Below, piece by piece: positions 1 through 62,553 of a stretch of 62,553 nt of DNA; the stretch's first letter is position 1, and every line of letters starts with the position of its first letter. The notes under the pieces were generated by a model. That model had not been told where the DNA came from. It searched no databases and saw nothing but the letters and a program-made list of their open reading frames with translations. The DNA lies in the NCBI GenBank assembly GCA_947649495.1, contig CANSRU010000014.1:1-62553 (forward strand), given 5' to 3'. The DNA is from an uncultured Porphyromonadaceae bacterium (lineage in GTDB: Bacteria; Bacteroidota; Bacteroidia; Bacteroidales; Muribaculaceae). The translations under genes were made by a program, and so were the position numbers.

Positions 1-1
1 G

Positions 2-74
2 TGGTGCCACCAGGAATCGAACCGGGGACACAAGGATTTTCAGTCCTTTGCTCTACCAACTGAGCTATGGCACC
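2..74 (-). tRNA. tRNA-Phe (GAA)
   Basis: Read on the minus strand, the sequence folds as a 73-nt cloverleaf. The acceptor stem pairs GGTGCCA with TGGCACC, the D-arm contains AGCTCAGTTGG, the anticodon loop CTGAAAA carries GAA, and the T-arm contains GGTTCGATTCC. The discriminator base is A and position 1 supplies a following C, so part of CCA may be encoded. Confidence 0.97.
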
Positions 75-91
75 TTGCCTTAATTGCGATG

Positions 92-99
92 CAAAGGTA
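92..99 (-). promoter_or_regulatory. Bacteroidales -7 box for tRNA-Phe
   Basis: TACCTTTG on the minus strand matches the Bacteroidetes -7 consensus TAnnTTTG. It ends 17 nt upstream of the mature tRNA 5' end, a fitting distance. The rest of the 245-nt gap up to 319 shows no gene. Confidence 0.6.
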
Positions 100-306
100 G
101 AGAGTTTTTTTTTATTATGCAAATATTTGATGGATTTCATTTCATTTTTTCGTCAGCGCACTGTCTGTGCCAAGCAGCCCCGTAAGCACACCTATCTACA
201 AACCAACACCTTACACACCACATATCCACCACTTATCTCGTCTCAAAAATCAGCGATGCAACCGTACATAAGCCGTATGATACTTGATTTTTCTAATGTG
301 GCATGC

Positions 307-314
307 TATATTTG
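307..314 (+). promoter_or_regulatory. -7 box directly before the flavin reductase start
   Basis: TATATTTG matches TAnnTTTG and ends only 4 nt before the ATG at 319, with a TTG at 284-286 as a possible -33 element. If used, the transcript would start at or next to the start codon. Confidence 0.5.
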
Positions 315-318
315 CACC

Positions 319-927
319 ATGAAAGTACTATTGCTCAACGGAAGCCCTCATAAAGAGGGCAACACCCATATCGCACTTGGCGAAGTGGCTAAGGCATTGA
401 ACGCCGATGGAATAGAAACCGAGATTCTCTGGATAGGCAATAAGCCAATCCCCGGATGCATCGCCTGCTACAAATGTTACGAAGCGGGCGTATGCGTGTT
501 CAACACCGGCATCTACGAGGAGATTGCAGCTCGCCTGCCACACATTGACGGAATAGTGGTAGGCTCGCCCACATATTATGCCGGCCCCAACGGCTCGCTC
601 TGCGCGCTACTTGACCGTGTGTTCTATTCGCTCGGACGCCACTTGCGCTACAAGCCGGCCGCTGCAATAGGCGTAGCGCGGCGCGGAGGGGTGACATGCA
701 CCGTAGACCGCCTGAACAAATATTTCGAAATCAACAATATGCCCATGCCCAACTCCCAATATTGGAACATGGCATTCGGGCGCGAACCCGGTGAGGTGCT
801 TCAGGACCAGGAAGGCATGCAGACCATGCGCATACTCGGCCACAACATGGCGCGCCTGCTGAATGCGCTGAAAGATTCACCCATACCGGCAATCGAACCG
901 CGAACCCCCACCAATTTCATTAGATAA
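319..927 (+). CDS. NADPH-dependent FMN reductase / flavodoxin-family protein
   Basis: Predicted flavodoxin-fold oxidoreductase of 202 residues that binds FMN and probably reduces flavin or quinone-like substrates with NAD(P)H in the cytoplasm. The N-terminus MKVLLLNGSPHKEGNT is the typical first strand and phosphate-binding loop, and GSPTYYAGP around residue 76 is the second FMN loop. Several cysteines (CIACYKCYEAGVC, about residues 46-58) resemble the iron-sulfur-flavoprotein-like subgroup. The frame is open further upstream to position 67, but that part overlaps the tRNA and lacks family similarity, so the ATG at 319 is chosen. It sits next to a MATE exporter gene on the same strand, 38 nt away, which may be co-transcribed. 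The substrate cannot be told. Confidence 0.85.
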   Translation: MKVLLLNGSPHKEGNTHIALGEVAKALNADGIETEILWIGNKPIPGCIACYKCYEAGVCVFNTGIYEEIAARLPHIDGIVVGSPTYYAGPNGSLCALLDRVFYSLGRHLRYKPAAAIGVARRGGVTCTVDRLNKYFEINNMPMPNSQYWNMAFGREPGEVLQDQEGMQTMRILGHNMARLLNALKDSPIPAIEPRTPTNFIR

Positions 928-965
928 GTACAACCATGCCGAGCCCCAGGCAATCGTAGCTTTTG

Positions 966-2339
966 ATGAATCTCACTAAGGGCAACATATCGTCGTCGCT
1001 TATCGTATTCACATTACCCATGGTTGCCGGAGCGCTGCTCCAGCAATGCTACAATATTGCCGACACCCTCATTGTGGGGCGGCTCATAGGCTCCGACGCC
1101 CTCGCCGCCGTCGGCTCCGCTTACACACTCATGGTGTTCATCACATCAGTAGTGACAGGACTCACCATGGGTGGAGGCACACTTGCCGCCATTCGCCATG
1201 GAGCCGGACAGACGCCTCAGCTCCGGAAATGCGTCGCATCATCGGCCGTCATAACCGCAGCAGCTGCCATTATCCTCACAGCCTTATCATTCACCTGCCT
1301 TGACTGGACACTGCGCCTGATGCAAGTGCCGGCCGACATCCGCCCTATAATGTCCTGCTATCTGTCGACCGTGTTCTGGGGCATCATCCTGATATCCATA
1401 TACAACTTCTGCGCATCAATGTTGCGGGCCATAGGCGACTCCTCCACACCGCTATGGTTTCTTGCCGCGGCCGTAATCCTCAATATCCTCCTCGACCTTC
1501 TGTTCATCCTGCACCTCGGCATGGGCATAAACGGTGCGGCCATAGCCACCGTCATTGCCCAGGCTGCAGCCGCCATAGGCATCGCCGTGTTCACCATAGC
1601 CCGCCACCCACACCTCAGGATATCCGCCGGCACCCTACGCCAGCTCCGGTGGCGCGACCTGCGCTATGTGACATCATTCTCCATCCTCACCTCCACGCAA
1701 CAGTCCATAATGAACTTCGGCATACTCATGGTGCAGGGCCTTGTCAACAGTTTCGGCACAGCCGTGATGGCTGCATTTGCTGCCGGAGTGAAAATCGACT
1801 CCCTCGCCTACATGCCCGCGCAGGAATTCGGCAACGCATTCTCCACCTTCGTGGCCCAGAACCACGGAGCCGGGAAGCAGCACCGCATTGTCCGCGGCCT
1901 CAACCGCGCCATCATCATCACCACCATATTCTCTGCCACCGTAGCATTGGCCGTATGCCTGTTCGCTCGTCCGCTGATATGCCTGTTCGTGGATTCTGCC
2001 GAAACTGACATCATCAACCACGGCATCCGCTATCTGCGCATAGAAGGGCCATTCTATTTCGGGATAGGCATCCTGTTCCTATGGTATGGCTATTACCGTG
2101 CCGTCAGGCTCCCGGCCATGTCGGTCGTGCTCACCATCATATCCCTCGGCCTGCGCGTAGCCCTGGCCTATCTCCTATCCGCCATTCCATCAATCGGCGT
2201 GGCGGGAATATGGTGGGCCATACCCATCGGATGGATTCTTGCCGACACCGTGGCCCTGGCATACTACCGGCTACACCGGGTCACAAAAAAAGAGCCCATA
2301 TCCGGGTGGAGGACATGGGCTGAGAAGGTTATCGAATAA
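966..2339 (+). CDS. MATE family multidrug/cation efflux transporter
   Basis: Integral inner-membrane exporter of 457 residues with about 12 hydrophobic helices, the normal MATE length. The N-terminal LTKGNISSSLIVFTLPMVAG followed by the QQCYNIADTLIVGR region is the classic MatE start, and the second half repeats the pattern (GILMVQGLVNSFGTAVMAAFAAG). The family couples Na+ or H+ influx to export of cationic drugs or metabolites. A TTG one codon earlier could also initiate; the ATG is preferred. It lies 38 nt after the flavin reductase and is convergent with the GH97 gene, and the 90-nt gap between them shows no clear terminator. Substrate unknown. Confidence 0.92.
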   Translation: MNLTKGNISSSLIVFTLPMVAGALLQQCYNIADTLIVGRLIGSDALAAVGSAYTLMVFITSVVTGLTMGGGTLAAIRHGAGQTPQLRKCVASSAVITAAAAIILTALSFTCLDWTLRLMQVPADIRPIMSCYLSTVFWGIILISIYNFCASMLRAIGDSSTPLWFLAAAVILNILLDLLFILHLGMGINGAAIATVIAQAAAAIGIAVFTIARHPHLRISAGTLRQLRWRDLRYVTSFSILTSTQQSIMNFGILMVQGLVNSFGTAVMAAFAAGVKIDSLAYMPAQEFGNAFSTFVAQNHGAGKQHRIVRGLNRAIIITTIFSATVALAVCLFARPLICLFVDSAETDIINHGIRYLRIEGPFYFGIGILFLWYGYYRAVRLPAMSVVLTIISLGLRVALAYLLSAIPSIGVAGIWWAIPIGWILADTVALAYYRLHRVTKKEPISGWRTWAEKVIE

Positions 2340-2429
2340 TCTGAATAGTCGTGACTTTTATATGAAGTCAGGAAACTCCTTCTCTTTGCCTATATAACAT
2401 CATGGCAAAAAGAATGGTTCATCCGCATC

Positions 2430-4541
2430 TCACTTTTTTATCTTTTTGAGCGAGACTGCAAATCCTCCGCCACGCGCCATCCTGACCGCCAGCGAATCTG
2501 CTGCCGTCACCTTGCGGCGCTCTATGGTATATACCTCAGGATTAGTCTCATAGTCGGCATCGGGAGCATCGGCATACACCGTTGCCTCATACTCACCGTC
2601 GCCGTCGAGAAATGAGAAATCGAGCGTATAATCACGCGCTTCACCGTTGGTCACGCCACCGGCATACCAGTCGTCGCCCTTCTTATCCTTTCGGGCAGCC
2701 ACAATATATTCTCCGGGTTCAGCATCGAGATACAGACTTCTGCTCCAATCCACGGGCACATCCTTTATAAACTGGAAAGCATCAGCCTTCTCGGCATAAT
2801 GTTCAGGAAGATCAGCCGCCATCTGCAATGGCGAATACATCGTCACATAAAGCGCCAGCTGATTGGCCACTGTAGCCTTTTTATGCTCGTTGCTGCCCGG
2901 CACAAACGAACCGATATCCATTCTGAATATACCGGGAGTGAAATCCATCGGGCCACCCTTGAGACGCGTAAACGGAAGTATAGTCACATGGCCGGGCGAC
3001 ATGTTGCGGTATTCCGTACCCATGGCGCTCTCGTTGCCCACAAGATTAGGATATGTCCTGGCCAGCCCCGTGGGACGCACAGCCTCGTGGGCGTTCACCA
3101 TTATTTTATGTTCAGCGGCCTTCTTCACAGCATCCAGATAATGGTTTACCGAATTCTGATTGTAATGGTTCTCTCCCTTAGGCAGGATATTTCCCACATA
3201 CCCGCTCTTCACAGCATCGTAGCCATACTTGTTCATAAGCCCGTATGCCTGCTCCATATGCCGCTCATAGTTGGGTATGGAACCCGAGGTCTCGTGATGC
3301 ATCATCAGCTTTATCCCCTTGGCATGGGCGTAGGCATTCAGCGAATCTATGTCGAAATCGGGATATGGGGTGACGAAGTCAAACACAAAGTCCTTCTCCT
3401 TGCCATACCAATCCTCCCAACCTATGTTCCAGCCCTCTATCAGCAGCTGGTCCATACCGTTGGCCGCCGCGAAATCTATATACCGGCGCACATTCTCATT
3501 GTTGGCGCCATGGCGTCCGTTAGGCTTGGCCTTCGAGTAGTCAAATGTGGCGAGGTCGAAATTCTCGGTATCCGTGTACGCCCACGAACTCTTGCCGGTA
3601 ATCATCTCCCACCACACACCCATATACTTCGTAGGGTGTATCCACGATGTATCGTCAAGAGCATTCGGCTCATTGAGGTTATATATCAGATTGCTCGCCA
3701 GGATATCGGTGGCCTTGTCGCTCACCATTATCGCGCGCCACGGAGTGCTGAACGGGAGTTTCACCTCCGCCTTGTTGCCATTGCGGTCTGGCGTGAGCCA
3801 CGAGGTGAACACCATCGTCGTGTCATTGAGATTCAGGTGCATGGCCGGAAAGTCCACCAGTGCAGCCTCATGAAGATTCACATACAGTCCGTCGTCACTT
3901 TTCAGCATCAGCGAGGTCTGCACACCAGTGGGTGAAAACGAAGTCTGCGACACATTGCCCAACTTCTCCTCCTCGCCATACTTCCGTATCTTGCTCAGGC
4001 GCGACTTCACATACTCATACTCCTGAGTGTCGTAATCGCCCGGTATCCACCATGCGGTCATGTCCGACGGCATGGCAAACTGCGTGTACTCGTCAGTCAC
4101 CGTCAGGCTGTCGCCGTCCGATGCCGGAAACTCATAGCGGAATCCCACTCCGTCATCGTAGGCTCTGAACACCACATTCATCTCAAACTCCCCGCCATCA
4201 CACTCTTTCACCAGGCGCACAGTCATGGCATTGTAGTTATCCTCCACCGAGGCGTTCTCGCCCCATACGGGAGTCCACTCCCCGCGGTGTTCCGAATGCT
4301 CCACGCCGGCCACCTTGAATCCGGCGCCCGCATCAATTCCTTTGAGCTCAAAGCCCATCTTCGACTGAAGCACCACCGGTTTCCCATCGAAATCCACGCT
4401 GTACACCGGCTCTCCTGACTCCGTCACATCAAAATCAACACTCACTTTGCCATCAGGCGAAAGAAGCGACCTGCTCTCCCGGCATGCGGGAAGCACCATA
4501 GCCGACACCGCCAGCCACGCAATAAATCTGCGAATCTTCAT
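2430..4541 (-). CDS. Glycoside hydrolase family 97 (SusB-like alpha-glucosidase lipoprotein)
   Basis: A 703-residue exported glycosidase. The N-terminus has a lipoprotein signal ending VLPAC, with the lipidated Cys at residue 20. An N-terminal beta-sandwich is followed by a (beta/alpha)8 barrel (WWEMITGKSSW, GWNIGWEDW, HHETSGSIPNYERHM, VNAHEAVRPTG). Glu417 (HHET), Glu486 (NAHE) and Glu510 (MGTE) are spaced exactly like Glu439/508/532 of Bacteroides SusB, which points to the inverting alpha-glucosidase subgroup rather than the retaining Asp type. It is not in a SusC/D locus here and has its own promoter box at 4620-4627. Likely substrate: alpha-glucosidic oligosaccharides in the periplasm or at the surface (inference). 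Confidence 0.93.
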   Translation of the reverse strand: MKIRRFIAWLAVSAMVLPACRESRSLLSPDGKVSVDFDVTESGEPVYSVDFDGKPVVLQSKMGFELKGIDAGAGFKVAGVEHSEHRGEWTPVWGENASVEDNYNAMTVRLVKECDGGEFEMNVVFRAYDDGVGFRYEFPASDGDSLTVTDEYTQFAMPSDMTAWWIPGDYDTQEYEYVKSRLSKIRKYGEEEKLGNVSQTSFSPTGVQTSLMLKSDDGLYVNLHEAALVDFPAMHLNLNDTTMVFTSWLTPDRNGNKAEVKLPFSTPWRAIMVSDKATDILASNLIYNLNEPNALDDTSWIHPTKYMGVWWEMITGKSSWAYTDTENFDLATFDYSKAKPNGRHGANNENVRRYIDFAAANGMDQLLIEGWNIGWEDWYGKEKDFVFDFVTPYPDFDIDSLNAYAHAKGIKLMMHHETSGSIPNYERHMEQAYGLMNKYGYDAVKSGYVGNILPKGENHYNQNSVNHYLDAVKKAAEHKIMVNAHEAVRPTGLARTYPNLVGNESAMGTEYRNMSPGHVTILPFTRLKGGPMDFTPGIFRMDIGSFVPGSNEHKKATVANQLALYVTMYSPLQMAADLPEHYAEKADAFQFIKDVPVDWSRSLYLDAEPGEYIVAARKDKKGDDWYAGGVTNGEARDYTLDFSFLDGDGEYEATVYADAPDADYETNPEVYTIERRKVTAADSLAVRMARGGGFAVSLKKIKK

Positions 4542-4619
4542 CGTTTTTGGTATTACAATTTAACTTTACAATTTTACGCACGACGGCCTTAGCCGCCATA
4601 TATTCAAAAACTTCAGTCG

Positions 4620-4627
4620 CAAATTTA
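4620..4627 (-). promoter_or_regulatory. -7 box for the GH97 gene
   Basis: TAAATTTG on the minus strand, 78 nt upstream of the GH97 ATG. It matches TAnnTTTG and lies in an AT-rich gap between the GH97 and patatin genes. Confidence 0.5.
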
Positions 4628-4657
4628 CAAAACATTATCCAATGGCACAATGCCATC

Positions 4658-5461
4658 TTACTTCGGTTCAACACCGCGCGACCGGAAAAACGCCATCGTA
4701 TCGTCATATCCCCGCTGATACACGCGGCGTATCCCCTTGAGGTCAAACACCTTATACTGCGCTATCTCGTCAGTGCGCACCAGCATGTCACACAGTTCCA
4801 TATCGTGCGACGCATTGTTTTTTGCCATAAGCTCATAGCTGCGCATGGCTATCTGCACAATATTATCCTTGACTACACCATGGCTCACCGGCGAGCAGTT
4901 CACACCGACCAGAAACCGGCAATCGTCGCGGAGAGCCCATGCAGGCAGATTGGCCAGCACACCGCCGTCCACATACCGCACACCATCCATCACCACCGGC
5001 TGAAACACTATCGGTATGCAGCACGATGCCGACACACACTCTGCTATAGGCCCCTTGTCAAACACCACCTTCCGGCCGGCGTCGAAATCGGTGGCACACA
5101 CCAGCGTGCGAAGAGGCAACTCCTCTATGCGGCGGTACTTGATGTGCTTCCTCAGAAACTCCTGAAAACGCTCCAGACTGAAAAATCCATCCTTAGGCAC
5201 CTTCCATTCACACAGATCATTGAACTTCAGGTCAGCAAACATATCCACCATCTCATCGCCCGGTATCCCGGCGGCATGCATCACAGCCACCACCGATCCC
5301 GCGCTCACACCGGCCACCGTGTCAGGTTTCAGACCCACTTCAAGCATAGCTTTTATAGCCCCGGCATGGGCAAAACCACGGGCACCGCCACCGCTGAGCG
5401 CCAGACCTACCTTATAGGGATATTTGGGACGCGAGCCCAATTTAAAATCCAATCCGAACAT
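4658..5461 (-). CDS. Patatin-like phospholipase family protein
   Basis: Predicted Ser-Asp dyad acyl hydrolase of 267 residues. The oxyanion loop SGGGARG near residue 25, the nucleophile elbow GVSAGS near residue 50, and the dyad Asp in DGGVLANLP (about residue 160) are all present and in the usual order. There is no signal peptide, so a cytoplasmic or membrane-associated role is likely. It resembles short bacterial patatins (RssA/YlbK type) of similar length. It is transcribed alone from a box at 5481-5488 and is divergent from pnp. Lipid substrate unknown. Confidence 0.9.
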   Translation of the reverse strand: MFGLDFKLGSRPKYPYKVGLALSGGGARGFAHAGAIKAMLEVGLKPDTVAGVSAGSVVAVMHAAGIPGDEMVDMFADLKFNDLCEWKVPKDGFFSLERFQEFLRKHIKYRRIEELPLRTLVCATDFDAGRKVVFDKGPIAECVSASCCIPIVFQPVVMDGVRYVDGGVLANLPAWALRDDCRFLVGVNCSPVSHGVVKDNIVQIAMRSYELMAKNNASHDMELCDMLVRTDEIAQYKVFDLKGIRRVYQRGYDDTMAFFRSRGVEPK

Positions 5462-5480
5462 ATCGCACTTTCTTTTTTTA

Positions 5481-5488
5481 CAAATTTA
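5481..5488 (-). promoter_or_regulatory. -7 box for the patatin gene
   Basis: TAAATTTG on the minus strand, 19 nt before the ATG at 5461. Good match to TAnnTTTG. Confidence 0.55.
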
Positions 5489-5596
5489 ACGCTTCAACGC
5501 TCAAAAAGATGTACCGCCCGCTGAAAAATACGACATTTTCACCACTTTTAATTCCATTTATCCCGTGGCCGTGGTAAATATCTAATAATTAATTAT

Positions 5597-5604
5597 TAAC
5601 TTTG
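5597..5604 (+). promoter_or_regulatory. -7 box for pnp
   Basis: TAACTTTG on the plus strand, 52 nt upstream of the pnp ATG, leaving a short AT-rich leader. Confidence 0.6.
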
Positions 5605-5656
5605 TGCGATTTTTTAGCGACAAAAATTAAGAGAATTATAACGTTATAACACATTT

Positions 5657-7930
5657 ATGTTGAATCCAATCAAAAAAACCATCGAGCTGCCCGACGGTCG
5701 CAAGATCACCCTGGAGACAGGCAAACTGGCCAAGCAAGCCGATGGAGCGGTAGAGTTGCGCATGGGCAATACCATGATACTCGCAACTGTTGTTTCGGCC
5801 AAAGAGGCCGGCGAGGGTGTCGATTTCATGCCCCTCCAAGTTGAATACAAAGAGAAATTCTCCTCATTCGGACGATTCCCCGGAGGCTTCCTCAAACGTG
5901 AGGGACGCGCATCCGATTACGAAATCCTCACAGCGCGCCTTGTTGACCGCGTGCTCCGTCCGCTTTTCCCCGACAATTACCACGCTGACACTTTCGTCAA
6001 CGTCACCCTTTACTCCACCGATGGCGAAGACATTCCTGATGCACTCGCCGGACTTGCCGCTTCGGCAGCCCTCTCGGTGAGCGATATCCCATTCAACGGA
6101 CCCATCTCCGAAGTTCGTGTGGCCCGCGTCAACGGACAGTTTGTCATCAACCCCACATTCGACCAGCTTGAGAAAGCCGACATGGAGCTGATGGTAGGCG
6201 CCACCTACGACAACATTATGATGGTGGAAGGCGAGATGAACGAAGTTTCTGAAGCCGACCTCCTCGCAGCCCTCAAGGCCGCACACGAAGCCATCAAGAT
6301 ACAGTGCAAGGCTCAGCTCGAGCTGGCCGAAGCCGCCGGAGCTACTGTAAAGCGCGAATACTGCCACGAAGTCAACGACGAAGACCTCCGCAACGACGTG
6401 CACCAGAAATGCTACGACAAAGCTTACGCTGTGGCTAAAGCCGGATGCGCCGACAAACACTGGCGTGCCGAAAGCTTCGAAGCAATATGCAACGAATATA
6501 TCGAATCGCTGCCCGAAGAGGAACGCGACGAAAAGACTCCCCTCGTAAAGCGCTACTACCACGATGTGGAGAAAGAAGCCATGCGCAACTGCGTGCTCGA
6601 CGAAGGCATTCGTCTCGACGGCCGCAAGACCACCGAGATTCGCCCCATCTGGTGCGAGACCGACTACATCCCCGGACCTCACGGCTCGGCAGTGTTCACC
6701 CGCGGTGAGACACAGTCGCTCTCCACTGTGACACTTGGCACCAAGCTCGACGAAAAGATTGTCGACGATGTAATCAACCAAGGTCGCGAACGCTTCCTCC
6801 TCCACTACAACTTCCCCCCCTTCTCCACCGGCGAGGCTCGCCCCGTACGTGGCGTAGGCCGTCGTGAGATCGGACACGGCAACCTTGCACACCGCGCCCT
6901 CAAGCGCATGTTCCCCGACGACTTCCCCTACGTATGCCGCATTGTAAGCGACATTCTTGAGTCCAACGGATCATCCTCCATGGCCACCGTATGTGCCGGC
7001 ACCCTTGCGCTTCTCGACGCCGGTGTAAAGATGAAACGTCCCGTCAGCGGTATAGCCATGGGCCTCATCTCCGACTCCAAGACCGGACGCTGGGCCGTGC
7101 TCTCCGACATCCTCGGCGATGAAGACCACCTCGGCGACATGGACTTCAAGGTTACCGGTACTGCCGACGGCATCACAGCCACCCAGATGGACATCAAGTG
7201 CGATGGTCTTTCTTACGAAATCCTTGAGAAAGCGCTCAACCAGGCTCGCGAAGGACGTCTCCACATCCTCAACATAATCAACCAGACCATACCCGCTCCA
7301 CGCGAGGACTACAAGCCCCACGTGCCCCGCATCGTCACCATGCTTATCCCCAAGGAACTCATCGGTGCAGTGATTGGCCCGGGCGGAAAGGTAATCCAGG
7401 GTATCCAGGAAGAGAGTGGTGCCACTGTGTCAATCGACGAAATCGAGGACGGAGGCTACATCGAAGTCGCTGCCGCCAACAAGGAATCGATCGACAAAGC
7501 GCTCTCAATGATCAACGCCATCGTGGAACTCCCCGAAGAGGGCAAGACCTACAAAGGCAAAGTGCGTTCAATCCTCGACTTCGGAGCATTTGTGGAATTC
7601 ATGCCCAACCGCGACGGACTTCTCCACATATCCGAAATATCCTGGGATCGCCTCGCCGACATGGAGGCATCCGGTCTCAAGGAAGGCGACGAAGTGGAAG
7701 TCAAGCTCATAGAGATTGATAAGAAAACCGGCAAATACCGCCTCTCCATGCGTGCGCTTCTTCCCAAGCCCGAAGGCTATGTAGAGCGTGAGCGCGCACC
7801 GCGTGGCGAACGCCCCCAGCGTCGCGAAGGTGGTGAGCGCCGCGACCGTGGCGACCGTGGACCCCGCCGCGACAATCGCGGAGACCGCGGCCCGCGTCAG
7901 CCCCGCGAACCTCGTCCCGACCAGGAATAA
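5657..7930 (+). CDS. pnp: Polyribonucleotide nucleotidyltransferase (PNPase)
   Basis: A 757-residue 3'-5' phosphorolytic exoribonuclease that degrades RNA to nucleoside diphosphates and forms a trimeric ring. Two RNase PH domains (about residues 10-230 and 320-540; second-core motif [15 protein letters not shown]) are linked by the all-alpha segment. A KH domain ([11 protein letters not shown], about 570-580) and an S1 domain ([16 protein letters not shown], about 640-710) follow. The last 40 residues are a low-complexity Arg/Gly/Asp-rich tail ([22 protein letters not shown]), an extension beyond the standard family length that may bind RNA or partner proteins. It is monocistronic, with an intrinsic terminator 21 nt downstream. 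Confidence 0.98.
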
Positions 7931-7951
7931 TATTCCAAAATGCCATAACGC

Positions 7952-7986
7952 CAAAGGCGCGACCCTTCAGGATCGCGCCTTTGTTA
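7952..7986 (+). terminator. Intrinsic terminator of pnp
   Basis: Perfect 11-bp stem, CAAAGGCGCGA (7952-7962) with TCGCGCCTTTG (7973-7983), 10-nt loop, followed by TTATTT. Confidence 0.85.
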
Positions 7987-8016
7987 TTTCCATCCATTTC
8001 ACACTTTCAAGCGTTA

Positions 8017-8024
8017 TAGTTTTG
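8017..8024 (+). promoter_or_regulatory. -7 box of the NAD-salvage operon
   Basis: TAGTTTTG, a TAnnTTTG match 74 nt upstream of the HD-hydrolase ATG. Confidence 0.45.
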
Positions 8025-8098
8025 AAACATCCGGTCCAAACAGCTAACTTAGTCCGGATAAAAACACCCTGATACACAAAAACCACAAAAAACGCCCG

Positions 8099-8737
8099 AT
8101 GATTATTCCCGATAAAGAGATAGACCGGCTATCGCCCGTTGTAAAAGACCAGTTCTTACAATGGCGAGATTTTCTGTATAACAGAGTTACATTCAACATG
8201 CCCGACAGCGAGATTCATGCCGCCGGACATTGTGAGCGTGTACTGCTGTATGCGCTTATTCTCGGGCAGCAGATTTTCGGCAACGACATGTATGTGCTGA
8301 CTGCGCTTGCCCACGCCGCTGTATTTCACGATACCCGCCGTCAGGACGACTACCTCGACACCGGCCATGGCGCAAGAGCCGCGGTATATTACAGGCAGTT
8401 CTGCGACAAGTCGCCCGACATCGGTTTCATACCCGAAGCAGAACTGATGATGCGCTACCACGACATTGACGACAAGCGCGGAAAGGTAAGCATAAAGCGT
8501 GACTTTCAAGGCTCCCTGCCCCGCATGTTCAAGCTCTACGACATATTCAAGGATGCTGATGCACTCGACCGCTGGCGCCTCGGCAATCATGGTCTCGACC
8601 CGAAATACCTCCGCACCCCACAGGCAAAGGCCATGGTGGAATACAGCCGTGGCATAGTCAACGAAACAGTGCCTGAGGAGCTTCGGCGCAGAATTGATGA
8701 ACTGATTGAAAACATAATGAACAACGAAAAAAAATGA
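8099..8737 (+). CDS. HD-domain phosphohydrolase, first gene of the pncA-pncB operon
   Basis: A 212-residue predicted metal-dependent HD-superfamily hydrolase. The His/Asp metal ligands are visible as AAGHCERV (about residue 43), HAAVFHDTRR (about 75-82) and a later Asp in KDADALDRW (about 155). There are no extra domains and no signal peptide. Its stop overlaps the pncA start (ATGA), so the two are translationally coupled. Sitting at the head of a nicotinamide/nicotinate salvage operon suggests a nucleotide or pyridine-nucleotide substrate, but the HD fold alone does not give the reaction. That link is inference from position. Confidence 0.85.
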   Translation: MIIPDKEIDRLSPVVKDQFLQWRDFLYNRVTFNMPDSEIHAAGHCERVLLYALILGQQIFGNDMYVLTALAHAAVFHDTRRQDDYLDTGHGARAAVYYRQFCDKSPDIGFIPEAELMMRYHDIDDKRGKVSIKRDFQGSLPRMFKLYDIFKDADALDRWRLGNHGLDPKYLRTPQAKAMVEYSRGIVNETVPEELRRRIDELIENIMNNEKK

Positions 8738-9300
8738 AACGGTTGCTCCTGATAATCGACCCGCAGAACGATTTCATAAACGGCTCGCTGCCGATTAGTG
8801 GCGCCGAGGATGCCATGACCAATCTCGCCGGCTACATTTCCCGCAACTCCGGGAAATACGCCCTGAAGATTATCACTGCCGACAGGCATCCGTTCTTTCA
8901 CTGTTCATTCATCGATTGCGGAGGCGAGTGGCCACGCCATTGTGTGCACGACACATCCGGGGCGGCCGTCTGGCAACCATTGTTCACTCCGTTATACGAA
9001 ACAGAGGGTGCCGTTTATTTCCTATATAAAGGAGAGAGTGAAGATAAAGATGAATACTCCATTTTCAAAAACCGGGAAGCCGCGCGGACAATCCTTGATT
9101 TGGTTGAGAATGAAAATATCGACAGCATAGATATCTGCGGACTTGCCGGTGATGTGTGCGTGCTTCAATCGCTCCGTGATGGCATTGAATTGCTCGGTGC
9201 TGACAAATTCAATGTGCTGACCGCTTATTCGCCATCTATTGATGGTGGTGATGCGTTAATAAGTATAATAGAAAGACAGAACATATCATGCGACAGATAA
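8734..9300 (+). CDS. pncA: Nicotinamidase (isochorismatase family)
   Basis: A 188-residue cysteine hydrolase that converts nicotinamide to nicotinate and ammonia in the NAD salvage (Preiss-Handler) route. The catalytic triad is in place: Asp9 (IIDPQNDF), Lys99 (YKGES) and Cys142 (GDVCVL). The metal-site region DRHPFF...HCV is also recognisable. The start overlaps the upstream HD gene by 4 nt and its end overlaps pncB by 13 nt, so all three are one transcript with coupled translation. Function is clear from the triad and the neighbour pncB. Confidence 0.95.
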   Translation: MKRLLLIIDPQNDFINGSLPISGAEDAMTNLAGYISRNSGKYALKIITADRHPFFHCSFIDCGGEWPRHCVHDTSGAAVWQPLFTPLYETEGAVYFLYKGESEDKDEYSIFKNREAARTILDLVENENIDSIDICGLAGDVCVLQSLRDGIELLGADKFNVLTAYSPSIDGGDALISIIERQNISCDR

Positions 9301-10499
9301 TACAACATTTCACTGACGACGACCTGTACAAGTTCACCATGTGCTGTGCGGTTATAGAATGTTTCCCCCGCACTCAGGTCAAATACCGCTTCAACGACCG
9401 CGACAATACGGTCTACCCTCCCGGATTTGCCGAGCTCGTCATGCAGCAGATTGCCATGTTGGAAAACCTCAGGATCACCGATGAGGAGATAGCCTTTATG
9501 CGCAGAAAATGCAACTATATCCCCTCTTGGTTTATGAGTTTTCTCCGGGGGTTCCGTTACGACCGCCGATGGGTAAATGTGTGGCAGGACAGCGAAGGAC
9601 ATCTGCACATAGAGTTCGAAGGCAGCTGGAGCAATACTATTCTACTTGAGGTCAAGGTGCTTGCCATAGTCTCCGAGTTGTATTATATCGTCACCGGCGA
9701 GGAAAAGGAGTTTGACTACGCTGATTATTACAACCGCTCCTACGGCAAGGCCCGCCGCATGATTGATGCCGGATGCGTGTTCAGCGATTTCGGCACACGT
9801 CGTCGTGCCTCGTTCGAAGCGCAGGACACAGCCGTACGCGCCATGGCCGAATGTCAGAGAAGCATGCCGGGGGCAGGTCGCTTCGCGGGCACAAGCAACG
9901 TGTATCTGGCTATGAAATACAACCTTACCCCGATGGGCACCATGGCCCATGAATTTGTATGTGCCATAGCTGGGATGTACGGCCCGCTGATGGCCAACCA
10001 TATCGCCATGACGAAATGGGCGCAGACTTATCGCGGAGCATTGGGCACATTCCTCTACGACACATACGGGTGGCAGATATTCAGTCTGAATTTCTCTACC
10101 GACTATGCCAACATGTTCAAGGGACTGAGAGTTGACAGCGGCGACAACCTCGGGCAGCTCGACCTTATAATTGACAAATACCGTTCACTGCACATCGATC
10201 CGCGCACCAAGCAGATTGTTTTCAGCAATGGACTGAATGTGGATAGCGCCATTGAGTTACAGAAATACGCCGCCGACAAATGTTTGCCCTCTTATGGCAT
10301 CGGCACCCATTTCACAAACGATTTCGCCGGTGTCCGCCCCCGCAACATCGTGATAAAACTCACCGACGTCAAAATTACCGAATCATGGCCATTCTACTCG
10401 CAGACCTGCAAACTCAGCGAAGACCGCGGCAAATACACCGGCGACGAAGCCACCGTAAAAAGATTCCTCGCCACCCTCCACATCACTCCCGACCGCTAA
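9288..10499 (+). CDS. pncB: Nicotinate phosphoribosyltransferase
   Basis: A 403-residue enzyme joining nicotinate and PRPP to give nicotinate mononucleotide, the next step after PncA. The bacterial PncB start (HFTDDDLYKFTMCCAV) and GRYxGTSN-like loop (AGRFAGTSNVYLA) are visible. His221 in MGTMAHEF corresponds to the autophosphorylated histidine that couples ATP hydrolysis, and RVDSGD and GIGTHFTND form the phosphoribosyl pocket. Normal family length. The start lies inside the 3' end of pncA. A terminator-like hairpin follows at 10584. Confidence 0.96.
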   Translation: MRQIIQHFTDDDLYKFTMCCAVIECFPRTQVKYRFNDRDNTVYPPGFAELVMQQIAMLENLRITDEEIAFMRRKCNYIPSWFMSFLRGFRYDRRWVNVWQDSEGHLHIEFEGSWSNTILLEVKVLAIVSELYYIVTGEEKEFDYADYYNRSYGKARRMIDAGCVFSDFGTRRRASFEAQDTAVRAMAECQRSMPGAGRFAGTSNVYLAMKYNLTPMGTMAHEFVCAIAGMYGPLMANHIAMTKWAQTYRGALGTFLYDTYGWQIFSLNFSTDYANMFKGLRVDSGDNLGQLDLIIDKYRSLHIDPRTKQIVFSNGLNVDSAIELQKYAADKCLPSYGIGTHFTNDFAGVRPRNIVIKLTDVKITESWPFYSQTCKLSEDRGKYTGDEATVKRFLATLHITPDR

Positions 10500-10583
10500 C
10501 ACCGTTTTCCCCATTTTGCAGTTTTAATAGTATTAATATCGTACTGTTAGAAGTCCTTATAGCAACTGAATAAAGAGAAGAAT

Positions 10584-10613
10584 CTATGCCAATGGCATAG
10601 GCTTTCTTTTTTG
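10584..10613 (+). terminator. Likely terminator of the HD-pncA-pncB operon
   Basis: CTATGCC (10584-10590) pairs with GGCATAG (10594-10600) around AAT, followed by GCTTTC and a run of T. Flanking AAAG/CTTT can lengthen the stem. Confidence 0.6.
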
Positions 10614-10630
10614 CCTCGCCATAGCCTTTC

Positions 10631-10692
10631 TGATGCAGGTTTGATTTGTCACGGATACATTGCCGTGAACTAAACCAAACCTGCATTATATC
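10631..10692. repeat. Nested inverted repeat
   Basis: ATGCAGGTTTG (10633-10643) pairs perfectly with CAAACCTGCAT (10676-10686). Inside it TCACGG (10649-10654) pairs with CCGTGA (10663-10668). No coding capacity is seen. It starts a 510-nt gene-free stretch (10500-11009) that is dominated by such hairpins. Confidence 0.7.
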
Positions 10693-10737
10693 AGAAGCGT
10701 ATTTGAATTTTGATTTGGTGAATCCGATAAAGATTCG

Positions 10738-10745
10738 TAATTTTG
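10738..10745 (+). promoter_or_regulatory. -7 box with no gene for 265 nt
   Basis: TAATTTTG matches TAnnTTTG. The next start codon is at 11010, and the intervening DNA is highly self-complementary, so this could drive a non-coding RNA or a long structured leader. Confidence 0.4.
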
Positions 10746-10750
10746 CGATT

Positions 10751-10950
10751 GGAAAGTATCCGCTCTTTCCATGACATATGAATTAACAAAGAAGCGTTTT
10801 GCTTATCTCTTATTGAGAAAACGTAGGAAATTTTCACAATGATGAGAGGATAACAAGGCGGTTCTCACGCTATAGCGTGGGCTGCTACCCCTCATCTTCA
10901 TCATTGGTTTCCTACGACCTTCTCAATAGACGTGGCTTAGTTGACCCACG
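10751..10950 (+). other. Long imperfect hairpin, candidate structured RNA or MITE-like element
   Basis: The left arm around 10806-10849 (TATTGAGAA, CGTAGGAAA, AATGATGA, GAGG) is mirrored by the right arm 10888-10930 (CCTC, TCATCATT, TTTCCTACG, TTCTCAATA). Between them lies a perfect 14-nt palindrome (10866-10879, CACGCTATAGCGTG). Two smaller hairpins flank it: GGAAAG/CTTTCC at 10751-10770, and CGTGG/CCACG at 10931-10950. No reading frame of note exists here. The element could be a small RNA, the leader of the downstream secreted-protein genes, or a non-autonomous mobile element; no target-site duplication was identified. Confidence 0.5.
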
Positions 10951-11009
10951 CTTCATATTCGGTAACCATATTATAGAGTGATTGGGACAACTCGCTCAAC
11001 TAAAATTAG

Positions 11010-11468
11010 ATGAAGAGATTAATTTTCTTTTTACTCTGTGCCATCGCCATAGGAGTTTCTAACCTAAGGGCAGAGTCAACAGTTTATTTATTGGTAGATG
11101 CAAAAACAACATTGCCGACATTTACAGTCAGCGTTGAGGGTGCTAACAACGGTACCGTTGTTATTCAAACTCCGTTTATCAAAATGCTCTATGGACTTTT
11201 ACCTAGACACAAAAAGGCAATTCGCAAATGTATATTCAATAACGATGGAAGAACTGTCTTATCATATGCCTATGAAAACAAAACGGGTTCAAAAGATTGG
11301 TCTGACTCGATAACTCTTGATTTGCAAGATGGTGAGACCTACTATATTCAGTTAGTGTCAGGCGATATCAAATACAAGATAAAGGAACTGACTGAAAAGG
11401 AATATCAAAAGAGAACCAAGAAAATCAAGGACTTTGAAGTAAATCCTGACTATGTTGATGAAAATTAA
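11010..11468 (+). CDS. Hypothetical secreted protein, AT-rich island
   Basis: A 152-residue protein of unrecognised family. The N-terminus is a plain signal peptide (MKRLIFFLLCAIAIGVSNLRA, cleavage probably after LRA), so it should be exported. The body is beta-rich (VYLLVDAKTTLPTFTVSVEG, TLDLQDGETYYIQLV) and the C-terminus is charged (YQKRTKKIKDFEVNP). Codon use is markedly AT-rich compared with the flanking pncB and GH13 genes, which suggests acquisition. It overlaps the next gene by up to 17 nt, so the two form a coupled pair. Function unknown. Confidence 0.7.
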   Translation: MKRLIFFLLCAIAIGVSNLRAESTVYLLVDAKTTLPTFTVSVEGANNGTVVIQTPFIKMLYGLLPRHKKAIRKCIFNNDGRTVLSYAYENKTGSKDWSDSITLDLQDGETYYIQLVSGDIKYKIKELTEKEYQKRTKKIKDFEVNPDYVDEN

Positions 11469-12504
11469 TCTTTTCATTATCTCTATTCTTGCGCTGGCAC
11501 TTGATATGTCAGCGCAAGAAATTTCAGAGATTTTCTTTCCGGATAATTCTATCATTTATCTTGGTCAATTGGGCACAAATGGTAAAGAACATAATGGTAT
11601 GGGAGTGCTTAAATTAAAGAAAGGTGGAATTTATGCAGGAGATTTCAGTAGAGACAAATTCCATGGTTATGGAATTATGATTCTTCCATCATATCAGGAT
11701 ATTCAAAATTGCTTTGGTGCCTCAATATACGTCGGTAAATGGTTTAGAGGAAAGAAAAATGGGCTTGGGAAATTATATGATTCAAAAGGCAACCTTATTT
11801 ATAAAGGAAAATTTGTTGACGACAAGCCTATTGACGCTTTATCAAATGACATAGATTCTTTGTCTCGCTTTTCAACAACAATTATTGACGATGAATTGTA
11901 TATAGGTGAAATATTAGATGGTATCCCAAATGGCTTCGGGATGTTCCTAGATGACGATGGATTTTATACTCTTTGCCCGGTGCAAAATGGCGTCAAAAAT
12001 GGAGTAGGATTAATATTAAATCCGCCCTATAATTGGGGTGTTTTCCAAATTGGTAATGAGCTATATTACCAAATAGCAACAGGAGTAGAACAAGAATCCC
12101 GAAGAGAAAAATATAAAAGGAATAGGGATGCAGAAAGAGCTCAGCTATTGGGCACATTTTGTGACATCTTGAATGAAGGAATATCATTGGCAAATAATTT
12201 CCAAAACACCATGAACCCAGAAGTGTCTGAGGGTCAGCCAGCAAATAATTACATATCGGAGGGTAAACACTCATCCGTAAGTACAACTTCTAAAGGCAAG
12301 TATAATCTTTCAGAACAGCAAAGTTACAATTCGGATAAAGCTACATACTCCAAATATGATGGAATGCTCTCTGCTGCCTTTGCGGGAAATAGGAATGCTT
12401 CTGCAAGTGAAATAAAACAATGGCAAAACAAAATGAAACAACTAAGAGAAAAATGGGAAAAGAAAGGACGAGATTTTCCTCATTTCCCAAATGAAGACAA
12501 ATAA
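11452..12504 (+). CDS. Secreted MORN-repeat protein
   Basis: A 350-residue protein with a signal peptide (ISILALALDMSAQ, cleavage near residue 22) and at least four MORN-type units in the first 190 residues: YLGQLGTN..HNGMGVL, YAGDFSRDKFHGYGIM, YVGKWFRGKKNGLGKLY and YIGEILDGIPNGFGMF. MORN repeats are beta-hairpin modules often involved in lipid or protein contact. The C-terminal third is polar and Ser/Asn-rich with no recognised domain, ending in a Lys/Arg-rich helix. It overlaps the upstream secreted-protein gene; a second in-frame ATG at 11458 is an alternative start. Low GC suggests transfer. Role unknown. Confidence 0.75.
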   Translation: MLMKINLFIISILALALDMSAQEISEIFFPDNSIIYLGQLGTNGKEHNGMGVLKLKKGGIYAGDFSRDKFHGYGIMILPSYQDIQNCFGASIYVGKWFRGKKNGLGKLYDSKGNLIYKGKFVDDKPIDALSNDIDSLSRFSTTIIDDELYIGEILDGIPNGFGMFLDDDGFYTLCPVQNGVKNGVGLILNPPYNWGVFQIGNELYYQIATGVEQESRREKYKRNRDAERAQLLGTFCDILNEGISLANNFQNTMNPEVSEGQPANNYISEGKHSSVSTTSKGKYNLSEQQSYNSDKATYSKYDGMLSAAFAGNRNASASEIKQWQNKMKQLREKWEKKGRDFPHFPNEDK

Positions 12505-12776
12505 CAACCATTGAAACCCCAAATGGATTAACCCTTTTTGGCTCATTCGGGATATTTTCAGTATCGACTTGTCAATGCAGCTCCGAAATGTTGCGCAATG
12601 CGAAAGTAGAACCAGGCTTGCTTGAGTTATGCCGAGCCACTGCCAACATTGCTCGACGTAAAAATCCCCTAATGAGCTAAGGAATTTCCGGATGGCGTAA
12701 TTTTCGTGCCGCCACTGTACGCGAAGAGCAGCATTACCAGATGATGTTGCAAAGTTATGGAGATTGCCTGTAATAA
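12505..12776. other. Gene-free AT-rich stretch between MORN gene and nuclease remnant
   Basis: No convincing reading frame, promoter box or terminator was found. A minus-strand frame across it has no recognisable domain. The missing 5' part of the DUF1016 gene would belong here, but no similar sequence was recognised. Confidence 0.4.
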
Positions 12777-13652
12777 TGCTCGCAATTTCCACTTGGACTA
12801 TCCTCAAATGAACGACGTAGTTGCTTCAATTTCTCCGACAGTATCGGAAAAATTGAAGATTATCCTCTTCCTATTGGACTGTTCCTCATATCGCCTGATA
12901 CAATTTGTCCGACGGCATCGGACAAATTCACAACCCTTGCTAAAACGCTTATATCAAATCTCTCGTTTTCCCATATTGTTGAACTTCTTACAGTAGTAGA
13001 CCCTCTCATTCGTTTCTTCTACGAATTTGAGTGTATGCGCAATGTATGGAGCGTTAAGGAATTACGCCGGCAAATATCCACGAATTTGCACATAAGGGTA
13101 GGTTTGAGTAAATCCCCCGAACAGGCGATGCAAAAACTTTCGGAGATTACAGAGCGTCAGAATTCCGTTCTTCAAATCAAAGATCCTTTGGCGTTGGAAT
13201 TTCTCGGACTAAACGCCGGAGAATACATCACAGAAAGCGATTTGGAAAACAGCCTCATATCCCATCTTCAAGAGTTTATGCTTGAAATGGGTAAGGGTTT
13301 CTGCTTTGAGGCACGGCAAAAGCGGATGATTATTGACGACCGATATTATTTTGCCGACCTCGTTTTTTACAATAGATTACTGCACTGTAACGTGGTGATT
13401 GAGCTGAAGAATGATGAGTTTAAGCATGAATACCTCAGTCAGCTCAACGCCTACGTGTCGTATTACAGAGCAAACGAAATGCAACCGGGCGATAATCCAC
13501 CGGTTGGCATATTGCTTTGTACACGGAAAGGGAAACAAATGGTTGAGTATGCTTTAGCCGGTATGGATAATTCTTTATTCGTTTCTACCTATCAGTTATG
13601 TCTCCCCGACAAGAAACAACTTGAAAAATTCTTGGAGGATGCGATGGATTGA
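12777..13652 (+). pseudogene. DUF1016 (YhcG-type) PDDEXK nuclease, 5' truncated
   Basis: The frame is open from 12777 to 13652, yet the first usable start codon in it is the ATG at 13035, which would give a 205-residue product. The codons upstream of that ATG still encode family-like sequence (SFSHIVELLTVVDPLIRFFY, then EFEC), matching the helical N-terminal DUF1016 domain that precedes WSVKELRRQI. The C-terminal nuclease core is intact: EITESDLE-like start, FEARQKR, ADLVFYN with the metal-binding Asp, VVIELKNDEF with the Glu-x-Lys, then SQLNAYVSYY and GILLCT. The N-terminal DNA-binding part is therefore cut short, and the gene is probably inactive or expressed only as a nuclease fragment. 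AT-rich, likely acquired. Confidence 0.75.
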
Positions 13653-13750
13653 CAAAGATTAAAGATTAAATTTAGAAGGAATGTGTCAATAACGCTCCGA
13701 ATCCCATTTGTAGGATTCAATGCAAAGGTACAAAAAATTATGTTTTTTCG

Positions 13751-13758
13751 TAACTTTG
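13751..13758 (+). promoter_or_regulatory. -7 box for the GH13 gene
   Basis: TAACTTTG, 26 nt upstream of the ATG at 13785; close match to TAnnTTTG. Confidence 0.6.
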
Positions 13759-13784
13759 CGTAAATTTCAAATAATAACCGCGCC

Positions 13785-15476
13785 ATGACACCTAAACCTA
13801 TAATATATCAGCTATTCCCTCGACTGTTCACCAACTACAACGACCATTGCGTGCCCGGCGGCACTCTGGCTCAGAACGGATCAGGAAAGCTCAACGCCAT
13901 AACACCCCGCATACTCAAGGCCATAAAACAGATGGGTATAACCCATGTGTGGTACACCGGCGTGATTGAACACGCGCATTGCTCCGACTACTCAGCCTAC
14001 GGCATTACTCCCGACAACCCCCATGTGGTGAAAGGAAAAGCCGGCTCGCCATACGCCATCAAGGACTACTACGACATCGACCCCGACATAGCCGAAAACA
14101 TCCCCGACCGCATGGCCGAGTTCGAGGCTCTTGTCAAGCGGACCCACGCGCAGGAGATGAAAGTGATTATAGACTTCGTTCCCAACCATGTGGCCCGGCA
14201 TTACGAGTCAGACGCCAAGCCCGAAGGCGCGCCGGCCGACCTCGGAGCCGACGACGACACCACTAAATTCTTCGCCCACAACAACAACTTCTACTACATA
14301 CCCCGCCAGCTGTTCGCACCATCGGTCGACATGGGCATAGGCCGCGATGCCTACGTTGAGTTTCCCGCCAAAGCCACCGGCAACGACTGCTTCACCGCAT
14401 TTCCTTCGGTCAACGACTGGTACGAGACCGCAAAACTGAACTACGGCATAGACTATGGCGACGGCACACGGCATTTCACCCCCGTGCCCGACACCTGGAT
14501 GAAAATGCTCCACATCCTGCTCTACTGGGCCGGCAAGGGAGTCGACGGATTCCGCTGCGACATGGCCCACATGGTGCCGCTCGAATTCTGGCAATGGGCC
14601 ATATCAATGGTCAAGGCCGAACACCCCGACATAATATTCATTGCCGAGATATACGATGTAAACCTCTACTGGAGCTATATACATATAGGTGGTTTCGACT
14701 ACCTCTACGACAAGGTAAACCTCTACGACACCCTGCGCGACATACAGACCGCCAACCACTCGGCAGCGCGCATCACCGATTGCTGGCAACGTCTCGGCGA
14801 CATGGAACCGCACATGCTCAACTTCCTTGAGAATCACGACGAGCAGCGCTTCGCCTCCCCATTCTATGCCGGACGTCCCGATGTGGTGACACCGTCGCTC
14901 GTTGTAGCCGCCACCATAGGCACCGGAGCCATGATGATATACGCCGGTCAGGAACTAGGCGAGCCTGCCGACGATGCCGAAGGATTCAGCGGCCGCGACG
15001 GCCGCACCACCATATTCGACTATTGGAGCATACCCACACTGCGCCGATGGCTCAACGCCGGTCATCCCGCGCTAAAAAACCTGACCGACAGCGAACGGCA
15101 GCTCCGCGACCTCTACACACGCGTACTCACCCTGTGCGACGACGAGCCGGCCATAAACCGCGGTGAGTTCTTCGACCTGATGTATGTCAACTACACCAAC
15201 CCCTCGTTCAATCCGCACCGCCAGTACACCTATCTACGCCATCACGGTTCAGACACCCTCCTCATAGCCGTAAACTTCGGCGATGAAGATGTTCTGACCG
15301 ACATCAACCTCCCGGAACACGCCTTCGGGCATCTCGGCCTGAAACCGGGCATATACCACGGCCGCGAACTGCTGTCGGGAACCACCGCCGACAAGGAATT
15401 CACCCCCTGCACACCGTTCAGCACAGTCATCCCCGCCCATGGAGCAGTGATATGGAAACTCACCGCCACAGATTAA
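13785..15476 (+). CDS. Alpha-amylase family (GH13) glycosidase, cytoplasmic
   Basis: A 563-residue GH13 enzyme without a signal peptide, so probably acting on intracellular alpha-glucans or imported maltodextrins. The barrel motifs are clear: DFVPNHVAR (region I), GFRCDMAH with nucleophile Asp259, FIAEIY with acid/base Glu288, and FLENHDEQ with Asp352. The start IIYQLFPRLF is typical, and a C-terminal beta-domain covers about residues 470-560. Both ends are intact and GC content returns to the housekeeping level, marking the right border of the AT-rich island. The exact specificity (amylase, alpha-glucosidase or transferase) cannot be decided. Confidence 0.93.
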   Translation: MTPKPIIYQLFPRLFTNYNDHCVPGGTLAQNGSGKLNAITPRILKAIKQMGITHVWYTGVIEHAHCSDYSAYGITPDNPHVVKGKAGSPYAIKDYYDIDPDIAENIPDRMAEFEALVKRTHAQEMKVIIDFVPNHVARHYESDAKPEGAPADLGADDDTTKFFAHNNNFYYIPRQLFAPSVDMGIGRDAYVEFPAKATGNDCFTAFPSVNDWYETAKLNYGIDYGDGTRHFTPVPDTWMKMLHILLYWAGKGVDGFRCDMAHMVPLEFWQWAISMVKAEHPDIIFIAEIYDVNLYWSYIHIGGFDYLYDKVNLYDTLRDIQTANHSAARITDCWQRLGDMEPHMLNFLENHDEQRFASPFYAGRPDVVTPSLVVAATIGTGAMMIYAGQELGEPADDAEGFSGRDGRTTIFDYWSIPTLRRWLNAGHPALKNLTDSERQLRDLYTRVLTLCDDEPAINRGEFFDLMYVNYTNPSFNPHRQYTYLRHHGSDTLLIAVNFGDEDVLTDINLPEHAFGHLGLKPGIYHGRELLSGTTADKEFTPCTPFSTVIPAHGAVIWKLTATD

Positions 15477-15511
15477 TATACCGATACTTATCGAATCATA
15501 ATAATTTTTCG

Positions 15512-15519
15512 TAACTTTG
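15512..15519 (+). promoter_or_regulatory. -7 box for prs
   Basis: TAACTTTG, 27 nt before the ATG at 15547. Confidence 0.6.
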
Positions 15520-15546
15520 CCACACCAAACAACCCATCCAACAGTT

Positions 15547-16491
15547 ATGCAATCAATAATCCATCCCATCAAGATTTTCGCCGGAACAGCATCACGCTAC
15601 ATGGGCGAAGAAATCTGCAAAGATCTCGGTGTTGAACTCGGCAAGATGAACGTACAGCACTTTGCCGACGGCGAATTTGAAGTATCGTTTGAGGAAACCG
15701 TGCGCGGATGCGAAGTATACCTCGTGCAGTCCACATTCCCCAACTCCGACAACCTTATGGAGCTTCTGCTTATGATTGACGCTGCCAAGCGCGCATCGGC
15801 ACACTCCGTAATTGCCGTGATACCCTACTTCGGATGGGCCCGCCAGGACCGCAAAGACAAACCACGCGTGTCAATCGCCGCCAAGCTTGTGGCCGACCTT
15901 CTCAGCGCCGCCGGCGTTAACCGCGTGATAACAATGGATCTCCACGCCGACCAGATTCAGGGATTCTTCAACGTACCCGTCGACCACCTCTACGCATCGT
16001 CGGTGTTCATCCCCTACATCCAGAGCCTCAAGCTCGAGAACATGGTGATAGCCACTCCCGACGTGGGCGGAGCAAAACGCGCCAATTCCTATGCAAAATA
16101 TCTCAACGTGCCCCTGGTGCTGTGCCACAAGCAGCGCGCCAAAGCCAATGTGGTTGAATCGATGACCGTGATCGGCGACGTGAAGGACAAAAACGTGATT
16201 CTTATCGACGACATGGTAGACACCGCAGGCACCATAGCCAAGGCTGCAAACCTTATGATGGACAACGGAGCGAAATCCGTACGCGCCCTCGCCTCCCACG
16301 CCATAATGAGCGATCCCGCATCGCAGCGTGTCGACGATTCAGCCATGACCGAGATGATATTCACCAACTCCATCCCATTCCACAAGGACTGCAAGAAAGC
16401 CACCATCATATCTGTGGCTCATCTCATTGCCGACACCATACGCCGTGTCCACAACAACGAATCCATCTCCAAGCAGTACCTCTTCAAGTAA
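15547..16491 (+). CDS. prs: Ribose-phosphate pyrophosphokinase
   Basis: A 314-residue PRPP synthetase that transfers pyrophosphate from ATP to ribose 5-phosphate, feeding nucleotide, His, Trp and NAD synthesis (including the PncB step encoded upstream). The flexible ATP loop YFGWARQDRKDKPR, the DLHADQIQGFF motif and the PRPP-binding DDMVDTAGT loop are present. The frame is open 30 nt further upstream, but that part overlaps the promoter box, so the ATG at 15547 (MQSIIHPIKIFAGTASR) is chosen. A strong terminator follows. Confidence 0.97.
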   Translation: MQSIIHPIKIFAGTASRYMGEEICKDLGVELGKMNVQHFADGEFEVSFEETVRGCEVYLVQSTFPNSDNLMELLLMIDAAKRASAHSVIAVIPYFGWARQDRKDKPRVSIAAKLVADLLSAAGVNRVITMDLHADQIQGFFNVPVDHLYASSVFIPYIQSLKLENMVIATPDVGGAKRANSYAKYLNVPLVLCHKQRAKANVVESMTVIGDVKDKNVILIDDMVDTAGTIAKAANLMMDNGAKSVRALASHAIMSDPASQRVDDSAMTEMIFTNSIPFHKDCKKATIISVAHLIADTIRRVHNNESISKQYLFK

Positions 16492-16515
16492 ACACACTCA
16501 CTAACCCATATCGCC

Positions 16516-16555
16516 ATGGCGCCATCTTGCAGACAAGATGGCGCCATACGTTTTC
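16516..16555 (+). terminator. Intrinsic terminator of prs
   Basis: Perfect 14-bp stem ATGGCGCCATCTTG (16516-16529) / CAAGATGGCGCCAT (16534-16547) with a 4-nt loop, followed by ACGTTTT. It may also serve the convergent gene. Confidence 0.8.
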
Positions 16556-17084
16556 AAGCCAGCAAGCTCAACAGCAATCCGCCTATAATCACCACATCGA
16601 AAACCACCCGCACTGGCCAGAACAGACGGCGCATGCGCTCGCTGCGCTCCGGATAGCGCTTCTTCTGAAGAATAAACCACATGAACACCAGATCGGCCAC
16701 TATCTTCAGTCCGAATCCCACCACTATAATCCAGAAGCCCACTTCCGACCACACAGAATGTTCCGACGCCACACAGGCTCCGGCCTGAGAATCAGCGCCG
16801 CCCGCATAAGCACCCAGCAACCTATATGCGCCGCCCGCGGCAAGCCACACACCTCCCGCCATAAGCAGCAGCATCACTATACGATACCACCCATAGGCAG
16901 TACAACCCTGACGGAACGCCACCACTATCATAGGAATAATTAGCACCGAGGCAAATCCCATCCACACCCAGTAGCACCACGCCGGCAGCACATTTATAAA
17001 TATAAGTGCCAGAAATGCCAGAAGGCCTAACGCACCATACTTCATCACATCCTTAAACCCATCTGGAAACACAGGAGTCCTCAT
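16554..17084 (-). CDS. Hypothetical membrane protein
   Basis: A 176-residue protein with about five hydrophobic helices (ALGLLAFLALIFINVLPAW, YWVWMGFASVLIIPMIVVAF, IVMLLLMAGGVWLAAG, VGFWIIVVGFGLKIVADLVF, VVFDVVIIGGLLLSLL) separated by short loops. A basic stretch KKRYPERSERMRR lies before the last helix. No family was recognised. It is transcribed alone on the minus strand, convergent with prs, and no clear -7 box was found upstream. Confidence 0.7.
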   Translation of the reverse strand: MRTPVFPDGFKDVMKYGALGLLAFLALIFINVLPAWCYWVWMGFASVLIIPMIVVAFRQGCTAYGWYRIVMLLLMAGGVWLAAGGAYRLLGAYAGGADSQAGACVASEHSVWSEVGFWIIVVGFGLKIVADLVFMWFILQKKRYPERSERMRRLFWPVRVVFDVVIIGGLLLSLLA

Positions 17085-17219
17085 ACAATAGCCAATTAAA
17101 AATCACACATCAATAAATCTATGGATAGAACGCCGTGCGCCCGACCCTTGTTCATGGCATGCCTAAACGCTGATACATTATTTTTTAGCGCAAATGTTGG
17201 TAGAGTGGAAGATATTCTC

Positions 17220-17227
17220 TAACTTTG
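17220..17227 (+). promoter_or_regulatory. -7 box for yceD-rpmF-fabH
   Basis: TAACTTTG, 27 nt upstream of the proposed TTG start at 17255. A longer frame would begin inside this box, which argues for the later start. Confidence 0.6.
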
Positions 17228-17254
17228 CACAGTTTTTTCAACCATAATCCGATT

Positions 17255-17851
17255 TTGGGAAAGTTTACCGAATATAAGTTACCGCTGAAAAGCCTCACTC
17301 CCGGCACCCACACATTCGAGTACCGGCTCACAAAGCAATTTTTCAGCAACATGGAGAGCGCCGACATTCACGATGCCGACCTCACCGTGAATCTCACCGT
17401 TGTGCACAAAGCCGACATCTATTCGCTCGACTTTCACATTGCCGGAACAGTAACCCTGATTTGCGACCGCTGTCTTGACGACCTCGTGATGCCTGTGGAA
17501 ACCGACTATCACATATCGGTGAAATACGGCGACACCTATTGCGACGACTCCGACGACATGATAGAGATACCCGAGAGCGACAATTACCTCAACGTGGCCT
17601 ATATGATCTACGATACCGTCGCGCTCACCATCCCGATGAAGCATGTACATCCGCTCGGCAAGTGCAACAGACAGATGAGCGCCATGCTGAAGAAGCACCG
17701 CGCCCACCGTCCCGACGATGAGGACGCCGAACTTGAAGACACCCTGATAGACGAGATGGACAGCATGGACACCGGCAGCACCGAAGCCACCCCCACCGAC
17801 CCGCGGTGGGACGCACTCAAAGGCATAGCCGGCGACAGCAACCAGGAATAA
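17255..17851 (+). CDS. yceD: YceD / DUF177 family protein, TTG start
   Basis: A 198-residue member of the DUF177 family that is encoded before rpmF in many bacteria and is linked to large-ribosomal-subunit RNA metabolism (family knowledge). The paired Cys motif CDRCLDD (about residue 75) and the later HPLGKCN segment are seen, followed by an acidic tail. No ATG fits: the TTG at 17255 gives GKFTEYKLPLKSL immediately after the initiator, as expected for Bacteroidales homologues, while a TTG at 17225 lies inside the promoter box. The gene is 69 nt upstream of rpmF and co-transcribed. Confidence 0.88.
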   Translation: MGKFTEYKLPLKSLTPGTHTFEYRLTKQFFSNMESADIHDADLTVNLTVVHKADIYSLDFHIAGTVTLICDRCLDDLVMPVETDYHISVKYGDTYCDDSDDMIEIPESDNYLNVAYMIYDTVALTIPMKHVHPLGKCNRQMSAMLKKHRAHRPDDEDAELEDTLIDEMDSMDTGSTEATPTDPRWDALKGIAGDSNQE

Positions 17852-17920
17852 CCAGACACTTGACCAACCCTGCTCCTCGACAAAATAAAAAACATTATAA
17901 AATATAAATATTAAAGAACA

Positions 17921-18106
17921 ATGGCACATCCCAAACGCAAACAATCGAAGACCCGCACTGCCAAACGTCGTACTCACGACAAGGCTGTTGCCCCCACTTT
18001 GGCTCTCTGCCCCAACTGCGGTGCATGGCACATATACCACACCGTATGTGGCGAATGTGGCTACTACCGTGGCAAAATCGCCATCGAAAAAGCCGAAGCC
18101 ATTTAA
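17921..18106 (+). CDS. rpmF: 50S ribosomal protein L32
   Basis: A 61-residue basic protein with the standard L32 start MAHPKRKQSKTRTAKRR and a zinc-ribbon CPNCGAWH...CGECGYY (four Cys, so zinc-dependent form). Normal length. It sits between yceD and fabH. The plsX gene often found between rpmF and fabH in other phyla is absent here. Confidence 0.98.
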   Translation: MAHPKRKQSKTRTAKRRTHDKAVAPTLALCPNCGAWHIYHTVCGECGYYRGKIAIEKAEAI

Positions 18107-18243
18107 GCTGCGCGCTTAAACACGCACGACTGCTATTCTCCTAAACATCAAGGCACGTTAAACGTACAGCCACGATTTCAGGAGAATATTTGTCGCACAT
18201 GCTTCCAAGTAACACATTCAACCGCATCAAATCAGACCAGCTA

Positions 18244-19227
18244 ATGATTAACGCAAGAATATCAGGCGTGGCATCGTACGTGCCCGACGACATCCTCGAC
18301 AACGAGATGCTCTCAAAAATGGTGGACACCACCGACGAATGGATCACCACACGCGTAGGCATCAAGGAACGCCGCATACTCAAGAAAGAGGGCGCAGGCT
18401 CATCCTATATGGGAGCGCAGGCCGTGACCAGACTGCTTGAATCGACCGGCACAAAACCTGAGGAAGTGGAGCTTCTGATCTGCGCCACCTCCAATCCCGA
18501 CTACCGTTTCCCCTCGACAGGTTCGGTAATAGCACAGATGTGCGGACTCACCAACGCATACGCCTACGACATTCAGGCAGCATGCGCAGGATGCATCGTG
18601 GCACTCGAGGACGGAGCCGCCTACATCAAATCGGGACTCCGCAAGAAAGTAGTAGTGGTGGCAGCCGAGAAAATGTCGTCGATGGTCAACTACGAGGACC
18701 GCACCACATGCCCGCTGTTCGGCGACGGCGCCGCAGCCATGATGCTCGAGCCCACCGAAGAACCCGTAGGTGTGATTGATGCAGTGTTCCACGTTGACGG
18801 CGTGGGTCGCGACCACCTCATAATGAAGGCCGGCGGCTCAGTGCTTCCCACCACCCACAAGACCGTGGACGACGGCGACAACTTCCTCTTCCAGGACGGA
18901 CGTTTCGTCTACAAGCACGCCGTAACCGACATGCTCGAATCGACACTCGACATCTGCCGCCGCAACGACCTGACCATGGAGAGCGTTGACTGGCTCATAC
19001 CCCATCAGGCCAATCTCCGCATAATCGAAGCTGTGGCCTCGCGCGCCGGCATTGACCCGGAGAAGGTATTGGTGAACATCGAATACCGCGGCAACACCAG
19101 CGCGGCATCCATACCCCTGTGTATCGACGAGAACAAGCACCGCCTGAAAAAGGGCGACAAGCTCGTGCTCACAGCTTTCGGAGCCGGATTCACATGGGGC
19201 GCCATGTATGTGATCTGGGACCTTTAA
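18244..19227 (+). CDS. fabH: 3-oxoacyl-[ACP] synthase III (KAS III)
   Basis: A 327-residue thiolase-fold enzyme that starts fatty acid synthesis by condensing acyl-CoA with malonyl-ACP. The triad is Cys114 (AACAGC), His254 (IPHQAN) and Asn284 (GNTSAAS). The MVDTTDEWITTRVGIKERR segment is diagnostic. The ATG at 18244 gives MINARISGVASYVP, the usual FabH beginning; ATG 18199 or TTG 18190 would add 15-18 residues without similarity. The active-site Gly-Cys after the nucleophile replaces the more common Gly-Phe, a small subgroup difference. A terminator follows before era. Confidence 0.96.
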   Translation: MINARISGVASYVPDDILDNEMLSKMVDTTDEWITTRVGIKERRILKKEGAGSSYMGAQAVTRLLESTGTKPEEVELLICATSNPDYRFPSTGSVIAQMCGLTNAYAYDIQAACAGCIVALEDGAAYIKSGLRKKVVVVAAEKMSSMVNYEDRTTCPLFGDGAAAMMLEPTEEPVGVIDAVFHVDGVGRDHLIMKAGGSVLPTTHKTVDDGDNFLFQDGRFVYKHAVTDMLESTLDICRRNDLTMESVDWLIPHQANLRIIEAVASRAGIDPEKVLVNIEYRGNTSAASIPLCIDENKHRLKKGDKLVLTAFGAGFTWGAMYVIWDL

Positions 19228-19264
19228 GAAAGCCCCGGTATCCGGCACAGACTAAAGAAATTTG

Positions 19265-19302
19265 ACACCGATAGCATCTTTTATGGTGCTATTGGTGTTT
19301 TA
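19265..19302 (+). terminator. Intrinsic terminator after fabH
   Basis: ACACCGATAGCA (19265-19276) pairs with TGCTATTGGTGT (19287-19298) with one G-T wobble, followed by TTTATT. Confidence 0.7.
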
Positions 19303-19328
19303 TTCTTAAACATCAATACATAACCGAA

Positions 19329-20219
19329 ATGACAGAAAACCATAAAGCCGGATTTGTCAACATAGTAGGCAATCCAAACGTGGGCAAATCCACATTGATG
19401 AACGACCTCGTAGGTGAACGCGTAAGTATAATAACATCAAAGGCCCAGACCACCCGTCACCGTATAATGGGCATAGTCAACACCCCCGACTACCAGATAG
19501 TATTTTCCGACACCCCCGGAGTGCTCGCCCCGAAATACAAACTTCAGGAAAGCATGCTCGGATTCTCGGAAGGAGCGTTGACCGATGCCGATATTCTCCT
19601 TTATGTGACAGATGTGGTGGAAGACCCGACCAAAAATGCCGACTTCCTCGCCAAGGTGGCCAAGGAGAAGATTCCGGTACTGCTTGTGATAAACAAGATT
19701 GACCTCGTAAAAAGCCAGGCCGACCTCGAAGCGATAGTAGAACGCTGGAAGGGGCTCCTGCCCAACGCCGAGATATTCCCGACATCGGCCAAGGAACATT
19801 TCAACGTGCAGAACCTGATGAACCGCATAGTGGAACTTCTTCCCGTGTCGGCTCCCTACTTCGGCAAGGACGCTCTGACAGATAAGCCCGCACGATTCTT
19901 CGTAACCGAAATAATACGCGAGAAAATTCTCCTCAACTACGACAAGGAAGTGCCCTACTCCACCGAAGTGATTGTCGAGAAATTCGACGAGAAGGAGGGT
20001 GCCATACACATAATGGCCGTGATCTATGTGGAGCGCGACTCACAGAAAGGCATCATAATAGGCCGTCAGGGCGCGCGTCTGAAAAAGGTGGGCACCGAGG
20101 CGCGTCAGGACATAGAGACCTTCTTCGGCAAAAAAGTCTATCTTGAACTGTTTGTCAAGGTAGAGCCCAACTGGCGCAACCGCGAGAACAAGCTCCGCTC
20201 ATTCGGATACATCGAATAA
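19329..20219 (+). CDS. era: GTPase Era
   Basis: A 296-residue GTPase for 16S rRNA maturation and 30S assembly. G1 [10 protein letters not shown]3 DTPGVLAP, G4 NKID and G5 TSAKEH are present in the N-terminal 180 residues. A C-terminal KH domain contains [13 protein letters not shown]. Normal length. It follows fabH and precedes der, an order typical of Bacteroidales. No clear -7 box was found between the fabH terminator and the ATG. Confidence 0.97.
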
Positions 20220-20228
20220 ACTAAAATA

Positions 20229-20314
20229 TTCGTATTTTTGGCTTCGCCTTAGATACTCACGTTCGGCAAAACTCCAACAAGTTTGGTTTTGCACTCAACT
20301 TATTCGTATCTTTG
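20229..20314 (+). repeat. Promoter-carrying dispersed repeat, copy A (upstream of der)
   Basis: An 86-nt unit beginning with TATTTTTG-GCTTCGCC and ending ACTTATTCGTATCTTTG, so a TAnnTTTG box (TATCTTTG, 20307-20314) closes it 29 nt before der. An internal inverted repeat GCAAAAC/GTTTTGC (20266-20272 and 20286-20292) is present. Related units occur at 22064-22205 and 26231-26306. Confidence 0.75.
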
Positions 20315-20343
20315 TACCACTCATAACCGTTAACACAAGACAG

Positions 20344-21663
20344 ATGTCACAACTCATAGCCATAGTAGGACGCCCCAACGTAGGAAAGTCCACATTATTC
20401 AACCGCCTTACCCAGACACGCACGGCGATAGTCGACGAAACCGCCGGCACCACCCGCGACCGCCAATATGGCAAGGTGGACTGGAACGGCAAGGAATTTT
20501 CCATCGTCGACACAGGCGGATGGGTGGTGAACTCCGATGATATTTTCGAAGGCGAAATCAACAAGCAGGTGCACCTGGCCATAGAGCAGGCCGACGAGAT
20601 ACTGTTTGTGGTCGATGCCATGAACGGCGTAACCGACCTCGACGACCATGTGGCCGAGATACTGCGCCGCAGCCGCAAGCCGGTGATACTCGTAGCCAAC
20701 AAGGTGGACTCCAACGACTGGCTCTACAACGTGCCTGAGTTCTACGGGCTCGGCCTCGGCGAGCCATATCCCGTGTCGGCCATCAACGGATTCGGCACCG
20801 GCGACCTTCTCGACGAAGTGGTGAAGAAACTCCCCGAAGCGACCGACGATGATGAGGAGCAGCTCGAAGAGATTCCGAAATTTGCCATAGTAGGACGCCC
20901 CAATGCAGGCAAATCGTCGATAATCAACGCATTCATTGGCGAGGACCGTCATATTGTGACCGACATAGCCGGCACAACCCGCGACAGCATCTACACCCGC
21001 TACAATAAATATGGATTCGACTTCTACCTCGTGGACACTGCGGGTATCCGCAAGAAAACCAAGGTCAACGAGGACATCGAGTACTATTCGGTGATACGAA
21101 GCATCCGCGCCATAGAGGCTGCCGACGTGTGCATTCTTATGATTGACGCTACCCGCGGCATCGAGAGCCAGGATGTGAGCATATTCTCCCTGATACAGCG
21201 AAACAAGAAGGGGCTTGTGGTGTGTGTGAACAAATGGGACCTCGCGGCCGACAAATCGGAAAAGGCCATAAAACACTTCTCCGACACAATACGCCAGCGT
21301 TTCGCCCCATTCGTCGATTTCCCCATAATCTACACTTCGGCGCTCACCAAGCAACGCATCTACAAGGTGCTCGAGACCGCGGTGGAGGTTTACGGCAACC
21401 GGCGCCGCACCGTGCCAACATCGCAGCTCAACACCGTGATGCGTGAGGCCATAGACGCATATCCACCGCCAGCAAACAAGGGCAAATATGTCAAAATAAA
21501 ATACATAACCATGCTCAAGGGCGCACCTATACCCACTTTCATATTCTTCTGCAATCTGCCACAGTGGGTCAAGGAGCCTTACCGCCGCTATCTCGAAAAC
21601 AAGATACGCGAGAACTGGGACTTTACCGGAACGCCTGTCAACGTGTTTATGCGCGAGAAATAG
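20344..21663 (+). CDS. der: GTPase Der (EngA)
   Basis: A 439-residue protein with two tandem GTPase domains: the first with GRPNVGKST and DTGGW, the second with GRPNAGKSS and DTAGI, plus NKVD and NKWD G4 motifs. A C-terminal KH-like domain includes [18 protein letters not shown]. It acts in 50S subunit maturation. Its promoter appears to be provided by the dispersed repeat just upstream. Confidence 0.98.
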
Positions 21664-21712
21664 ACTTCGGTCATGCAGCATGGCCTTTTGATTTACCGGG
21701 CCGGAGTCTTCT
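21662..21712 (+). terminator. Possible terminator after der
   Basis: AGACTTCGGTC (21662-21672) can pair with GGCCGGAGTCT (21699-21709) using wobble pairs. Only a weak T-rich tail follows, so the call is tentative. Confidence 0.35.
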
Positions 21713-21781
21713 ATCAGATTCCGGTCCGCTTGTTTTATAACAACCACCCACATTACCAAAATCAAAAAAACGCACAACTCT

Positions 21782-22063
21782 ATGTCAACTGAAATAATAA
21801 CAGCCATAGTGGGCTACGCCGCCGCCATCTGTATGGTATGCGGATATCTTCCCCAGGCAATATACACCATACGCACACGCGACACCGACGGCATAGCCAT
21901 GCCTACATTCCTGCTTCTTGGAGCCGGAAGCGTGTTTTTTGTTATACAGGGTCTGATACTCCACAACTGGCCTCTCGTAATAACCAACGCCATCACCACG
22001 GTGTCGAGCGCAATAGTGTTCGGCATCAAAATCCAGAACGACAGGCGCAAGAAACAGAAATAG
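21782..22063 (+). CDS. SemiSWEET-type PQ-loop sugar transporter
   Basis: A 93-residue membrane protein with three predicted helices, the length of bacterial SemiSWEETs, which work as dimers and carry sugars by facilitated diffusion. The PQ motif lies in GYLPQAIYTIRTRD, followed by the conserved small-residue helix MPTFLLLGAGSVFFVIQG and the Asn-containing helix LVITNAITTVSSAIVF. It ends in a basic tail. It stands alone; its TAG is directly followed by two promoter-carrying repeats and then the sialidase gene. Substrate unknown. Confidence 0.85.
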   Translation: MSTEIITAIVGYAAAICMVCGYLPQAIYTIRTRDTDGIAMPTFLLLGAGSVFFVIQGLILHNWPLVITNAITTVSSAIVFGIKIQNDRRKKQK

Positions 22064-22205
22064 GCTTGCGCCCAATATACTCTCGCTCGGCAATTGCCGT
22101 TTGGCATTGCACTTTTATAATGTATATTTGGCTTGCGCCCAATATACTTTCGCTCGGCAATTGCCAAATAAATTTGGCATTGCACTCGACTTATTCGTAT
22201 ATTTG
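22064..22205 (+). repeat. Promoter-carrying dispersed repeat, two tandem copies B1 and B2
   Basis: B1 (22064-22130) and B2 (22131-22205) both begin GCTTGCGCCCAATATACT, continue CGCTCGGCAATTGCC and end in TATATTTG boxes (22123-22130 and 22198-22205). B2 contains the palindrome GCCAAATAAATTTGGC and the ACTCGACTTATTCG tail shared with copies A and C. The second box lies 29 nt before the sialidase ATG, the same spacing as in front of der. Confidence 0.8.
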
Positions 22206-22234
22206 CATAATCAATAACCACAATTGTTTATGCC

Positions 22235-23389
22235 ATGAAAATCCTGCGCACGGCTATTTGCGCCGCCATCATCGCCTTATCGGCATCATCAGCCACTTCT
22301 CAGAACATAGGCTATGCCGACACCGCCAACGACACTTACCGCTCGCTCGTATTCAACAAAGGCGACTTCGACTCTCAGTTCTACCGCATACCGGCCATCA
22401 CCACACTGCCCGACGGCACTCTCGTGGCTGTGGCCGACAAGCGCATAGACAAACTTCAGGATCTTCCGGGCAACATTGATGTGGTGTGCCGCCGCTCCAC
22501 CGATGGCGGCCGTACATGGGGCCCGTACATCACTGTGGCGAGACATGACAGTTTCGGTGGCTACGGCGACCCTGCCATAGTGCGCGACAGCCGCACCGGC
22601 GACCTTCTCGTGATATCGCTCCACGGCCATGGCCTTTGGGAAAAGACTCCCGGAGAGATAAGCGTTTCGCGCTCCACCGACAATGGACTGACATGGCAAC
22701 CTCCGGTAAACATAAACCCGCAGATTCTCACCTCCGACCCTGATGGGAAACAACCCATAAAATGTGAAGCGGCCTTCGCATCATCGGGAAGAGCCCTGCA
22801 GCTCAAAAACGGCCGTATAATGTTCGTGCTTGTGACCCGCAAGGCCGGGGTGGATGGATTTCCATGTTACGCCATATACAGCGACGACAGCGGAAAGACA
22901 TGGCACGCAAGCAAGAATCCCGGCACGCTCAACGGCGATGAATCGAAAGTGGCACAGCTACCCGACGGCTCGGTGATGATGAGTATCCGCAACCGTTTCA
23001 GCGGCCCGCGCAAATTCTCCCGCTCAACCGATGGCGGCAAGACCTGGACCGAGTTTGACCAGAATTACACCACCCTGCACGATGTAGCCTGCAACGGCGA
23101 TTTCCTTTCAGTGAAACATAATGGCCGCGACTATTTGCTGCAATCGCTCCCCGCAGGCCCATGGCGCGACAACATCACAGTCTATGCCAGTGCCGACGGT
23201 GGAAAGACATGGCCCTACAAGCACCTTGTGGCGGCAGGCCCCGGAGCATACTCAGCCATGACACTACTCGCCGACGGCTCGCTCGGCATACTCACCGAAG
23301 AGGGCGTGCACGATGTTGACCGCCAACATCTCCAAGGCTACCGCATCTGGTTTACCCGCATCCCGATGGAGAAGGTGCTTGGTGAGTGA
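22235..23389 (+). CDS. Exo-alpha-sialidase (GH33-like)
   Basis: A 384-residue secreted enzyme predicted to release terminal sialic acids from host glycans. There is a signal peptide with AATSQ-like cleavage near residue 24 (SASSATSQN). The FRIP-type motif is FYRIPAI (about residue 51) and at least five Asp-boxes are seen (STDGGRTW, STDNGLTW, SDDSGKTW, STDGGKTW, SADGGKTW), marking the six-bladed propeller. It contains only the catalytic domain, shorter than Bacteroides sialidases with an extra N-terminal carbohydrate-binding domain. Its 3' end overlaps the convergent downstream gene by 38 nt. Confidence 0.93.
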   Translation: MKILRTAICAAIIALSASSATSQNIGYADTANDTYRSLVFNKGDFDSQFYRIPAITTLPDGTLVAVADKRIDKLQDLPGNIDVVCRRSTDGGRTWGPYITVARHDSFGGYGDPAIVRDSRTGDLLVISLHGHGLWEKTPGEISVSRSTDNGLTWQPPVNINPQILTSDPDGKQPIKCEAAFASSGRALQLKNGRIMFVLVTRKAGVDGFPCYAIYSDDSGKTWHASKNPGTLNGDESKVAQLPDGSVMMSIRNRFSGPRKFSRSTDGGKTWTEFDQNYTTLHDVACNGDFLSVKHNGRDYLLQSLPAGPWRDNITVYASADGGKTWPYKHLVAAGPGAYSAMTLLADGSLGILTEEGVHDVDRQHLQGYRIWFTRIPMEKVLGE

Positions 23390-23888
23390 CCGGCTGTGGA
23401 CGCCGGCGGAAGTATCGGGCCGAGGCAACCGGGTTGTCACACACACCGGGATTGAACCACCGGCGAAAATCGGCGGCAAACTCCGATGGCGAACCATGGA
23501 AACGCCCACGACCCACGCATTCGTGGCCGAAACGTTCGATATAGCCCTTGACCCCCTGCTTTAGCAGCCCGATGTCGCATGACGCATCTTCGCGATAAAA
23601 ATCTTGTTCATTGCGCATAAGGTCCTTGGTCATTTCAAGTTCAGCCTTGACTTTGGCCGGAACATCCGTGTCCGTTTTCGGCTTTCCCCGCGAGGCCTGA
23701 GCATCGATATCAGCCATTATGATACGCATCACGGCATTGACCGCGGGGCTGGATGTAGGTGTGAATTTACGTTCAATGCCGTAAGTGGCTATGGCTTTTA
23801 GCAGCAAAGCCTGTTCAACAGGGTCTGTAAGCTCGCGCACGGCATCGAGCCAGGCGCTCTTGAATGTGAATGAAGTGTGTGATTCCAT
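23352..23888 (-). CDS. Hypothetical protein, DUF6291-like, possibly phage-derived
   Basis: A 178-residue soluble protein. The N-terminal helices (SFTFKSAWLDAVRELTDP, QALLLKAIATYGIE) resemble DUF6291-type domains found in Bacteroidales prophage and mobile-element proteins. The segment FGHECVGRGRFHGSPSEFAA followed by DFRRWFN looks like a second small domain often seen with it. The family name is a tentative recognition. It is convergent with and overlaps the sialidase gene by 38 nt, and no other mobile-element gene lies nearby. Its own promoter box is at 23909-23916. Confidence 0.6.
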   Translation of the reverse strand: MESHTSFTFKSAWLDAVRELTDPVEQALLLKAIATYGIERKFTPTSSPAVNAVMRIIMADIDAQASRGKPKTDTDVPAKVKAELEMTKDLMRNEQDFYREDASCDIGLLKQGVKGYIERFGHECVGRGRFHGSPSEFAADFRRWFNPGVCDNPVASARYFRRRPQPVTHQAPSPSGCG

Positions 23889-23908
23889 TGTATATTAGAT
23901 TAATGGCA

Positions 23909-23916
23909 CAAAGATA
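23909..23916 (-). promoter_or_regulatory. -7 box for the DUF6291-like gene
   Basis: TATCTTTG on the minus strand, 20 nt before the ATG at 23888. The gap from here to 24164 holds no recognised gene. Confidence 0.5.
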
Positions 23917-24164
23917 GCGCACCCCGAACAGCCGGCAGTGCAAATTCACACATTCGCTTCCATGCATGCAATGTTAAAAAAGCTCAAATAGCGGCATTAT
24001 TATCTGGCTGTTGGGACAAAAGGCCGCAAAGAGGCATTTAATACATCTTTGTAAATAACGCACATAGCGCTAAAGATATAAAATAGACAGCAACAGCCGA
24101 AAAGCCCTGCGCACTTTCACAAGCGAGCGGGGCTATAATAAAACATAAATTAAAATTTAATTAT

Positions 24165-24326
24165 ATGGAATCAAAATTAATAACAGTCCAAGACAAAAAC
24201 AAATCCATTGCACGCAAATTGCGTGCAATGGGTAAAAAGATTAAGCGGGCGCTGTGCGAATATGCACGGCGCCCGCTTGTATCGGGAATCCGGTTAGGGA
24301 TTATTTTTCAGAAAGTTTCTCTTTGA
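24165..24326 (+). CDS. Candidate small basic protein (53 residues)
   Basis: An ATG after a strongly AT-rich leader opens a 53-codon frame (MESKLITVQDKNKSIARKL...) with many Lys/Arg in the first 40 residues. The last ten codons run antisense into the 3' end of rpsA. A perfect 27-nt palindrome and the rpsA terminator hairpin lie inside the frame, so the apparent coding could be a by-product of these structures. No homologue was recognised. Weak call. Confidence 0.25.
   Translation: MESKLITVQDKNKSIARKLRAMGKKIKRALCEYARRPLVSGIRLGIIFQKVSL
24205..24231. repeat. Perfect 27-nt palindrome
   Basis: CCATTGCACGCAA (24205-24217) and TTGCGTGCAATGG (24219-24231) around a single A. On RNA the loop would be very tight, so a protein-binding DNA site is as likely as a hairpin. 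Confidence 0.7.
24243..24278 (-). terminator. Intrinsic terminator of rpsA
   Basis: AAGCGGGCGC (24243-24252) pairs with GCGCCCGCTT (24269-24278) with an inner GTGC/GCAC stem. On the minus strand the hairpin is followed by AATCTTTTT, 23 nt after the rpsA stop. Confidence 0.8.
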
Positions 24327-26082
24327 GAGCTGCAAGAGCTTCGAGGTCGCCGAGGGTAGCCTTTTCGATGGGCTGGTTGAGCATGGGAGTTTCCTCTACA
24401 CGCTTGGCGGCACGCTTAGCCTTGCGGGCTTCGTTGCGTTCAACCTTAGCTTCGTCTTCGAAGATACGACTGTGAGAAAGGATGATGCGCTTGCTGTCCT
24501 TGTTGAATTCGATAACCTTGAAGTTGAGTTTTTCGTCAACCTTGGCCTGCGAGCCATCTTCCTTAACGAGGTGCTTGGGAGTGGCGAAGCCTTCAACACC
24601 GTAGGGAAGAGCGATTACGGCACCCTTTTCTACCATCTCAACGATAGTACCTTCGTGGATGCTGCCGTTGGTGAAGATAGTTTCGAATACATCCCAGGGA
24701 TTTTCTTCAAGCTGCTTGTGACCAAGCGACAGACGACGGTTGTCCTTGTCGATTTCGAGCACCTGCACGTCGATGTCAGCACCGATCTGGGTGAATTCGC
24801 TGGGGTGTTTGATTTTCTTGGTCCAGCTGAGGTCGGAGATGTGAATCAAGCCGTCAACGCCTTCTTCGATTTCAACAAACACACCGAAGTTAGTGAAGTT
24901 GCGCACCTTTGCAGTGTGCTTGCTACCAACGGGATATTTGGTTTCGATATTTTCCCAGGGATCGTTCTTGAGCTGCTTGATGCCGAGGCTCATCTTACGT
25001 TCCTCGCGGTCGAGGGTGAGGATTACGGCTTCGATTTCGTCGCCTACCTTCATGAAGTCCTGAGCGCTGCGGAGGTGCTGGCTCCACGACATTTCGCTGA
25101 CGTGGATAAGACCTTCAACACCGGGGGCGATTTCGATGAATGCACCGTAGTCGGCCATAACCACTACGCGGCCCTTGACCTTGTCGCCCACCTTGAGGTC
25201 GGCATCGAGAGCATCCCACGGATGGGGCATGAGCTGCTTGAGACCGAGGGCGATGCGCTTCTTCTCGTCGTCGAAGTCGAGGATAACCACATTGAGCTTC
25301 TGGTCGAGCTGAAGCACTTCCTGAGGATGGCTTACGCGGCCCCAGCTGAGATCGGTGATGTGGATAAGACCGTCAACACCGCCGAGGTCGATGAACACAC
25401 CGTAGCTGGTGATGTTCTTAACGGTACCTTCAAGCACCTGACCTTTTTCGAGCTTGGCGATGATTTCGCGCTTCTGCTGCTCGAGCTCGGCTTCGATGAG
25501 AGCCTTGTGGCTGACAACCACGTTCTTGTATTCCTGGTTGATTTTAACAACCTTGAATTCCATGGTCTTGCCAACAAACATATCGTAGTCGCGGATAGGA
25601 CGTACATCGATCTGCGAACCGGGCAAGAATGCTTCGATGCCGAACACGTCGACAATCATACCACCCTTGGTGCGGCACTTGATGTAGCCCTTGATGATTT
25701 CGTCTTTTTCCAAAGCCTCGTTGATGCGTTCCCAAGAGCGGGCTGCGCGGGCCTTGCGGTGTGAGAGGATAAGCTGACCTTTCTTATCTTCCTGGTTTTC
25801 GATGAACACCTCTACAGTGTCGCCAACCTTGAGGTCGGGATTGTAACGGAATTCATTCATGGGGATGATACCGTCGCTCTTGTAGCCGATGTTAACCACA
25901 GCCTCGCGCTTGTTGAGGGCGATGATGGTACCTTCGATTACTTCTTTGTCCTTAACGGTGTTGAGTGACTCATCGTAGGTCTTTGTAAGCTCTTCGCGAG
26001 TCTTTGCGCCCTGAGCATCTCCATTCTCATAGGCTTCCCAATCGAAATCCTCGATGGGCGAATTCTTTAATTCTTCAGTCAT
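24301..26082 (-). CDS. rpsA: 30S ribosomal protein S1
   Basis: A 593-residue RNA-binding protein with six S1 repeats (for example GTVKNITSYGVFIDLGGVDG, GRVVMADYGAFIEIAPGVEG, AKVRNFTNFGVFVEIEEGVDG in short form), preceded by a typical acidic N-terminal arm (FDWEAYENGD). It binds mRNA at the ribosome and matters especially in Bacteroidetes, where Shine-Dalgarno sites are rare. The leader from the box at 26176 is about 80 nt, long enough for autogenous control, which is known for S1 in other bacteria but not shown here. Confidence 0.97.
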   Translation of the reverse strand: MTEELKNSPIEDFDWEAYENGDAQGAKTREELTKTYDESLNTVKDKEVIEGTIIALNKREAVVNIGYKSDGIIPMNEFRYNPDLKVGDTVEVFIENQEDKKGQLILSHRKARAARSWERINEALEKDEIIKGYIKCRTKGGMIVDVFGIEAFLPGSQIDVRPIRDYDMFVGKTMEFKVVKINQEYKNVVVSHKALIEAELEQQKREIIAKLEKGQVLEGTVKNITSYGVFIDLGGVDGLIHITDLSWGRVSHPQEVLQLDQKLNVVILDFDDEKKRIALGLKQLMPHPWDALDADLKVGDKVKGRVVVMADYGAFIEIAPGVEGLIHVSEMSWSQHLRSAQDFMKVGDEIEAVILTLDREERKMSLGIKQLKNDPWENIETKYPVGSKHTAKVRNFTNFGVFVEIEEGVDGLIHISDLSWTKKIKHPSEFTQIGADIDVQVLEIDKDNRRLSLGHKQLEENPWDVFETIFTNGSIHEGTIVEMVEKGAVIALPYGVEGFATPKHLVKEDGSQAKVDEKLNFKVIEFNKDSKRIILSHSRIFEDEAKVERNEARKAKRAAKRVEETPMLNQPIEKATLGDLEALAALKEKLSEK

Positions 26083-26168
26083 TTAATAAGTTAATAAATA
26101 TGGTTAATTATACAATGCCAACGAATCTGAAAGCGCCTCATAAGGAAGCCTTCAAATTCATTGCGGTG

Positions 26169-26176
26169 CAAAGGTA
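26169..26176 (-). promoter_or_regulatory. -7 box for rpsA
   Basis: TACCTTTG on the minus strand, 86 nt upstream of the rpsA ATG. Confidence 0.55.
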
Positions 26177-26230
26177 ATGATAAATTTCTATTCCACAATC
26201 ACTTCACGGCACAAAAAAGATGGATTAATA

Positions 26231-26306
26231 AAGGATGGCCAAATATACTTTCGCTCGGCAATGGCCAAATAAATTTGGCATTGCGCTCGGCTTATTCGTA
26301 TATTTG
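26231..26306 (+). repeat. Promoter-carrying dispersed repeat, copy C (upstream of ECF sigma)
   Basis: Nearly identical to copy B2: AATATACTTTCGCTCGGCAA, GCCAAATAAATTTGGC, then CTTATTCGTATATTTG with the TATATTTG box at 26299-26306. It ends 35 nt before the sigma factor ATG at 26342, in the same orientation as the other copies. Confidence 0.8.
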
Positions 26307-26341
26307 CCGTGTCATTACATCTTCAAGGCACTATTATCTCC

Positions 26342-26899
26342 ATGAAAAAACAGCAGGACGAGGATACAGACATACGCTTCGAGCGGTTCTATGCCGCTCA
26401 TTTTCCGCGCGTCAAGAATTTTGCCCTGATGCTTACCAAGTCGCCGCACGACGCCGAGGACATAGCCCAGAGCATATTCCTGAAGCTATGGATGCGCCCC
26501 GACCTATGGACCGACACCGAGTCCATGGACGCTTATCTGCATGTGGTGACTCGCAACGAGATTTTCGCCCTGTTCAAGCATCGCCGCGTGGAGCAGGACT
26601 ACGAAGAGAAAGTGCGCTCATCGGGGCTGATGGAGGAGCTGTGCGACGACCCTGCCGCATCGCCGCTACGCGACATTTACTACCGTGAGACCATGCTCCT
26701 CATCAAGATGGCTCTCAACCGCCTGCCTGAGCGGCGACGCGAGGTGTTCGAGATGAGCCGCTTCGGCGGACTTTCCAACAAGGAGATTGCCGAAAAACTG
26801 CAAATGCCGGTCCGAACCGTCGAGGACCACATCTATAAAACGCTGCTTGAATTACGCAAACTATTAATGTTTGTTATAATTCTCAGAATTTTTCCGTAG
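26342..26899 (+). CDS. ECF-type RNA polymerase sigma factor
   Basis: A 185-residue sigma-70 family protein of the Bacteroidetes extracytoplasmic class. Region 2 includes FARFYAAHFPRVKNFAL-like sequence and DAEDIAQSIFLKLW; region 4 includes LPERRREVFEMSRFGGLSNK followed by EIAEKLQMPVRTVEDHI. It heads the SusC/SusD locus, followed by its FecR anti-sigma partner, and should direct polymerase to the locus when the outer-membrane receptor senses its ligand. The frame could start at a GTG 33 nt upstream, but that would begin next to the promoter box, so the ATG at 26342 is used. Confidence 0.94.
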   Translation: MKKQQDEDTDIRFERFYAAHFPRVKNFALMLTKSPHDAEDIAQSIFLKLWMRPDLWTDTESMDAYLHVVTRNEIFALFKHRRVEQDYEEKVRSSGLMEELCDDPAASPLRDIYYRETMLLIKMALNRLPERRREVFEMSRFGGLSNKEIAEKLQMPVRTVEDHIYKTLLELRKLLMFVIILRIFP

Positions 26900-26956
26900 T
26901 TTTTCACCTTCAGCAATGATTTTTAAGTAACCGTTTCTAAAAATCATAGAAAAACA

Positions 26957-27934
26957 GTGAAAAATCCCGTAAGCGACGTTATCGACAGCTACGCAGCCCA
27001 CGACTATACCGACGAGGTGAACCGCGACTTCCGCGAATGGCTCACCGATACGACCCACGCCGAAGAGAAGGAGCGCGGGCTGCACAAACTGTGGATGCGC
27101 ACCGACGCCTCCTACACTCCGGGATTGGAAGAATCCTTAGAGAGCATGCGCCAAGCCACCGGCATAGCCGCGCGCCGCAGCGAGCACTCGCTGCGCCGCC
27201 GGTTGATGATGTGGCGCGTGGCGGCCACGCTTTTAGTGGCAGTGTCGCTTGTGGCGGCCTTCCTTGTCACCCGCCCCGTGCAGCAACCCGACCTGCTGCA
27301 ATCCTACATACCCACGGCGCAGACCGGCACACTGACACTCCCCGACGGCACCCTCGCCATGGTCAACGCCCAGAGCACACTGATCTATCCGCAGGAGTTC
27401 ACCGGCAAGGAGCGCTGTGTCTATCTTATAGGCGAGGCCAACTTCAAGGTGAAGCCCGACGCCGCCCATCCCTTTGTGGTAAAGGCCGCCGACATGCGCG
27501 TTACGGCGCTCGGCACCGAATTCAACATCGCAGCCTATCCCGACGAGGAGGAGATACGCGCCACACTGCTTTCGGGTAGCGTGGCCGTGGACTACGACTC
27601 CCTGTCGCGCCGCACCATACTCGAGCCGGGCCATCAGCTCGCATGGAACAAGACCACACGGCGCGCCGGACTCACACGCCCCGACCTCGACGACGTGACC
27701 GCATGGCAGCGGGGCGACATAGTGATGCGCTCGCTCACTCCCGACGAGATATTCACCCGCCTCGGCCGCCGCTATCCCTGCACATTTATCTACAACTCCC
27801 ACAACCTGAAAAACGACCGCTACACCCTCACTTTCGGCCACGATGCGTCGCTCAGCGAGGTGATGGACATAATTACCCGCGTGATGGGCAACGTGCGCTA
27901 CCGCCTGGAAGCCGACCGCTGCTACATCTATTGA
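26957..27934 (+). CDS. FecR-family anti-sigma factor
   Basis: A 325-residue inner-membrane regulator. A cytoplasmic N-terminal part of about 75 residues (YAAHDYTDEVNRDFREWL) is followed by a single helix (MWRVAATLLVAVSLVAAFLV), a periplasmic FecR domain (TLPDGTLAMVNAQSTLIYP, FVVKAADMRVTALGTEFNI) and the C-terminal domain of unknown function DUF4974-like (TPDEIFTRLGRRYPCTF). It holds the adjacent sigma factor until signalled by the STN domain of the SusC protein. The start codon is GTG at 26957. The gap to susC holds a 16-codon frame and a hairpin. Confidence 0.94.
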   Translation: MKNPVSDVIDSYAAHDYTDEVNRDFREWLTDTTHAEEKERGLHKLWMRTDASYTPGLEESLESMRQATGIAARRSEHSLRRRLMMWRVAATLLVAVSLVAAFLVTRPVQQPDLLQSYIPTAQTGTLTLPDGTLAMVNAQSTLIYPQEFTGKERCVYLIGEANFKVKPDAAHPFVVKAADMRVTALGTEFNIAAYPDEEEIRATLLSGSVAVDYDSLSRRTILEPGHQLAWNKTTRRAGLTRPDLDDVTAWQRGDIVMRSLTPDEIFTRLGRRYPCTFIYNSHNLKNDRYTLTFGHDASLSEVMDIITRVMGNVRYRLEADRCYIY

Positions 27935-27964
27935 ACCATTCCAATCACATAAATACCAATCACC

Positions 27965-28030
27965 ATGAAAAAAGTAATTCTTGCCTATGTACAAAAAATA
28001 TCCGGAAGAAGATAGCAGCTTCCTCCGGAT
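27965..28030 (+). other. Sixteen-codon frame plus hairpin in the susC leader
   Basis: ATG AAA AAA GTA... at 27965-28015 encodes MKKVILAYVQKISGRR. A 12-bp stem with one mismatch follows (28000-28011 with 28019-28030, ATCCGGAAGAAG / CTTCCTCCGGAT), overlapping the stop. The start resembles the beginning of a signal peptide, so it could be a leader peptide, a remnant of a deleted gene, or chance. No T-run follows the hairpin. Confidence 0.3.
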
Positions 28031-28120
28031 GTGAAATCATTCTTGCAATTGGCGTCAGACACTAACGGACGCATCCGTAATATCTTAAACTTTATATCTG
28101 AATAAACCAACATTAAGAAG

Positions 28121-31100
28121 ATGCAGCAAAATTATAAATATTTGGCCAATAAGCCGACAATGCGTCGTGCAATAATGCTTTTTTTCTGCTGTCTGCTCCT
28201 GTCCGCATCGGCTATGGCCCAGTCCGGTAGCCACCGCATCACCCTCCACCGCTCCAACATCTCCGTAATCGAGGCGCTGAAGGAAGTGGAGAAGCAGACA
28301 CACCTGTCGGTGGGCTACAACGAATCGCGCCTCAAGGACACACCGGCCATAAGTGTGTCCCTCGACAAGGCGACACTCGAGAACTCACTGGCCGAAATCC
28401 TCAAGAACACAGGATACACCTACCAGCTCGAAGGTAAATACATAGTGATAGTTCCGCGTCCGGCCAAGGCCGACACTGCGGCTCCCGCGGCTAAGAAACA
28501 GAAAATATCGGGACTCGTGCTCGATGAGAACGGCGACCCGGTGATAGGTGCCACCGTGCGAGTGAAGGGCACAGGCGAAATGGCCGTGACCGATGCCGAT
28601 GGAAAGTACACCCTCTCCACCGACCGCGTCAATCCGGTAGTGACCGCCACCTACATCGGCTACAAGCCCATCGAGGTGAAGCCCACAGGTGGCGTGGCCG
28701 ACCTCAAGATGGCTCCCTCATCCACCGACCTCGGCGAGGTGGTGGTGACGGCCCTCGGCATCAAGCGCGAGCAGAAAGCGCTGAGCTACAACGTGCAGCA
28801 AATCAAGTCCGACGATATCAACACCATCAAGGACGCCAACTTCGTCAACAGCCTTAACGGCAAGGTGGCAGGTGTGGTAATCAACACATCGTCGTCTGGC
28901 GTGGGCGGTGCGAGCCGCGTGGTGATGCGCGGCACCAAGTCCATAGAGCAGAGCAGCAACGCCCTCTATGTTATCGACGGTGTGCCGATGTACAACTTCG
29001 GCGGCGGTGGCGACACCGAGTTCGGCTCCAAAGGCTCGTCAGAAGCCATAGCCGACCTCAACCCCGAGGACATCGAGAGCATCTCCGTGCTCACCGGTGC
29101 GGCAGCGGCAGCCCTCTACGGTAGCAACGCCGCCAATGGCGCCGTGGTGATCACCACCAAGAAAGGTCAGGCCGGAAAGCTGTCAGTCACCGTCTCGTCA
29201 GGTATCGAATGGCTCAAACCGTTCAAGATGCCTGAGTTCCAGAACCGCTACGGCACAGGCTCGGGCGGCAAGGCCGGCAACTCGTCAATCTACAGCTGGG
29301 GACAGCGTCTCAACTCAGCGGCCAACACCGGCTACACCCCCAACGACTTCTTCCAGACCGGAGCCGTCTACACCAACGCCGTCACCCTCTCCACCGGCAC
29401 CGACCGCAACCAGACATTCCTCTCGGCAGCCACGGTCAATTCCGAAGGCCTCGTGCCCAACAACCGCTACAACCGTTACAACTTCACGTTCCGCAACACC
29501 ACCTCGTTTCTCGACGACAAGATGCAGCTCGACGTAAGCGCAAGCTACATAATGCAGAACGACCGCAACATGACCAACCAGGGACAGTATTCCAATCCCC
29601 TCGTGTCGGCCTACCTCTTCCCCCGTGGCGACGACTTCACGGTGATACGCAACTTCGAGCGCTGGGACGAGGCCCGCAAGATTCCCGTGCAGTTCTGGCC
29701 GCAGGGCGAGGGCGACCTCCGCATGCAGAACCCCTACTGGATTGCCTACCGCAACCTCCGCGAGAACAATAAGAAGCGCTACATGGCCTCGGCCTCGCTG
29801 AGCTATCAGATTCTCGACTGGCTCAATGTGCGCGGACGTGTTCGCATAGACAACACCGCCAACGAATACGAGGGCAAGCTCTACGCCAGCACCAGCACCA
29901 CACTCACCGACGGCGGCACCCAGGGTCACTACACCATCGACCATCAGAACTACAACCAGACCTACGCCGACCTGCTCGTGAACATCGACAAGCGCATAGC
30001 CGACTTCTCGATTTTCGCCAACATAGGTACGAGCTACAGCAAGGTAACCGACAAGGAATTCGGCTACGCAGGCCCGATACGCGACACCGGCATACCCAAC
30101 CTCTTCAACGTGTTCGACCTCGACAACACCAAGAAGCGTGCCACGCAGTATGGCTGGAACGAGGCCACTGCATCTATCTTCGCCAGCGCCGAGATTGGAT
30201 GGCGTAGCATGCTCTACCTCACCGTGACCGGCCGCAACGACTGGGCCTCGCAGCTCGTCAACTCCCCGCAGGCATCGTTCTTCTACCCCTCGGTGGGTCT
30301 CTCGGGTGTAATCAACGAGATGGTGCAGCTGCCCCACTGGCTCCCCTACCTCAAGGTGCGCGGTTCGTTCAGCTCCGTGGGCAACCCCTATCCCAAGTTC
30401 CTCACATGTCCCACCTACTCCTACGATGCCAACAAGCAGGACTGGACATCGCAGACCAACTACCCCATCGGCAAACTCTATCCCGAGCGCACCGACTCGT
30501 GGGAAGTGGGCGTTGACGCCACCCTGTTCAACGACCTCAAGCTCAGCGGCTCGTTCTACTACGCCACTACCTACAACCAGACCTTCGACCCACGTCTCCC
30601 CGTTTCGTCGGGCTACGACAAGCTCTACGTGCAGACAGGCTCCGTGCGCAACTACGGCTTCGAAGCCCTCATATCCTACGGACACAACTGGGGCGGCTTC
30701 GGATGGAACAGCAGCTTCTCCTTCTCCACTAACCGCAACAAGATTATGGAGCTGGTGCGCAACTACGTCCACCCCGAGACCGGCAAGGTATACAACGTTG
30801 ACCGCCTCGAGCTCAAGACCGACGAGGGACGCGGCTTCGGCAAGGCCAAGTTCATTCTCAAGGAGGGTGGCACGCTCGGCGACCTCTACACCCATGCCGA
30901 CCTCAAGCGCGACGCCAACGGCAACATCCTCGTGGACGAGAACGGCAATGTGACCGCCGTGGACAATGCCGGCGACATCAAGCTCGGCTCAGTGCTCCCC
31001 AAGGCCAATCTCGCTTGGAACAACGAGTTCTCCTACAAGGGCTTCAACGTTGGCTTCCTGCTCACCACCCGCCTCGGAGGCGTGGTCTACTCAGCCACAC

Positions 31101-31492
31101 AGGCCTACCTCGACCTCTACGGCGTTTCCGAGGCCTCGGCTGCCGCACGCGATGCCGGAGGTGTGAAGATCAACGGACGCTCCATGGTCGACCCCCAGAA
31201 ATTCTACGAGGTTGTGGCCTCGCAGAGCGGTCTGCCCACCTACTATACCTACAGCGCCACAAACGTGCGCCTGCAGGAGGCCCATGTCAGCTACACCATA
31301 CCCCGCCGCTGGCTGCGCGGTGTGTGCGACATCACCCTCTCGCTCGTGGGCAAGAACCTGTGGATGATCTACTGCAAGGCTCCCTTCGACCCCGAGGCAG
31401 TGGCCACCACCAACAATTACTATCAGGGCATCGACTACTTCATGATGCCATCCACCCGCAACATGGGATTCAACGTCAAAATCAACTTCTAA
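28121..31492 (+). CDS. SusC/RagA TonB-linked outer-membrane receptor with STN domain
   Basis: A 1123-residue outer-membrane oligosaccharide importer. Order: signal peptide (cleavage near SAMAQ, residue 34), STN secretin/TonB short domain (about 40-110: NISVIEALKEVEKQTHLSVG), carboxypeptidase-regulatory domain (about 128-205: SGLVLDENGDPVIGATV), TonB-dependent plug (VVVTALGIKREQKAL, YVIDGVP, GAAAAALYGSNAANGAVVI), and a 22-strand barrel ending in NVKINF. The STN domain fits trans-envelope signalling to the FecR/sigma pair encoded directly upstream. It forms a pair with the SusD-like gene 9 nt downstream. Confidence 0.96.
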   Translation: MQQNYKYLANKPTMRRAIMLFFCCLLLSASAMAQSGSHRITLHRSNISVIEALKEVEKQTHLSVGYNESRLKDTPAISVSLDKATLENSLAEILKNTGYTYQLEGKYIVIVPRPAKADTAAPAAKKQKISGLVLDENGDPVIGATVRVKGTGEMAVTDADGKYTLSTDRVNPVVTATYIGYKPIEVKPTGGVADLKMAPSSTDLGEVVVTALGIKREQKALSYNVQQIKSDDINTIKDANFVNSLNGKVAGVVINTSSSGVGGASRVVMRGTKSIEQSSNALYVIDGVPMYNFGGGGDTEFGSKGSSEAIADLNPEDIESISVLTGAAAAALYGSNAANGAVVITTKKGQAGKLSVTVSSGIEWLKPFKMPEFQNRYGTGSGGKAGNSSIYSWGQRLNSAANTGYTPNDFFQTGAVYTNAVTLSTGTDRNQTFLSAATVNSEGLVPNNRYNRYNFTFRNTTSFLDDKMQLDVSASYIMQNDRNMTNQGQYSNPLVSAYLFPRGDDFTVIRNFERWDEARKIPVQFWPQGEGDLRMQNPYWIAYRNLRENNKKRYMASASLSYQILDWLNVRGRVRIDNTANEYEGKLYASTSTTLTDGGTQGHYTIDHQNYNQTYADLLVNIDKRIADFSIFANIGTSYSKVTDKEFGYAGPIRDTGIPNLFNVFDLDNTKKRATQYGWNEATASIFASAEIGWRSMLYLTVTGRNDWASQLVNSPQASFFYPSVGLSGVINEMVQLPHWLPYLKVRGSFSSVGNPYPKFLTCPTYSYDANKQDWTSQTNYPIGKLYPERTDSWEVGVDATLFNDLKLSGSFYYATTYNQTFDPRLPVSSGYDKLYVQTGSVRNYGFEALISYGHNWGGFGWNSSFSFSTNRNKIMELVRNYVHPETGKVYNVDRLELKTDEGRGFGKAKFILKEGGTLGDLYTHADLKRDANGNILVDENGNVTAVDNAGDIKLGSVLPKANLAWNNEFSYKGFNVGFLLTTRLGGVVYSATQAYLDLYGVSEASAAARDAGGVKINGRSMVDPQKFYEVVASQSGLPTYYTYSATNVRLQEAHVSYTIPRRWLRGVCDITLSLVGKNLWMIYCKAPFDPEAVATTNNYYQGIDYFMMPSTRNMGFNVKINF

Positions 31493-31501
31493 CATAATAT
31501 C

Positions 31502-33124
31502 ATGGACATGAAACGAATATACCGCATCCCGGCTCTGGCGGCCGCGCTATGCATGCTTCCGCTGACGTCGTGCTTCGACGACGACATCAACCGCAGCATG
31601 TACGAGGCCGACGCCGACGAGATGCAGCGCGAGAACCACATTGTGGGCGCCTCGCTCAAAGGCATGCAGGGGCTGGTGATTCCCACCCGCGAGCACCTCT
31701 ACCAGTTTATGGACGCCATGGCCGGCGGCTCCTACGGCGGCTACATGGAGGGCATTGTCGACACCTGGGTTATGAAATTCTCCACCTTCAATCCCGAGCA
31801 GGGTTGGCTCAAATCCCCATTTGCCGACCCCATCAAGGACATGTACCCGCAGTACCGCGACATGCTCGCCAAGACCGACGACCCCGTGGCGCTCGCTCTC
31901 GGCAAGATACTCCGTGTGTGCATTATGCACCGCATAACCGACATGTACGGCCCCATACCCTACTCGCAGATGATGGACAGCAACAACTCGGGCGAGGACC
32001 TTGCCGTGCCCTACGACTCGCAGGAGGAGGTCTACACCGCGATGCTCCGCGAGCTTGAGGAGGCCGATGCCGTGCTCGCCGACAATGAGCATCTTTCGGC
32101 CGAGGCTTTCCGCAAACTCGAGGACCTTTACTATGGCAACATCTCCAAATGGCGCCGGTTTGTCCACTCCATGCAGCTCCGCATGGCCATGCGCATGGCC
32201 TACGTGAAGCCTGCCGAAGCACAGCGCATAGCCCAGCAGGCAGTGGCCGCAGGTGTCATAGAGAGCAACGACGACAATGCCATGCTCCACGTGGCCGAAA
32301 ACCGTTCGGCCTTGATGTTCAACGACTGGTGCGACTACCGCATTTCAGCCGACCTCGTCTCGATAATGAAAGGCTACGACGACCCGCGCCTCGAGAAGAT
32401 GTTCGTCAAGGGCACCTTCAACACCACCGATGCCTCGGGTGCGGCGCAGCAGCTCAGCGACTACTACGGTGTGCGCATAGGTATCTTCACCCAGAAGAAG
32501 GACAACATGATCAACCTCTACTCCAAGCAGATCATCACCTCCACCGACCCCTATCTGTGGATGAATGCCGCCGAGGTGGCTTTCCTCCGCGCCGAGGGCG
32601 CGCTGCGCGGATGGTCAATGGGAGGCGACGCACAGTCGCTCTACGAGCGGGGCATAGCCCTGTCGTTTGAGGAGCGCGGTGCCTCGGGTGCCGACACTTA
32701 CGCACGCGATACCGAGAAAGTGCCCGCCGACTATGTCAACCCCATGGACGGCGCCGACATAAAGTACAGCCACCCCGCCGTGAGCGATATCACCATAGCC
32801 TGGGAGGAGGGCAACTTCGAGCGTAACCTCGAGCGCATCATCACACAGAAGTGGATAGCGATATTCCCCCTTGGAGTGGAAGCATGGGCCGAACACCGCC
32901 GCACAGGTTATCCCAAGCTCTTCCCATCGGTCGAGAACAAGGACCCCAACAACAGCGTGAACGTGAACATCGGCGCCCGGCGTCTCCCCTATCCGGCCGA
33001 CGAATATGCCGACAATCCCAAATACATACAGCAGGCCGTGCAGAAGCTCGGCGGACCCGATGCCTACGGCACCCGCCTCTGGTGGGACGTCAAGGACCAC
33101 TCGGCCGACGCCGTGGCGCGCTGA
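31502..33124 (+). CDS. SusD/RagB-family glycan-binding lipoprotein
   Basis: A 540-residue surface lipoprotein that caps the SusC barrel and binds the glycan. The lipobox is LTSC (Cys at about residue 21). Features include TPR-like helices (YTAMLRELEEADAVLADNEH), the SusD-like WRRFVHSMQLRMAMRMAY segment and a C-terminal IITQKWIAIFPLGVEAWAEH motif common in SusD homologues of the SusD_2/RagB type. It is co-transcribed with susC (9-nt gap). Confidence 0.95.
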   Translation: MDMKRIYRIPALAAALCMLPLTSCFDDDINRSMYEADADEMQRENHIVGASLKGMQGLVIPTREHLYQFMDAMAGGSYGGYMEGIVDTWVMKFSTFNPEQGWLKSPFADPIKDMYPQYRDMLAKTDDPVALALGKILRVCIMHRITDMYGPIPYSQMMDSNNSGEDLAVPYDSQEEVYTAMLRELEEADAVLADNEHLSAEAFRKLEDLYYGNISKWRRFVHSMQLRMAMRMAYVKPAEAQRIAQQAVAAGVIESNDDNAMLHVAENRSALMFNDWCDYRISADLVSIMKGYDDPRLEKMFVKGTFNTTDASGAAQQLSDYYGVRIGIFTQKKDNMINLYSKQIITSTDPYLWMNAAEVAFLRAEGALRGWSMGGDAQSLYERGIALSFEERGASGADTYARDTEKVPADYVNPMDGADIKYSHPAVSDITIAWEEGNFERNLERIITQKWIAIFPLGVEAWAEHRRTGYPKLFPSVENKDPNNSVNVNIGARRLPYPADEYADNPKYIQQAVQKLGGPDAYGTRLWWDVKDHSADAVAR

Positions 33125-33169
33125 CACACCTTAATATATTAAGATATTCACCTTTAATCTACCTGTTCA

Positions 33170-34036
33170 ATGAAATTGAAATATATAGTTCTGGCAGCCC
33201 TGGCGCTGACTTTCGCCGCCACGGCATGCAGCGACTGGAACGAGCCTGAGGCACGCTCACCGCAGGTCAACTCCTTCAAGGAGCGCGACCCGCAGGGCTA
33301 TGCAGCCTACACCGCGGCGCTACGCCAATGGAAGCAGACACCCCATCAGGTTACTGTGGCATTTCTCGACAACGCCCCCGAAGTCTCGGTAAGCGAACGC
33401 GACTTTCTCCGCTCGCTCCCCGACAGCCTCGACTTCGTGGTGATGCGCAATGCCTCCCGCCTGTCGGAGTACGACCGCACCGATATGCGCCTCGTGCGCA
33501 ACGACTATGGCACCCGGGTGCTCTACCGCATTGACTGCGACGCGGCCACTCCCGACGGATGGACAGCCGCCGCATCGGCAGTAAAGGCCGGTGAGTTCGA
33601 CGGCGTGGTTCTGGCTTCGGCCACAGCCCCCGATGCAGCTATGGTCGAGACACTCGCGACCGCCATCGGTGGTGCCACCCTTATGTTCGAAGGCTCCCCC
33701 TCGGCGCTCCCCGGGCAGATTGTCCCCGCGTTCAGCCACTTCATTCTCGATGCCACAGCCGCCAAGGACGCCTACGACATCGAGATGGCCGTGCGCCTTG
33801 CATCGCTCTCGGCCGACGCCTCCCGCCTGTTGCTGTGCGTCAACCCCTCAGGTCAGCTCACCGACATGGGCGGAGTGACACGCAACGCTCCCGCCGGAGC
33901 TGCCGTGGCAGCAAAAGCCAGTGAGCCGCAGCTCGGTGGCATAGCCATAACAGACATCGCGGCCGACTACTACGACGCCGACATTATCTACAAACGCACA
34001 CGCGGGGCCATTCAGATCCTCAACCCCGCCAAATAA
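33170..34036 (+). CDS. GH18-like surface glycan-binding lipoprotein without catalytic acids
   Basis: A 288-residue lipoprotein (lipobox ATAC, Cys about residue 20) encoded third after susD. The N-terminal pattern (YAAYTAALRQWKQTPHQVTV, LPDSLDFVVMRN, DMRLVRNDYGTRVLY) follows that of Bacteroides GH18-type lipoproteins in N-glycan loci. Where the catalytic signature DGxDxDxE should stand, the sequence is DGVVLASA (from Asp144), so three of the four acidic residues, including the proton donor, are gone. It is therefore proposed as a non-catalytic binding protein. The family assignment is a recognition by pattern, not by search. Confidence 0.65.
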   Translation: MKLKYIVLAALALTFAATACSDWNEPEARSPQVNSFKERDPQGYAAYTAALRQWKQTPHQVTVAFLDNAPEVSVSERDFLRSLPDSLDFVVMRNASRLSEYDRTDMRLVRNDYGTRVLYRIDCDAATPDGWTAAASAVKAGEFDGVVLASATAPDAAMVETLATAIGGATLMFEGSPSALPGQIVPAFSHFILDATAAKDAYDIEMAVRLASLSADASRLLLCVNPSGQLTDMGGVTRNAPAGAAVAAKASEPQLGGIAITDIAADYYDADIIYKRTRGAIQILNPAK

Positions 34037-34045
34037 GCATAAGCC

Positions 34046-35341
34046 ATGAAAAGAAACCGACTTTATCACTGCATAGCCGCCGTGGCGCTCCTGATGGCAG
34101 CCACCGCGTGCGACAACGAGGACTACTCCGAAAAGTCGCCCTTCGACAATTCGGCCTATCTCGACATAGCGGCTTCCAGCACCTCCGAGACCTTCACCTT
34201 CAACCGCAAGGTCACCTCGCAGGCCAAGACCTTCACGGTCAAGCTCGCCTATCCCGCCGGACACGATGTGACGGTGGATCTTGCCGTCGACCCGGCGCTC
34301 ATCGACACCTACAATGCCAAGAACGACACCCGTTACGAGGCTCTTACGGCCGACCACTACTCCCTCTCCACCGACCGTGTCACCATACGTGCCGGCCGCA
34401 CCACTTCAGAGAAGGTCACCATCAACTTCACCGGCCTCGACCAATTGGACATCGACGCCACCTATCTATGCCCCCTCACCATCGGTGGAGCGCAGGGTGT
34501 CGACATAATGGGCGGCTCCCGCACCATGTACTGGCTCGTGCGCCGCTCATCGGCCATCACCACAGCCATCAACCTCAAGGATGTCTACGTGGCCGTGCCC
34601 GGATTCGACAAAGGCTCCCCCACTGCCGATGTGGTCAACAACCTTTCGGCCGTGACCATGGAGTGCATAGTACGCGTCGGGGCTTTCCAGAGCGAGATCT
34701 CATCGATAATGGGCATCGAGCAATACTTCATGATGCGTATAGGCGACGCCTCGTTCCCCAACCAGCAGCTGCAGACACAGACCACATTCGGAAAATTCCC
34801 CGACGCCTCGAAGCAGAAACTACTGCAGGCCGGGCGCTGGTACCACGTGGCCCTTACCTGGGACATCCCCTCGCAGACCATCTGCTTCTATGTCGACGGC
34901 GAGCTGCAGAGCATATCTACTGCCCACGGCAAGAGCGACCTCACCTCCATAAGCCTTGGCGACAAAGCTGCCGACGATGAGTTTGGCAACGGTGGCGACT
35001 TCAACTTCTACTTCGGCCGCTCCTACGGCGATAGCCACGACCGCTCCCGAATGTTTGACGGCGAGCTGTGTGAGGCACGCATCTGGAGCGTGGCACGCAC
35101 CCAGGACGAGCTTCGCGCCACGATGTACGATGTGCCCGACCCCGCCAACCAGCCCGGCCTGTGCGCCTACTGGAAGTTCGACGAAGGCACCGGCACCGTG
35201 ATCGAGGACAAAACAGGCCGTGGCAACAACGCCCGCGTAATCCCCTACTGGACCGACGGACAGCACACCACAGCCTGCTCCAAGACCGACGCCCAGCTCT
35301 GGCCCTCAGGCATCGAAGTCCCCAAACTCTCCTGGGACTAA
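34046..35341 (+). CDS. DUF1735 and LamG-like domain lipoprotein (surface glycan binding)
   Basis: A 431-residue lipoprotein (lipobox ATAC, Cys about residue 22) starting 9 nt after the GH18-like gene. Residues about 30-150 match the DUF1735 beta-sandwich common in SusE/SGBP-type proteins (KTFTVKLAYPAGHDVTVDLA). Residues about 180-420 form a concanavalin/LamG-like domain (VTMECIVRVGAF, WYHVALTWDIPSQTICFYVD, ARIWSVARTQDELRATM, CAYWKFDEGTG). It likely holds the glycan at the cell surface next to the SusCD importer. A repeat array follows its stop codon. Confidence 0.88.
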   Translation: MKRNRLYHCIAAVALLMAATACDNEDYSEKSPFDNSAYLDIAASSTSETFTFNRKVTSQAKTFTVKLAYPAGHDVTVDLAVDPALIDTYNAKNDTRYEALTADHYSLSTDRVTIRAGRTTSEKVTINFTGLDQLDIDATYLCPLTIGGAQGVDIMGGSRTMYWLVRRSSAITTAINLKDVYVAVPGFDKGSPTADVVNNLSAVTMECIVRVGAFQSEISSIMGIEQYFMMRIGDASFPNQQLQTQTTFGKFPDASKQKLLQAGRWYHVALTWDIPSQTICFYVDGELQSISTAHGKSDLTSISLGDKAADDEFGNGGDFNFYFGRSYGDSHDRSRMFDGELCEARIWSVARTQDELRATMYDVPDPANQPGLCAYWKFDEGTGTVIEDKTGRGNNARVIPYWTDGQHTTACSKTDAQLWPSGIEVPKLSWD

Positions 35342-35344
35342 CCC

Positions 35345-35890
35345 ACAACAATTAATTAGTCCAATTAGACTAATTAGACTAATTGGAAAAAACAGCAAAC
35401 AGCAGGGGCGGTGGCTTTCCAGCCACCGCACAAAAGAGAGCAAGAGAGCTCTCCCCCTGCCGTTGGTCGAAGACCAACAAACATGGTTAGGCCCGCTCAA
35501 CCAACCCCGCAGTAGGGACGCGCCACGGCGCGTCAGCCGGCAAACCCGCAAGGCATTCATCGTCGAAGATGATGAACCGAACTCGGCCATAGGGGCGGTG
35601 GCTTTCCAGCCGCCGCAAAAAAGAGGGCAAGAGAGCCCTCTCCCTGCCGTTGGTCGAAGACCAACAAACATGGTTAGACCCGCTCAACCAACCCCGCAGT
35701 AGGGACGCGCCACGGCGCGTCAGCCGGCAAACCCGCAAGGCATTCATCGTCGACGATGATGAACTACTTGCCACAGGGGCGGTGGCTTTCCAGCCGCCGC
35801 ACAAAAGAGAGCAAGAGAGCCCTCCCCAACAAACTAACAACAAACAATTAGACTAATTTGCCTAATTGGACCAATCAAACCAATAACTAA
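35345..35890. repeat. Tandem ~185-bp REP-like palindrome array
   Basis: Three units start at 35404, 35591 and 35775 (periods 187 and 184 nt; the third is partial, ending near 35826). Each full unit strings together hairpins: GCGGTGGCT/AGCCACCGC, GAGAGC/GCTCTC, TTGGTC/GACCAA, GACGCGCC/GGCGCGTC and TCATC/GATGA. The array is bracketed by similar AATTAGACTAATT...CTAATTGG sequences at 35354-35387 and 35850-35872. It fills the whole 561-nt gap before the GH18-like gene, and no gene was found in it. Open frames crossing it are by-products of the repeats. Confidence 0.85.
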
Positions 35891-35902
35891 ACTCAACCTA
35901 CA

Positions 35903-37531
35903 ATGAGACATAAAATAATCCCCCTCATCCTCGCAGCTTTCGCATCGATAGCCCTCCCCGCCTGCGAAGACGACACCACGATTATAAACCCCGACCCCGG
36001 GCACCCATCAACCGCCCCCGACGCTTCGGCCACCTCCAAGGCTATCCTCTCCAGCGCCTACTGCCCCGACACCGACATAGTGCTGTTTAACATCGGCAAT
36101 CCCGAAAACGAGAACCTCGCCCCCGACGATCTCGGTCGTAGCGACCAACTTACCCTCATACTTCCCGCACCGCTTGATCATGACCTGACACTCCGCGTCG
36201 GCATGGAACCTAACTATGCAAACAATGTGCAAATAAACGGTGGTAGTATCGCATGGGGGACATGTAATAAATTCCAGAAAGAACACTATTACCGTACAGT
36301 TTTTTCTGATGAAAAGAATCAAGGATTGATCAACCACTTCTCTATTAATGGCGATTCCGAAGCTATAATCACCATTAAAGCAGGCCAAACTCAGTCTAAC
36401 CCGCTTCAGGTTGATTTCACTCGCTCAGATTTAAGATGGGGTTTAAGCTATCTGTTCCCAATCCAGGCTACCGACATAGCTACCGGCGAATTATACGCCG
36501 AGACATTTTATGTTGTGACCCCAATAGATGAAAATCCGTCAATAATCGGTCAACGGCCTGCGGTGTTTGTTGCCTATATCGATACGGAAGTTATGAACCC
36601 ACTCATTACCGATAAGTTCATATACGAACTTGCCACCGACGATTTCAATACCGGAGATCATAATATAATATACTATGGTCCCTATTTTGAAATTCTCAAT
36701 CTCCGTACGTCCACCATAAAAGAGGTCGCAGGTATGCCAACAATATCTTTGACCGCCGACCTTGAATATGTCCTCAAAAACCGGAATAAGTATCTCGCCC
36801 CCATGCAAAAGAACGGACTGAAGATATGTTTGAGTATTAAGGGTGGAAACACAGGCCTTGGATTTTCAAACATGACCGATGAGCAGATTTCAAAATTCGT
36901 TTCGCGTGCAAAAGTTCTTGTTGACATGTACAGTCTCGACGGCATAAATATTTGGGACGAAAACGCCGGTTACGACATTGACGGTGCAGCTGAGGTCAAT
37001 CCTGAATCATACGCTAAGCTCATAAAGGCACTAAAAACAGCCATGCCCGGAAAGCTGCTCACGCTTGTCGACACCCGCGAGACCACCGAAGCTCTTTGCG
37101 ACCCTGTAGCCGGAATATCCGTAGGCGACTACCTCGACTATGCATGGAGTTCATTGGAAACTTTCTTGCTTCCATACGAACCGGGGAGCAGCACACGTCC
37201 GTTAGCCAACCTTTCTGAGAAAAAATACGGTTCATTGTTTATGCGCGACCCTATGTTAATCCCTGAGGAAATACTAATGGGTTGGGACGAAGATCCTGTT
37301 TTTAGCCAATACATGATGGGATTGAATCAGACTCCACTTACCGGCACGGATGTATTTGTGGTCTACGACATACCATTTATGGACTATGGCAAAGAAGGAG
37401 TATGGGCATTCGGACTCTTATGGGAACCGGTAAAATATCCAACCCCGGAAGACTTTTCAACATTTACCATGGGACAGCTTGATTATCCGTATTACATGCG
37501 CGATTATTACATGTTCAAAAAAGACTGGTAA
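35903..37531 (+). CDS. GH18-like lipoprotein with altered catalytic motif (DUF1735-type N-terminus)
   Basis: A 542-residue lipoprotein (lipobox LPAC, Cys about residue 21). The first 200 residues are a beta-sandwich region like DUF1735. The C-terminal 330 residues resemble the GH18 endo-beta-N-acetylglucosaminidase barrel (FVAYIDTEVMNPL, LKICLSIKGGNTGLGFSNM, LDGINIWDE, PGKLLTLVD). In the DGxDxDxE signature the residues are Asp346, Asn349, Trp351 and Glu353: the proton donor Glu is kept but the two assisting Asp are replaced. Activity is doubtful. DNA from about 36200 to 37000 is visibly more AT-rich than the locus around it. REP-like repeats lie on both sides. Confidence 0.75.
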   Translation: MRHKIIPLILAAFASIALPACEDDTTIINPDPGHPSTAPDASATSKAILSSAYCPDTDIVLFNIGNPENENLAPDDLGRSDQLTLILPAPLDHDLTLRVGMEPNYANNVQINGGSIAWGTCNKFQKEHYYRTVFSDEKNQGLINHFSINGDSEAIITIKAGQTQSNPLQVDFTRSDLRWGLSYLFPIQATDIATGELYAETFYVVTPIDENPSIIGQRPAVFVAYIDTEVMNPLITDKFIYELATDDFNTGDHNIIYYGPYFEILNLRTSTIKEVAGMPTISLTADLEYVLKNRNKYLAPMQKNGLKICLSIKGGNTGLGFSNMTDEQISKFVSRAKVLVDMYSLDGINIWDENAGYDIDGAAEVNPESYAKLIKALKTAMPGKLLTLVDTRETTEALCDPVAGISVGDYLDYAWSSLETFLLPYEPGSSTRPLANLSEKKYGSLFMRDPMLIPEEILMGWDEDPVFSQYMMGLNQTPLTGTDVFVVYDIPFMDYGKEGVWAFGLLWEPVKYPTPEDFSTFTMGQLDYPYYMRDYYMFKKDW

Positions 37532-37583
37532 ACCCCGCCATGGGGATATGCCCATGGCGGCTCCCGGCAGCTCCATCAACCAC

Positions 37584-38047
37584 GCAGTAGGGACGCGCCA
37601 CGGCGCGTCAGCCGAAGCAAACGCCAATCAATCCGGCCCATCCGATTGCTGACGCGATTTATCGCGTCCCTACCGCATCCGATCTCAGGCATTGCCACCC
37701 CGGCAGCTCAACCAACCCACAGTAGGGACGCGCCACGGCGCGTCAGCCGGCAAACCCGCCGCCATCTCTCCCCCCTTGGCGAAAACATGAATATAAACAT
37801 AAGATTGGTTACAACAATAAGGTAAAAAGACATTTACCCAACCCCCGAGGGCGGCGGCGATGCGAATCACCCCGCCCTCCCCCTTTTTCCTTAGGAGCGC
37901 CCGACTTTCCTGCCACCGTTCCCCCTCCCAAAAAACAAGCAACAGGGGCGGTGGCTTTCTTGCCACCGCATAGAGGAGGGCTAGAAAGCCCTCCCTCCTA
38001 ACAATCTCAGCCACAAAAAAAGGAGCGGTGGCTGGAAAGCCACCGCT
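37584..38047. repeat. Scattered REP-like palindromes downstream of the GH18-like gene
   Basis: The 558-nt gap after the GH18-like gene contains the same hairpin types as the array upstream: GACGCGCC/GGCGCGTC at 37592-37609 and 37727-37744, GACGCGAT/ATCGCGTC at 37651-37668 in opposite orientation, GCGGTGGC/GCCACCGC at 37949-37969, AGGGCT/AGCCCT near 37977-37992, and AGCGGTGGCT/AGCCACCGCT at 38024-38047 in opposite orientation. No gene was found. Mixed orientations suggest separate insertions rather than simple duplication. Confidence 0.8.
38015..38047 (-). terminator. REP-like hairpin acting as terminator of the TAC-like operon
   Basis: Read on the minus strand, the 10-bp stem AGCGGTGGCT/AGCCACCGCT is followed by CTCC and seven T, 42 nt after the stop of the last gene of the operon. 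Confidence 0.65.
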
Positions 38048-38089
38048 AAATTATAATGTAACTTATATGCAATAATTTATCCGGATACA

Positions 38090-38533
38090 TCATTCGGCAA
38101 CAGCCGATTCCAGATCTACAACTAAATTTTCCTTGATAAGAGTGGTAAGATTGATGGGAGGGAGAATGAATTGCGTGAACGGGGTATTCTCTGTTTTGCA
38201 ATATAAAATGCCACGTGCAACACCCACGGTCTGATTTGCCAACAAACACAAATCGGATGGCACTACAGTCATTTTATTGTCCTTAATCAATCCGTTCCAG
38301 CTATCAGGGTGAATATCAAATTCACAGGTCTCCTCCAATAGTAATATCTTCTCACCATTATCATTGTCGCCGGACGACTCAAACGTTACACCGAATTCGC
38401 AGGCTATACGCATGGCATTGGATGCGACTTTAAAACCTACGTGAACCGCATAGGATAAATCGCCTTGCGGCATAGTATCAGTAAGTATGGCAAACTGACC
38501 GACACTTATTCTTGCCATTCTGAATTTAATCAT
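38090..38533 (-). CDS. SecB-like chaperone candidate, third gene of a toxin-antitoxin-chaperone module
   Basis: A 147-residue soluble protein. The pattern of strands (RIACEFGVTFES, LLLEETCEFDIHP) and especially the end (TVGVARGILY, then ILPPINLTTLI) follows the SecB fold, where a Tyr/Arg-containing helix is followed by L.L.PVNF..L. Similarity is recognised by eye only. Its ATG overlaps the stop of the HTH gene (ATGA). The order toxin, HTH antitoxin, SecB-like protein is that of TAC modules (as in mycobacterial HigB-HigA-SecB), where the chaperone protects the antitoxin. A secretion-only role or an unrelated fold is possible. Confidence 0.55.
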   Translation of the reverse strand: MIKFRMARISVGQFAILTDTMPQGDLSYAVHVGFKVASNAMRIACEFGVTFESSGDNDNGEKILLLEETCEFDIHPDSWNGLIKDNKMTVVPSDLCLLANQTVGVARGILYCKTENTPFTQFILPPINLTTLIKENLVVDLESAVAE

Positions 38534-38943
38534 GCTATTCTTTTTTGACGGTTCGACATCGGCAACGCCGTTTCGTAGGTTTTCGCAGCAACAAACCGAA
38601 AATTCGACTTAGTACGATAGACCTCTCTGTATTCAACTATACGGGAATATTTAGGTTGTTCAAAACGGTGTTTATCGTCAGAAACAGCCTCTTCTATAGG
38701 TTTGAATTCCATTGAAGGAACCATGTCGAATGCAAGAGCCAATTCAACCAATTTGGATAGTTTATGATCGTAATCACCACTTAGCAACTGCGATACATAA
38801 CCTTTGCTGACGCCAAGATACTTTGCCAATTGTGTCCGGTTCATTTTGTTTTTACTCATAAAATCTTCAGCACACCTGTACAGGTCAAGCTGAATCTTCG
38901 TGGTAATATAACCGGAATTTCTAAATAAATCCTCGCGTTCCAT
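38530..38943 (-). CDS. HTH (XRE family) antitoxin, HigA-like, with C-terminal extension
   Basis: A 137-residue DNA-binding protein. The helix-turn-helix is at about residues 36-60 (RTQLAKYLGVSKGYVSQLLS). After the HTH domain a further ~60 residues (from KHRFEQPKYSRIVEYREVYR) form an extra tail, as expected for a chaperone-addiction region in TAC antitoxins (inference). It starts 15 nt after the toxin frame and overlaps the SecB-like gene by 4 nt. It would repress its own operon. The coding sequence is intact, unlike its partner toxin. Confidence 0.8.
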   Translation of the reverse strand: MEREDLFRNSGYITTKIQLDLYRCAEDFMSKNKMNRTQLAKYLGVSKGYVSQLLSGDYDHKLSKLVELALAFDMVPSMEFKPIEEAVSDDKHRFEQPKYSRIVEYREVYRTKSNFRFVAAKTYETALPMSNRQKRIA

Positions 38944-38958
38944 AATCCTTCTACTTTT

Positions 38959-39333
38959 TTATATTTTGAAATTCTTTAATCTTTCCTTTAATAAATTGAT
39001 GTCATTTTTCTGATTGCCTTTATAGCCTCCGATTACTATATACATGTTCGGTTTCTGCTTGATTACATAGACTCTCAGACTCTATTTTTTGAATTCAAAG
39101 ACATCATTGCGCCCGGCCTCGTGAATCTGTCGAAATTTATCTTTTCTAAGTATGTTATGGTCAGATAAAAACTCCATATATGCAATTATTGAGCCGAACC
39201 ACTTAATGTAGCGGGCGTTATCGGCTATTTCTTCAAGGAAATCGTCAAACTGACATACCCCATCAATATATAGCTTATAATAGGAGTATTGTCCGCCTTT
39301 GGCCAGTTCGAATTCCTTGATGGTATAATCCAT
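38959..39333 (-). pseudogene. HigB/RelE-like toxin gene interrupted by one in-frame TAG
   Basis: The ATG at 39333 opens 83 codons (MDYTIKEFELAKGG..., ending RNDVFEFKK) up to TAG at 39084-39082. The same frame then continues for exactly 40 sense codons (SLRVYVIKQKPNMYIVIGGY, then KGNQKNDINLLKERLKNFKI) to TAA at 38961-38959. The continuation is just what a Gp49/HigB-type toxin C-terminus looks like, including the closing Lys-rich helix. So a single base change truncates a 124-codon gene. The HTH gene starts 15 nt later. Either the toxin is dead, or read-through makes a little full-length protein, or the base is a sequencing error. Confidence 0.75.
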
Positions 39334-39364
39334 TTATTTAAGGTGGGTGGTTCATTTCGCTTTG

Positions 39365-39372
39365 CAAATTTA
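39365..39372 (-). promoter_or_regulatory. -7 box of the TAC-like operon
   Basis: TAAATTTG on the minus strand, 31 nt before the toxin ATG. Confidence 0.55.
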
Positions 39373-39407
39373 ATTGTTTTTCATGCCTAAAACAAATTTT
39401 CAGGCCA

Positions 39408-39433
39408 AAAAGTTTAGCTTTAACTAAACTTTT
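39408..39433. promoter_or_regulatory. Inverted repeat between divergent promoters, possible antitoxin operator
   Basis: AAAAGTTTAG (39408-39417) pairs perfectly with CTAAACTTTT (39424-39433). It lies just upstream of the TAC-like promoter, between it and the divergent glycosyltransferase promoter, a sensible place for HigA-type binding (inference). Confidence 0.4.
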
Positions 39434-39480
39434 CTATAGGCAATCTTAATCTCATGTATTGCCGTTTCGGAACAATGATG

Positions 39481-39488
39481 TACATTTG
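39481..39488 (+). promoter_or_regulatory. -7 box directly before the glycosyltransferase start
   Basis: TACATTTG ends 5 nt before the ATG at 39494, so a transcript from it would be nearly leaderless. Confidence 0.45.
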
Positions 39489-39493
39489 TGGGT

Positions 39494-40696
39494 ATGAAAC
39501 AGCGAGTACTGATAGTCAACAAATTTTACTATCGCCGGGGAGGCGACTGTGTGTGCGCGCTCAATCTCGAGCATCTGTTGCGCGATAATGGCCACGAGGT
39601 GGCGGTTTTTGCAATGAGACATCCCGAAAATCTACCATCGGAATGGGACACATACTGGCCTGACGAGATCAGTTTCAGTGGCGGAGCGAAAGCCAAGCTC
39701 TCGGCCCTGAAACGCACATTGGGTCTTGGCGATGTTGTGGCGAAGTTCAACCGTCTGCTCGATGATTTCCACCCCGACGTAGTGCACCTGCACAACATCC
39801 ACTCCTACCTGTCGCCCATAGTGGCAGCCATAGCCCATAAAAGAGGCATCAGGGTGGTGTGGACCATGCACGACTACAAGCTGATATGCCCCTCCTACTC
39901 ATGCCTGCGCAACGGGAAGGTGTGCGAGTTATGCTACACAGCACCCCGCAATGTGCTCACCACCCGCTGCATGAAAGGCTCGCTGGCAGCAAGCGCCATA
40001 GCCTACATGGAGGCCCTGCGGTGGAACCGCAGCCGGCTTCAGAGCTACACCGACCGCTTCATAGCCCCGAGCGCGTTCATGGCATCGAAAATGAAGCAGG
40101 GCGGCTTCCCGGAAGAGAAGATAAGCACGCTGTGCAATTTCATTTCGCCCGACCTACTCGATTCGTACAGCGACACCGGAATAAACAACGGCGGGGACTA
40201 CTATTGCTATGTAGGGCGCCTGTCGGAGGAGAAAGGAGTGCGCACGCTCCTTGCTGCCGCCGCCTCCATGCCCTATACCCTCAAGGTGGCAGGAGGAGGG
40301 CCGCTTGCCGATGAGCTGAAAGCGCAATATTCCGACTACCGCAACATAGAGTTTCTCGGGATGCTCGGCGGCGAAGAGGTGCGCGACCTTCTTAGCCACG
40401 CCCGCTTCTCCATCCTTACCTCAGAATGGTACGAAAACAATCCCATGGGCATAATCGAATCACTTTGCGCCGGATGTCCGGTGGCGGGAGCGGAGATAGG
40501 CGGCATACCCGAGCTTATCACACCTGAATGCGGACGCACGTTCCGTAGCGGCGACAAGGAGTCGCTGCAGCAGACAGTGGCTGAAATGTGGGACACCGAA
40601 TTTGACCGTCAGGCCATCAAGACCAAAGCTCTTGCAGACTTCGCTCCCGAGACCCACTACCGTAAGCTGATGGAAATCTACTCGCCTGAGCGCTGA
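39494..40696 (+). CDS. Glycosyltransferase family 4
   Basis: A 400-residue GT-B fold enzyme, predicted to add a sugar from a nucleotide donor to a surface polysaccharide or glycoprotein glycan. The N-terminal domain shows NKFYYRRGGDCVCALNLEHL and HLHNIHSYLSP; the middle has a Cys-rich stretch (LICPSYSCLRNGKVCELCY) typical of one GT4 subgroup. The donor domain has YVGRLSEEKGVRTLL, then NPMGIIESLCAGCPVAGAEI with the EX7E-type motif and GGIPELI. A GTG two codons upstream is less likely than this ATG. It stands alone, and its 3' end overlaps the convergent small membrane gene by 19 nt. Confidence 0.92.
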   Translation: MKQRVLIVNKFYYRRGGDCVCALNLEHLLRDNGHEVAVFAMRHPENLPSEWDTYWPDEISFSGGAKAKLSALKRTLGLGDVVAKFNRLLDDFHPDVVHLHNIHSYLSPIVAAIAHKRGIRVVWTMHDYKLICPSYSCLRNGKVCELCYTAPRNVLTTRCMKGSLAASAIAYMEALRWNRSRLQSYTDRFIAPSAFMASKMKQGGFPEEKISTLCNFISPDLLDSYSDTGINNGGDYYCYVGRLSEEKGVRTLLAAAASMPYTLKVAGGGPLADELKAQYSDYRNIEFLGMLGGEEVRDLLSHARFSILTSEWYENNPMGIIESLCAGCPVAGAEIGGIPELITPECGRTFRSGDKESLQQTVAEMWDTEFDRQAIKTKALADFAPETHYRKLMEIYSPER

Positions 40697-40965
40697 GACC
40701 GCTTCCGGAAGAACCATCCCCTCATTTTCTGCACACCGGCCCTGCCGACAATGAGCAGGGCGGTGTACTGTGCCGTTTTGGCCAGACCGAACAACACCAC
40801 CCACAGAACACCCTTGACCGTAACGGAGATTGGCAAGAGCATCTGGGCGAACGAAAGGACATAGAACACCACGCACGCCGCGGCCACTATCGCCCCGGTG
40901 CGGAACGACAGGCCGGAAAGATAGTCCCTGACCGAACGAAACATCTGCGCCAAACGTGGATTCAT
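40678..40965 (-). CDS. Small two-helix membrane protein
   Basis: A 95-residue protein with two hydrophobic helices (FRTGAIVAAACVVFYVLSF and ISVTVKGVLWVVLFGLAKTA) and basic ends (WFFRKRSQRS). Unrecognised, but it has the look of conserved Bacteroidales hypothetical proteins. It overlaps the end of the GT4 gene in the opposite direction and has a -7 box only 4 nt before its ATG. Confidence 0.65.
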   Translation of the reverse strand: MNPRLAQMFRSVRDYLSGLSFRTGAIVAAACVVFYVLSFAQMLLPISVTVKGVLWVVLFGLAKTAQYTALLIVGRAGVQKMRGWFFRKRSQRSGE

Positions 40966-40969
40966 ACCA

Positions 40970-40977
40970 CAAATATA
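40970..40977 (-). promoter_or_regulatory. -7 box directly before the small membrane gene
   Basis: TATATTTG on the minus strand, ending 4 nt from the ATG at 40965; the third near-leaderless arrangement in this window. Confidence 0.45.
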
Positions 40978-41020
40978 GTCAATTAGCCGGCAATTGTTAG
41001 AGTATCTCTAATATTTTCCG

Positions 41021-41028
41021 TAATTTTG
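41021..41028 (+). promoter_or_regulatory. -7 box for lysS-gpsA-pgi
   Basis: TAATTTTG, 26 nt before the lysS ATG. Confidence 0.6.
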
Positions 41029-41054
41029 CGGAAAACCATAAAAGCAACTTTTGC

Positions 41055-42797
41055 ATGGCAACAAACATACTTGAACTCAGCGAACAAGAAATAGTGCGCC
41101 GTGGCTCTCTCGAAGAGATGCGCCGCATAGGCATCGAACCCTACCCCGCAGCCGAATTTAAGGTAACCGGGCATACCGACGAAATAAAATCGACATTTGC
41201 CGACGACGCTCCCCGCCGCGAGGTGAGCATTGCTGGACGTATAATGAGCCGCCGCATAATGGGCAAGGCTTCGTTTCTCGAACTTCAGGATTCGGAGGGG
41301 CGCATACAGGTGTATGTGAGCCGCGACGACCTTTGTCCGGGCGAAAACAAGGAGATGTACAATACCGTACTCAAAAAACTCCTCGACATAGGCGACTTCA
41401 TAGGTGTGAAAGGCTACGTGTTCCGCACGCAGATGGGCGAGATAACGGTGCATGCCGAAGAGATAACGGTGCTGAGCAAATCGCTCCGCCCCCTCCCCAT
41501 AGTAAAAGTGAAGGATGGCGTGACATACGACGCGTTCGATGATCCCGAATTGCGCTACCGCCGCCGCTATGTGGATCTGGTGGTAAACGACGGTGTGAAA
41601 GATATATTCATCAAACGCACCAAGGTCTACAACTCCATGCGCGAGTTCTTCAACACCGCCGGCTACATGGAGGTGGAGACCCCCATACTCCAGTCGATAC
41701 CGGGTGGCGCTGCGGCACGTCCGTTCATCACCCACCACAACGCCCTCGACATACCCTTGTATCTGCGTATAGCCAACGAATTGTATCTCAAGCGCCTGAT
41801 AGTAGGTGGATTTGAGGGTGTGTACGAATTTTCCAAGAACTTCCGCAACGAAGGCATGGACCGCACCCACAACCCCGAGTTCACATGCATGGAAATCTAT
41901 GTGGCCTACAAAGACTACAATTGGATGATGGACTTCACCGAACGCATGCTCGAGAAGATATGCCTCGATGTGAACGGCACCACCGAAGTGAAAGTGGGTG
42001 AAAACGTAATCAGCTTCAAGGCTCCGTTCAAGCGCGTGACAATGATTGACGCCATAAAGGAATTTACCGGCATAGACATAACCGGCATGAACGAGGAGCA
42101 GCTGCGCGATGTGTGCCGCCAGCTCGACATTGAGGTTGACCCCGCCTTGGGCAAGGGCAAACTCATCGACGAGATATTCGGCGAGAAGTGCGAGGGCAAT
42201 TATATCCAGCCCACCTTCATCATAGACTATCCAATAGAGATGTCGCCGCTCACCAAGCGTCACCGTTCAAATCCCGAACTTACCGAACGCTTCGAGCTGA
42301 TGGTAAACGGCAAGGAGCTTGCCAACGCATATTCCGAGCTCAACGACCCGATAGACCAATATGAACGCTTCGTGGAGCAGATGCGCCTCGGCGAAAAGGG
42401 CGATGACGAAGCAATGATTATTGACAAGGACTTTATCCGCGCTCTCGAATATGGTATGCCCCCCACATCGGGCATGGGTATAGGCATGGACCGTCTGGTA
42501 ATGCTTATGACCGGGCAGACCACAATACAGGAGGTGCTCTTCTTCCCGCAGATGCGTCCGGAGAAGGTGCAGAAGCGCGATGGAGCCGAAGTGTTTGCCA
42601 CCGTCGGTGTTCCTGAAGAGTGGGTTGCGCCGCTTCATAAACTCGGTGTGCTCACCGTGAGCCAGCTCGGCAGTGTGGCCTCGGCAGGAAAATTGCAGCA
42701 GGATCTGTGCGGACTGAACAAGAAATTCAAACTTGAGCTTCAGAATCCGGCCATAGACCAGGTGAAGGCATGGGTGGAAAGCGCCGCATCACTCTGA
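41055..42797 (+). CDS. lysS: Lysine-tRNA ligase (class II)
   Basis: A 580-residue synthetase charging tRNA-Lys. An OB-fold anticodon-binding domain (about 60-170, [20 protein letters not shown]) precedes the class II core: motif 2 [15 protein letters not shown] and motif 3 [11 protein letters not shown]. About 75 residues beyond motif 3 form a C-terminal extension ([20 protein letters not shown]) found in many Bacteroidetes LysS. It is first in an operon with gpsA (51-nt gap) and pgi. Confidence 0.98.
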
Positions 42798-42848
42798 ACC
42801 CGGCACACAGCTGAAACGTTTTAATCTGTAACCAAAATTCAAAATCAG

Positions 42849-43844
42849 ATGAACTTTCCGGGTAAAGTAGCGGTGATGGGTGGCGGAAGCTGGGCAACAG
42901 CTTTGGCCAAACTTCTGCTCGACAACTGCGAATCCATATTATGGTACATGCGGCGCGATGACCGCATTGAAGATTTCAAACGGCTGCACCGCAATCCGGC
43001 CTATCTGTCGGATGTGGAATTTGACGTGCAACGAATAGAATTTTCATCAGACATAAACTATATCTGTGATAATGCAGACACACTTCTGTTGGTAATGCCC
43101 TCGCCATATTTCAAGGGGCATCTGGAGAAACTTACCGCCGACATAAGCGGTAAGTATGTGGTATCGGCAGTAAAGGGAATAGTGCCGGACGACAACATGA
43201 TAATCTCCGACTATATGCAGAAAGTGTATGGCGTTGACCCACGCCGCATGCTGGTGATAAGCGGTCCGTGCCATGCCGAGGAGGTGGCTCTCGGACGCAA
43301 GAGCTATCTCACTGTGGGGTGCAACGATATATTCCACGCCGAACAGTTTGCCAACATACTTTCAAGCAAGCAACTCCGCACCATCACATCGAGCGACGTT
43401 ACCGGCATAGAGTATGCCGCCGTGCTCAAAAACGTGTACTCCATAGCATCAGGCATAGTACATGGATTGAAATCGGGCGACAACTTCCAGGCCATGCTCG
43501 TATGCAACGCCATACGCGAGATGGAGCGTTTTGTTGACACCGTATCACCACGGCCACGTCAGATATGCGACTCGGTATATCTCGGCGACCTGCTCGTAAC
43601 CTCCTATTCCCGCTTCAGCCGAAACCACAATTTCGGCACCATGATAGGCAACGGATACTCAGTGCAGGCCGCACGCATGGAGATGGTTCAGACAGCCGAA
43701 GGCTACTACGGCACAAAGTGCATCCACGAAATCAACCAGAAATTCGGAGTCACGATGCCTATACTTGACGGCGTGTACGACATCCTGTACCGCAACATCA
43801 AGCCTTCGAAAGCCATAAATGTAATGTCGGAGACATTCGTATAA
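42849..43844 (+). CDS. gpsA: Glycerol-3-phosphate dehydrogenase [NAD(P)+]
   Basis: A 331-residue enzyme making sn-glycerol 3-phosphate from dihydroxyacetone phosphate for phospholipid synthesis. The Rossmann motif [13 protein letters not shown], the [15 protein letters not shown] segment and the catalytic Lys region [14 protein letters not shown] are present. Normal length, co-directional between lysS and pgi (26 nt before pgi). Confidence 0.97.
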
Positions 43845-43870
43845 CAACAAAACAACAGACCAACACATAT

Positions 43871-45217
43871 ATGAAAACTTTAAATCTTGACATCACCAAC
43901 GCTCTCGGCAGCACCGTGACCCGTGCGACAGTCGACGCTCTGCGCGAGGAGGCATCCAAGGCTTTAGAAACCGTAGATAAAGGCACAGGCGCCGGCAACG
44001 ATTTTCTCGGCTGGGTGAATCTTCCCTCTGCCCTGACCCCTGAACTGCTCGATGACATAGAAGCTACCGCAGCCGGACTGCGCGACAAATGCGAGGTTGT
44101 GGTATCAATTGGCATCGGAGGTTCCTATCTTGGTGCCAAGGCCGTGATAGAAGCTCTCAGCGACAGCTTTGCCGCTTACCGCAACGACAACAACGGCCCG
44201 AAAGTGGTGTTTGCAGGTCAGAACATAGGCGAGGATTATCTCTTCGAGCTGATGAATTATCTCGAAGACAAAAAATTCGGCATAATAGTAATATCCAAAT
44301 CGGGAACCACCACAGAACCGGCCATAGCATTCCGTCTGCTCAAAGAGATGCTTGAGCGCAAAGAGGGCAAAAAGAATGCCGCCGAACGCATAGTGGCCAT
44401 AACCGACGCCCACAAAGGCGCGTTGCGCAAGCTCGCCACCGAAGAGGGCTACAAGACATTTGTGATAGACGACAATGTAGGCGGACGCTTCTCGGTGCTC
44501 ACCCCAGTAGGCTTGCTCCCGATAGCTGTGGCCGGATACGACATCAAGGCGTTGGTAGACGGTGCCCGCCAGATGCAGGAAGCCACCACAAGCCCCGATT
44601 ACGACACCAATGCGGCAATGCTCTACGCAGCAACGCGCAACGCACTTTACCGCGCAGGCAAAAAAATAGAGATTCTTGTAAACTACAACCCCAAGCTACA
44701 CTTCTTCGGTGAATGGTGGAAACAGCTTTACGGCGAGAGCGAAGGCAAGGAGCATAAGGGCATATTCCCCGCTGCTGTCGACAACTCCACCGACCTCCAT
44801 TCAATGGGACAGTGGATTCAGGATGGCGAACGCACCATATTCGAAACCGTAATCTCAGTGGAGTCAGCCGAACACGAGACCATAATACCTGCCGACAATG
44901 ACAATCTCGACGGATTGAACTACATTGCAGGCAAGCGTGTGGACCAGGTGAACAAAATGGCTGAGCTCGGCACCCGCATAGCACACATAGATGGCGGAGT
45001 CCCCAACCTGACCATCACCGTGCCCGCACTCCGCGAAGTATATCTCGGCCAACTGATATATTTCTTCGAGAAAGCCTGTGGCATAAGCGGATATATGCTC
45101 GGTGTGAATCCATTCAACCAACCGGGAGTGGAGGACTACAAGCGCAACATGTTTGCCCTGCTTGAAAAGCCCGGCTATGAGGCTCAGACAGCCGAAATCA
45201 AGTCGCGCCTGAAATAA
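43871..45217 (+). CDS. pgi: Glucose-6-phosphate isomerase
   Basis: A 448-residue glycolytic enzyme interconverting glucose 6-phosphate and fructose 6-phosphate. The phosphosugar loop [14 protein letters not shown], the [10 protein letters not shown] motif, [13 protein letters not shown] and the C-terminal [16 protein letters not shown] are all typical of the short bacterial type. Last gene of lysS-gpsA-pgi, followed by a strong terminator. Confidence 0.98.
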
Positions 45218-45245
45218 GACATACACATTATTATATATATTCAGG

Positions 45246-45278
45246 ACTCGTGGAGCAAATCGCTCCACGAGTTTTTTA
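45246..45278 (+). terminator. Intrinsic terminator of lysS-gpsA-pgi
   Basis: ACTCGTGGAGC (45246-45256) pairs with GCTCCACGAGT (45262-45272), 5-nt loop, followed by TTTTTT. Confidence 0.9.
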
Positions 45279-45360
45279 TAGCGGCACGCGCAAAACAGTT
45301 GGACATATCACAGCCAATGGTTAACTTCGCCAAAACAATAACCATATCACTGTAACAGAC

Positions 45361-46469
45361 ATGAACGTTCTAATCGTCAACTACATCCTTTACACTCCCG
45401 ACGGGAATGGAAGAATCCCCAAAGTCAAATCCATTAAAGACACCATGATATATGGCATGTGCCATGGTTTCATCGAAGCCGGGCACAGCGTCACTCTGGC
45501 CGCAGGGATTGAATACAAACCTGAAGAAGATGAGAAATACGAATTTGAAGTACGCTTCTTCGATTCGAAAAGCTCAAAAATCACCCCCCCCAATTACTTC
45601 CATACTCGCCTGATTTACAACGATTTATCAAAACAAACCAAAACAATTACGACCTAATCATCACATCTGAGACATTCTCACTGCAATCCTACTATGCTGC
45701 CCGCGTATGTCCTGAAAAAACAGTGATATGGCATGAACTGGGCGAACACCAACGTAAATTCTACAAACTACCCTCTAAATTATGGTATAACATAGCGGCA
45801 CGCTTTATGATGAAGCGTGTGGCCTGCGTGGTGCCACGCAGCGAAAAAGCCCGCACATTCATATCCCGGTACATGCCCCGTGTGACACCACCAGTGGACC
45901 ACGGCATAGATATACGCAAATTCCAACCGTCGCGCGACAAGAAACGACAATTCATATCGTCATCGCAACTTATAACCCGAAAAAGAGTAGACGGCATAAT
46001 ACGGACATTCGCTGGATTCATAGCACAGCCTCAACATTCCGACTTCCGCCTTATAATAGCCGGACGAGGTAGCGAAAAGGAGAATCTCGAAAGGCTTGTG
46101 GAGAGACTTGGCATAAAAAACAATGTGGAATTTACGGGATTCCTGCCTCAGGCAAAACTAAACGAATATATCCGTGAATCGATGGCGTTTCTAATCAACA
46201 CAGACCGCGACTTAAACATGATTTCCGTGCCTGAAGCAATCTGCTCCGGCACTCCGGTTATCACAACATCTGTTCCTTACACAGCCCCCACGGTACAAAA
46301 TCACAAGCTTGGATTAGTAAAAGACAACTGGGGCGTGAAAGAACTGAATGAAATAGTGGAGCACAACGCCGGATATGTGGACAACTGCATAAACCACAGG
46401 GAAAAGCTATCCAATGTGGCGGCTGCAAGAGAGATTATCGGCAGATATATCGCCGCGAAACGACCCTGA
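45361..46469 (+). pseudogene. Glycosyltransferase family 4, frameshifted at a C8 run (candidate phase-variable)
   Basis: The N-terminal part is read from the ATG at 45361 (MNVLIVNYILYTPDGNG) and stops at 45657. From the C8 tract (45584-45591, codons 75-77) onward, a different frame carries the family sequence without a break: PQLLPYSPDLQRFI, NNYDLIITSETFSLQ, TVIWHELGEHQRKF, then the donor domain ISSSQLITRKRVDGIIRTF, IIAGRGSEKENLERL, ISVPEAICSGTPVITTSVPY. One added C (nine) or two fewer (six) would restore a 369-residue GT4 enzyme. Homopolymer length change is a known way of switching surface-glycan genes on and off. In the state seen here the gene is off unless slippage occurs. It follows the pgi terminator and precedes a bidirectional terminator. 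Confidence 0.82.
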
Positions 46470-46482
46470 CTCAGGGATACGA

Positions 46483-46525
46483 CAATAAAGAGCGGCGCCC
46501 CGCAGTGGGGCGCCGCTCTTTATTG
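46483..46525. terminator. Bidirectional terminator between GT4 and secDF
   Basis: Perfect 19-bp stem CAATAAAGAGCGGCGCCCC (46483-46501) / GGGGCGCCGCTCTTTATTG (46507-46525), 5-nt loop, with T-rich ends on both strands, serving the two convergent genes. Confidence 0.9.
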
Positions 46526-46546
46526 TATACTTAGAAAACGTACTGT

Positions 46547-49432
46547 TTATTTCTTCACAGCCTTGTTGCGACGTGCGTCTGTGAGATAAGCCACAGGCGA
46601 TGCAACGAAGATGGTAGCCAAAGTACCGATTACCACACCGAATATCATGGCGAAGGTAAACGAGCGGATGGCATCGCCACCAAGGATGAAGATACAGAGC
46701 AACACGAGCAGTGTAGAAGCCGATGTCATCACCGTACGGCTCAAAGTAGAGTTGATTGAGCTATTGATGGTGGTGAAGAAATCCTGCTTGGGATAAAGGC
46801 CTACATTCTCACGCACGCGGTCGAACACAACCACGGTATCGTTAATCTGATAACCGATCACGGTAAGGATAGCGGCGATGAACGACTGGTCTATTTCCAT
46901 TGCAAACGGGAACACGCCCCAGAAGAGGGAGTAGAAGCCGATGATGGAGAATGCGGTGAACGCCACAGCTGCCAACGCACCGAACGAGAACGCGATGTTG
47001 CGGAAACGTATAAGGATGTAAAGGAACATGGCAACAAGCGAGAGAATCACCGCGATGCATGCATAAGTGCGCATATCGTTTGCCACCGAAGGACCTACCT
47101 TCTGCGAGCTCATTATACCGATGTTCTCGTTAGTGGTCGAGAAGTCGGCTTTCGACATATCGCCAATCTCGCTCTTCAATCCGGTGTAGAGGATATCGGT
47201 AATCTGGTCGTCGATATTCTCTTCGTCAGAATCAATCTTATAGTTGGTCGAGATACGAACCTTGGTGTTGTCGTCGATGGTTATAACCGATACCTGAGCA
47301 CCTTCGAACAGCGGAGCCAACTGAGCCTGCAATTCGTGAGTCTTAACAGGATGATCGAACTGGACAACGTAGTTACGTCCACCCGAGAAGTCGATACCCT
47401 GATTCAAACCGCGATACAGAAGCGAAGCTATCACCACGAGGATAAATGCTCCACATACGATGAAGCTCGTTTTGCGTGCACCGAGGAAGTTGAAGTGAGT
47501 ATTGGTAAACATCTTGCGCGAGAGCGGAGTGGCAAATGTGAGGCTGCGGAAAGCCTTGGTCTTGCCAAACATCACGAAGATGAGACGGGTCAGGAACACT
47601 GCTGTGAAGAACGAGCAGATGATACCGATGATGAGTGTTGTGGCGAAGCCCTTGATAGGACCTGTACCGAACACGAGAAGTATCACACCGGTGATAACCG
47701 AGGTAAGGTTAGAGTCGAAGATAGCCGAGAATGCGTTGGAATAACCGTCGGCAATTGCAGTACCGATATTCTTACCGGCACGAAGTTCCTCCTTGGTACG
47801 CTCGAAGATGAGCACGTTGGCGTCAACCGCCATACCGAGCGCGAGCACGATACCGGCGATACCGGAGAGCGTGAGCACTGCCTGGAACGATGCCAGGATA
47901 CCGAATGTGAAGAAGATGTTGAATATCAAACCAACGTTGGCGATAAGACCCGGAATCACACCGTAGAAGAGCATCATGAAAATCATCAGAAGCACGAGAG
48001 CCACGATGAACGACATGAAGCCGTCTTCGATAGCCTGCTGGCCGAGCGACGGACCGATAACGGTGTCGGAGATGATATCGACCTTGGCAGCCATCTTACC
48101 ACTCTTGAGCACGTTGGCCAAGTCCTTGGCCTCGTCGGTGGTAAAGTTGCCGGTGATCGACGAACGTCCACCTTCGATAACATTGTTAACGCGGGGAGCG
48201 GAGTAAACCTGACCGTCGAGAACAATAGCCACCCGCTTCTCGATATTGGCAGCAGTTATTCTGGCCCATTGCTTTGCGGCATCGGGTTTCATGTTCATCG
48301 AAACATAGTTGCCACCCTGCATATTGTCGAAGTCGGAAGTAGCAGATGTCACAACATCGCCGCTGAGGGCGGGCTTGCCATTGGTGGTTTTGAGTGCCAC
48401 GAGCGTGTAGAGGTCGATGCGGCGTGTAGCGCCTGTTGCGGTATCGTTCACCTCCACGGTCTGCGGCTTAACCTGCCAAGCGAGCTTGAGGTTGCCGGGG
48501 AGCAACTGCTTGGCCTGCGGTGAAGCGAGGAGCGAGTCGATGGCGGGACGGTTCATGGCAGTAGCCACACCGAGTTCCACCGGACCAACATTACCAAGCT
48601 GGAAGAAATATTCGCTCAAACCTTTGCCAGCACCGAGAGTGTCGGCACGGAGAGCGTTGTCAAGCTGAGCTATCGCACCGGCAAATTCCTGCACCGGCAT
48701 TGTTTCGTAGAATTCGAGGTTGGCCGACGATTTCAGAAGGTCGCGCACACGGTCGTGTTCCTTCACGCCGGGAAGTTCGAGGAGAATCTGACCGTCCTTT
48801 TCAAGTTCCTGAATGTTGGGAGCGACAACGCCAAACTGGTCGATACGCGAACGCAACACATTGGTAGAGCTGCTCACGCGATCCTTAACCTCTTTCTGAA
48901 GCGCAGCCTCAACAGCTTCGGGGCTATCCCCGCGCTTAACCTGCTCCTTGAACACAACGCTGAGGTCGCCTTGCGGATCCACAGCCTTATATTCCTTGCA
49001 GAACACGGCCACATAGTCGTTGCTCTTAGTAGCCTTGACCACAGAGTCGGCACGATTGAGAGCCAGACGGAACAGTTTGTTGTCGGGGTCGCTGGCCATG
49101 GAGCTCAGGATGTCGGGCACCGACACCTGAAGGGTCACGTTCATACCTCCCTTGAGGTCGAGACCGAGACCAACGCCCAATTTCTGAACTTGATTGAAAG
49201 TGTAACCGAGCCACACATTCTCCTTTGAGATGGAGTCGATGTAGCTCTTGTAAGCCAAACGGTAAGAGTCGGAGCTTGCGGTCTGGTTTCCCGACACCTG
49301 CTGCGCGTAAGCCTCAGCCTTGTCCTCGTAGTGGTTTGTCACCAGCGTAAACGACAAGTAAAAGAGGCAAATAAGCACCAGGAATATGGCCAGAATACCG
49401 GCCACAATGCTGCCTAATTTTCCTTTTTGCAT
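46547..49432 (-). CDS. secDF: Fused protein translocase subunit SecDF
   Basis: A 961-residue inner-membrane protein that uses the proton gradient to help pull exported proteins through SecYEG. An N-terminal helix is followed by a large periplasmic P1 domain (GLGLDLKGGMNVTLQV, then SRIDQFGVVAPNIQ), then six helices of the SecD half (GIAGIVLALGMAVDANVLIF, then ERTKEELRAG), a second periplasmic domain with GIDFSGGRNYVVQF, and six helices of the SecF half (GYQINDTVVVFDRVRENVGL). Both halves are complete. The fused form is usual in Bacteroidetes. Single gene with its own promoter. Confidence 0.97.
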   Translation of the reverse strand: MQKGKLGSIVAGILAIFLVLICLFYLSFTLVTNHYEDKAEAYAQQVSGNQTASSDSYRLAYKSYIDSISKENVWLGYTFNQVQKLGVGLGLDLKGGMNVTLQVSVPDILSSMASDPDNKLFRLALNRADSVVKATKSNDYVAVFCKEYKAVDPQGDLSVVFKEQVKRGDSPEAVEAALQKEVKDRVSSSTNVLRSRIDQFGVVAPNIQELEKDGQILLELPGVKEHDRVRDLLKSSANLEFYETMPVQEFAGAIAQLDNALRADTLGAGKGLSEYFFQLGNVGPVELGVATAMNRPAIDSLLASPQAKQLLPGNLKLAWQVKPQTVEVNDTATGATRRIDLYTLVALKTTNGKPALSGDVVTSATSDFDNMQGGNYVSMNMKPDAAKQWARITAANIEKRVAIVLDGQVYSAPRVNNVIEGGRSSITGNFTTDEAKDLANVLKSGKMAAKVDIISDTVIGPSLGQQAIEDGFMSFIVALVLLMIFMMLFYGVIPGLIANVGLIFNIFFTFGILASFQAVLTLSGIAGIVLALGMAVDANVLIFERTKEELRAGKNIGTAIADGYSNAFSAIFDSNLTSVITGVILLVFGTGPIKGFATTLIIGIICSFFTAVFLTRLIFVMFGKTKAFRSLTFATPLSRKMFTNTHFNFLGARKTSFIVCGAFILVVIASLLYRGLNQGIDFSGGRNYVVQFDHPVKTHELQAQLAPLFEGAQVSVITIDDNTKVRISTNYKIDSDEENIDDQITDILYTGLKSEIGDMSKADFSTTNENIGIMSSQKVGPSVANDMRTYACIAVILSLVAMFLYILIRFRNIAFSFGALAAVAFTAFSIIGFYSLFWGVFPFAMEIDQSFIAAILTVIGYQINDTVVVFDRVRENVGLYPKQDFFTTINSSINSTLSRTVMTSASTLLVLLCIFILGGDAIRSFTFAMIFGVVIGTLATIFVASPVAYLTDARRNKAVKK

Positions 49433-49490
49433 GAGTGTTAGTAAATGATATTGTGGTTATTAAATTTTAATTAGTCTGAGTTTCAGCCTG

Positions 49491-49498
49491 CAAATATA
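49491..49498 (-). promoter_or_regulatory. -7 box for secDF
   Basis: TATATTTG on the minus strand, 58 nt upstream of the secDF ATG. Confidence 0.55.
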
Positions 49499-49544
49499 CT
49501 ATTTTCTTTTGGATTCACAGCACAGAATGCCGCTAATTTAGGGC

Positions 49545-50627
49545 TCACGCCATCTGCCGCGCAATGAATTCTGTCATCTCAGGCATATTTTGCTCCACGC
49601 TTTCCAGCAACTTTATCTGGGCGCGTGTGCGCACCAGGTTATGTTCGGGATATGCCGTTTTATAATAGGTGTCGCCATTGAGATAGTCGGCGAAGAAACG
49701 CACGGCCTGCATATAGGGGAAGAGTGCGGCCGCATAGGGCAGATTCTCGATTTCCACCGGAGTGAGGAAACCGCGTGCCGACGACAGATATCCTTCGGTA
49801 AACGCACGGAATATATCCATATTGAAATTGACGCGGCTCAGGTCGGGGTCGTCCTCGGCACCCGTATTGGCAGCGGTGCGCAGAAAGTCGCCGTAGTCAC
49901 TGAACACATACGACGGCATTACGGTGTCGAGATCAATAACACACAGCACATGGCCCTGACGGTCAAACATCATATTATTGACCTTCGTGTCGCAATGGCA
50001 CACCCGCTTGGGCAAAAGCCCCTGGCGATGCAGCTGCTCGGCACGGCACATGGTGTCGGCACGGCGCAACAGATCATCGGCAATGTCGCGCACCGAGTCA
50101 AGACGACCGGCGGCATCAGCCTCTATGGCCTCGCGGAGCTGCCGGAGACGGAATTCCATGTTGTGGAAATCGGGTATCGATTCAACCAGCGTGTCGGGTA
50201 TATCCACCAACATTGCCTGAAACTCACCGAAAGCCTGTCCGGCAAAACGGGAATATTCGGGATTGACCACATCGAAAGTGTCGGCATCGGGGATAAACAG
50301 CATGACGCGCCAATAATTCTCTCCGTCGAAATAATATGTCTTGTCACTTCCCGAAAGCGGAATAAACGTGAGCACACGGCGGTCTATATCATCGGCACCC
50401 GCCTGCTCGAGCTTACGGCGTATGTGGCGAGTGACAGCCTGAATGTTATTCTGCAATCCCTCCACATCGGTAAAAATGTGATGGTTTATGCGCTGAAGCA
50501 CATAGTCGGGAGTATCGCCGGAAGTACGCACTATATAAGTGTCGTTTATAAGTCCGTTGCCCAATGGGGTTATGGTTTGGGTGCCTGAGATGGAAAACTG
50601 CGACACCACATGATTCAAGTCCGTCAT
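49545..50627 (-). CDS. APH-family phosphotransferase (N-acetylhexosamine-kinase-like)
   Basis: A 360-residue kinase-fold protein. The start (PLGNGLINDTYIVRT, then DYVLQRINHHIF) and catalytic loop CHCDTKVNNMMF with metal-binding IDLDTVMPSYVFSDYGDFLR fit the aminoglycoside-phosphotransferase/NahK branch. In gut bacteria this branch phosphorylates amino sugars released from host glycans at C1, which would fit the sialidase and GH18-like genes in this window; antibiotic resistance is not implied. The substrate is an inference. Own promoter at 50681-50688. Confidence 0.85.
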   Translation of the reverse strand: MTDLNHVVSQFSISGTQTITPLGNGLINDTYIVRTSGDTPDYVLQRINHHIFTDVEGLQNNIQAVTRHIRRKLEQAGADDIDRRVLTFIPLSGSDKTYYFDGENYWRVMLFIPDADTFDVVNPEYSRFAGQAFGEFQAMLVDIPDTLVESIPDFHNMEFRLRQLREAIEADAAGRLDSVRDIADDLLRRADTMCRAEQLHRQGLLPKRVCHCDTKVNNMMFDRQGHVLCVIDLDTVMPSYVFSDYGDFLRTAANTGAEDDPDLSRVNFNMDIFRAFTEGYLSSARGFLTPVEIENLPYAAALFPYMQAVRFFADYLNGDTYYKTAYPEHNLVRTRAQIKLLESVEQNMPEMTEFIARQMA

Positions 50628-50680
50628 ATCAAATTATGGTATTAAAAGGTTCGGTAATAGACTTTTTTCTGACAAAGGCA

Positions 50681-50688
50681 CAAATTTA
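50681..50688 (-). promoter_or_regulatory. -7 box for the APH-family gene
   Basis: TAAATTTG on the minus strand, 53 nt upstream of the ATG at 50627. Confidence 0.5.
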
Positions 50689-50690
50689 AT

Positions 50691-50717
50691 AAAAAATGCG
50701 GAAAAAGCTCCGCATTT
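50691..50717 (-). terminator. Terminator of the beta-helix lipoprotein gene
   Basis: On the minus strand AAATGCGG and CCGCATTT form a stem around an 8-nt loop, followed by a run of T, 21 nt after the stop at 50738. Confidence 0.7.
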
Positions 50718-50737
50718 CATATATTAATAAGGTGTAA

Positions 50738-52165
50738 TCACTCCGCGACCTGAGGCGTCCACGGTTCGTAAGCCCCGAGTGCCGGGACATCGGGATGTTG
50801 GGCACCGTAGAAATCGGTGGCCGGATGTTCGGGCCGGAATCCGGAAGCGGCCATGCCTATGGCCGGCGATTCAGGCTTCAGGCGATAGTCGAACAGATAG
50901 TCGGCCCGCACGGTGTAGAAGAGGGGATCCTCGCCCCATATCACCTCAATAAAATGGTCGTCGTCGGTGCCGTTACTGCGCATGAGGCAGTTACGCACAT
51001 ACACATCGGTGCCATCAAGGATTTTCGGAAGCATGTCGGCCGAGCTGCCATAGATTATGCAATTGGTGAATTCCGCCTCCATATATCCGAGACCTGACTC
51101 GTCGTCGGAGTCAAAATCAAGATGACTCAGATTGACACACGGGCCGGTAATGGCCGAAAATAGATAATAGTTGGAGAACGTGCAGTGGTTGAACCTGTGG
51201 CGGCCACCATGAAGATTCACCGGACCCGCACCAGATTCGGCAAACTCGCACCCTACGGCCTCGACCCACGAATGACGCGCGTGAAGCACATGCGAGTCGG
51301 CGTTGCGCAGCCGGCAGTTGACCAACGTGAGCGCCGGAGCCGAGGTGTCCGTGACAGAATCGACCATCACTCCATCCACAGTGTTGCGCACCACAGCATG
51401 CGACATCCGCGATGCCTTGGAACTGTGGGTGAACACCACTCCGTCCCACTGGCGCGACATGAGGTCAAACGATATGTCGCCCACCACATTTCCCTGACGG
51501 TCGCCGCACATCTCCACCGGAGCTTCAGGAGTTCCGTCGGCAATAAGAGTGCCATGCACCACAAGACGGGCTTTGTCATGAAAATAGATTTTAGCTCCGG
51601 CATCGATGCTGAGAGTGACACCCGGTGCCACCACGAGCGAATCGAACACCTGGCGCGGACGGTCGGCCGTCCATCTGGTATCTGTGTCCACCACCGCACA
51701 GCGCAGACGCTCAACATTCTGGCCGGTAGCGGCCACCACCACCTCCGAGGTCACACCATTGGTAAGGAACTCAATGGTACGCTCTATGTCGATGGGCGCA
51801 AACGAGGCATTGGCGGGCAATGTCGTGGCCACAAACACATATATTGAATCGTTAGGGCGAATCTCCACATTGGAAAATGTGCGGCCGCTCTGTCCGTCGA
51901 CATTCAGGCGAAAATATCCCTCGGCGTCATCTTTAATCGAGATAGAGCTGATCGACAATATCTTGTCGTGACGGTTGTAGACCTTAAACGAATAGGTAGG
52001 AGTGCCCTCCTGGGTGAATATGGTGCCCATTTTCAGCGTATCGGTGGAAAATGCCGGTTGATGGTCGGGCGATGTGGTTATACCATCCTCTATGCATGCC
52101 GGCATTACTGCCATCACAATCAAGAGGAGGGGAAGTATCAGTATCTGTGTGGTAAATCGTTTCAT
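50738..52165 (-). CDS. Right-handed beta-helix lipoprotein
   Basis: A 475-residue exported lipoprotein (lipobox MPAC, Cys about residue 24). After an N-terminal beta-sandwich-like part, residues about 190-420 show short repeated strands of a parallel beta-helix (AVVRNTVDGVMVDSV, LTLVNCRLRNADSHVL, VEAVGCEFAESGAGPVNLHG, HRFNHCTFSNYYLF, AEFTNCIIYGSS). The closing segment DYRLKPESPAIGMAA and PALGAYE is common to Bacteroidales proteins of this type. It may bind or cut polysaccharide, but no catalytic residues can be named. Divergent from the 821-residue virion-like gene, with a 16-nt palindrome between them. Confidence 0.82.
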   Translation of the reverse strand: MKRFTTQILILPLLLIVMAVMPACIEDGITTSPDHQPAFSTDTLKMGTIFTQEGTPTYSFKVYNRHDKILSISSISIKDDAEGYFRLNVDGQSGRTFSNVEIRPNDSIYVFVATTLPANASFAPIDIERTIEFLTNGVTSEVVVAATGQNVERLRCAVVDTDTRWTADRPRQVFDSLVVAPGVTLSIDAGAKIYFHDKARLVVHGTLIADGTPEAPVEMCGDRQGNVVGDISFDLMSRQWDGVVFTHSSKASRMSHAVVRNTVDGVMVDSVTDTSAPALTLVNCRLRNADSHVLHARHSWVEAVGCEFAESGAGPVNLHGGRHRFNHCTFSNYYLFSAITGPCVNLSHLDFDSDDESGLGYMEAEFTNCIIYGSSADMLPKILDGTDVYVRNCLMRSNGTDDDHFIEVIWGEDPLFYTVRADYLFDYRLKPESPAIGMAASGFRPEHPATDFYGAQHPDVPALGAYEPWTPQVAE

Positions 52166-52226
52166 TCAATGCTGTTTATATCGTTGATAATAACGCCATG
52201 CACCACACTTTTATTGCGCTGCATCC

Positions 52227-52242
52227 ATAGAGTGCACTCTAT
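52227..52242. promoter_or_regulatory. Perfect 16-nt palindrome between divergent genes
   Basis: ATAGAGTG-CACTCTAT, perfectly symmetric, lies midway between the lipoprotein gene and the virion-like gene. It is framed by CACACTTTTA and TAAAATGTGTG, which are themselves near-complementary. It could be an operator for a dimeric regulator of the two divergent genes. Confidence 0.45.
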
Positions 52243-52283
52243 AAAATGTGTGAATTCTACCTCGCCTCGCCTTTGCCCCATAT

Positions 52284-52291
52284 TAATTTTG
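52284..52291 (+). promoter_or_regulatory. -7 box for the virion-like/terminase pair
   Basis: TAATTTTG, 18 nt before the ATG at 52310. Confidence 0.5.
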
Positions 52292-52309
52292 CCACCAAAC
52301 ACACCATCA

Positions 52310-54775
52310 ATGAAAACATCCACCATAATAATCAATGCCGGCGAAGTCACACACGGAGGGAGTGTGATCCAATGCCGTAACCTCGCAATGCCTCGCAACG
52401 GGGGTGAAGGCCTTGCCATGGAACCGGGAGTCCGCGCTGTCCACACACGGCCATTAGTGCCGATGGGGAGATACATGCACAGCGACGGCGGTGCTCCCAC
52501 CGAACTCTATTACGAACCTCATTCAGGCGGCTACACACTGATTCTGGAGCGTGGCGACAGATATGAGGAGATTGCCTCCATATCACAGGAACCTCCGTGT
52601 GCATTGGCACGTCCGGGAGGTTTTTCGGTAATGACCGACGGCGGACCGGTCAGACTTGAATACTCCGGTGGGGAATGGCATTTCCAACGCTACGCGCACA
52701 GGTGGCCGGCAATCAACATCAGTGCCGTTGAATGCGGCACACTGACTGCCGAAACCGGACCGGTGACACTGACCGACGTGGAGATAGGGCGGGAGCTGTC
52801 GACATTGCGACCCTCCGATGTCAGAACCCTCGGGCAAATGCTCTCCGACACATACAGAAGGCTTGCGGCCACCGCTTCCGACGGCGGTCTATGGCTACAG
52901 CCTGTGGCCATGCGCTATCACCTCACCGGCCACAATGGCACGCGTATATACACCTCATCGCCCATAGTTGTCGCACCGCACGGATGGCAATGCCGGCAGA
53001 TAATCGACACCGACTGCACAAAATCGGGTACAACGTTAACCACCGGTATAATCAACCTTTCGGCCGAGGCCTACCGGATACGTATAGATATGCCATCAGA
53101 CCTCACGGAGATTCCCGACACGGTGAAAGCTGTGGAAATATGCATAGCCCCTCAGCTGCATCCAGTGGATTTCGATGAGGATATAGCCTACAGGCTTCTG
53201 CGGGGCGCCACCTCCACCCCGGTCCTATCGGTGGCGCTGCCGGGAGCCACCACCGGACTTGGCGACCGGGAACCGGCGCTGCGCAGGCAGCTCACATCTT
53301 TAATATCTCGCATGGACAGCACGGAAAAGACTGTGGCCACCATACAGCTTACGGATACCACACAGAGCATCACCCTGCAAAACATATCCGGCCACAATGC
53401 CGACGAGGAGATACGCATGGTCAAATCAGCCATAGACCGGCCCGCCACATCAACCGCCGCCGCAACTTCCGACAGCCTATTGCCGCTAATCTCACCGCCA
53501 CACAGTTTCACCGCGCGATGCGTGGCCGTGAGCGGCAACGCCGTGATGTGGGGCGACATCACTCCGCGACTGTCGCCTGGGCATCCTATAGGGCAGCTTT
53601 GCGGCTCATTTGACACCTCCGACAAATCGTGGACCGGACGGCTGCGCATAACCATGCTCAACGGACGCTCCACCACATTCGACATCACTTCGCCCGGAGG
53701 ACGCCCCACCGCATGGGCTCCTGTGGTGAGCTATCCACATCCGCAGGCCACGGGTCTTGAAATTTTCGTAAAAAGCGGCGATGACACCGTTTATTATGGC
53801 AAAACCGACCTCACGCTTTCTGACGACGGCACAAATGCGCTGCATGTGTTCACCAATCTCAGTCCCACGGAGTTTCAACCGGGCCGATATTTCCTTCCCG
53901 AGCCTGACAGCAACGACGACAACAGCCTCCGCCGCCCGGGCGCGTTAGTCTCGGCCTCCATCGACAGCCCCGAAACACCGCTGTCGGCCCTCACTTGCAG
54001 CCACGCGCCGGTGGTGGCGCTTCACCCGGCCATCAAATCACAATCATCGTGGGATTTCTCCCGATGCCACATCTACGCATTTACCCAGGCCGGAATCCAC
54101 GCGGTGGCCATGAACTCGACATTCAAAATAAGTTCATCTTCCACCATAGACACACGTGGCGTCAAATCGGCCCGGGCCATAGCCCCCACGCGCACTGGAG
54201 TTATAGCTTTGTGCTCCGACGGATTGCTGCTCAACATAACAGCTTCGCGCGCCACAGCCATGGCCACATATATGGACGCCGTCGAAATAGGCTGGGACGA
54301 CACCGCCCTGAATCTTTGGATGCTCGACAGCGCCGGGAATATAAACATCCTCAATCCAAAGACAATGTCAACACACGCCATTGACATAAAAGAAAGGCCA
54401 ATCCATCTACAGACATCGCCCGCAGGATTATGGCTGCTGACCCACGACTCCCTGCTCGCTCCCGCCTTCACAGCAGCATCGGCAGCGCGGATAGCATGGG
54501 AAGCTACCGTCAACATACCGCACCCCAAACGGCTTCGGGCTATAACGATACCACTTGCGGCAAAGCATTTCAAAGGCTCCATCACCATAACAGGCGACTG
54601 GAATCCGGGCGACACGCACCCCACTCTTCTGGCCACAATGGAGATTGACGGAGAACTGTCGGCTCCGGTGATGTGTGCGCTTCCCGCTCCATACTTTCCA
54701 TTCATCACTGTGAGGATTACCGGCAATGCCTCGCCGGATCTGCGCCTGCTCGACATATCTTTATCAACCATCTGA
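52310..54775 (+). CDS. Large protein with propeller-like C-terminus, resembles a phage virion component
   Basis: An 821-residue protein without signal peptide or membrane helix. The first 100 residues are beta-rich (GGSVIQCRNLAMP, TELYYEPHSGGYTLI). The central part has TLGQMLSDTYRRLAATAS and AMRYHLTGHNGTRIYTSSPI. The last third shows repeated short blades (CHIYAFTQAGIHAVAMNS, RTGVIALCSDGLLLNI, LNLWMLDSAGNINIL, PAGLWLLTHDSLL). Such blades with '..IYAFT..GI.A..' occur in structural or tail-associated proteins of Bacteroidales phages (recognition by memory, uncertain). The frame is open far upstream, but that part overlaps the divergent lipoprotein gene, and the ATG at 52310 follows a promoter box. 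The terminase gene starts 6 nt after its stop. Confidence 0.7.
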   Translation: MKTSTIIINAGEVTHGGSVIQCRNLAMPRNGGEGLAMEPGVRAVHTRPLVPMGRYMHSDGGAPTELYYEPHSGGYTLILERGDRYEEIASISQEPPCALARPGGFSVMTDGGPVRLEYSGGEWHFQRYAHRWPAINISAVECGTLTAETGPVTLTDVEIGRELSTLRPSDVRTLGQMLSDTYRRLAATASDGGLWLQPVAMRYHLTGHNGTRIYTSSPIVVAPHGWQCRQIIDTDCTKSGTTLTTGIINLSAEAYRIRIDMPSDLTEIPDTVKAVEICIAPQLHPVDFDEDIAYRLLRGATSTPVLSVALPGATTGLGDREPALRRQLTSLISRMDSTEKTVATIQLTDTTQSITLQNISGHNADEEIRMVKSAIDRPATSTAAATSDSLLPLISPPHSFTARCVAVSGNAVMWGDITPRLSPGHPIGQLCGSFDTSDKSWTGRLRITMLNGRSTTFDITSPGGRPTAWAPVVSYPHPQATGLEIFVKSGDDTVYYGKTDLTLSDDGTNALHVFTNLSPTEFQPGRYFLPEPDSNDDNSLRRPGALVSASIDSPETPLSALTCSHAPVVALHPAIKSQSSWDFSRCHIYAFTQAGIHAVAMNSTFKISSSSTIDTRGVKSARAIAPTRTGVIALCSDGLLLNITASRATAMATYMDAVEIGWDDTALNLWMLDSAGNINILNPKTMSTHAIDIKERPIHLQTSPAGLWLLTHDSLLAPAFTAASAARIAWEATVNIPHPKRLRAITIPLAAKHFKGSITITGDWNPGDTHPTLLATMEIDGELSAPVMCALPAPYFPFITVRITGNASPDLRLLDISLSTI

Positions 54776-54781
54776 CATCCC

Positions 54782-56662
54782 ATGACCGACATTCAAGATA
54801 TCATCACAGAAAACAGCCGCCGCACATCGCGGCTCCCCGCCGACTGCGACTACATAACCGGCGACCCTTCTGACCCCACGCGCACTCCTGCCGACATTCC
54901 TTGGGAGCGAGGCACCGTGTACCTGCCGGCCTCCATGGTAGCCGACCCTGAATTCACGCGGCTGAGTTCCCACCATCAGTATGCGCGGCTGCGTCACCGC
55001 CACGACTTTGCCTATTGGGCGGCTACCTGCGTCAAGATACGTCACAAACTTACCGGACAGAATGTCGACTTCAAGCTGAACGCGCCGCAACGCCGTGTGG
55101 TGGCCATGCTTGAAGCCGACCGCGTGGCAGGACGGCCATTGCGCATCATCATGCTCAAGGCCCGCCAGTGGGGAGGTTCCACTCTTGTACAGATGTATTT
55201 CGCATGGATACAGACCATACACCGCACCAACTGGAATTCGCTGATATGCGCACATGTGCGTGACACAGCGGCAACCATCCGAGGCATGTACGACACCATG
55301 CTTTCGGCCTATCCGCGTCAATATTGGGACGACGATGAACCTCCGGCATTCCGTGCCTGGCAAGGAGCACGTAACACACGTGAGATTTCCGGACGCGGCT
55401 GCCGAGTTACCATAGCATCCAGTTTCGGACAGGACTCATCGCGAGGCCTTGATGCCACCATGGCTCACCTGAGCGAAGTGGCATTCTGGAAAGATACCGA
55501 CAAGATGTCGCCCGACGAATTCATAAGGAGTGTATGCGGAGGTGTGCCTATGGTGCCGCTGTCGTTCATTGCCATGGAAAGCACAGCCAACGGCACCGGC
55601 AATTTTTTCCACACGGAATGGCTCCGCGCGTCAGCGGGCGATTCAGCCTACCGGCCGGTGTTCGTGGCCTGGCACGAAATAGAGATATACCGCAGCCCAT
55701 GCCCCGACCCGCAGGCTCTATGGAACGCCATGGATAAATACGAGCGTAATCTCTGGGATATGGGACTCACGCTCGAGATGATACAATGGTATCACGACAA
55801 GCGCCGCGAGATAGGCAACGACACCGCCATGCACGCCGAGTATCCCACCACCCCCGACGAGGCATTCGCCAACACCGGCAACGGAGTCTTCGAGCCCGCC
55901 CATGTGGAACAGATGCGCAAGAATTGCCGGACACCGCTCGACATTGCGGAGTATGACAACTCAACAGCCGGCCGGATTCTACTCCGCACCCCCGGCGCCG
56001 ATGGTTCACTGAGCATCTGGGCACTCCCCGACAGAGCTAAGCCGCGATGGGCCGACCGCTACATTGTAACCGTAGATGTCGGAGGACGCTCGTTGAGAAG
56101 CGACCCTTCGGTCATAGCTGTGTTCGACCGCTTTCCACACGGGCCCGGCTCACTGCCGGAAGTAGTGGCGCAATGGCGTGGCCACACCTATCACGACATG
56201 CTCGGCCACTATGCCGCGAAAGTGGCCGGAGCATACCACAACGCACTGCTGGTAATCGAGAGCAATTCTCTCGAATCGTCGGCCGAAGGGGGCTCACAAT
56301 ACATACTTGAGGAGCTTAACGACACATATCCTAACCTCTACGTCCGTACCCGGCGCGACGGATGGCGCGAGGAGACCACTGAAAGCCGCGTCGGGTTCCA
56401 CACCAACATCCGCACCAAATCACTGATAGTTACCGCACTCGTGGCCGCCGTGCGCGAAGGATTGTACATAGAACGCGACACCGGGGCTTGCAACGAAATG
56501 CTCACATACGAGCTGCGCGCCGACGGGAGTTACGCCGCAAAACGAGGCCACCACGACGATCTGGTGATGACCCGCGCCATGGCATTATACATCCATAGCA
56601 CCCTCGGGGCACCGGTGCCGAAAATCACGGCCGGAACATTTTTCCGCACCCCCTCCTGGTAA
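54782..56662 (+). CDS. Phage terminase large subunit, complete, outside any prophage
   Basis: A 626-residue DNA-packaging motor protein with both domains intact. ATPase: Walker A-like KARQWGGS (residues 126-133), Walker B LSEVAFW with Glu232, and the coupling motif AMESTANGTGNFFH. Nuclease (RNase H fold): Asp432 in VDVGGRSLRSDPSV, Glu493 in VIESNS, and Asp592/Asp593 in HHDDLVM. The protein normally cuts and pumps phage DNA into proheads together with portal and small subunit. None of those, nor integrase, capsid or lysis genes, is encoded nearby. It is co-transcribed with the upstream 821-residue protein, and GC content is like the chromosome, suggesting long residence. Confidence 0.9.
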   Translation: MTDIQDIITENSRRTSRLPADCDYITGDPSDPTRTPADIPWERGTVYLPASMVADPEFTRLSSHHQYARLRHRHDFAYWAATCVKIRHKLTGQNVDFKLNAPQRRVVAMLEADRVAGRPLRIIMLKARQWGGSTLVQMYFAWIQTIHRTNWNSLICAHVRDTAATIRGMYDTMLSAYPRQYWDDDEPPAFRAWQGARNTREISGRGCRVTIASSFGQDSSRGLDATMAHLSEVAFWKDTDKMSPDEFIRSVCGGVPMVPLSFIAMESTANGTGNFFHTEWLRASAGDSAYRPVFVAWHEIEIYRSPCPDPQALWNAMDKYERNLWDMGLTLEMIQWYHDKRREIGNDTAMHAEYPTTPDEAFANTGNGVFEPAHVEQMRKNCRTPLDIAEYDNSTAGRILLRTPGADGSLSIWALPDRAKPRWADRYIVTVDVGGRSLRSDPSVIAVFDRFPHGPGSLPEVVAQWRGHTYHDMLGHYAAKVAGAYHNALLVIESNSLESSAEGGSQYILEELNDTYPNLYVRTRRDGWREETTESRVGFHTNIRTKSLIVTALVAAVREGLYIERDTGACNEMLTYELRADGSYAAKRGHHDDLVMTRAMALYIHSTLGAPVPKITAGTFFRTPSW

Positions 56663-56755
56663 AAAACGCCGGATTCACAAACCGCATCCGCACCTGTTGT
56701 ACCACATTCGCACGGTACAATTCGTGCGGATGTTGCTATTGGCAGCAGTTTTTAC

Positions 56756-56763
56756 TAAATTTG
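56756..56763 (+). promoter_or_regulatory. -7 box for metG-ansA-sigma-54 activator
   Basis: TAAATTTG, 55 nt before the metG ATG. Confidence 0.6.
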
Positions 56764-56818
56764 CAGGCGGTAAAGAAGTTACCGATTCTTTCTAACACAT
56801 CACACCCATATATACCCG

Positions 56819-58861
56819 ATGGAAAAGAAATTCAAAAGAACCCTGATAACCACAGCGTTGCCATACGCCAATGGTCCGGTACACATAGGCCACCTGGCCG
56901 GAGTTTACGTTCCCGCCGACATTTATGCCCGCTATCTGCGCCTCAAAGGCGAGGATGTGGTGATGGTGGGAGGTAGCGATGAGCACGGAGTGCCCATCAC
57001 CATAAAAGCCCGCGAGGAGGGAGTGACTCCACAGGACATTGTGGACCGTTACCACACCATAATCAAGGATGCCATGGCCGAGCTGGGCATATCGTTTGAC
57101 GTATATTCCCGCACCACATCCGACATTCACCGCCGCACCGCAAGCGACTTTTTCCGCAAACTTTACGATGACGGACAGTTTGAGCAGCAGACTTCCCTGC
57201 AACCTTACGACGAACAGGCCGGAGAATTCCTGGCCGACCGCTATGTGATGGGCACTTGCCCCCACTGTGGCAGCGACCGCGCCTACGGCGACCAGTGCGA
57301 GGCTTGCGGCAGCTCGCTGAACGCCACAGACCTTATAGACCCGCACAGCCGTCTGACTTCGGCTCCGGTCACCATGCGCGAGACATCTCACTGGTATCTT
57401 CCACTCAACAAATGGGAGGAAGCTCTTCGCCGGTGGATTCTCGAGGGTCACAAGGAATGGAAAACAAATGTTTACGGCCAGTGCAAGTCGTGGCTCGACC
57501 TCGGTCTGCAGCCACGCGCTGTGAGCCGCGACCTCAACTGGGGCGTGCCGGTGCCTGTGGAAGGCGCCGAGGGCAAGGTGCTCTATGTGTGGTTTGATGC
57601 GCCGATAGGCTACATCTCCAACACCAAGGAGCTGCTGCCCGACACCTGGGAGAAATATTGGAAAGATCCGGAAAGCCGCGTGATAAACTTCATCGGCAAG
57701 GACAACATAGTGTTCCACTGCATAGTGTTCCCCGCCATGCTGATGGCCTATGGCGACGGATACCAGCTTCCCGACAATGTGCCGGCCAACGAATTCCTCA
57801 ATCTGGAAGGTGACAAGATATCTACCTCGCGCAACTGGGCCGTATGGCTTCACGAATATCTGCGCGATTTCCCCGGCAAGCAGGATGTGCTCCGCTACGT
57901 GCTTACCGCCAACGCTCCTGAAACAAAGGACAACGACTTCACATGGGCCGACTTCCAGGCCCGCAACAACAACGAGCTCGTGGCCATTCTCGGCAACTTC
58001 GTGAACCGTGCCATGGTTCTTACCCACAAATATTTCGGCGGCGAAGTGCCGCAGGCCGGAACATTGGAGGAGATAGACCTACGCCTGATAGCCGACCTCG
58101 CTAAAGTAAAGGAAAATCTGGAGGCCAACCTCGACACATTCCACTTCCGCGAAGCATTGAAAGACGCCATGGAGATAGCTCGCCTCGGCAACAAATATCT
58201 TCAGGAGACCGAGCCTTGGAAGGTGGCAAAGACCGACATGACCCGCGTGGCCACCATACTCAACTGCGCCCTGCAGCTCTGTGCCAACATCGCAGTGGCT
58301 TTCGAACCGTTCCTCCCCTTCATGTCAGCAAAACTTTCCGGTATGCTCGGAATGGAATCGACATCATGGAACGAGCTCGGCTGCTCCACACTGATACCCG
58401 CCGGACGCAAACTCGGCGAACCGGTGCTGCTGTTTGACAAAATCGACGACGATGCCATCCAGGCGCAGCTCGACCGGCTTGCACGCATAAAAGAGGAAAA
58501 CAAAATCAAGAATTTCAAGGCCGAACCGCAGGCTCCCGATGTGGATTTCGACACATTTATGAAAGCCGACCTACGCGTTGGCACCGTACTCGAATGCACC
58601 AAGGTGCCCAAGGCCGACAAACTTCTGAAATTCCTGATCGACGACGGCTTGGGAACACGTACCATCGTGTCGGGCATAGCCAAATACTACAATCCCGAGG
58701 ATCTCGTGGGCAAGCAGGTGTGCTTCATAGCCAATCTCCCCCCGCGCAAACTCAAGGGAATAGTATCGCAAGGCATGATACTTTCGGCCGAGAATGCCGA
58801 CGGTTCACTCGTGGTGATGGGTCCCACAGCCCCTGTGGTTCCCGGAGCGCAGGTGAAATAA
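56819..58861 (+). CDS. metG: Methionine-tRNA ligase with C-terminal tRNA-binding domain
   Basis: A 680-residue class I synthetase. HIGH is in [12 protein letters not shown], a zinc knuckle in [18 protein letters not shown], and the KMSKS-like motif is DKISTSRNW. The anticodon domain is alpha-helical (about 400-550). A C-terminal EMAP/Trbp111-like domain (about 575-680, [20 protein letters not shown]) provides dimerisation and tRNA binding. First gene of a three-gene cluster (39 nt to ansA). Confidence 0.98.
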
Positions 58862-58900
58862 ACCATTTAAACGCCTAACCGCACAATTTCTCCATACAGC

Positions 58901-59965
58901 ATGAACAGCATCCAACCGCGAATATTGCTCATTTACACCGGAGGTACTATCGGGATGATTGAAAATCCCGTAACCTCCGCGCTGGAGCCATTCGACTTCT
59001 CCCACCTCATAGACAATGTGCCGAAAATCAAGATGCTGAACTATGTGATAGACAACATCTCGTTTGAACCGCCTATTGACTCCAGCGACATGAATCCCGC
59101 TCACTGGGTGGAGATAGCCAAAGCAATAAAAGACAATTATGAGGCTTACGACGGTTTCGTGGTGCTGCATGGCACAGACACCATGGCCTACACGGCTTCG
59201 GCAATATCGTTCATGCTCAAGAATCTGCGGAAACCGGTCATAATAACCGGCTCGCAGCTTCCCATAGGCGAGGTGCGAACCGATGGCGAGGAAAACCTGA
59301 TAACAGCCGTACAGATTGCCGCAGCCACCACTGCATCGGGCGAGCCTATGGTGCAGGAGGTTGCCATTCTTTTCGAGAATTATCTCTGGAGAGGCAACCG
59401 CGCCACAAAGCGTAGCGCCGACAATTTCAACGCATTCAAAAGCCACAACTATCCTGAACTCGCCAAGATAGGCCTCGGGATAAACTTCCACGAGGAAGCA
59501 CTTCTTCGCCATACCCATGGCGAGATTCCACTCGAGGCATCATACTCGCTCGACACCAGCGTAATGGTAATCGACCTATTCCCCGGCATCGACTCACGCA
59601 CATTGCGCCATCAGCTTGCCACACCGGGGATAAAAGGCATAGTGCTGCGCACATACGGCGCCGGCAATGCCCCCACCGCACGATGGTTTACCGACGCAAT
59701 AAGCGAAGCCGTGAAGCGCGGGGTGGTGGTGTTCAATGTAACGCAGTGCGTCAACGGAAGCGTGATGCGCCGCTACGCATCGGGCGATGCCCTCGCGGCA
59801 ACAGGCGTGGTGATGGGCTACGACATAACCACCGAGGCCGCACTCACCAAAATGATGTATCTTTTCGGGGCAGGCATAGACCGCGAACGCGTCAAGTTGC
59901 TGCTGCCGCAGTCGTTGCGCGGTGAGCTCACCGCCACCGTGGCAAGCGCCGGCGACATGCCCTGA
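58901..59965 (+). CDS. ansA: Type I (cytoplasmic) L-asparaginase
   Basis: A 354-residue amidohydrolase converting asparagine to aspartate and ammonia. The two catalytic threonines lie in LLIYTGGTIGMIEN and VVLHGTDTMAYTA; the second half has IKGIVLRTYGAGNAP. No signal peptide, so cytoplasmic. 39 nt after metG and 27 nt before the sigma-54 activator gene, likely one transcript. Confidence 0.95.
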   Translation: MNSIQPRILLIYTGGTIGMIENPVTSALEPFDFSHLIDNVPKIKMLNYVIDNISFEPPIDSSDMNPAHWVEIAKAIKDNYEAYDGFVVLHGTDTMAYTASAISFMLKNLRKPVIITGSQLPIGEVRTDGEENLITAVQIAAATTASGEPMVQEVAILFENYLWRGNRATKRSADNFNAFKSHNYPELAKIGLGINFHEEALLRHTHGEIPLEASYSLDTSVMVIDLFPGIDSRTLRHQLATPGIKGIVLRTYGAGNAPTARWFTDAISEAVKRGVVVFNVTQCVNGSVMRRYASGDALAATGVVMGYDITTEAALTKMMYLFGAGIDRERVKLLLPQSLRGELTATVASAGDMP

Positions 59966-59992
59966 ACATAGACCCTCAGAAACGACAATGCA

Positions 59993-61222
59993 ATGCAACT
60001 CAACTTACCTGAAATATCGGCCGAAGTACAGCAGGCAAAAATGCGTTTCGGCATAGTGGGCAACGCTCCGGCACTGATCGGCGCCGTGTCACGCGCCATA
60101 CAGGTAGCTCCAATAGACCTGTCTGTGCTCGTAACAGGCGAAAGTGGCTCGGGCAAGGAATTTTTCCCTCAGATTATCCATGCGTTCAGCCCCCGGAAGC
60201 ATAACCGCTACATAGCCGTGAACTGCGGTGCCATACCCGAAGGCACCATCGACAGCGAACTGTTCGGACACGAAAAAGGCTCGTTCACAGGCGCCGTGTC
60301 GGCCCGGAAGGGTTATTTCGAGGAGGCCGATGGCGGCACAATATTTCTTGACGAGGTGGCCGAGCTCCCGCTCACCACACAGGCCCGCCTGCTTAGGGTG
60401 CTTGAGAGCGGCGAATTTCTCAAGGTAGGTTCGAGCACCGTACAGCGCACCAACATCCGCGTGGTGGCCGCCACCAATGTCAACATGCTTGAGGCTGTGG
60501 AGTCCGGACGTTTCCGCGAGGATTTATACTACCGTCTCTCCACTGTGCAGATTTCAGTACCGCCACTGCGCGACCGCGGAACTGACATAATGCTGCTCGC
60601 ACGTAAATTCGCCGCCGACTTCTCCGAACGTTATTCGATGCCATCTGTCAACTTTTCCGACAGCGCCCGCAGTATGCTCCTGCACTACCGCTGGCCCGGA
60701 AATGTGCGTCAGCTGAAAAATGTGGTGGAACAGCTCGCCCTTTTCCACGCCGGAGAGGAAATAAATGCCGACACCCTCGGTGCATATCTCCCGCAGAACG
60801 CCATGGTGTTCACTCCCGCGGTGAAATCCACACATGCCCACGACTACGGGCAGGAGCGGGAATTGCTGTTCAACATGATATTCCGCATGCAGGGCGAAAT
60901 CGACTCCCTCCGCTCAGCCATAGACCGTATGGGGGGCTCGAAAACTCCGGCGCTGGTCACCCCGGCTTCAGAAGTAGAGGTTATAGACATGCCACGCACT
61001 CTTGTGAAATATACCCCACAGGCCGATACAATGCTCATTGACCACACCCCATCCATACCGTCTGTCAAGGAAGCTACGGCAAAAACCCTCGAGGAAACCG
61101 AACGCGAAACCATACGCCGGTCGCTCGAAAACAACGATGGTCGCCGCAAGGCCACGGCCAAGGAGCTCAACATATCCGAGCGCACTCTCTACCGCAAAAT
61201 CAAGGAGTACGGGCTCGAATAA
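59993..61222 (+). CDS. Sigma-54-dependent transcriptional activator without receiver domain
   Basis: A 409-residue bacterial enhancer-binding protein. The AAA+ domain starts almost at the N-terminus: Walker A GESGSGKEFF, the sigma-54-contacting loop GSFTGAVSA (GAFTGA variant with Ser), Walker B GTIFLDEVAEL and the arginine-finger region SGRFREDLYYRL. A Fis-type HTH (RRKATAKELNISERTLYRKI) closes the protein. No response-regulator or GAF input domain exists, so activity must be controlled by expression, partner proteins or the linker. Function in the cell unknown; in Bacteroidales such genes are often near envelope-assembly genes. Confidence 0.94.
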   Translation: MQLNLPEISAEVQQAKMRFGIVGNAPALIGAVSRAIQVAPIDLSVLVTGESGSGKEFFPQIIHAFSPRKHNRYIAVNCGAIPEGTIDSELFGHEKGSFTGAVSARKGYFEEADGGTIFLDEVAELPLTTQARLLRVLESGEFLKVGSSTVQRTNIRVVAATNVNMLEAVESGRFREDLYYRLSTVQISVPPLRDRGTDIMLLARKFAADFSERYSMPSVNFSDSARSMLLHYRWPGNVRQLKNVVEQLALFHAGEEINADTLGAYLPQNAMVFTPAVKSTHAHDYGQERELLFNMIFRMQGEIDSLRSAIDRMGGSKTPALVTPASEVEVIDMPRTLVKYTPQADTMLIDHTPSIPSVKEATAKTLEETERETIRRSLENNDGRRKATAKELNISERTLYRKIKEYGLE

Positions 61223-61258
61223 CCCTCCGAAACATCTATTTAACGATTTTTAACTAAT

Positions 61259-61293
61259 GGGGGGGGGTAATTGTGCCATTATGTTTAATTTTG
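61259..61293 (+). promoter_or_regulatory. G9 run upstream of a -7 box
   Basis: Nine G at 61259-61267 lie 18 nt upstream of TAATTTTG (61286-61293), that is, where the -33 element of the downstream gene would be. A change in G number would alter promoter spacing or strength. Confidence 0.45.
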
Positions 61294-61337
61294 TGCGATA
61301 ATAATTATTTACCAATCAATTAAACACAACACACACA

Positions 61338-61784
61338 ATGAAAAAACTCAACTTCCTGTTTGCGGCTCTCTTCGCCGTATGCCTCAGCGCAGGCTTCACC
61401 TCCTGCTCCGACGATGACGACAACTTCGACAGCGGCTCGATAGTCGGCAAATGGCAAAGCGTATCCGGAATATACTGGGAAATCGAAAATGGAGAACTTT
61501 ACGGTTCCAAGACTGACGAAGTTTCCGACAACAGTCTTATAATGGAATTTTCTGAGGATGGGGTACTTACCCAGACCGATACTGAGAATGGTGATTCGGA
61601 AAGTGTAAACTATAAAATAGAAGGAAATCGTCTCGTTCTTATTCAAGGTTCCGAAAAATACGATGGTATTAAAATACTGAAACTGACATCTGACGAGTTG
61701 ATAATTGAAGAGCACAACAAAGGTATAGATGAAGGAGAACCCTTTGAAGTTTATCAAAAAATAAAATTCCGCCGCATAAACTAA
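61338..61784 (+). CDS. Lipocalin-like small lipoprotein
   Basis: A 148-residue exported lipoprotein: signal peptide with lipobox FTSC (Cys about residue 23) followed by an acidic linker (SDDDDNFDS). The mature part begins IVGKWQSVSGIYWEI and shows alternating strands (LIMEFSEDGVLTQT, YKIEGNRLVLIQG, ILKLTSDELIIEE), the pattern of lipocalin-like domains common in Bacteroidales. The ligand is unknown. Alone between a possible G-tract promoter and a convergent terminator. Confidence 0.8.
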   Translation: MKKLNFLFAALFAVCLSAGFTSCSDDDDNFDSGSIVGKWQSVSGIYWEIENGELYGSKTDEVSDNSLIMEFSEDGVLTQTDTENGDSESVNYKIEGNRLVLIQGSEKYDGIKILKLTSDELIIEEHNKGIDEGEPFEVYQKIKFRRIN

Positions 61785-61805
61785 ACACACACCGTAATAA
61801 AAAAC

Positions 61806-61845
61806 CAATGCGGAGATTGTCTTTGGACAGGTAACCTCCGCATTG
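61806..61845. terminator. Convergent terminator between lipoprotein gene and rubrerythrin
   Basis: CAATGCGGAG (61806-61815) pairs with CTCCGCATTG (61836-61845), with an inner TGTC/GACA stem, ending near T/A-rich tails on both strands. Confidence 0.7.
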
Positions 61846-61866
61846 ATTATTTATAATAGGATTTGA

Positions 61867-62451
61867 TTATTCGTCGGCGGCATCGAGAGCCATGTAGTGC
61901 TGATAGGGATGGTCGCATGCGGGGCATACCTGGGGAGGTGTGGTGCCCTCGTGTATATAACCGCACACCAGACACTGCCACTTGATGGCTTTTTTACGTT
62001 TCCATACTGTACCTTCTTCCACCTGTTTCAGGAAGCGTTTGAAACGGCGGTGGTGATGGGCTTCGATTTCAGCGATTTCAAGGAAATGCGATGCGATTTC
62101 GGGGAAACCCTCCTCATCGGCCACCTTGGCTGAATTGGTGTAAAGTTCCACACCCTCCATCATCTCCTCCTTAGCGGCGGTGGCAAGATTTTCGGCCGTA
62201 GTGCCGATAACACCTGCATCTACCGACACAGGAACGTCAAGCGAACCGCCTTCCAGGAACTTGAAGAACACCTTGGCATGGCGCAATTCATTGTCGGCCG
62301 TTTCCCTGAATATCTTACCTATCGGGAAATAGAGTTCCTTGTCTGCCTGCTGGGCATAGAATGTATAACGGGAATAGGCTGCCGACTCAGCCATATAGGC
62401 AATCACGAGATTTTTTTCAGTCTGAGTGCCTTTGATACTTTTTTTAGCCAT
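61867..62451 (-). CDS. rbr: Rubrerythrin
   Basis: A 194-residue peroxide-detoxifying non-haem iron protein of anaerobes. The N-terminal four-helix ferritin-like domain carries the di-iron ligands (EKNLVIAYMAESAAYSRY, ADNELRHAKVFF, EEMMEGVELY, EIAEIEAHHHRRF). The C-terminal rubredoxin domain has the four Cys in WQCLVCGYIHEG and PQVCPACDHP. Normal length. It reduces hydrogen peroxide with electrons passed through the rubredoxin site. The 100 nt downstream to the window end show no gene. Confidence 0.97.
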   Translation of the reverse strand: MAKKSIKGTQTEKNLVIAYMAESAAYSRYTFYAQQADKELYFPIGKIFRETADNELRHAKVFFKFLEGGSLDVPVSVDAGVIGTTAENLATAAKEEMMEGVELYTNSAKVADEEGFPEIASHFLEIAEIEAHHHRRFKRFLKQVEEGTVWKRKKAIKWQCLVCGYIHEGTTPPQVCPACDHPYQHYMALDAADE

Positions 62452-62553
62452 GATATATATTAATTTAATTAGTAATCATTGATTGGAATTTCGACATTAA
62501 TAACATCTGCCGCAACCAATATGTTTAACATGGGTAGGCTTATTAACATAAAT

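What the first reader, a model, noticed from the sequence alone, without database searches (positions are those of the whole stretch)
38959..39333. HigB-like toxin gene with a single in-frame TAG inside an otherwise intact TAC-like operon
The minus-strand frame reads 83 codons, one TAG (39084-39082), then 40 more codons to a TAA placed 15 nt before the antitoxin start. The codons after the TAG give a convincing toxin C-terminus, so one base separates a truncated from a complete 124-codon toxin. The antitoxin and third gene stay open. This could be a recently disarmed toxin kept for its antitoxin, a suppressible stop that limits toxin dose, or a base-call error.
Basis: partly seen in the sequence, partly recalled or inferred. 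Interest (0 to 1): 0.8.

Follow-up and report, generated by a model that had tools for sequence, protein, structure and literature searches.

The report
Broken toxin beside intact antitoxin, chaperone
A Bacteroidales-type bacterium carries a three-gene self-poisoning module (toxin, antitoxin, helper chaperone) whose toxin gene is cut short by one stop codon, most likely an ordinary recent loss of the toxin of a kind seen repeatedly in related modules.

Summary
In detail: on the minus strand 83 codons, a TAG (39084-39082), 40 codons and a TAA lie 15 nt before an open antitoxin, followed by an open third gene. The 40-codon piece is a real toxin C-terminus: 62-72% identical to the five nearest of 13 relatives, against 37-45% for the N-piece. 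The third gene models as SecB; a relative's intact toxin models closest to HigB toxins. So this is a HigB-HigA-SecB (TAC) operon with a conserved upstream palindrome. Of 42 antitoxin loci, window included, 31 have an open toxin frame and 11 a broken or missing toxin; only the window has one nonsense codon in an otherwise full-length toxin. In the order draw, all 12 stop-free strong toxin matches sit beside an antitoxin match. No CUA-anticodon tRNA was found, in an incomplete search. Best reading: a recent loss-of-function mutation with antitoxin, chaperone and operator retained. A base-call error cannot be excluded without reads; readthrough has no positive support. A known kind of decay; modest interest.

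The parts
39412..39429 (-). Conserved palindrome GTTTAG-N6-CTAAAC upstream of the toxin, likely operator of the antitoxin (function inferred)
   Evidence: 30 of 42 loci (window included) carry it with at most 1 mismatch of 12 within 700 nt upstream of the antitoxin, 0.08 loci expected in resampled sequence
39365..39396 (-). Promoter-like TTTG (39396-39393), 20 nt, TAAATTTG (39372-39365), resembling the Bacteroides TTTG/TAnnTTTG promoter (consensus recalled, position read by eye)
   Evidence: sequence; consensus from memory, not tested
39085..39333 (-). N-terminal 83 codons of the HigB-like toxin
39082..39084 (-). In-frame TAG inside the toxin
   Evidence: the tool marks '1 TAG'
38959..39081 (-). 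C-terminal 40 codons of the toxin (last two strands and last helix by comparison with the modelled relative) plus TAA
38530..38943 (-). Antitoxin, 137 aa, HTH_3 plus C-terminal extension; open
   Evidence: HTH_3 E 2e-6, above Pfam cut-off; relatives
38090..38533 (-). SecB-like chaperone, 147 aa; open
   Evidence: PDC-M64C E 4.7e-5; model pLDDT 90, best Foldseek matches SecB E 3.5e-5 and Rv1957 E 2.0e-4

Best explanation
This is a toxin-antitoxin-chaperone (HigB-HigA-SecB-like) operon of a Bacteroidota family in which the toxin has recently been disarmed by one nonsense mutation. Shown: an open N-piece, TAG, an undecayed C-piece, an open antitoxin and chaperone, a conserved upstream palindrome, open toxin frames in relatives, and repeated loss of the toxin elsewhere in the family. 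Inferred: the 83-residue product lacks the last two strands of the sheet and the last helix, with the invariant Arg, Tyr, Lys, Gln and Asp of the C-part, so it cannot act as an mRNA-cleaving HigB. The antitoxin is still made from its own start, binds the palindrome, represses the operon and is stabilised by the chaperone. What remains is a toxin-less antitoxin-chaperone unit, either simply decaying or useful for neutralising related toxins brought in by mobile elements.
For: Exact anatomy. Pieces match the toxin family separately. C-piece not decayed. SecB fold of gene 3 and HigB-like fold of an intact relative. By alignment the TAG falls between strand 78-83 and strand 86-93 of the L013 model, and R87, Y89, K105, Q108, D111, invariant in 13 toxins, lie after it. 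11 of 42 antitoxin loci (window included) have a broken or absent toxin, 5 of them with a third-gene frame of 140 codons or more (window, L010, L020, L044, L061). Asymmetry in the order draw of 393 genomes: 6 of 18 antitoxin loci lack an open full toxin, whereas all 12 stop-free toxin matches with E <= 2e-34 lie beside an antitoxin match. The palindrome, with at most one mismatch, is kept in 6 of the 11 loci: window, L010, L020, L039, L044, L061.
Against: No reads, no second strain and no closely related copy, so fixation of the TAG is not shown. An undecayed C-piece is equally expected from a base-call error or from readthrough. The window's C-piece is better conserved relative to its N-piece than in pairs of close relatives (difference 0.21-0.28 for its five nearest relatives, versus -0.08 to 0.15 over 15 pairs of six relatives); this is not explained. 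Retention of antitoxin and chaperone by selection is not tested, and in 5 of the 11 loci the palindrome is not found at one mismatch or fewer (L024, L030, L033, L043, L066). Some broken relatives (frameshifts in L020, L061) lie in draft assemblies and could themselves be errors.
Confidence: 0.8

Rival explanations
1. The TAG is a base-call or consensus error in a draft assembly and the toxin is intact in the organism.
For: Draft genome of 34 contigs. A single base decides. The C-piece shows no decay. 31 of 42 loci have open toxin frames.
Against: Substitution errors in assembled genomes are rare per gene (general knowledge, no call), while toxin loss in this family is common (11 of 42, window included). 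Antitoxin and third gene are open.
Confidence: 0.12
2. A leaky or suppressible stop makes a small, regulated dose of full-length toxin (programmed readthrough, or suppression by a tRNA brought in by a TAG-recoding phage).
For: The frame stays open and conserved after the stop; palindrome, antitoxin and chaperone are kept.
Against: The 31 loci with open toxin frames lack the stop and the other 10 broken loci are deletions, frameshifts, shortened or missing toxins. No CUA-anticodon tRNA among 33 tRNA matches or the 6 anticodon-pattern matches, though the 33 lack Lys, Asn, Val and Ile tRNAs, so the list is incomplete. TAG ends 4 of 48 long open frames in the window (stop-to-stop frames of at least 250 codons, not all of them genes).
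Confidence: 0.05
3. The 83-residue product is itself a functional protein (for example a non-toxic antitoxin partner or co-repressor), and the C-terminal piece is dispensable.
For: Three other loci (L010, L039, L044) keep an N-terminal remnant of the toxin and the palindrome.
Against: The C-piece in the window has not decayed; remnants differ in length; deletions that keep promoter and antitoxin would leave such remnants anyway; L033 keeps the C-part instead.
Confidence: 0.03

Closest known systems
HigBAC of E. coli C496 (TAC; HigB activated by lambda major tail protein; from passages of PMC11980606)
   Same: Three genes toxin-antitoxin-SecB-like chaperone, HigB-type toxin
   Different: Toxin interrupted by TAG here; phage sensing not tested; no sequence comparison with that operon was made
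TAC of Mycobacterium tuberculosis (HigB1-HigA1-Rv1957; passages of PMC9098466 and PMC5105189)
   Same: Gene order; fold of the toxin relative (7nbu rank 3, E 5.8e-3) and of the chaperone (5mtw, E 2.0e-4); antitoxin with a C-terminal extension
   Different: Not among the sequence matches up to E 1 in the PDB searches with the toxin and chaperone profiles; toxin broken here
CmdTAC and MqsRAC anti-phage TAC systems (passages of PMC9519451)
   Same: SecB-like third gene
   Different: Other toxins by description; no comparison run
Orphan antitoxins of Klebsiella (passages of PMC7192599: 2253 occurrences in 105 of 233 antitoxin groups; of these only 8%, 171, had no nearby frame over 50 aa that could be a toxin)
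   Same: Antitoxin kept without a working toxin
   Different: Here the toxin is caught with one nonsense codon and the chaperone is kept too
PADLOC candidate PDC-M64
   Same: Third gene matches PDC-M64C, E 4.7e-5; 1 of 4 relatives' toxins (L013) matches a model labelled PDC-M64B, E 5.7e-6
   Different: Only a database label; no paper in the library holds the name

Membership tests
Toxin-antitoxin-chaperone (HigBAC-type TAC) locus | HigB/RelE-superfamily toxin gene | tested here: met
   Both pieces match the relatives' profile; the model of relative L013 best matches HigB structures, E 3.7e-3 to 5.8e-3, prob 1.00, TM (query) 0.48-0.54 for the first three, none at E <= 0.001; Pfam Gp49 only below cut-off, in 2 of 4 relatives
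Toxin-antitoxin-chaperone (HigBAC-type TAC) locus | Xre/HTH antitoxin directly downstream | tested here: met
   HTH_3 28.2 bits, cut-off 23
Toxin-antitoxin-chaperone (HigBAC-type TAC) locus | C-terminal chaperone-addiction extension of the antitoxin | tested here: inconclusive
   About 60 residues follow the HTH (HTH_3 match 32-76 of 137); whether they bind the chaperone is not testable here
Toxin-antitoxin-chaperone (HigBAC-type TAC) locus | SecB-like third gene | tested here: met
   Foldseek SecB E 3.5e-5, Rv1957 E 2.0e-4
Toxin-antitoxin-chaperone (HigBAC-type TAC) locus | Toxin reading frame intact | tested here: not met
   TAG at 39084-39082: a broken member, not a working TAC
Toxin-antitoxin-chaperone (HigBAC-type TAC) locus | Toxicity relieved only by antitoxin plus chaperone | not testable with these tools
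   needs a bench assay
Programmed stop-codon readthrough | Stop conserved at the same place in relatives | tested here: not met
   0 of the 41 other loci have an in-frame nonsense codon at that place in an otherwise full-length toxin
Programmed stop-codon readthrough | A decoding tRNA for the stop | tested here: inconclusive
   No CUA anticodon in 33 tRNA matches or 6 pattern matches, but the tRNA list lacks some isoacceptors

The most novel reading that the evidence does not exclude
The TAG is a tripwire. The toxin is silent under the standard code but becomes full length when a phage that reads TAG as an amino acid brings its own suppressor tRNA (such phages of Bacteroidales are recalled, not looked up), so the interrupted toxin would act as an infection-triggered defence that the retained antitoxin and chaperone keep safe. 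Only this single locus shows it, so it rests on non-exclusion alone.
Probability: 0.02. Interest if true: 0.9.

Novelty: new member of a known kind. Interest (0 to 1): 0.3.

Why it matters
It gives an early snapshot of how a three-part toxin module comes apart: the toxin goes first while antitoxin, chaperone and operator stay. The family around it (Bacteroidota HigB-HigA-SecB operons, most with a shared GTTTAG-N6-CTAAAC palindrome) is poorly covered by the public profiles searched here and offers intact and broken members for testing whether antitoxin-chaperone remnants protect against incoming toxins. If the stop were read through in a regulated way it would be a new form of toxin control, but nothing here supports that.

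Tried and rejected
TAG-tripwire idea: I looked for other TAG-interrupted toxins in the family and for CUA tRNAs. Of the 11 loci with broken or missing toxins only the window has a single in-frame nonsense codon in an otherwise full-length toxin, and no CUA tRNA was found; rejected as main reading. Mobile-element origin: no antitoxin match in 72,556 plasmid or 50,697 phage records; in viral contigs 18 stretches fitted a peptide pattern but none was a relative. Plain homology by Pfam/NCBIfam was too weak; PDB sequence searches with the toxin and chaperone profiles gave no toxin or SecB match, so folds were used. PADLOC also gave matches that I take as chance: N-piece to DruB, E 8.1e-4, and one relative's toxin (L032) to Cas2_IIIa, E 1.8e-4. 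No Rfam family in 37500-39600. Papers: PDC-M64 terms gave no paper; in the suppressor-tRNA search none of the 12 listed of 415 papers was, by title and start of abstract, about natural toxin genes with internal stops.

How the 42 were counted: antitoxin matches (8 loci; 11 places; 18 places, E <= 1e-12; 14 places, E <= 1e-15), duplicates merged. Dropped: L021 and L025 (contig edge), L026 and L027 (weak antitoxin matches; L027 does have a third-gene match). L004 and L019 carry the same operon as L011, L005 and L029 as L018, L006 as L020, L007 as L023, L008 as L022. 'Open toxin frame' means one stop-free frame matching the profile; start codons were not examined, and the match begins at profile position 28 in L057, 20 in L058 and 9 in L067. 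L043 was counted as broken because its match ends at position 102 of 129; L024, L030 and L066 as lacking a toxin (upstream 520 nt searched).

The empty site in same-genus genomes was not resolved: the neighbouring glycosyltransferase region matches many of the 33 others, but no listed match covers the operon, and apart from repeats the far flank matches only one genome, on another contig.

Full report
Observation. The minus-strand frame is exactly as described: 83 codons from ATG 39333, TAG 39084-39082, 40 codons, TAA 38961-38959, 15 nt, then the antitoxin ATG at 38943. Antitoxin (137 aa) and third gene (147 aa, overlapping the antitoxin end by 4 nt) are open. The window is contig C14 of a 2.45-Mb, 34-contig genome.

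What the genes are. The N-piece has no Pfam match and the C-piece only a sub-threshold RelE/ParE-type match, TIGR02683 at E 0.0085. Relatives with an open toxin frame were found next to antitoxin relatives. A profile of 13 of them matches the two window pieces apart. The predicted structure of one relative's toxin (L013, pLDDT 87) is closest to a Streptococcus pneumoniae toxin-antitoxin module (6af4, 6af3) and third to the M. tuberculosis TAC toxin HigB1 (E 3.7e-3 to 5.8e-3, probability 1.00, query TM 0.48-0.54; no match at E <= 0.001). The antitoxin has an HTH_3 domain above cut-off. The third gene matches the candidate-defence model PDC-M64C, and its own model (pLDDT 90) matches SecB (E 3.5e-5) and the TAC chaperone Rv1957 (E 2.0e-4). 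The operon is therefore read as a HigB-HigA-SecB TAC.

What the stop does. By alignment, the TAG lies between the strand ending at residue 83 and the strand starting at 86 of the L013 model. The piece after it corresponds to the last two strands and the last helix and to five columns invariant in 13 toxins: R87, Y89, K105, Q108, D111; other invariant columns, such as E80, lie before it. In the M. tuberculosis TAC toxin alanine at K58, R68, R77, K95 or K99 inhibited toxicity and the last helix is described as critical (passages of PMC9098466); which of these correspond to the columns named here was not tested. An 83-residue product should be inactive (inference).

Age of the lesion. The C-piece is 62-72% identical to the five nearest of 13 relatives, against 37-45% for the N-piece; for the other eight the figures are 36-47% and 25-39%. 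Nothing after the stop has visibly decayed, so it is recent, erroneous or read through; the data do not separate these.

Family context. Searches gave 42 usable antitoxin loci, window included (compiled; dropped rows in Tried and rejected): 31 with an open toxin frame and 11 without. The 11 are the window (one TAG), L010, L039 and L044 (deletions leaving an N-terminal remnant), L020 and L061 (frameshifts), L033 (N-part lost), L043 (C-part short), and L024, L030, L066 (no toxin found). Of the 30 loci with a third-gene match in a frame of 140 codons or more, 5 have a broken toxin. In the order draw of 393 genomes, 6 of 18 antitoxin loci lack an open full toxin. In the toxin search of the order (393 genomes) there were 20 matches in 18 genomes: 12 stop-free ones with E <= 2e-34, each beside an antitoxin match, the window with its TAG, four fragments that belong to broken loci above, and three weak ones (E 1.2e-7 to 6.8e-6) that were not examined. 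One antitoxin, in L039, itself contains a TAA. This direction of loss is what toxin-antitoxin biology predicts, and unpaired antitoxins are reported as abundant in Klebsiella, though only 8% of those had no possible toxin frame nearby (passages of PMC7192599).

Operator. A palindrome GTTTAG-N6-CTAAAC lies upstream of the toxin (39429-39412). I took the pattern from the window and a relative, then found it with at most one mismatch of 12 in 30 of 42 loci within 700 nt upstream of the antitoxin (19 exact), against 0.08 expected in resampled sequence. It is kept in 6 of the 11 broken loci, including the window, and not found at that threshold in the other five. Binding by the antitoxin is inferred.

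Alternatives. Readthrough: no relative shares the stop; 33 tRNA matches and 6 anticodon-pattern matches give no CUA tRNA, but the tRNA list lacks Lys, Asn, Val and Ile isoacceptors and is therefore incomplete. Error: not excluded, because no reads or second strain are at hand; no DNA match to the operon was listed for the 33 other genomes of the genus, and in the family draw one of the same-genus genomes, G267, had only a weak antitoxin match (E 6.6e-4).

Literature. TAC systems, including HigBAC of E. coli, are known stress or anti-phage modules (passages of PMC11980606, PMC9519451, PMC5105189). I saw passages only of each of the five papers cited by number. Searches for TAC with SecB and HigB (20 of 40 papers listed), TAC in Bacteroidetes (15 of 20 listed), PDC-M64 (none), HigBAC (8 of 74 listed) and toxins in Muribaculaceae/Bacteroidales (8 of 1,051 listed) showed nothing that by title or start of abstract describes this Bacteroidota family; this is not proof that none exists.

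Verdict. A real feature, ordinary in kind: most likely a recently disarmed toxin in a Bacteroidota TAC operon, with base-call error as the main rival.

Noticed in passing
window 35404-35827, 37581-37759 and 37939-38050: Imperfect GC-rich repeat units (30-58 nt families, one of 174 nt) recur here, and stretches of this region match many short places on contigs C1, C2, C15 and C30 of the same genome; one unit lies just downstream of the chaperone gene. Nature unknown.
   Followed up: partly
window 39412-39429 and upstream of relatives: The GTTTAG-N6-CTAAAC palindrome looks like a family-wide operator (30 of 42 loci) and could be used to find further members.
   Followed up: partly
L010, L039, L044: Toxin-core deletions that leave the palindrome and the N-terminal start of the toxin, with the remnant's stop at or within about 35 nt of the antitoxin start.
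   Followed up: partly
L030: Antitoxin relative with no toxin found and only a C-terminal remnant of the chaperone gene downstream.
   Followed up: no
L027: A weak antitoxin relative with a clear SecB-like third-gene match (E 2.4e-36) and a faint toxin-like match upstream: perhaps a second TAC type in the family.
   Followed up: no
window 38962-39333: The window's toxin C-piece is unusually well conserved relative to its N-piece compared with pairs of relatives; unexplained.
   Followed up: no
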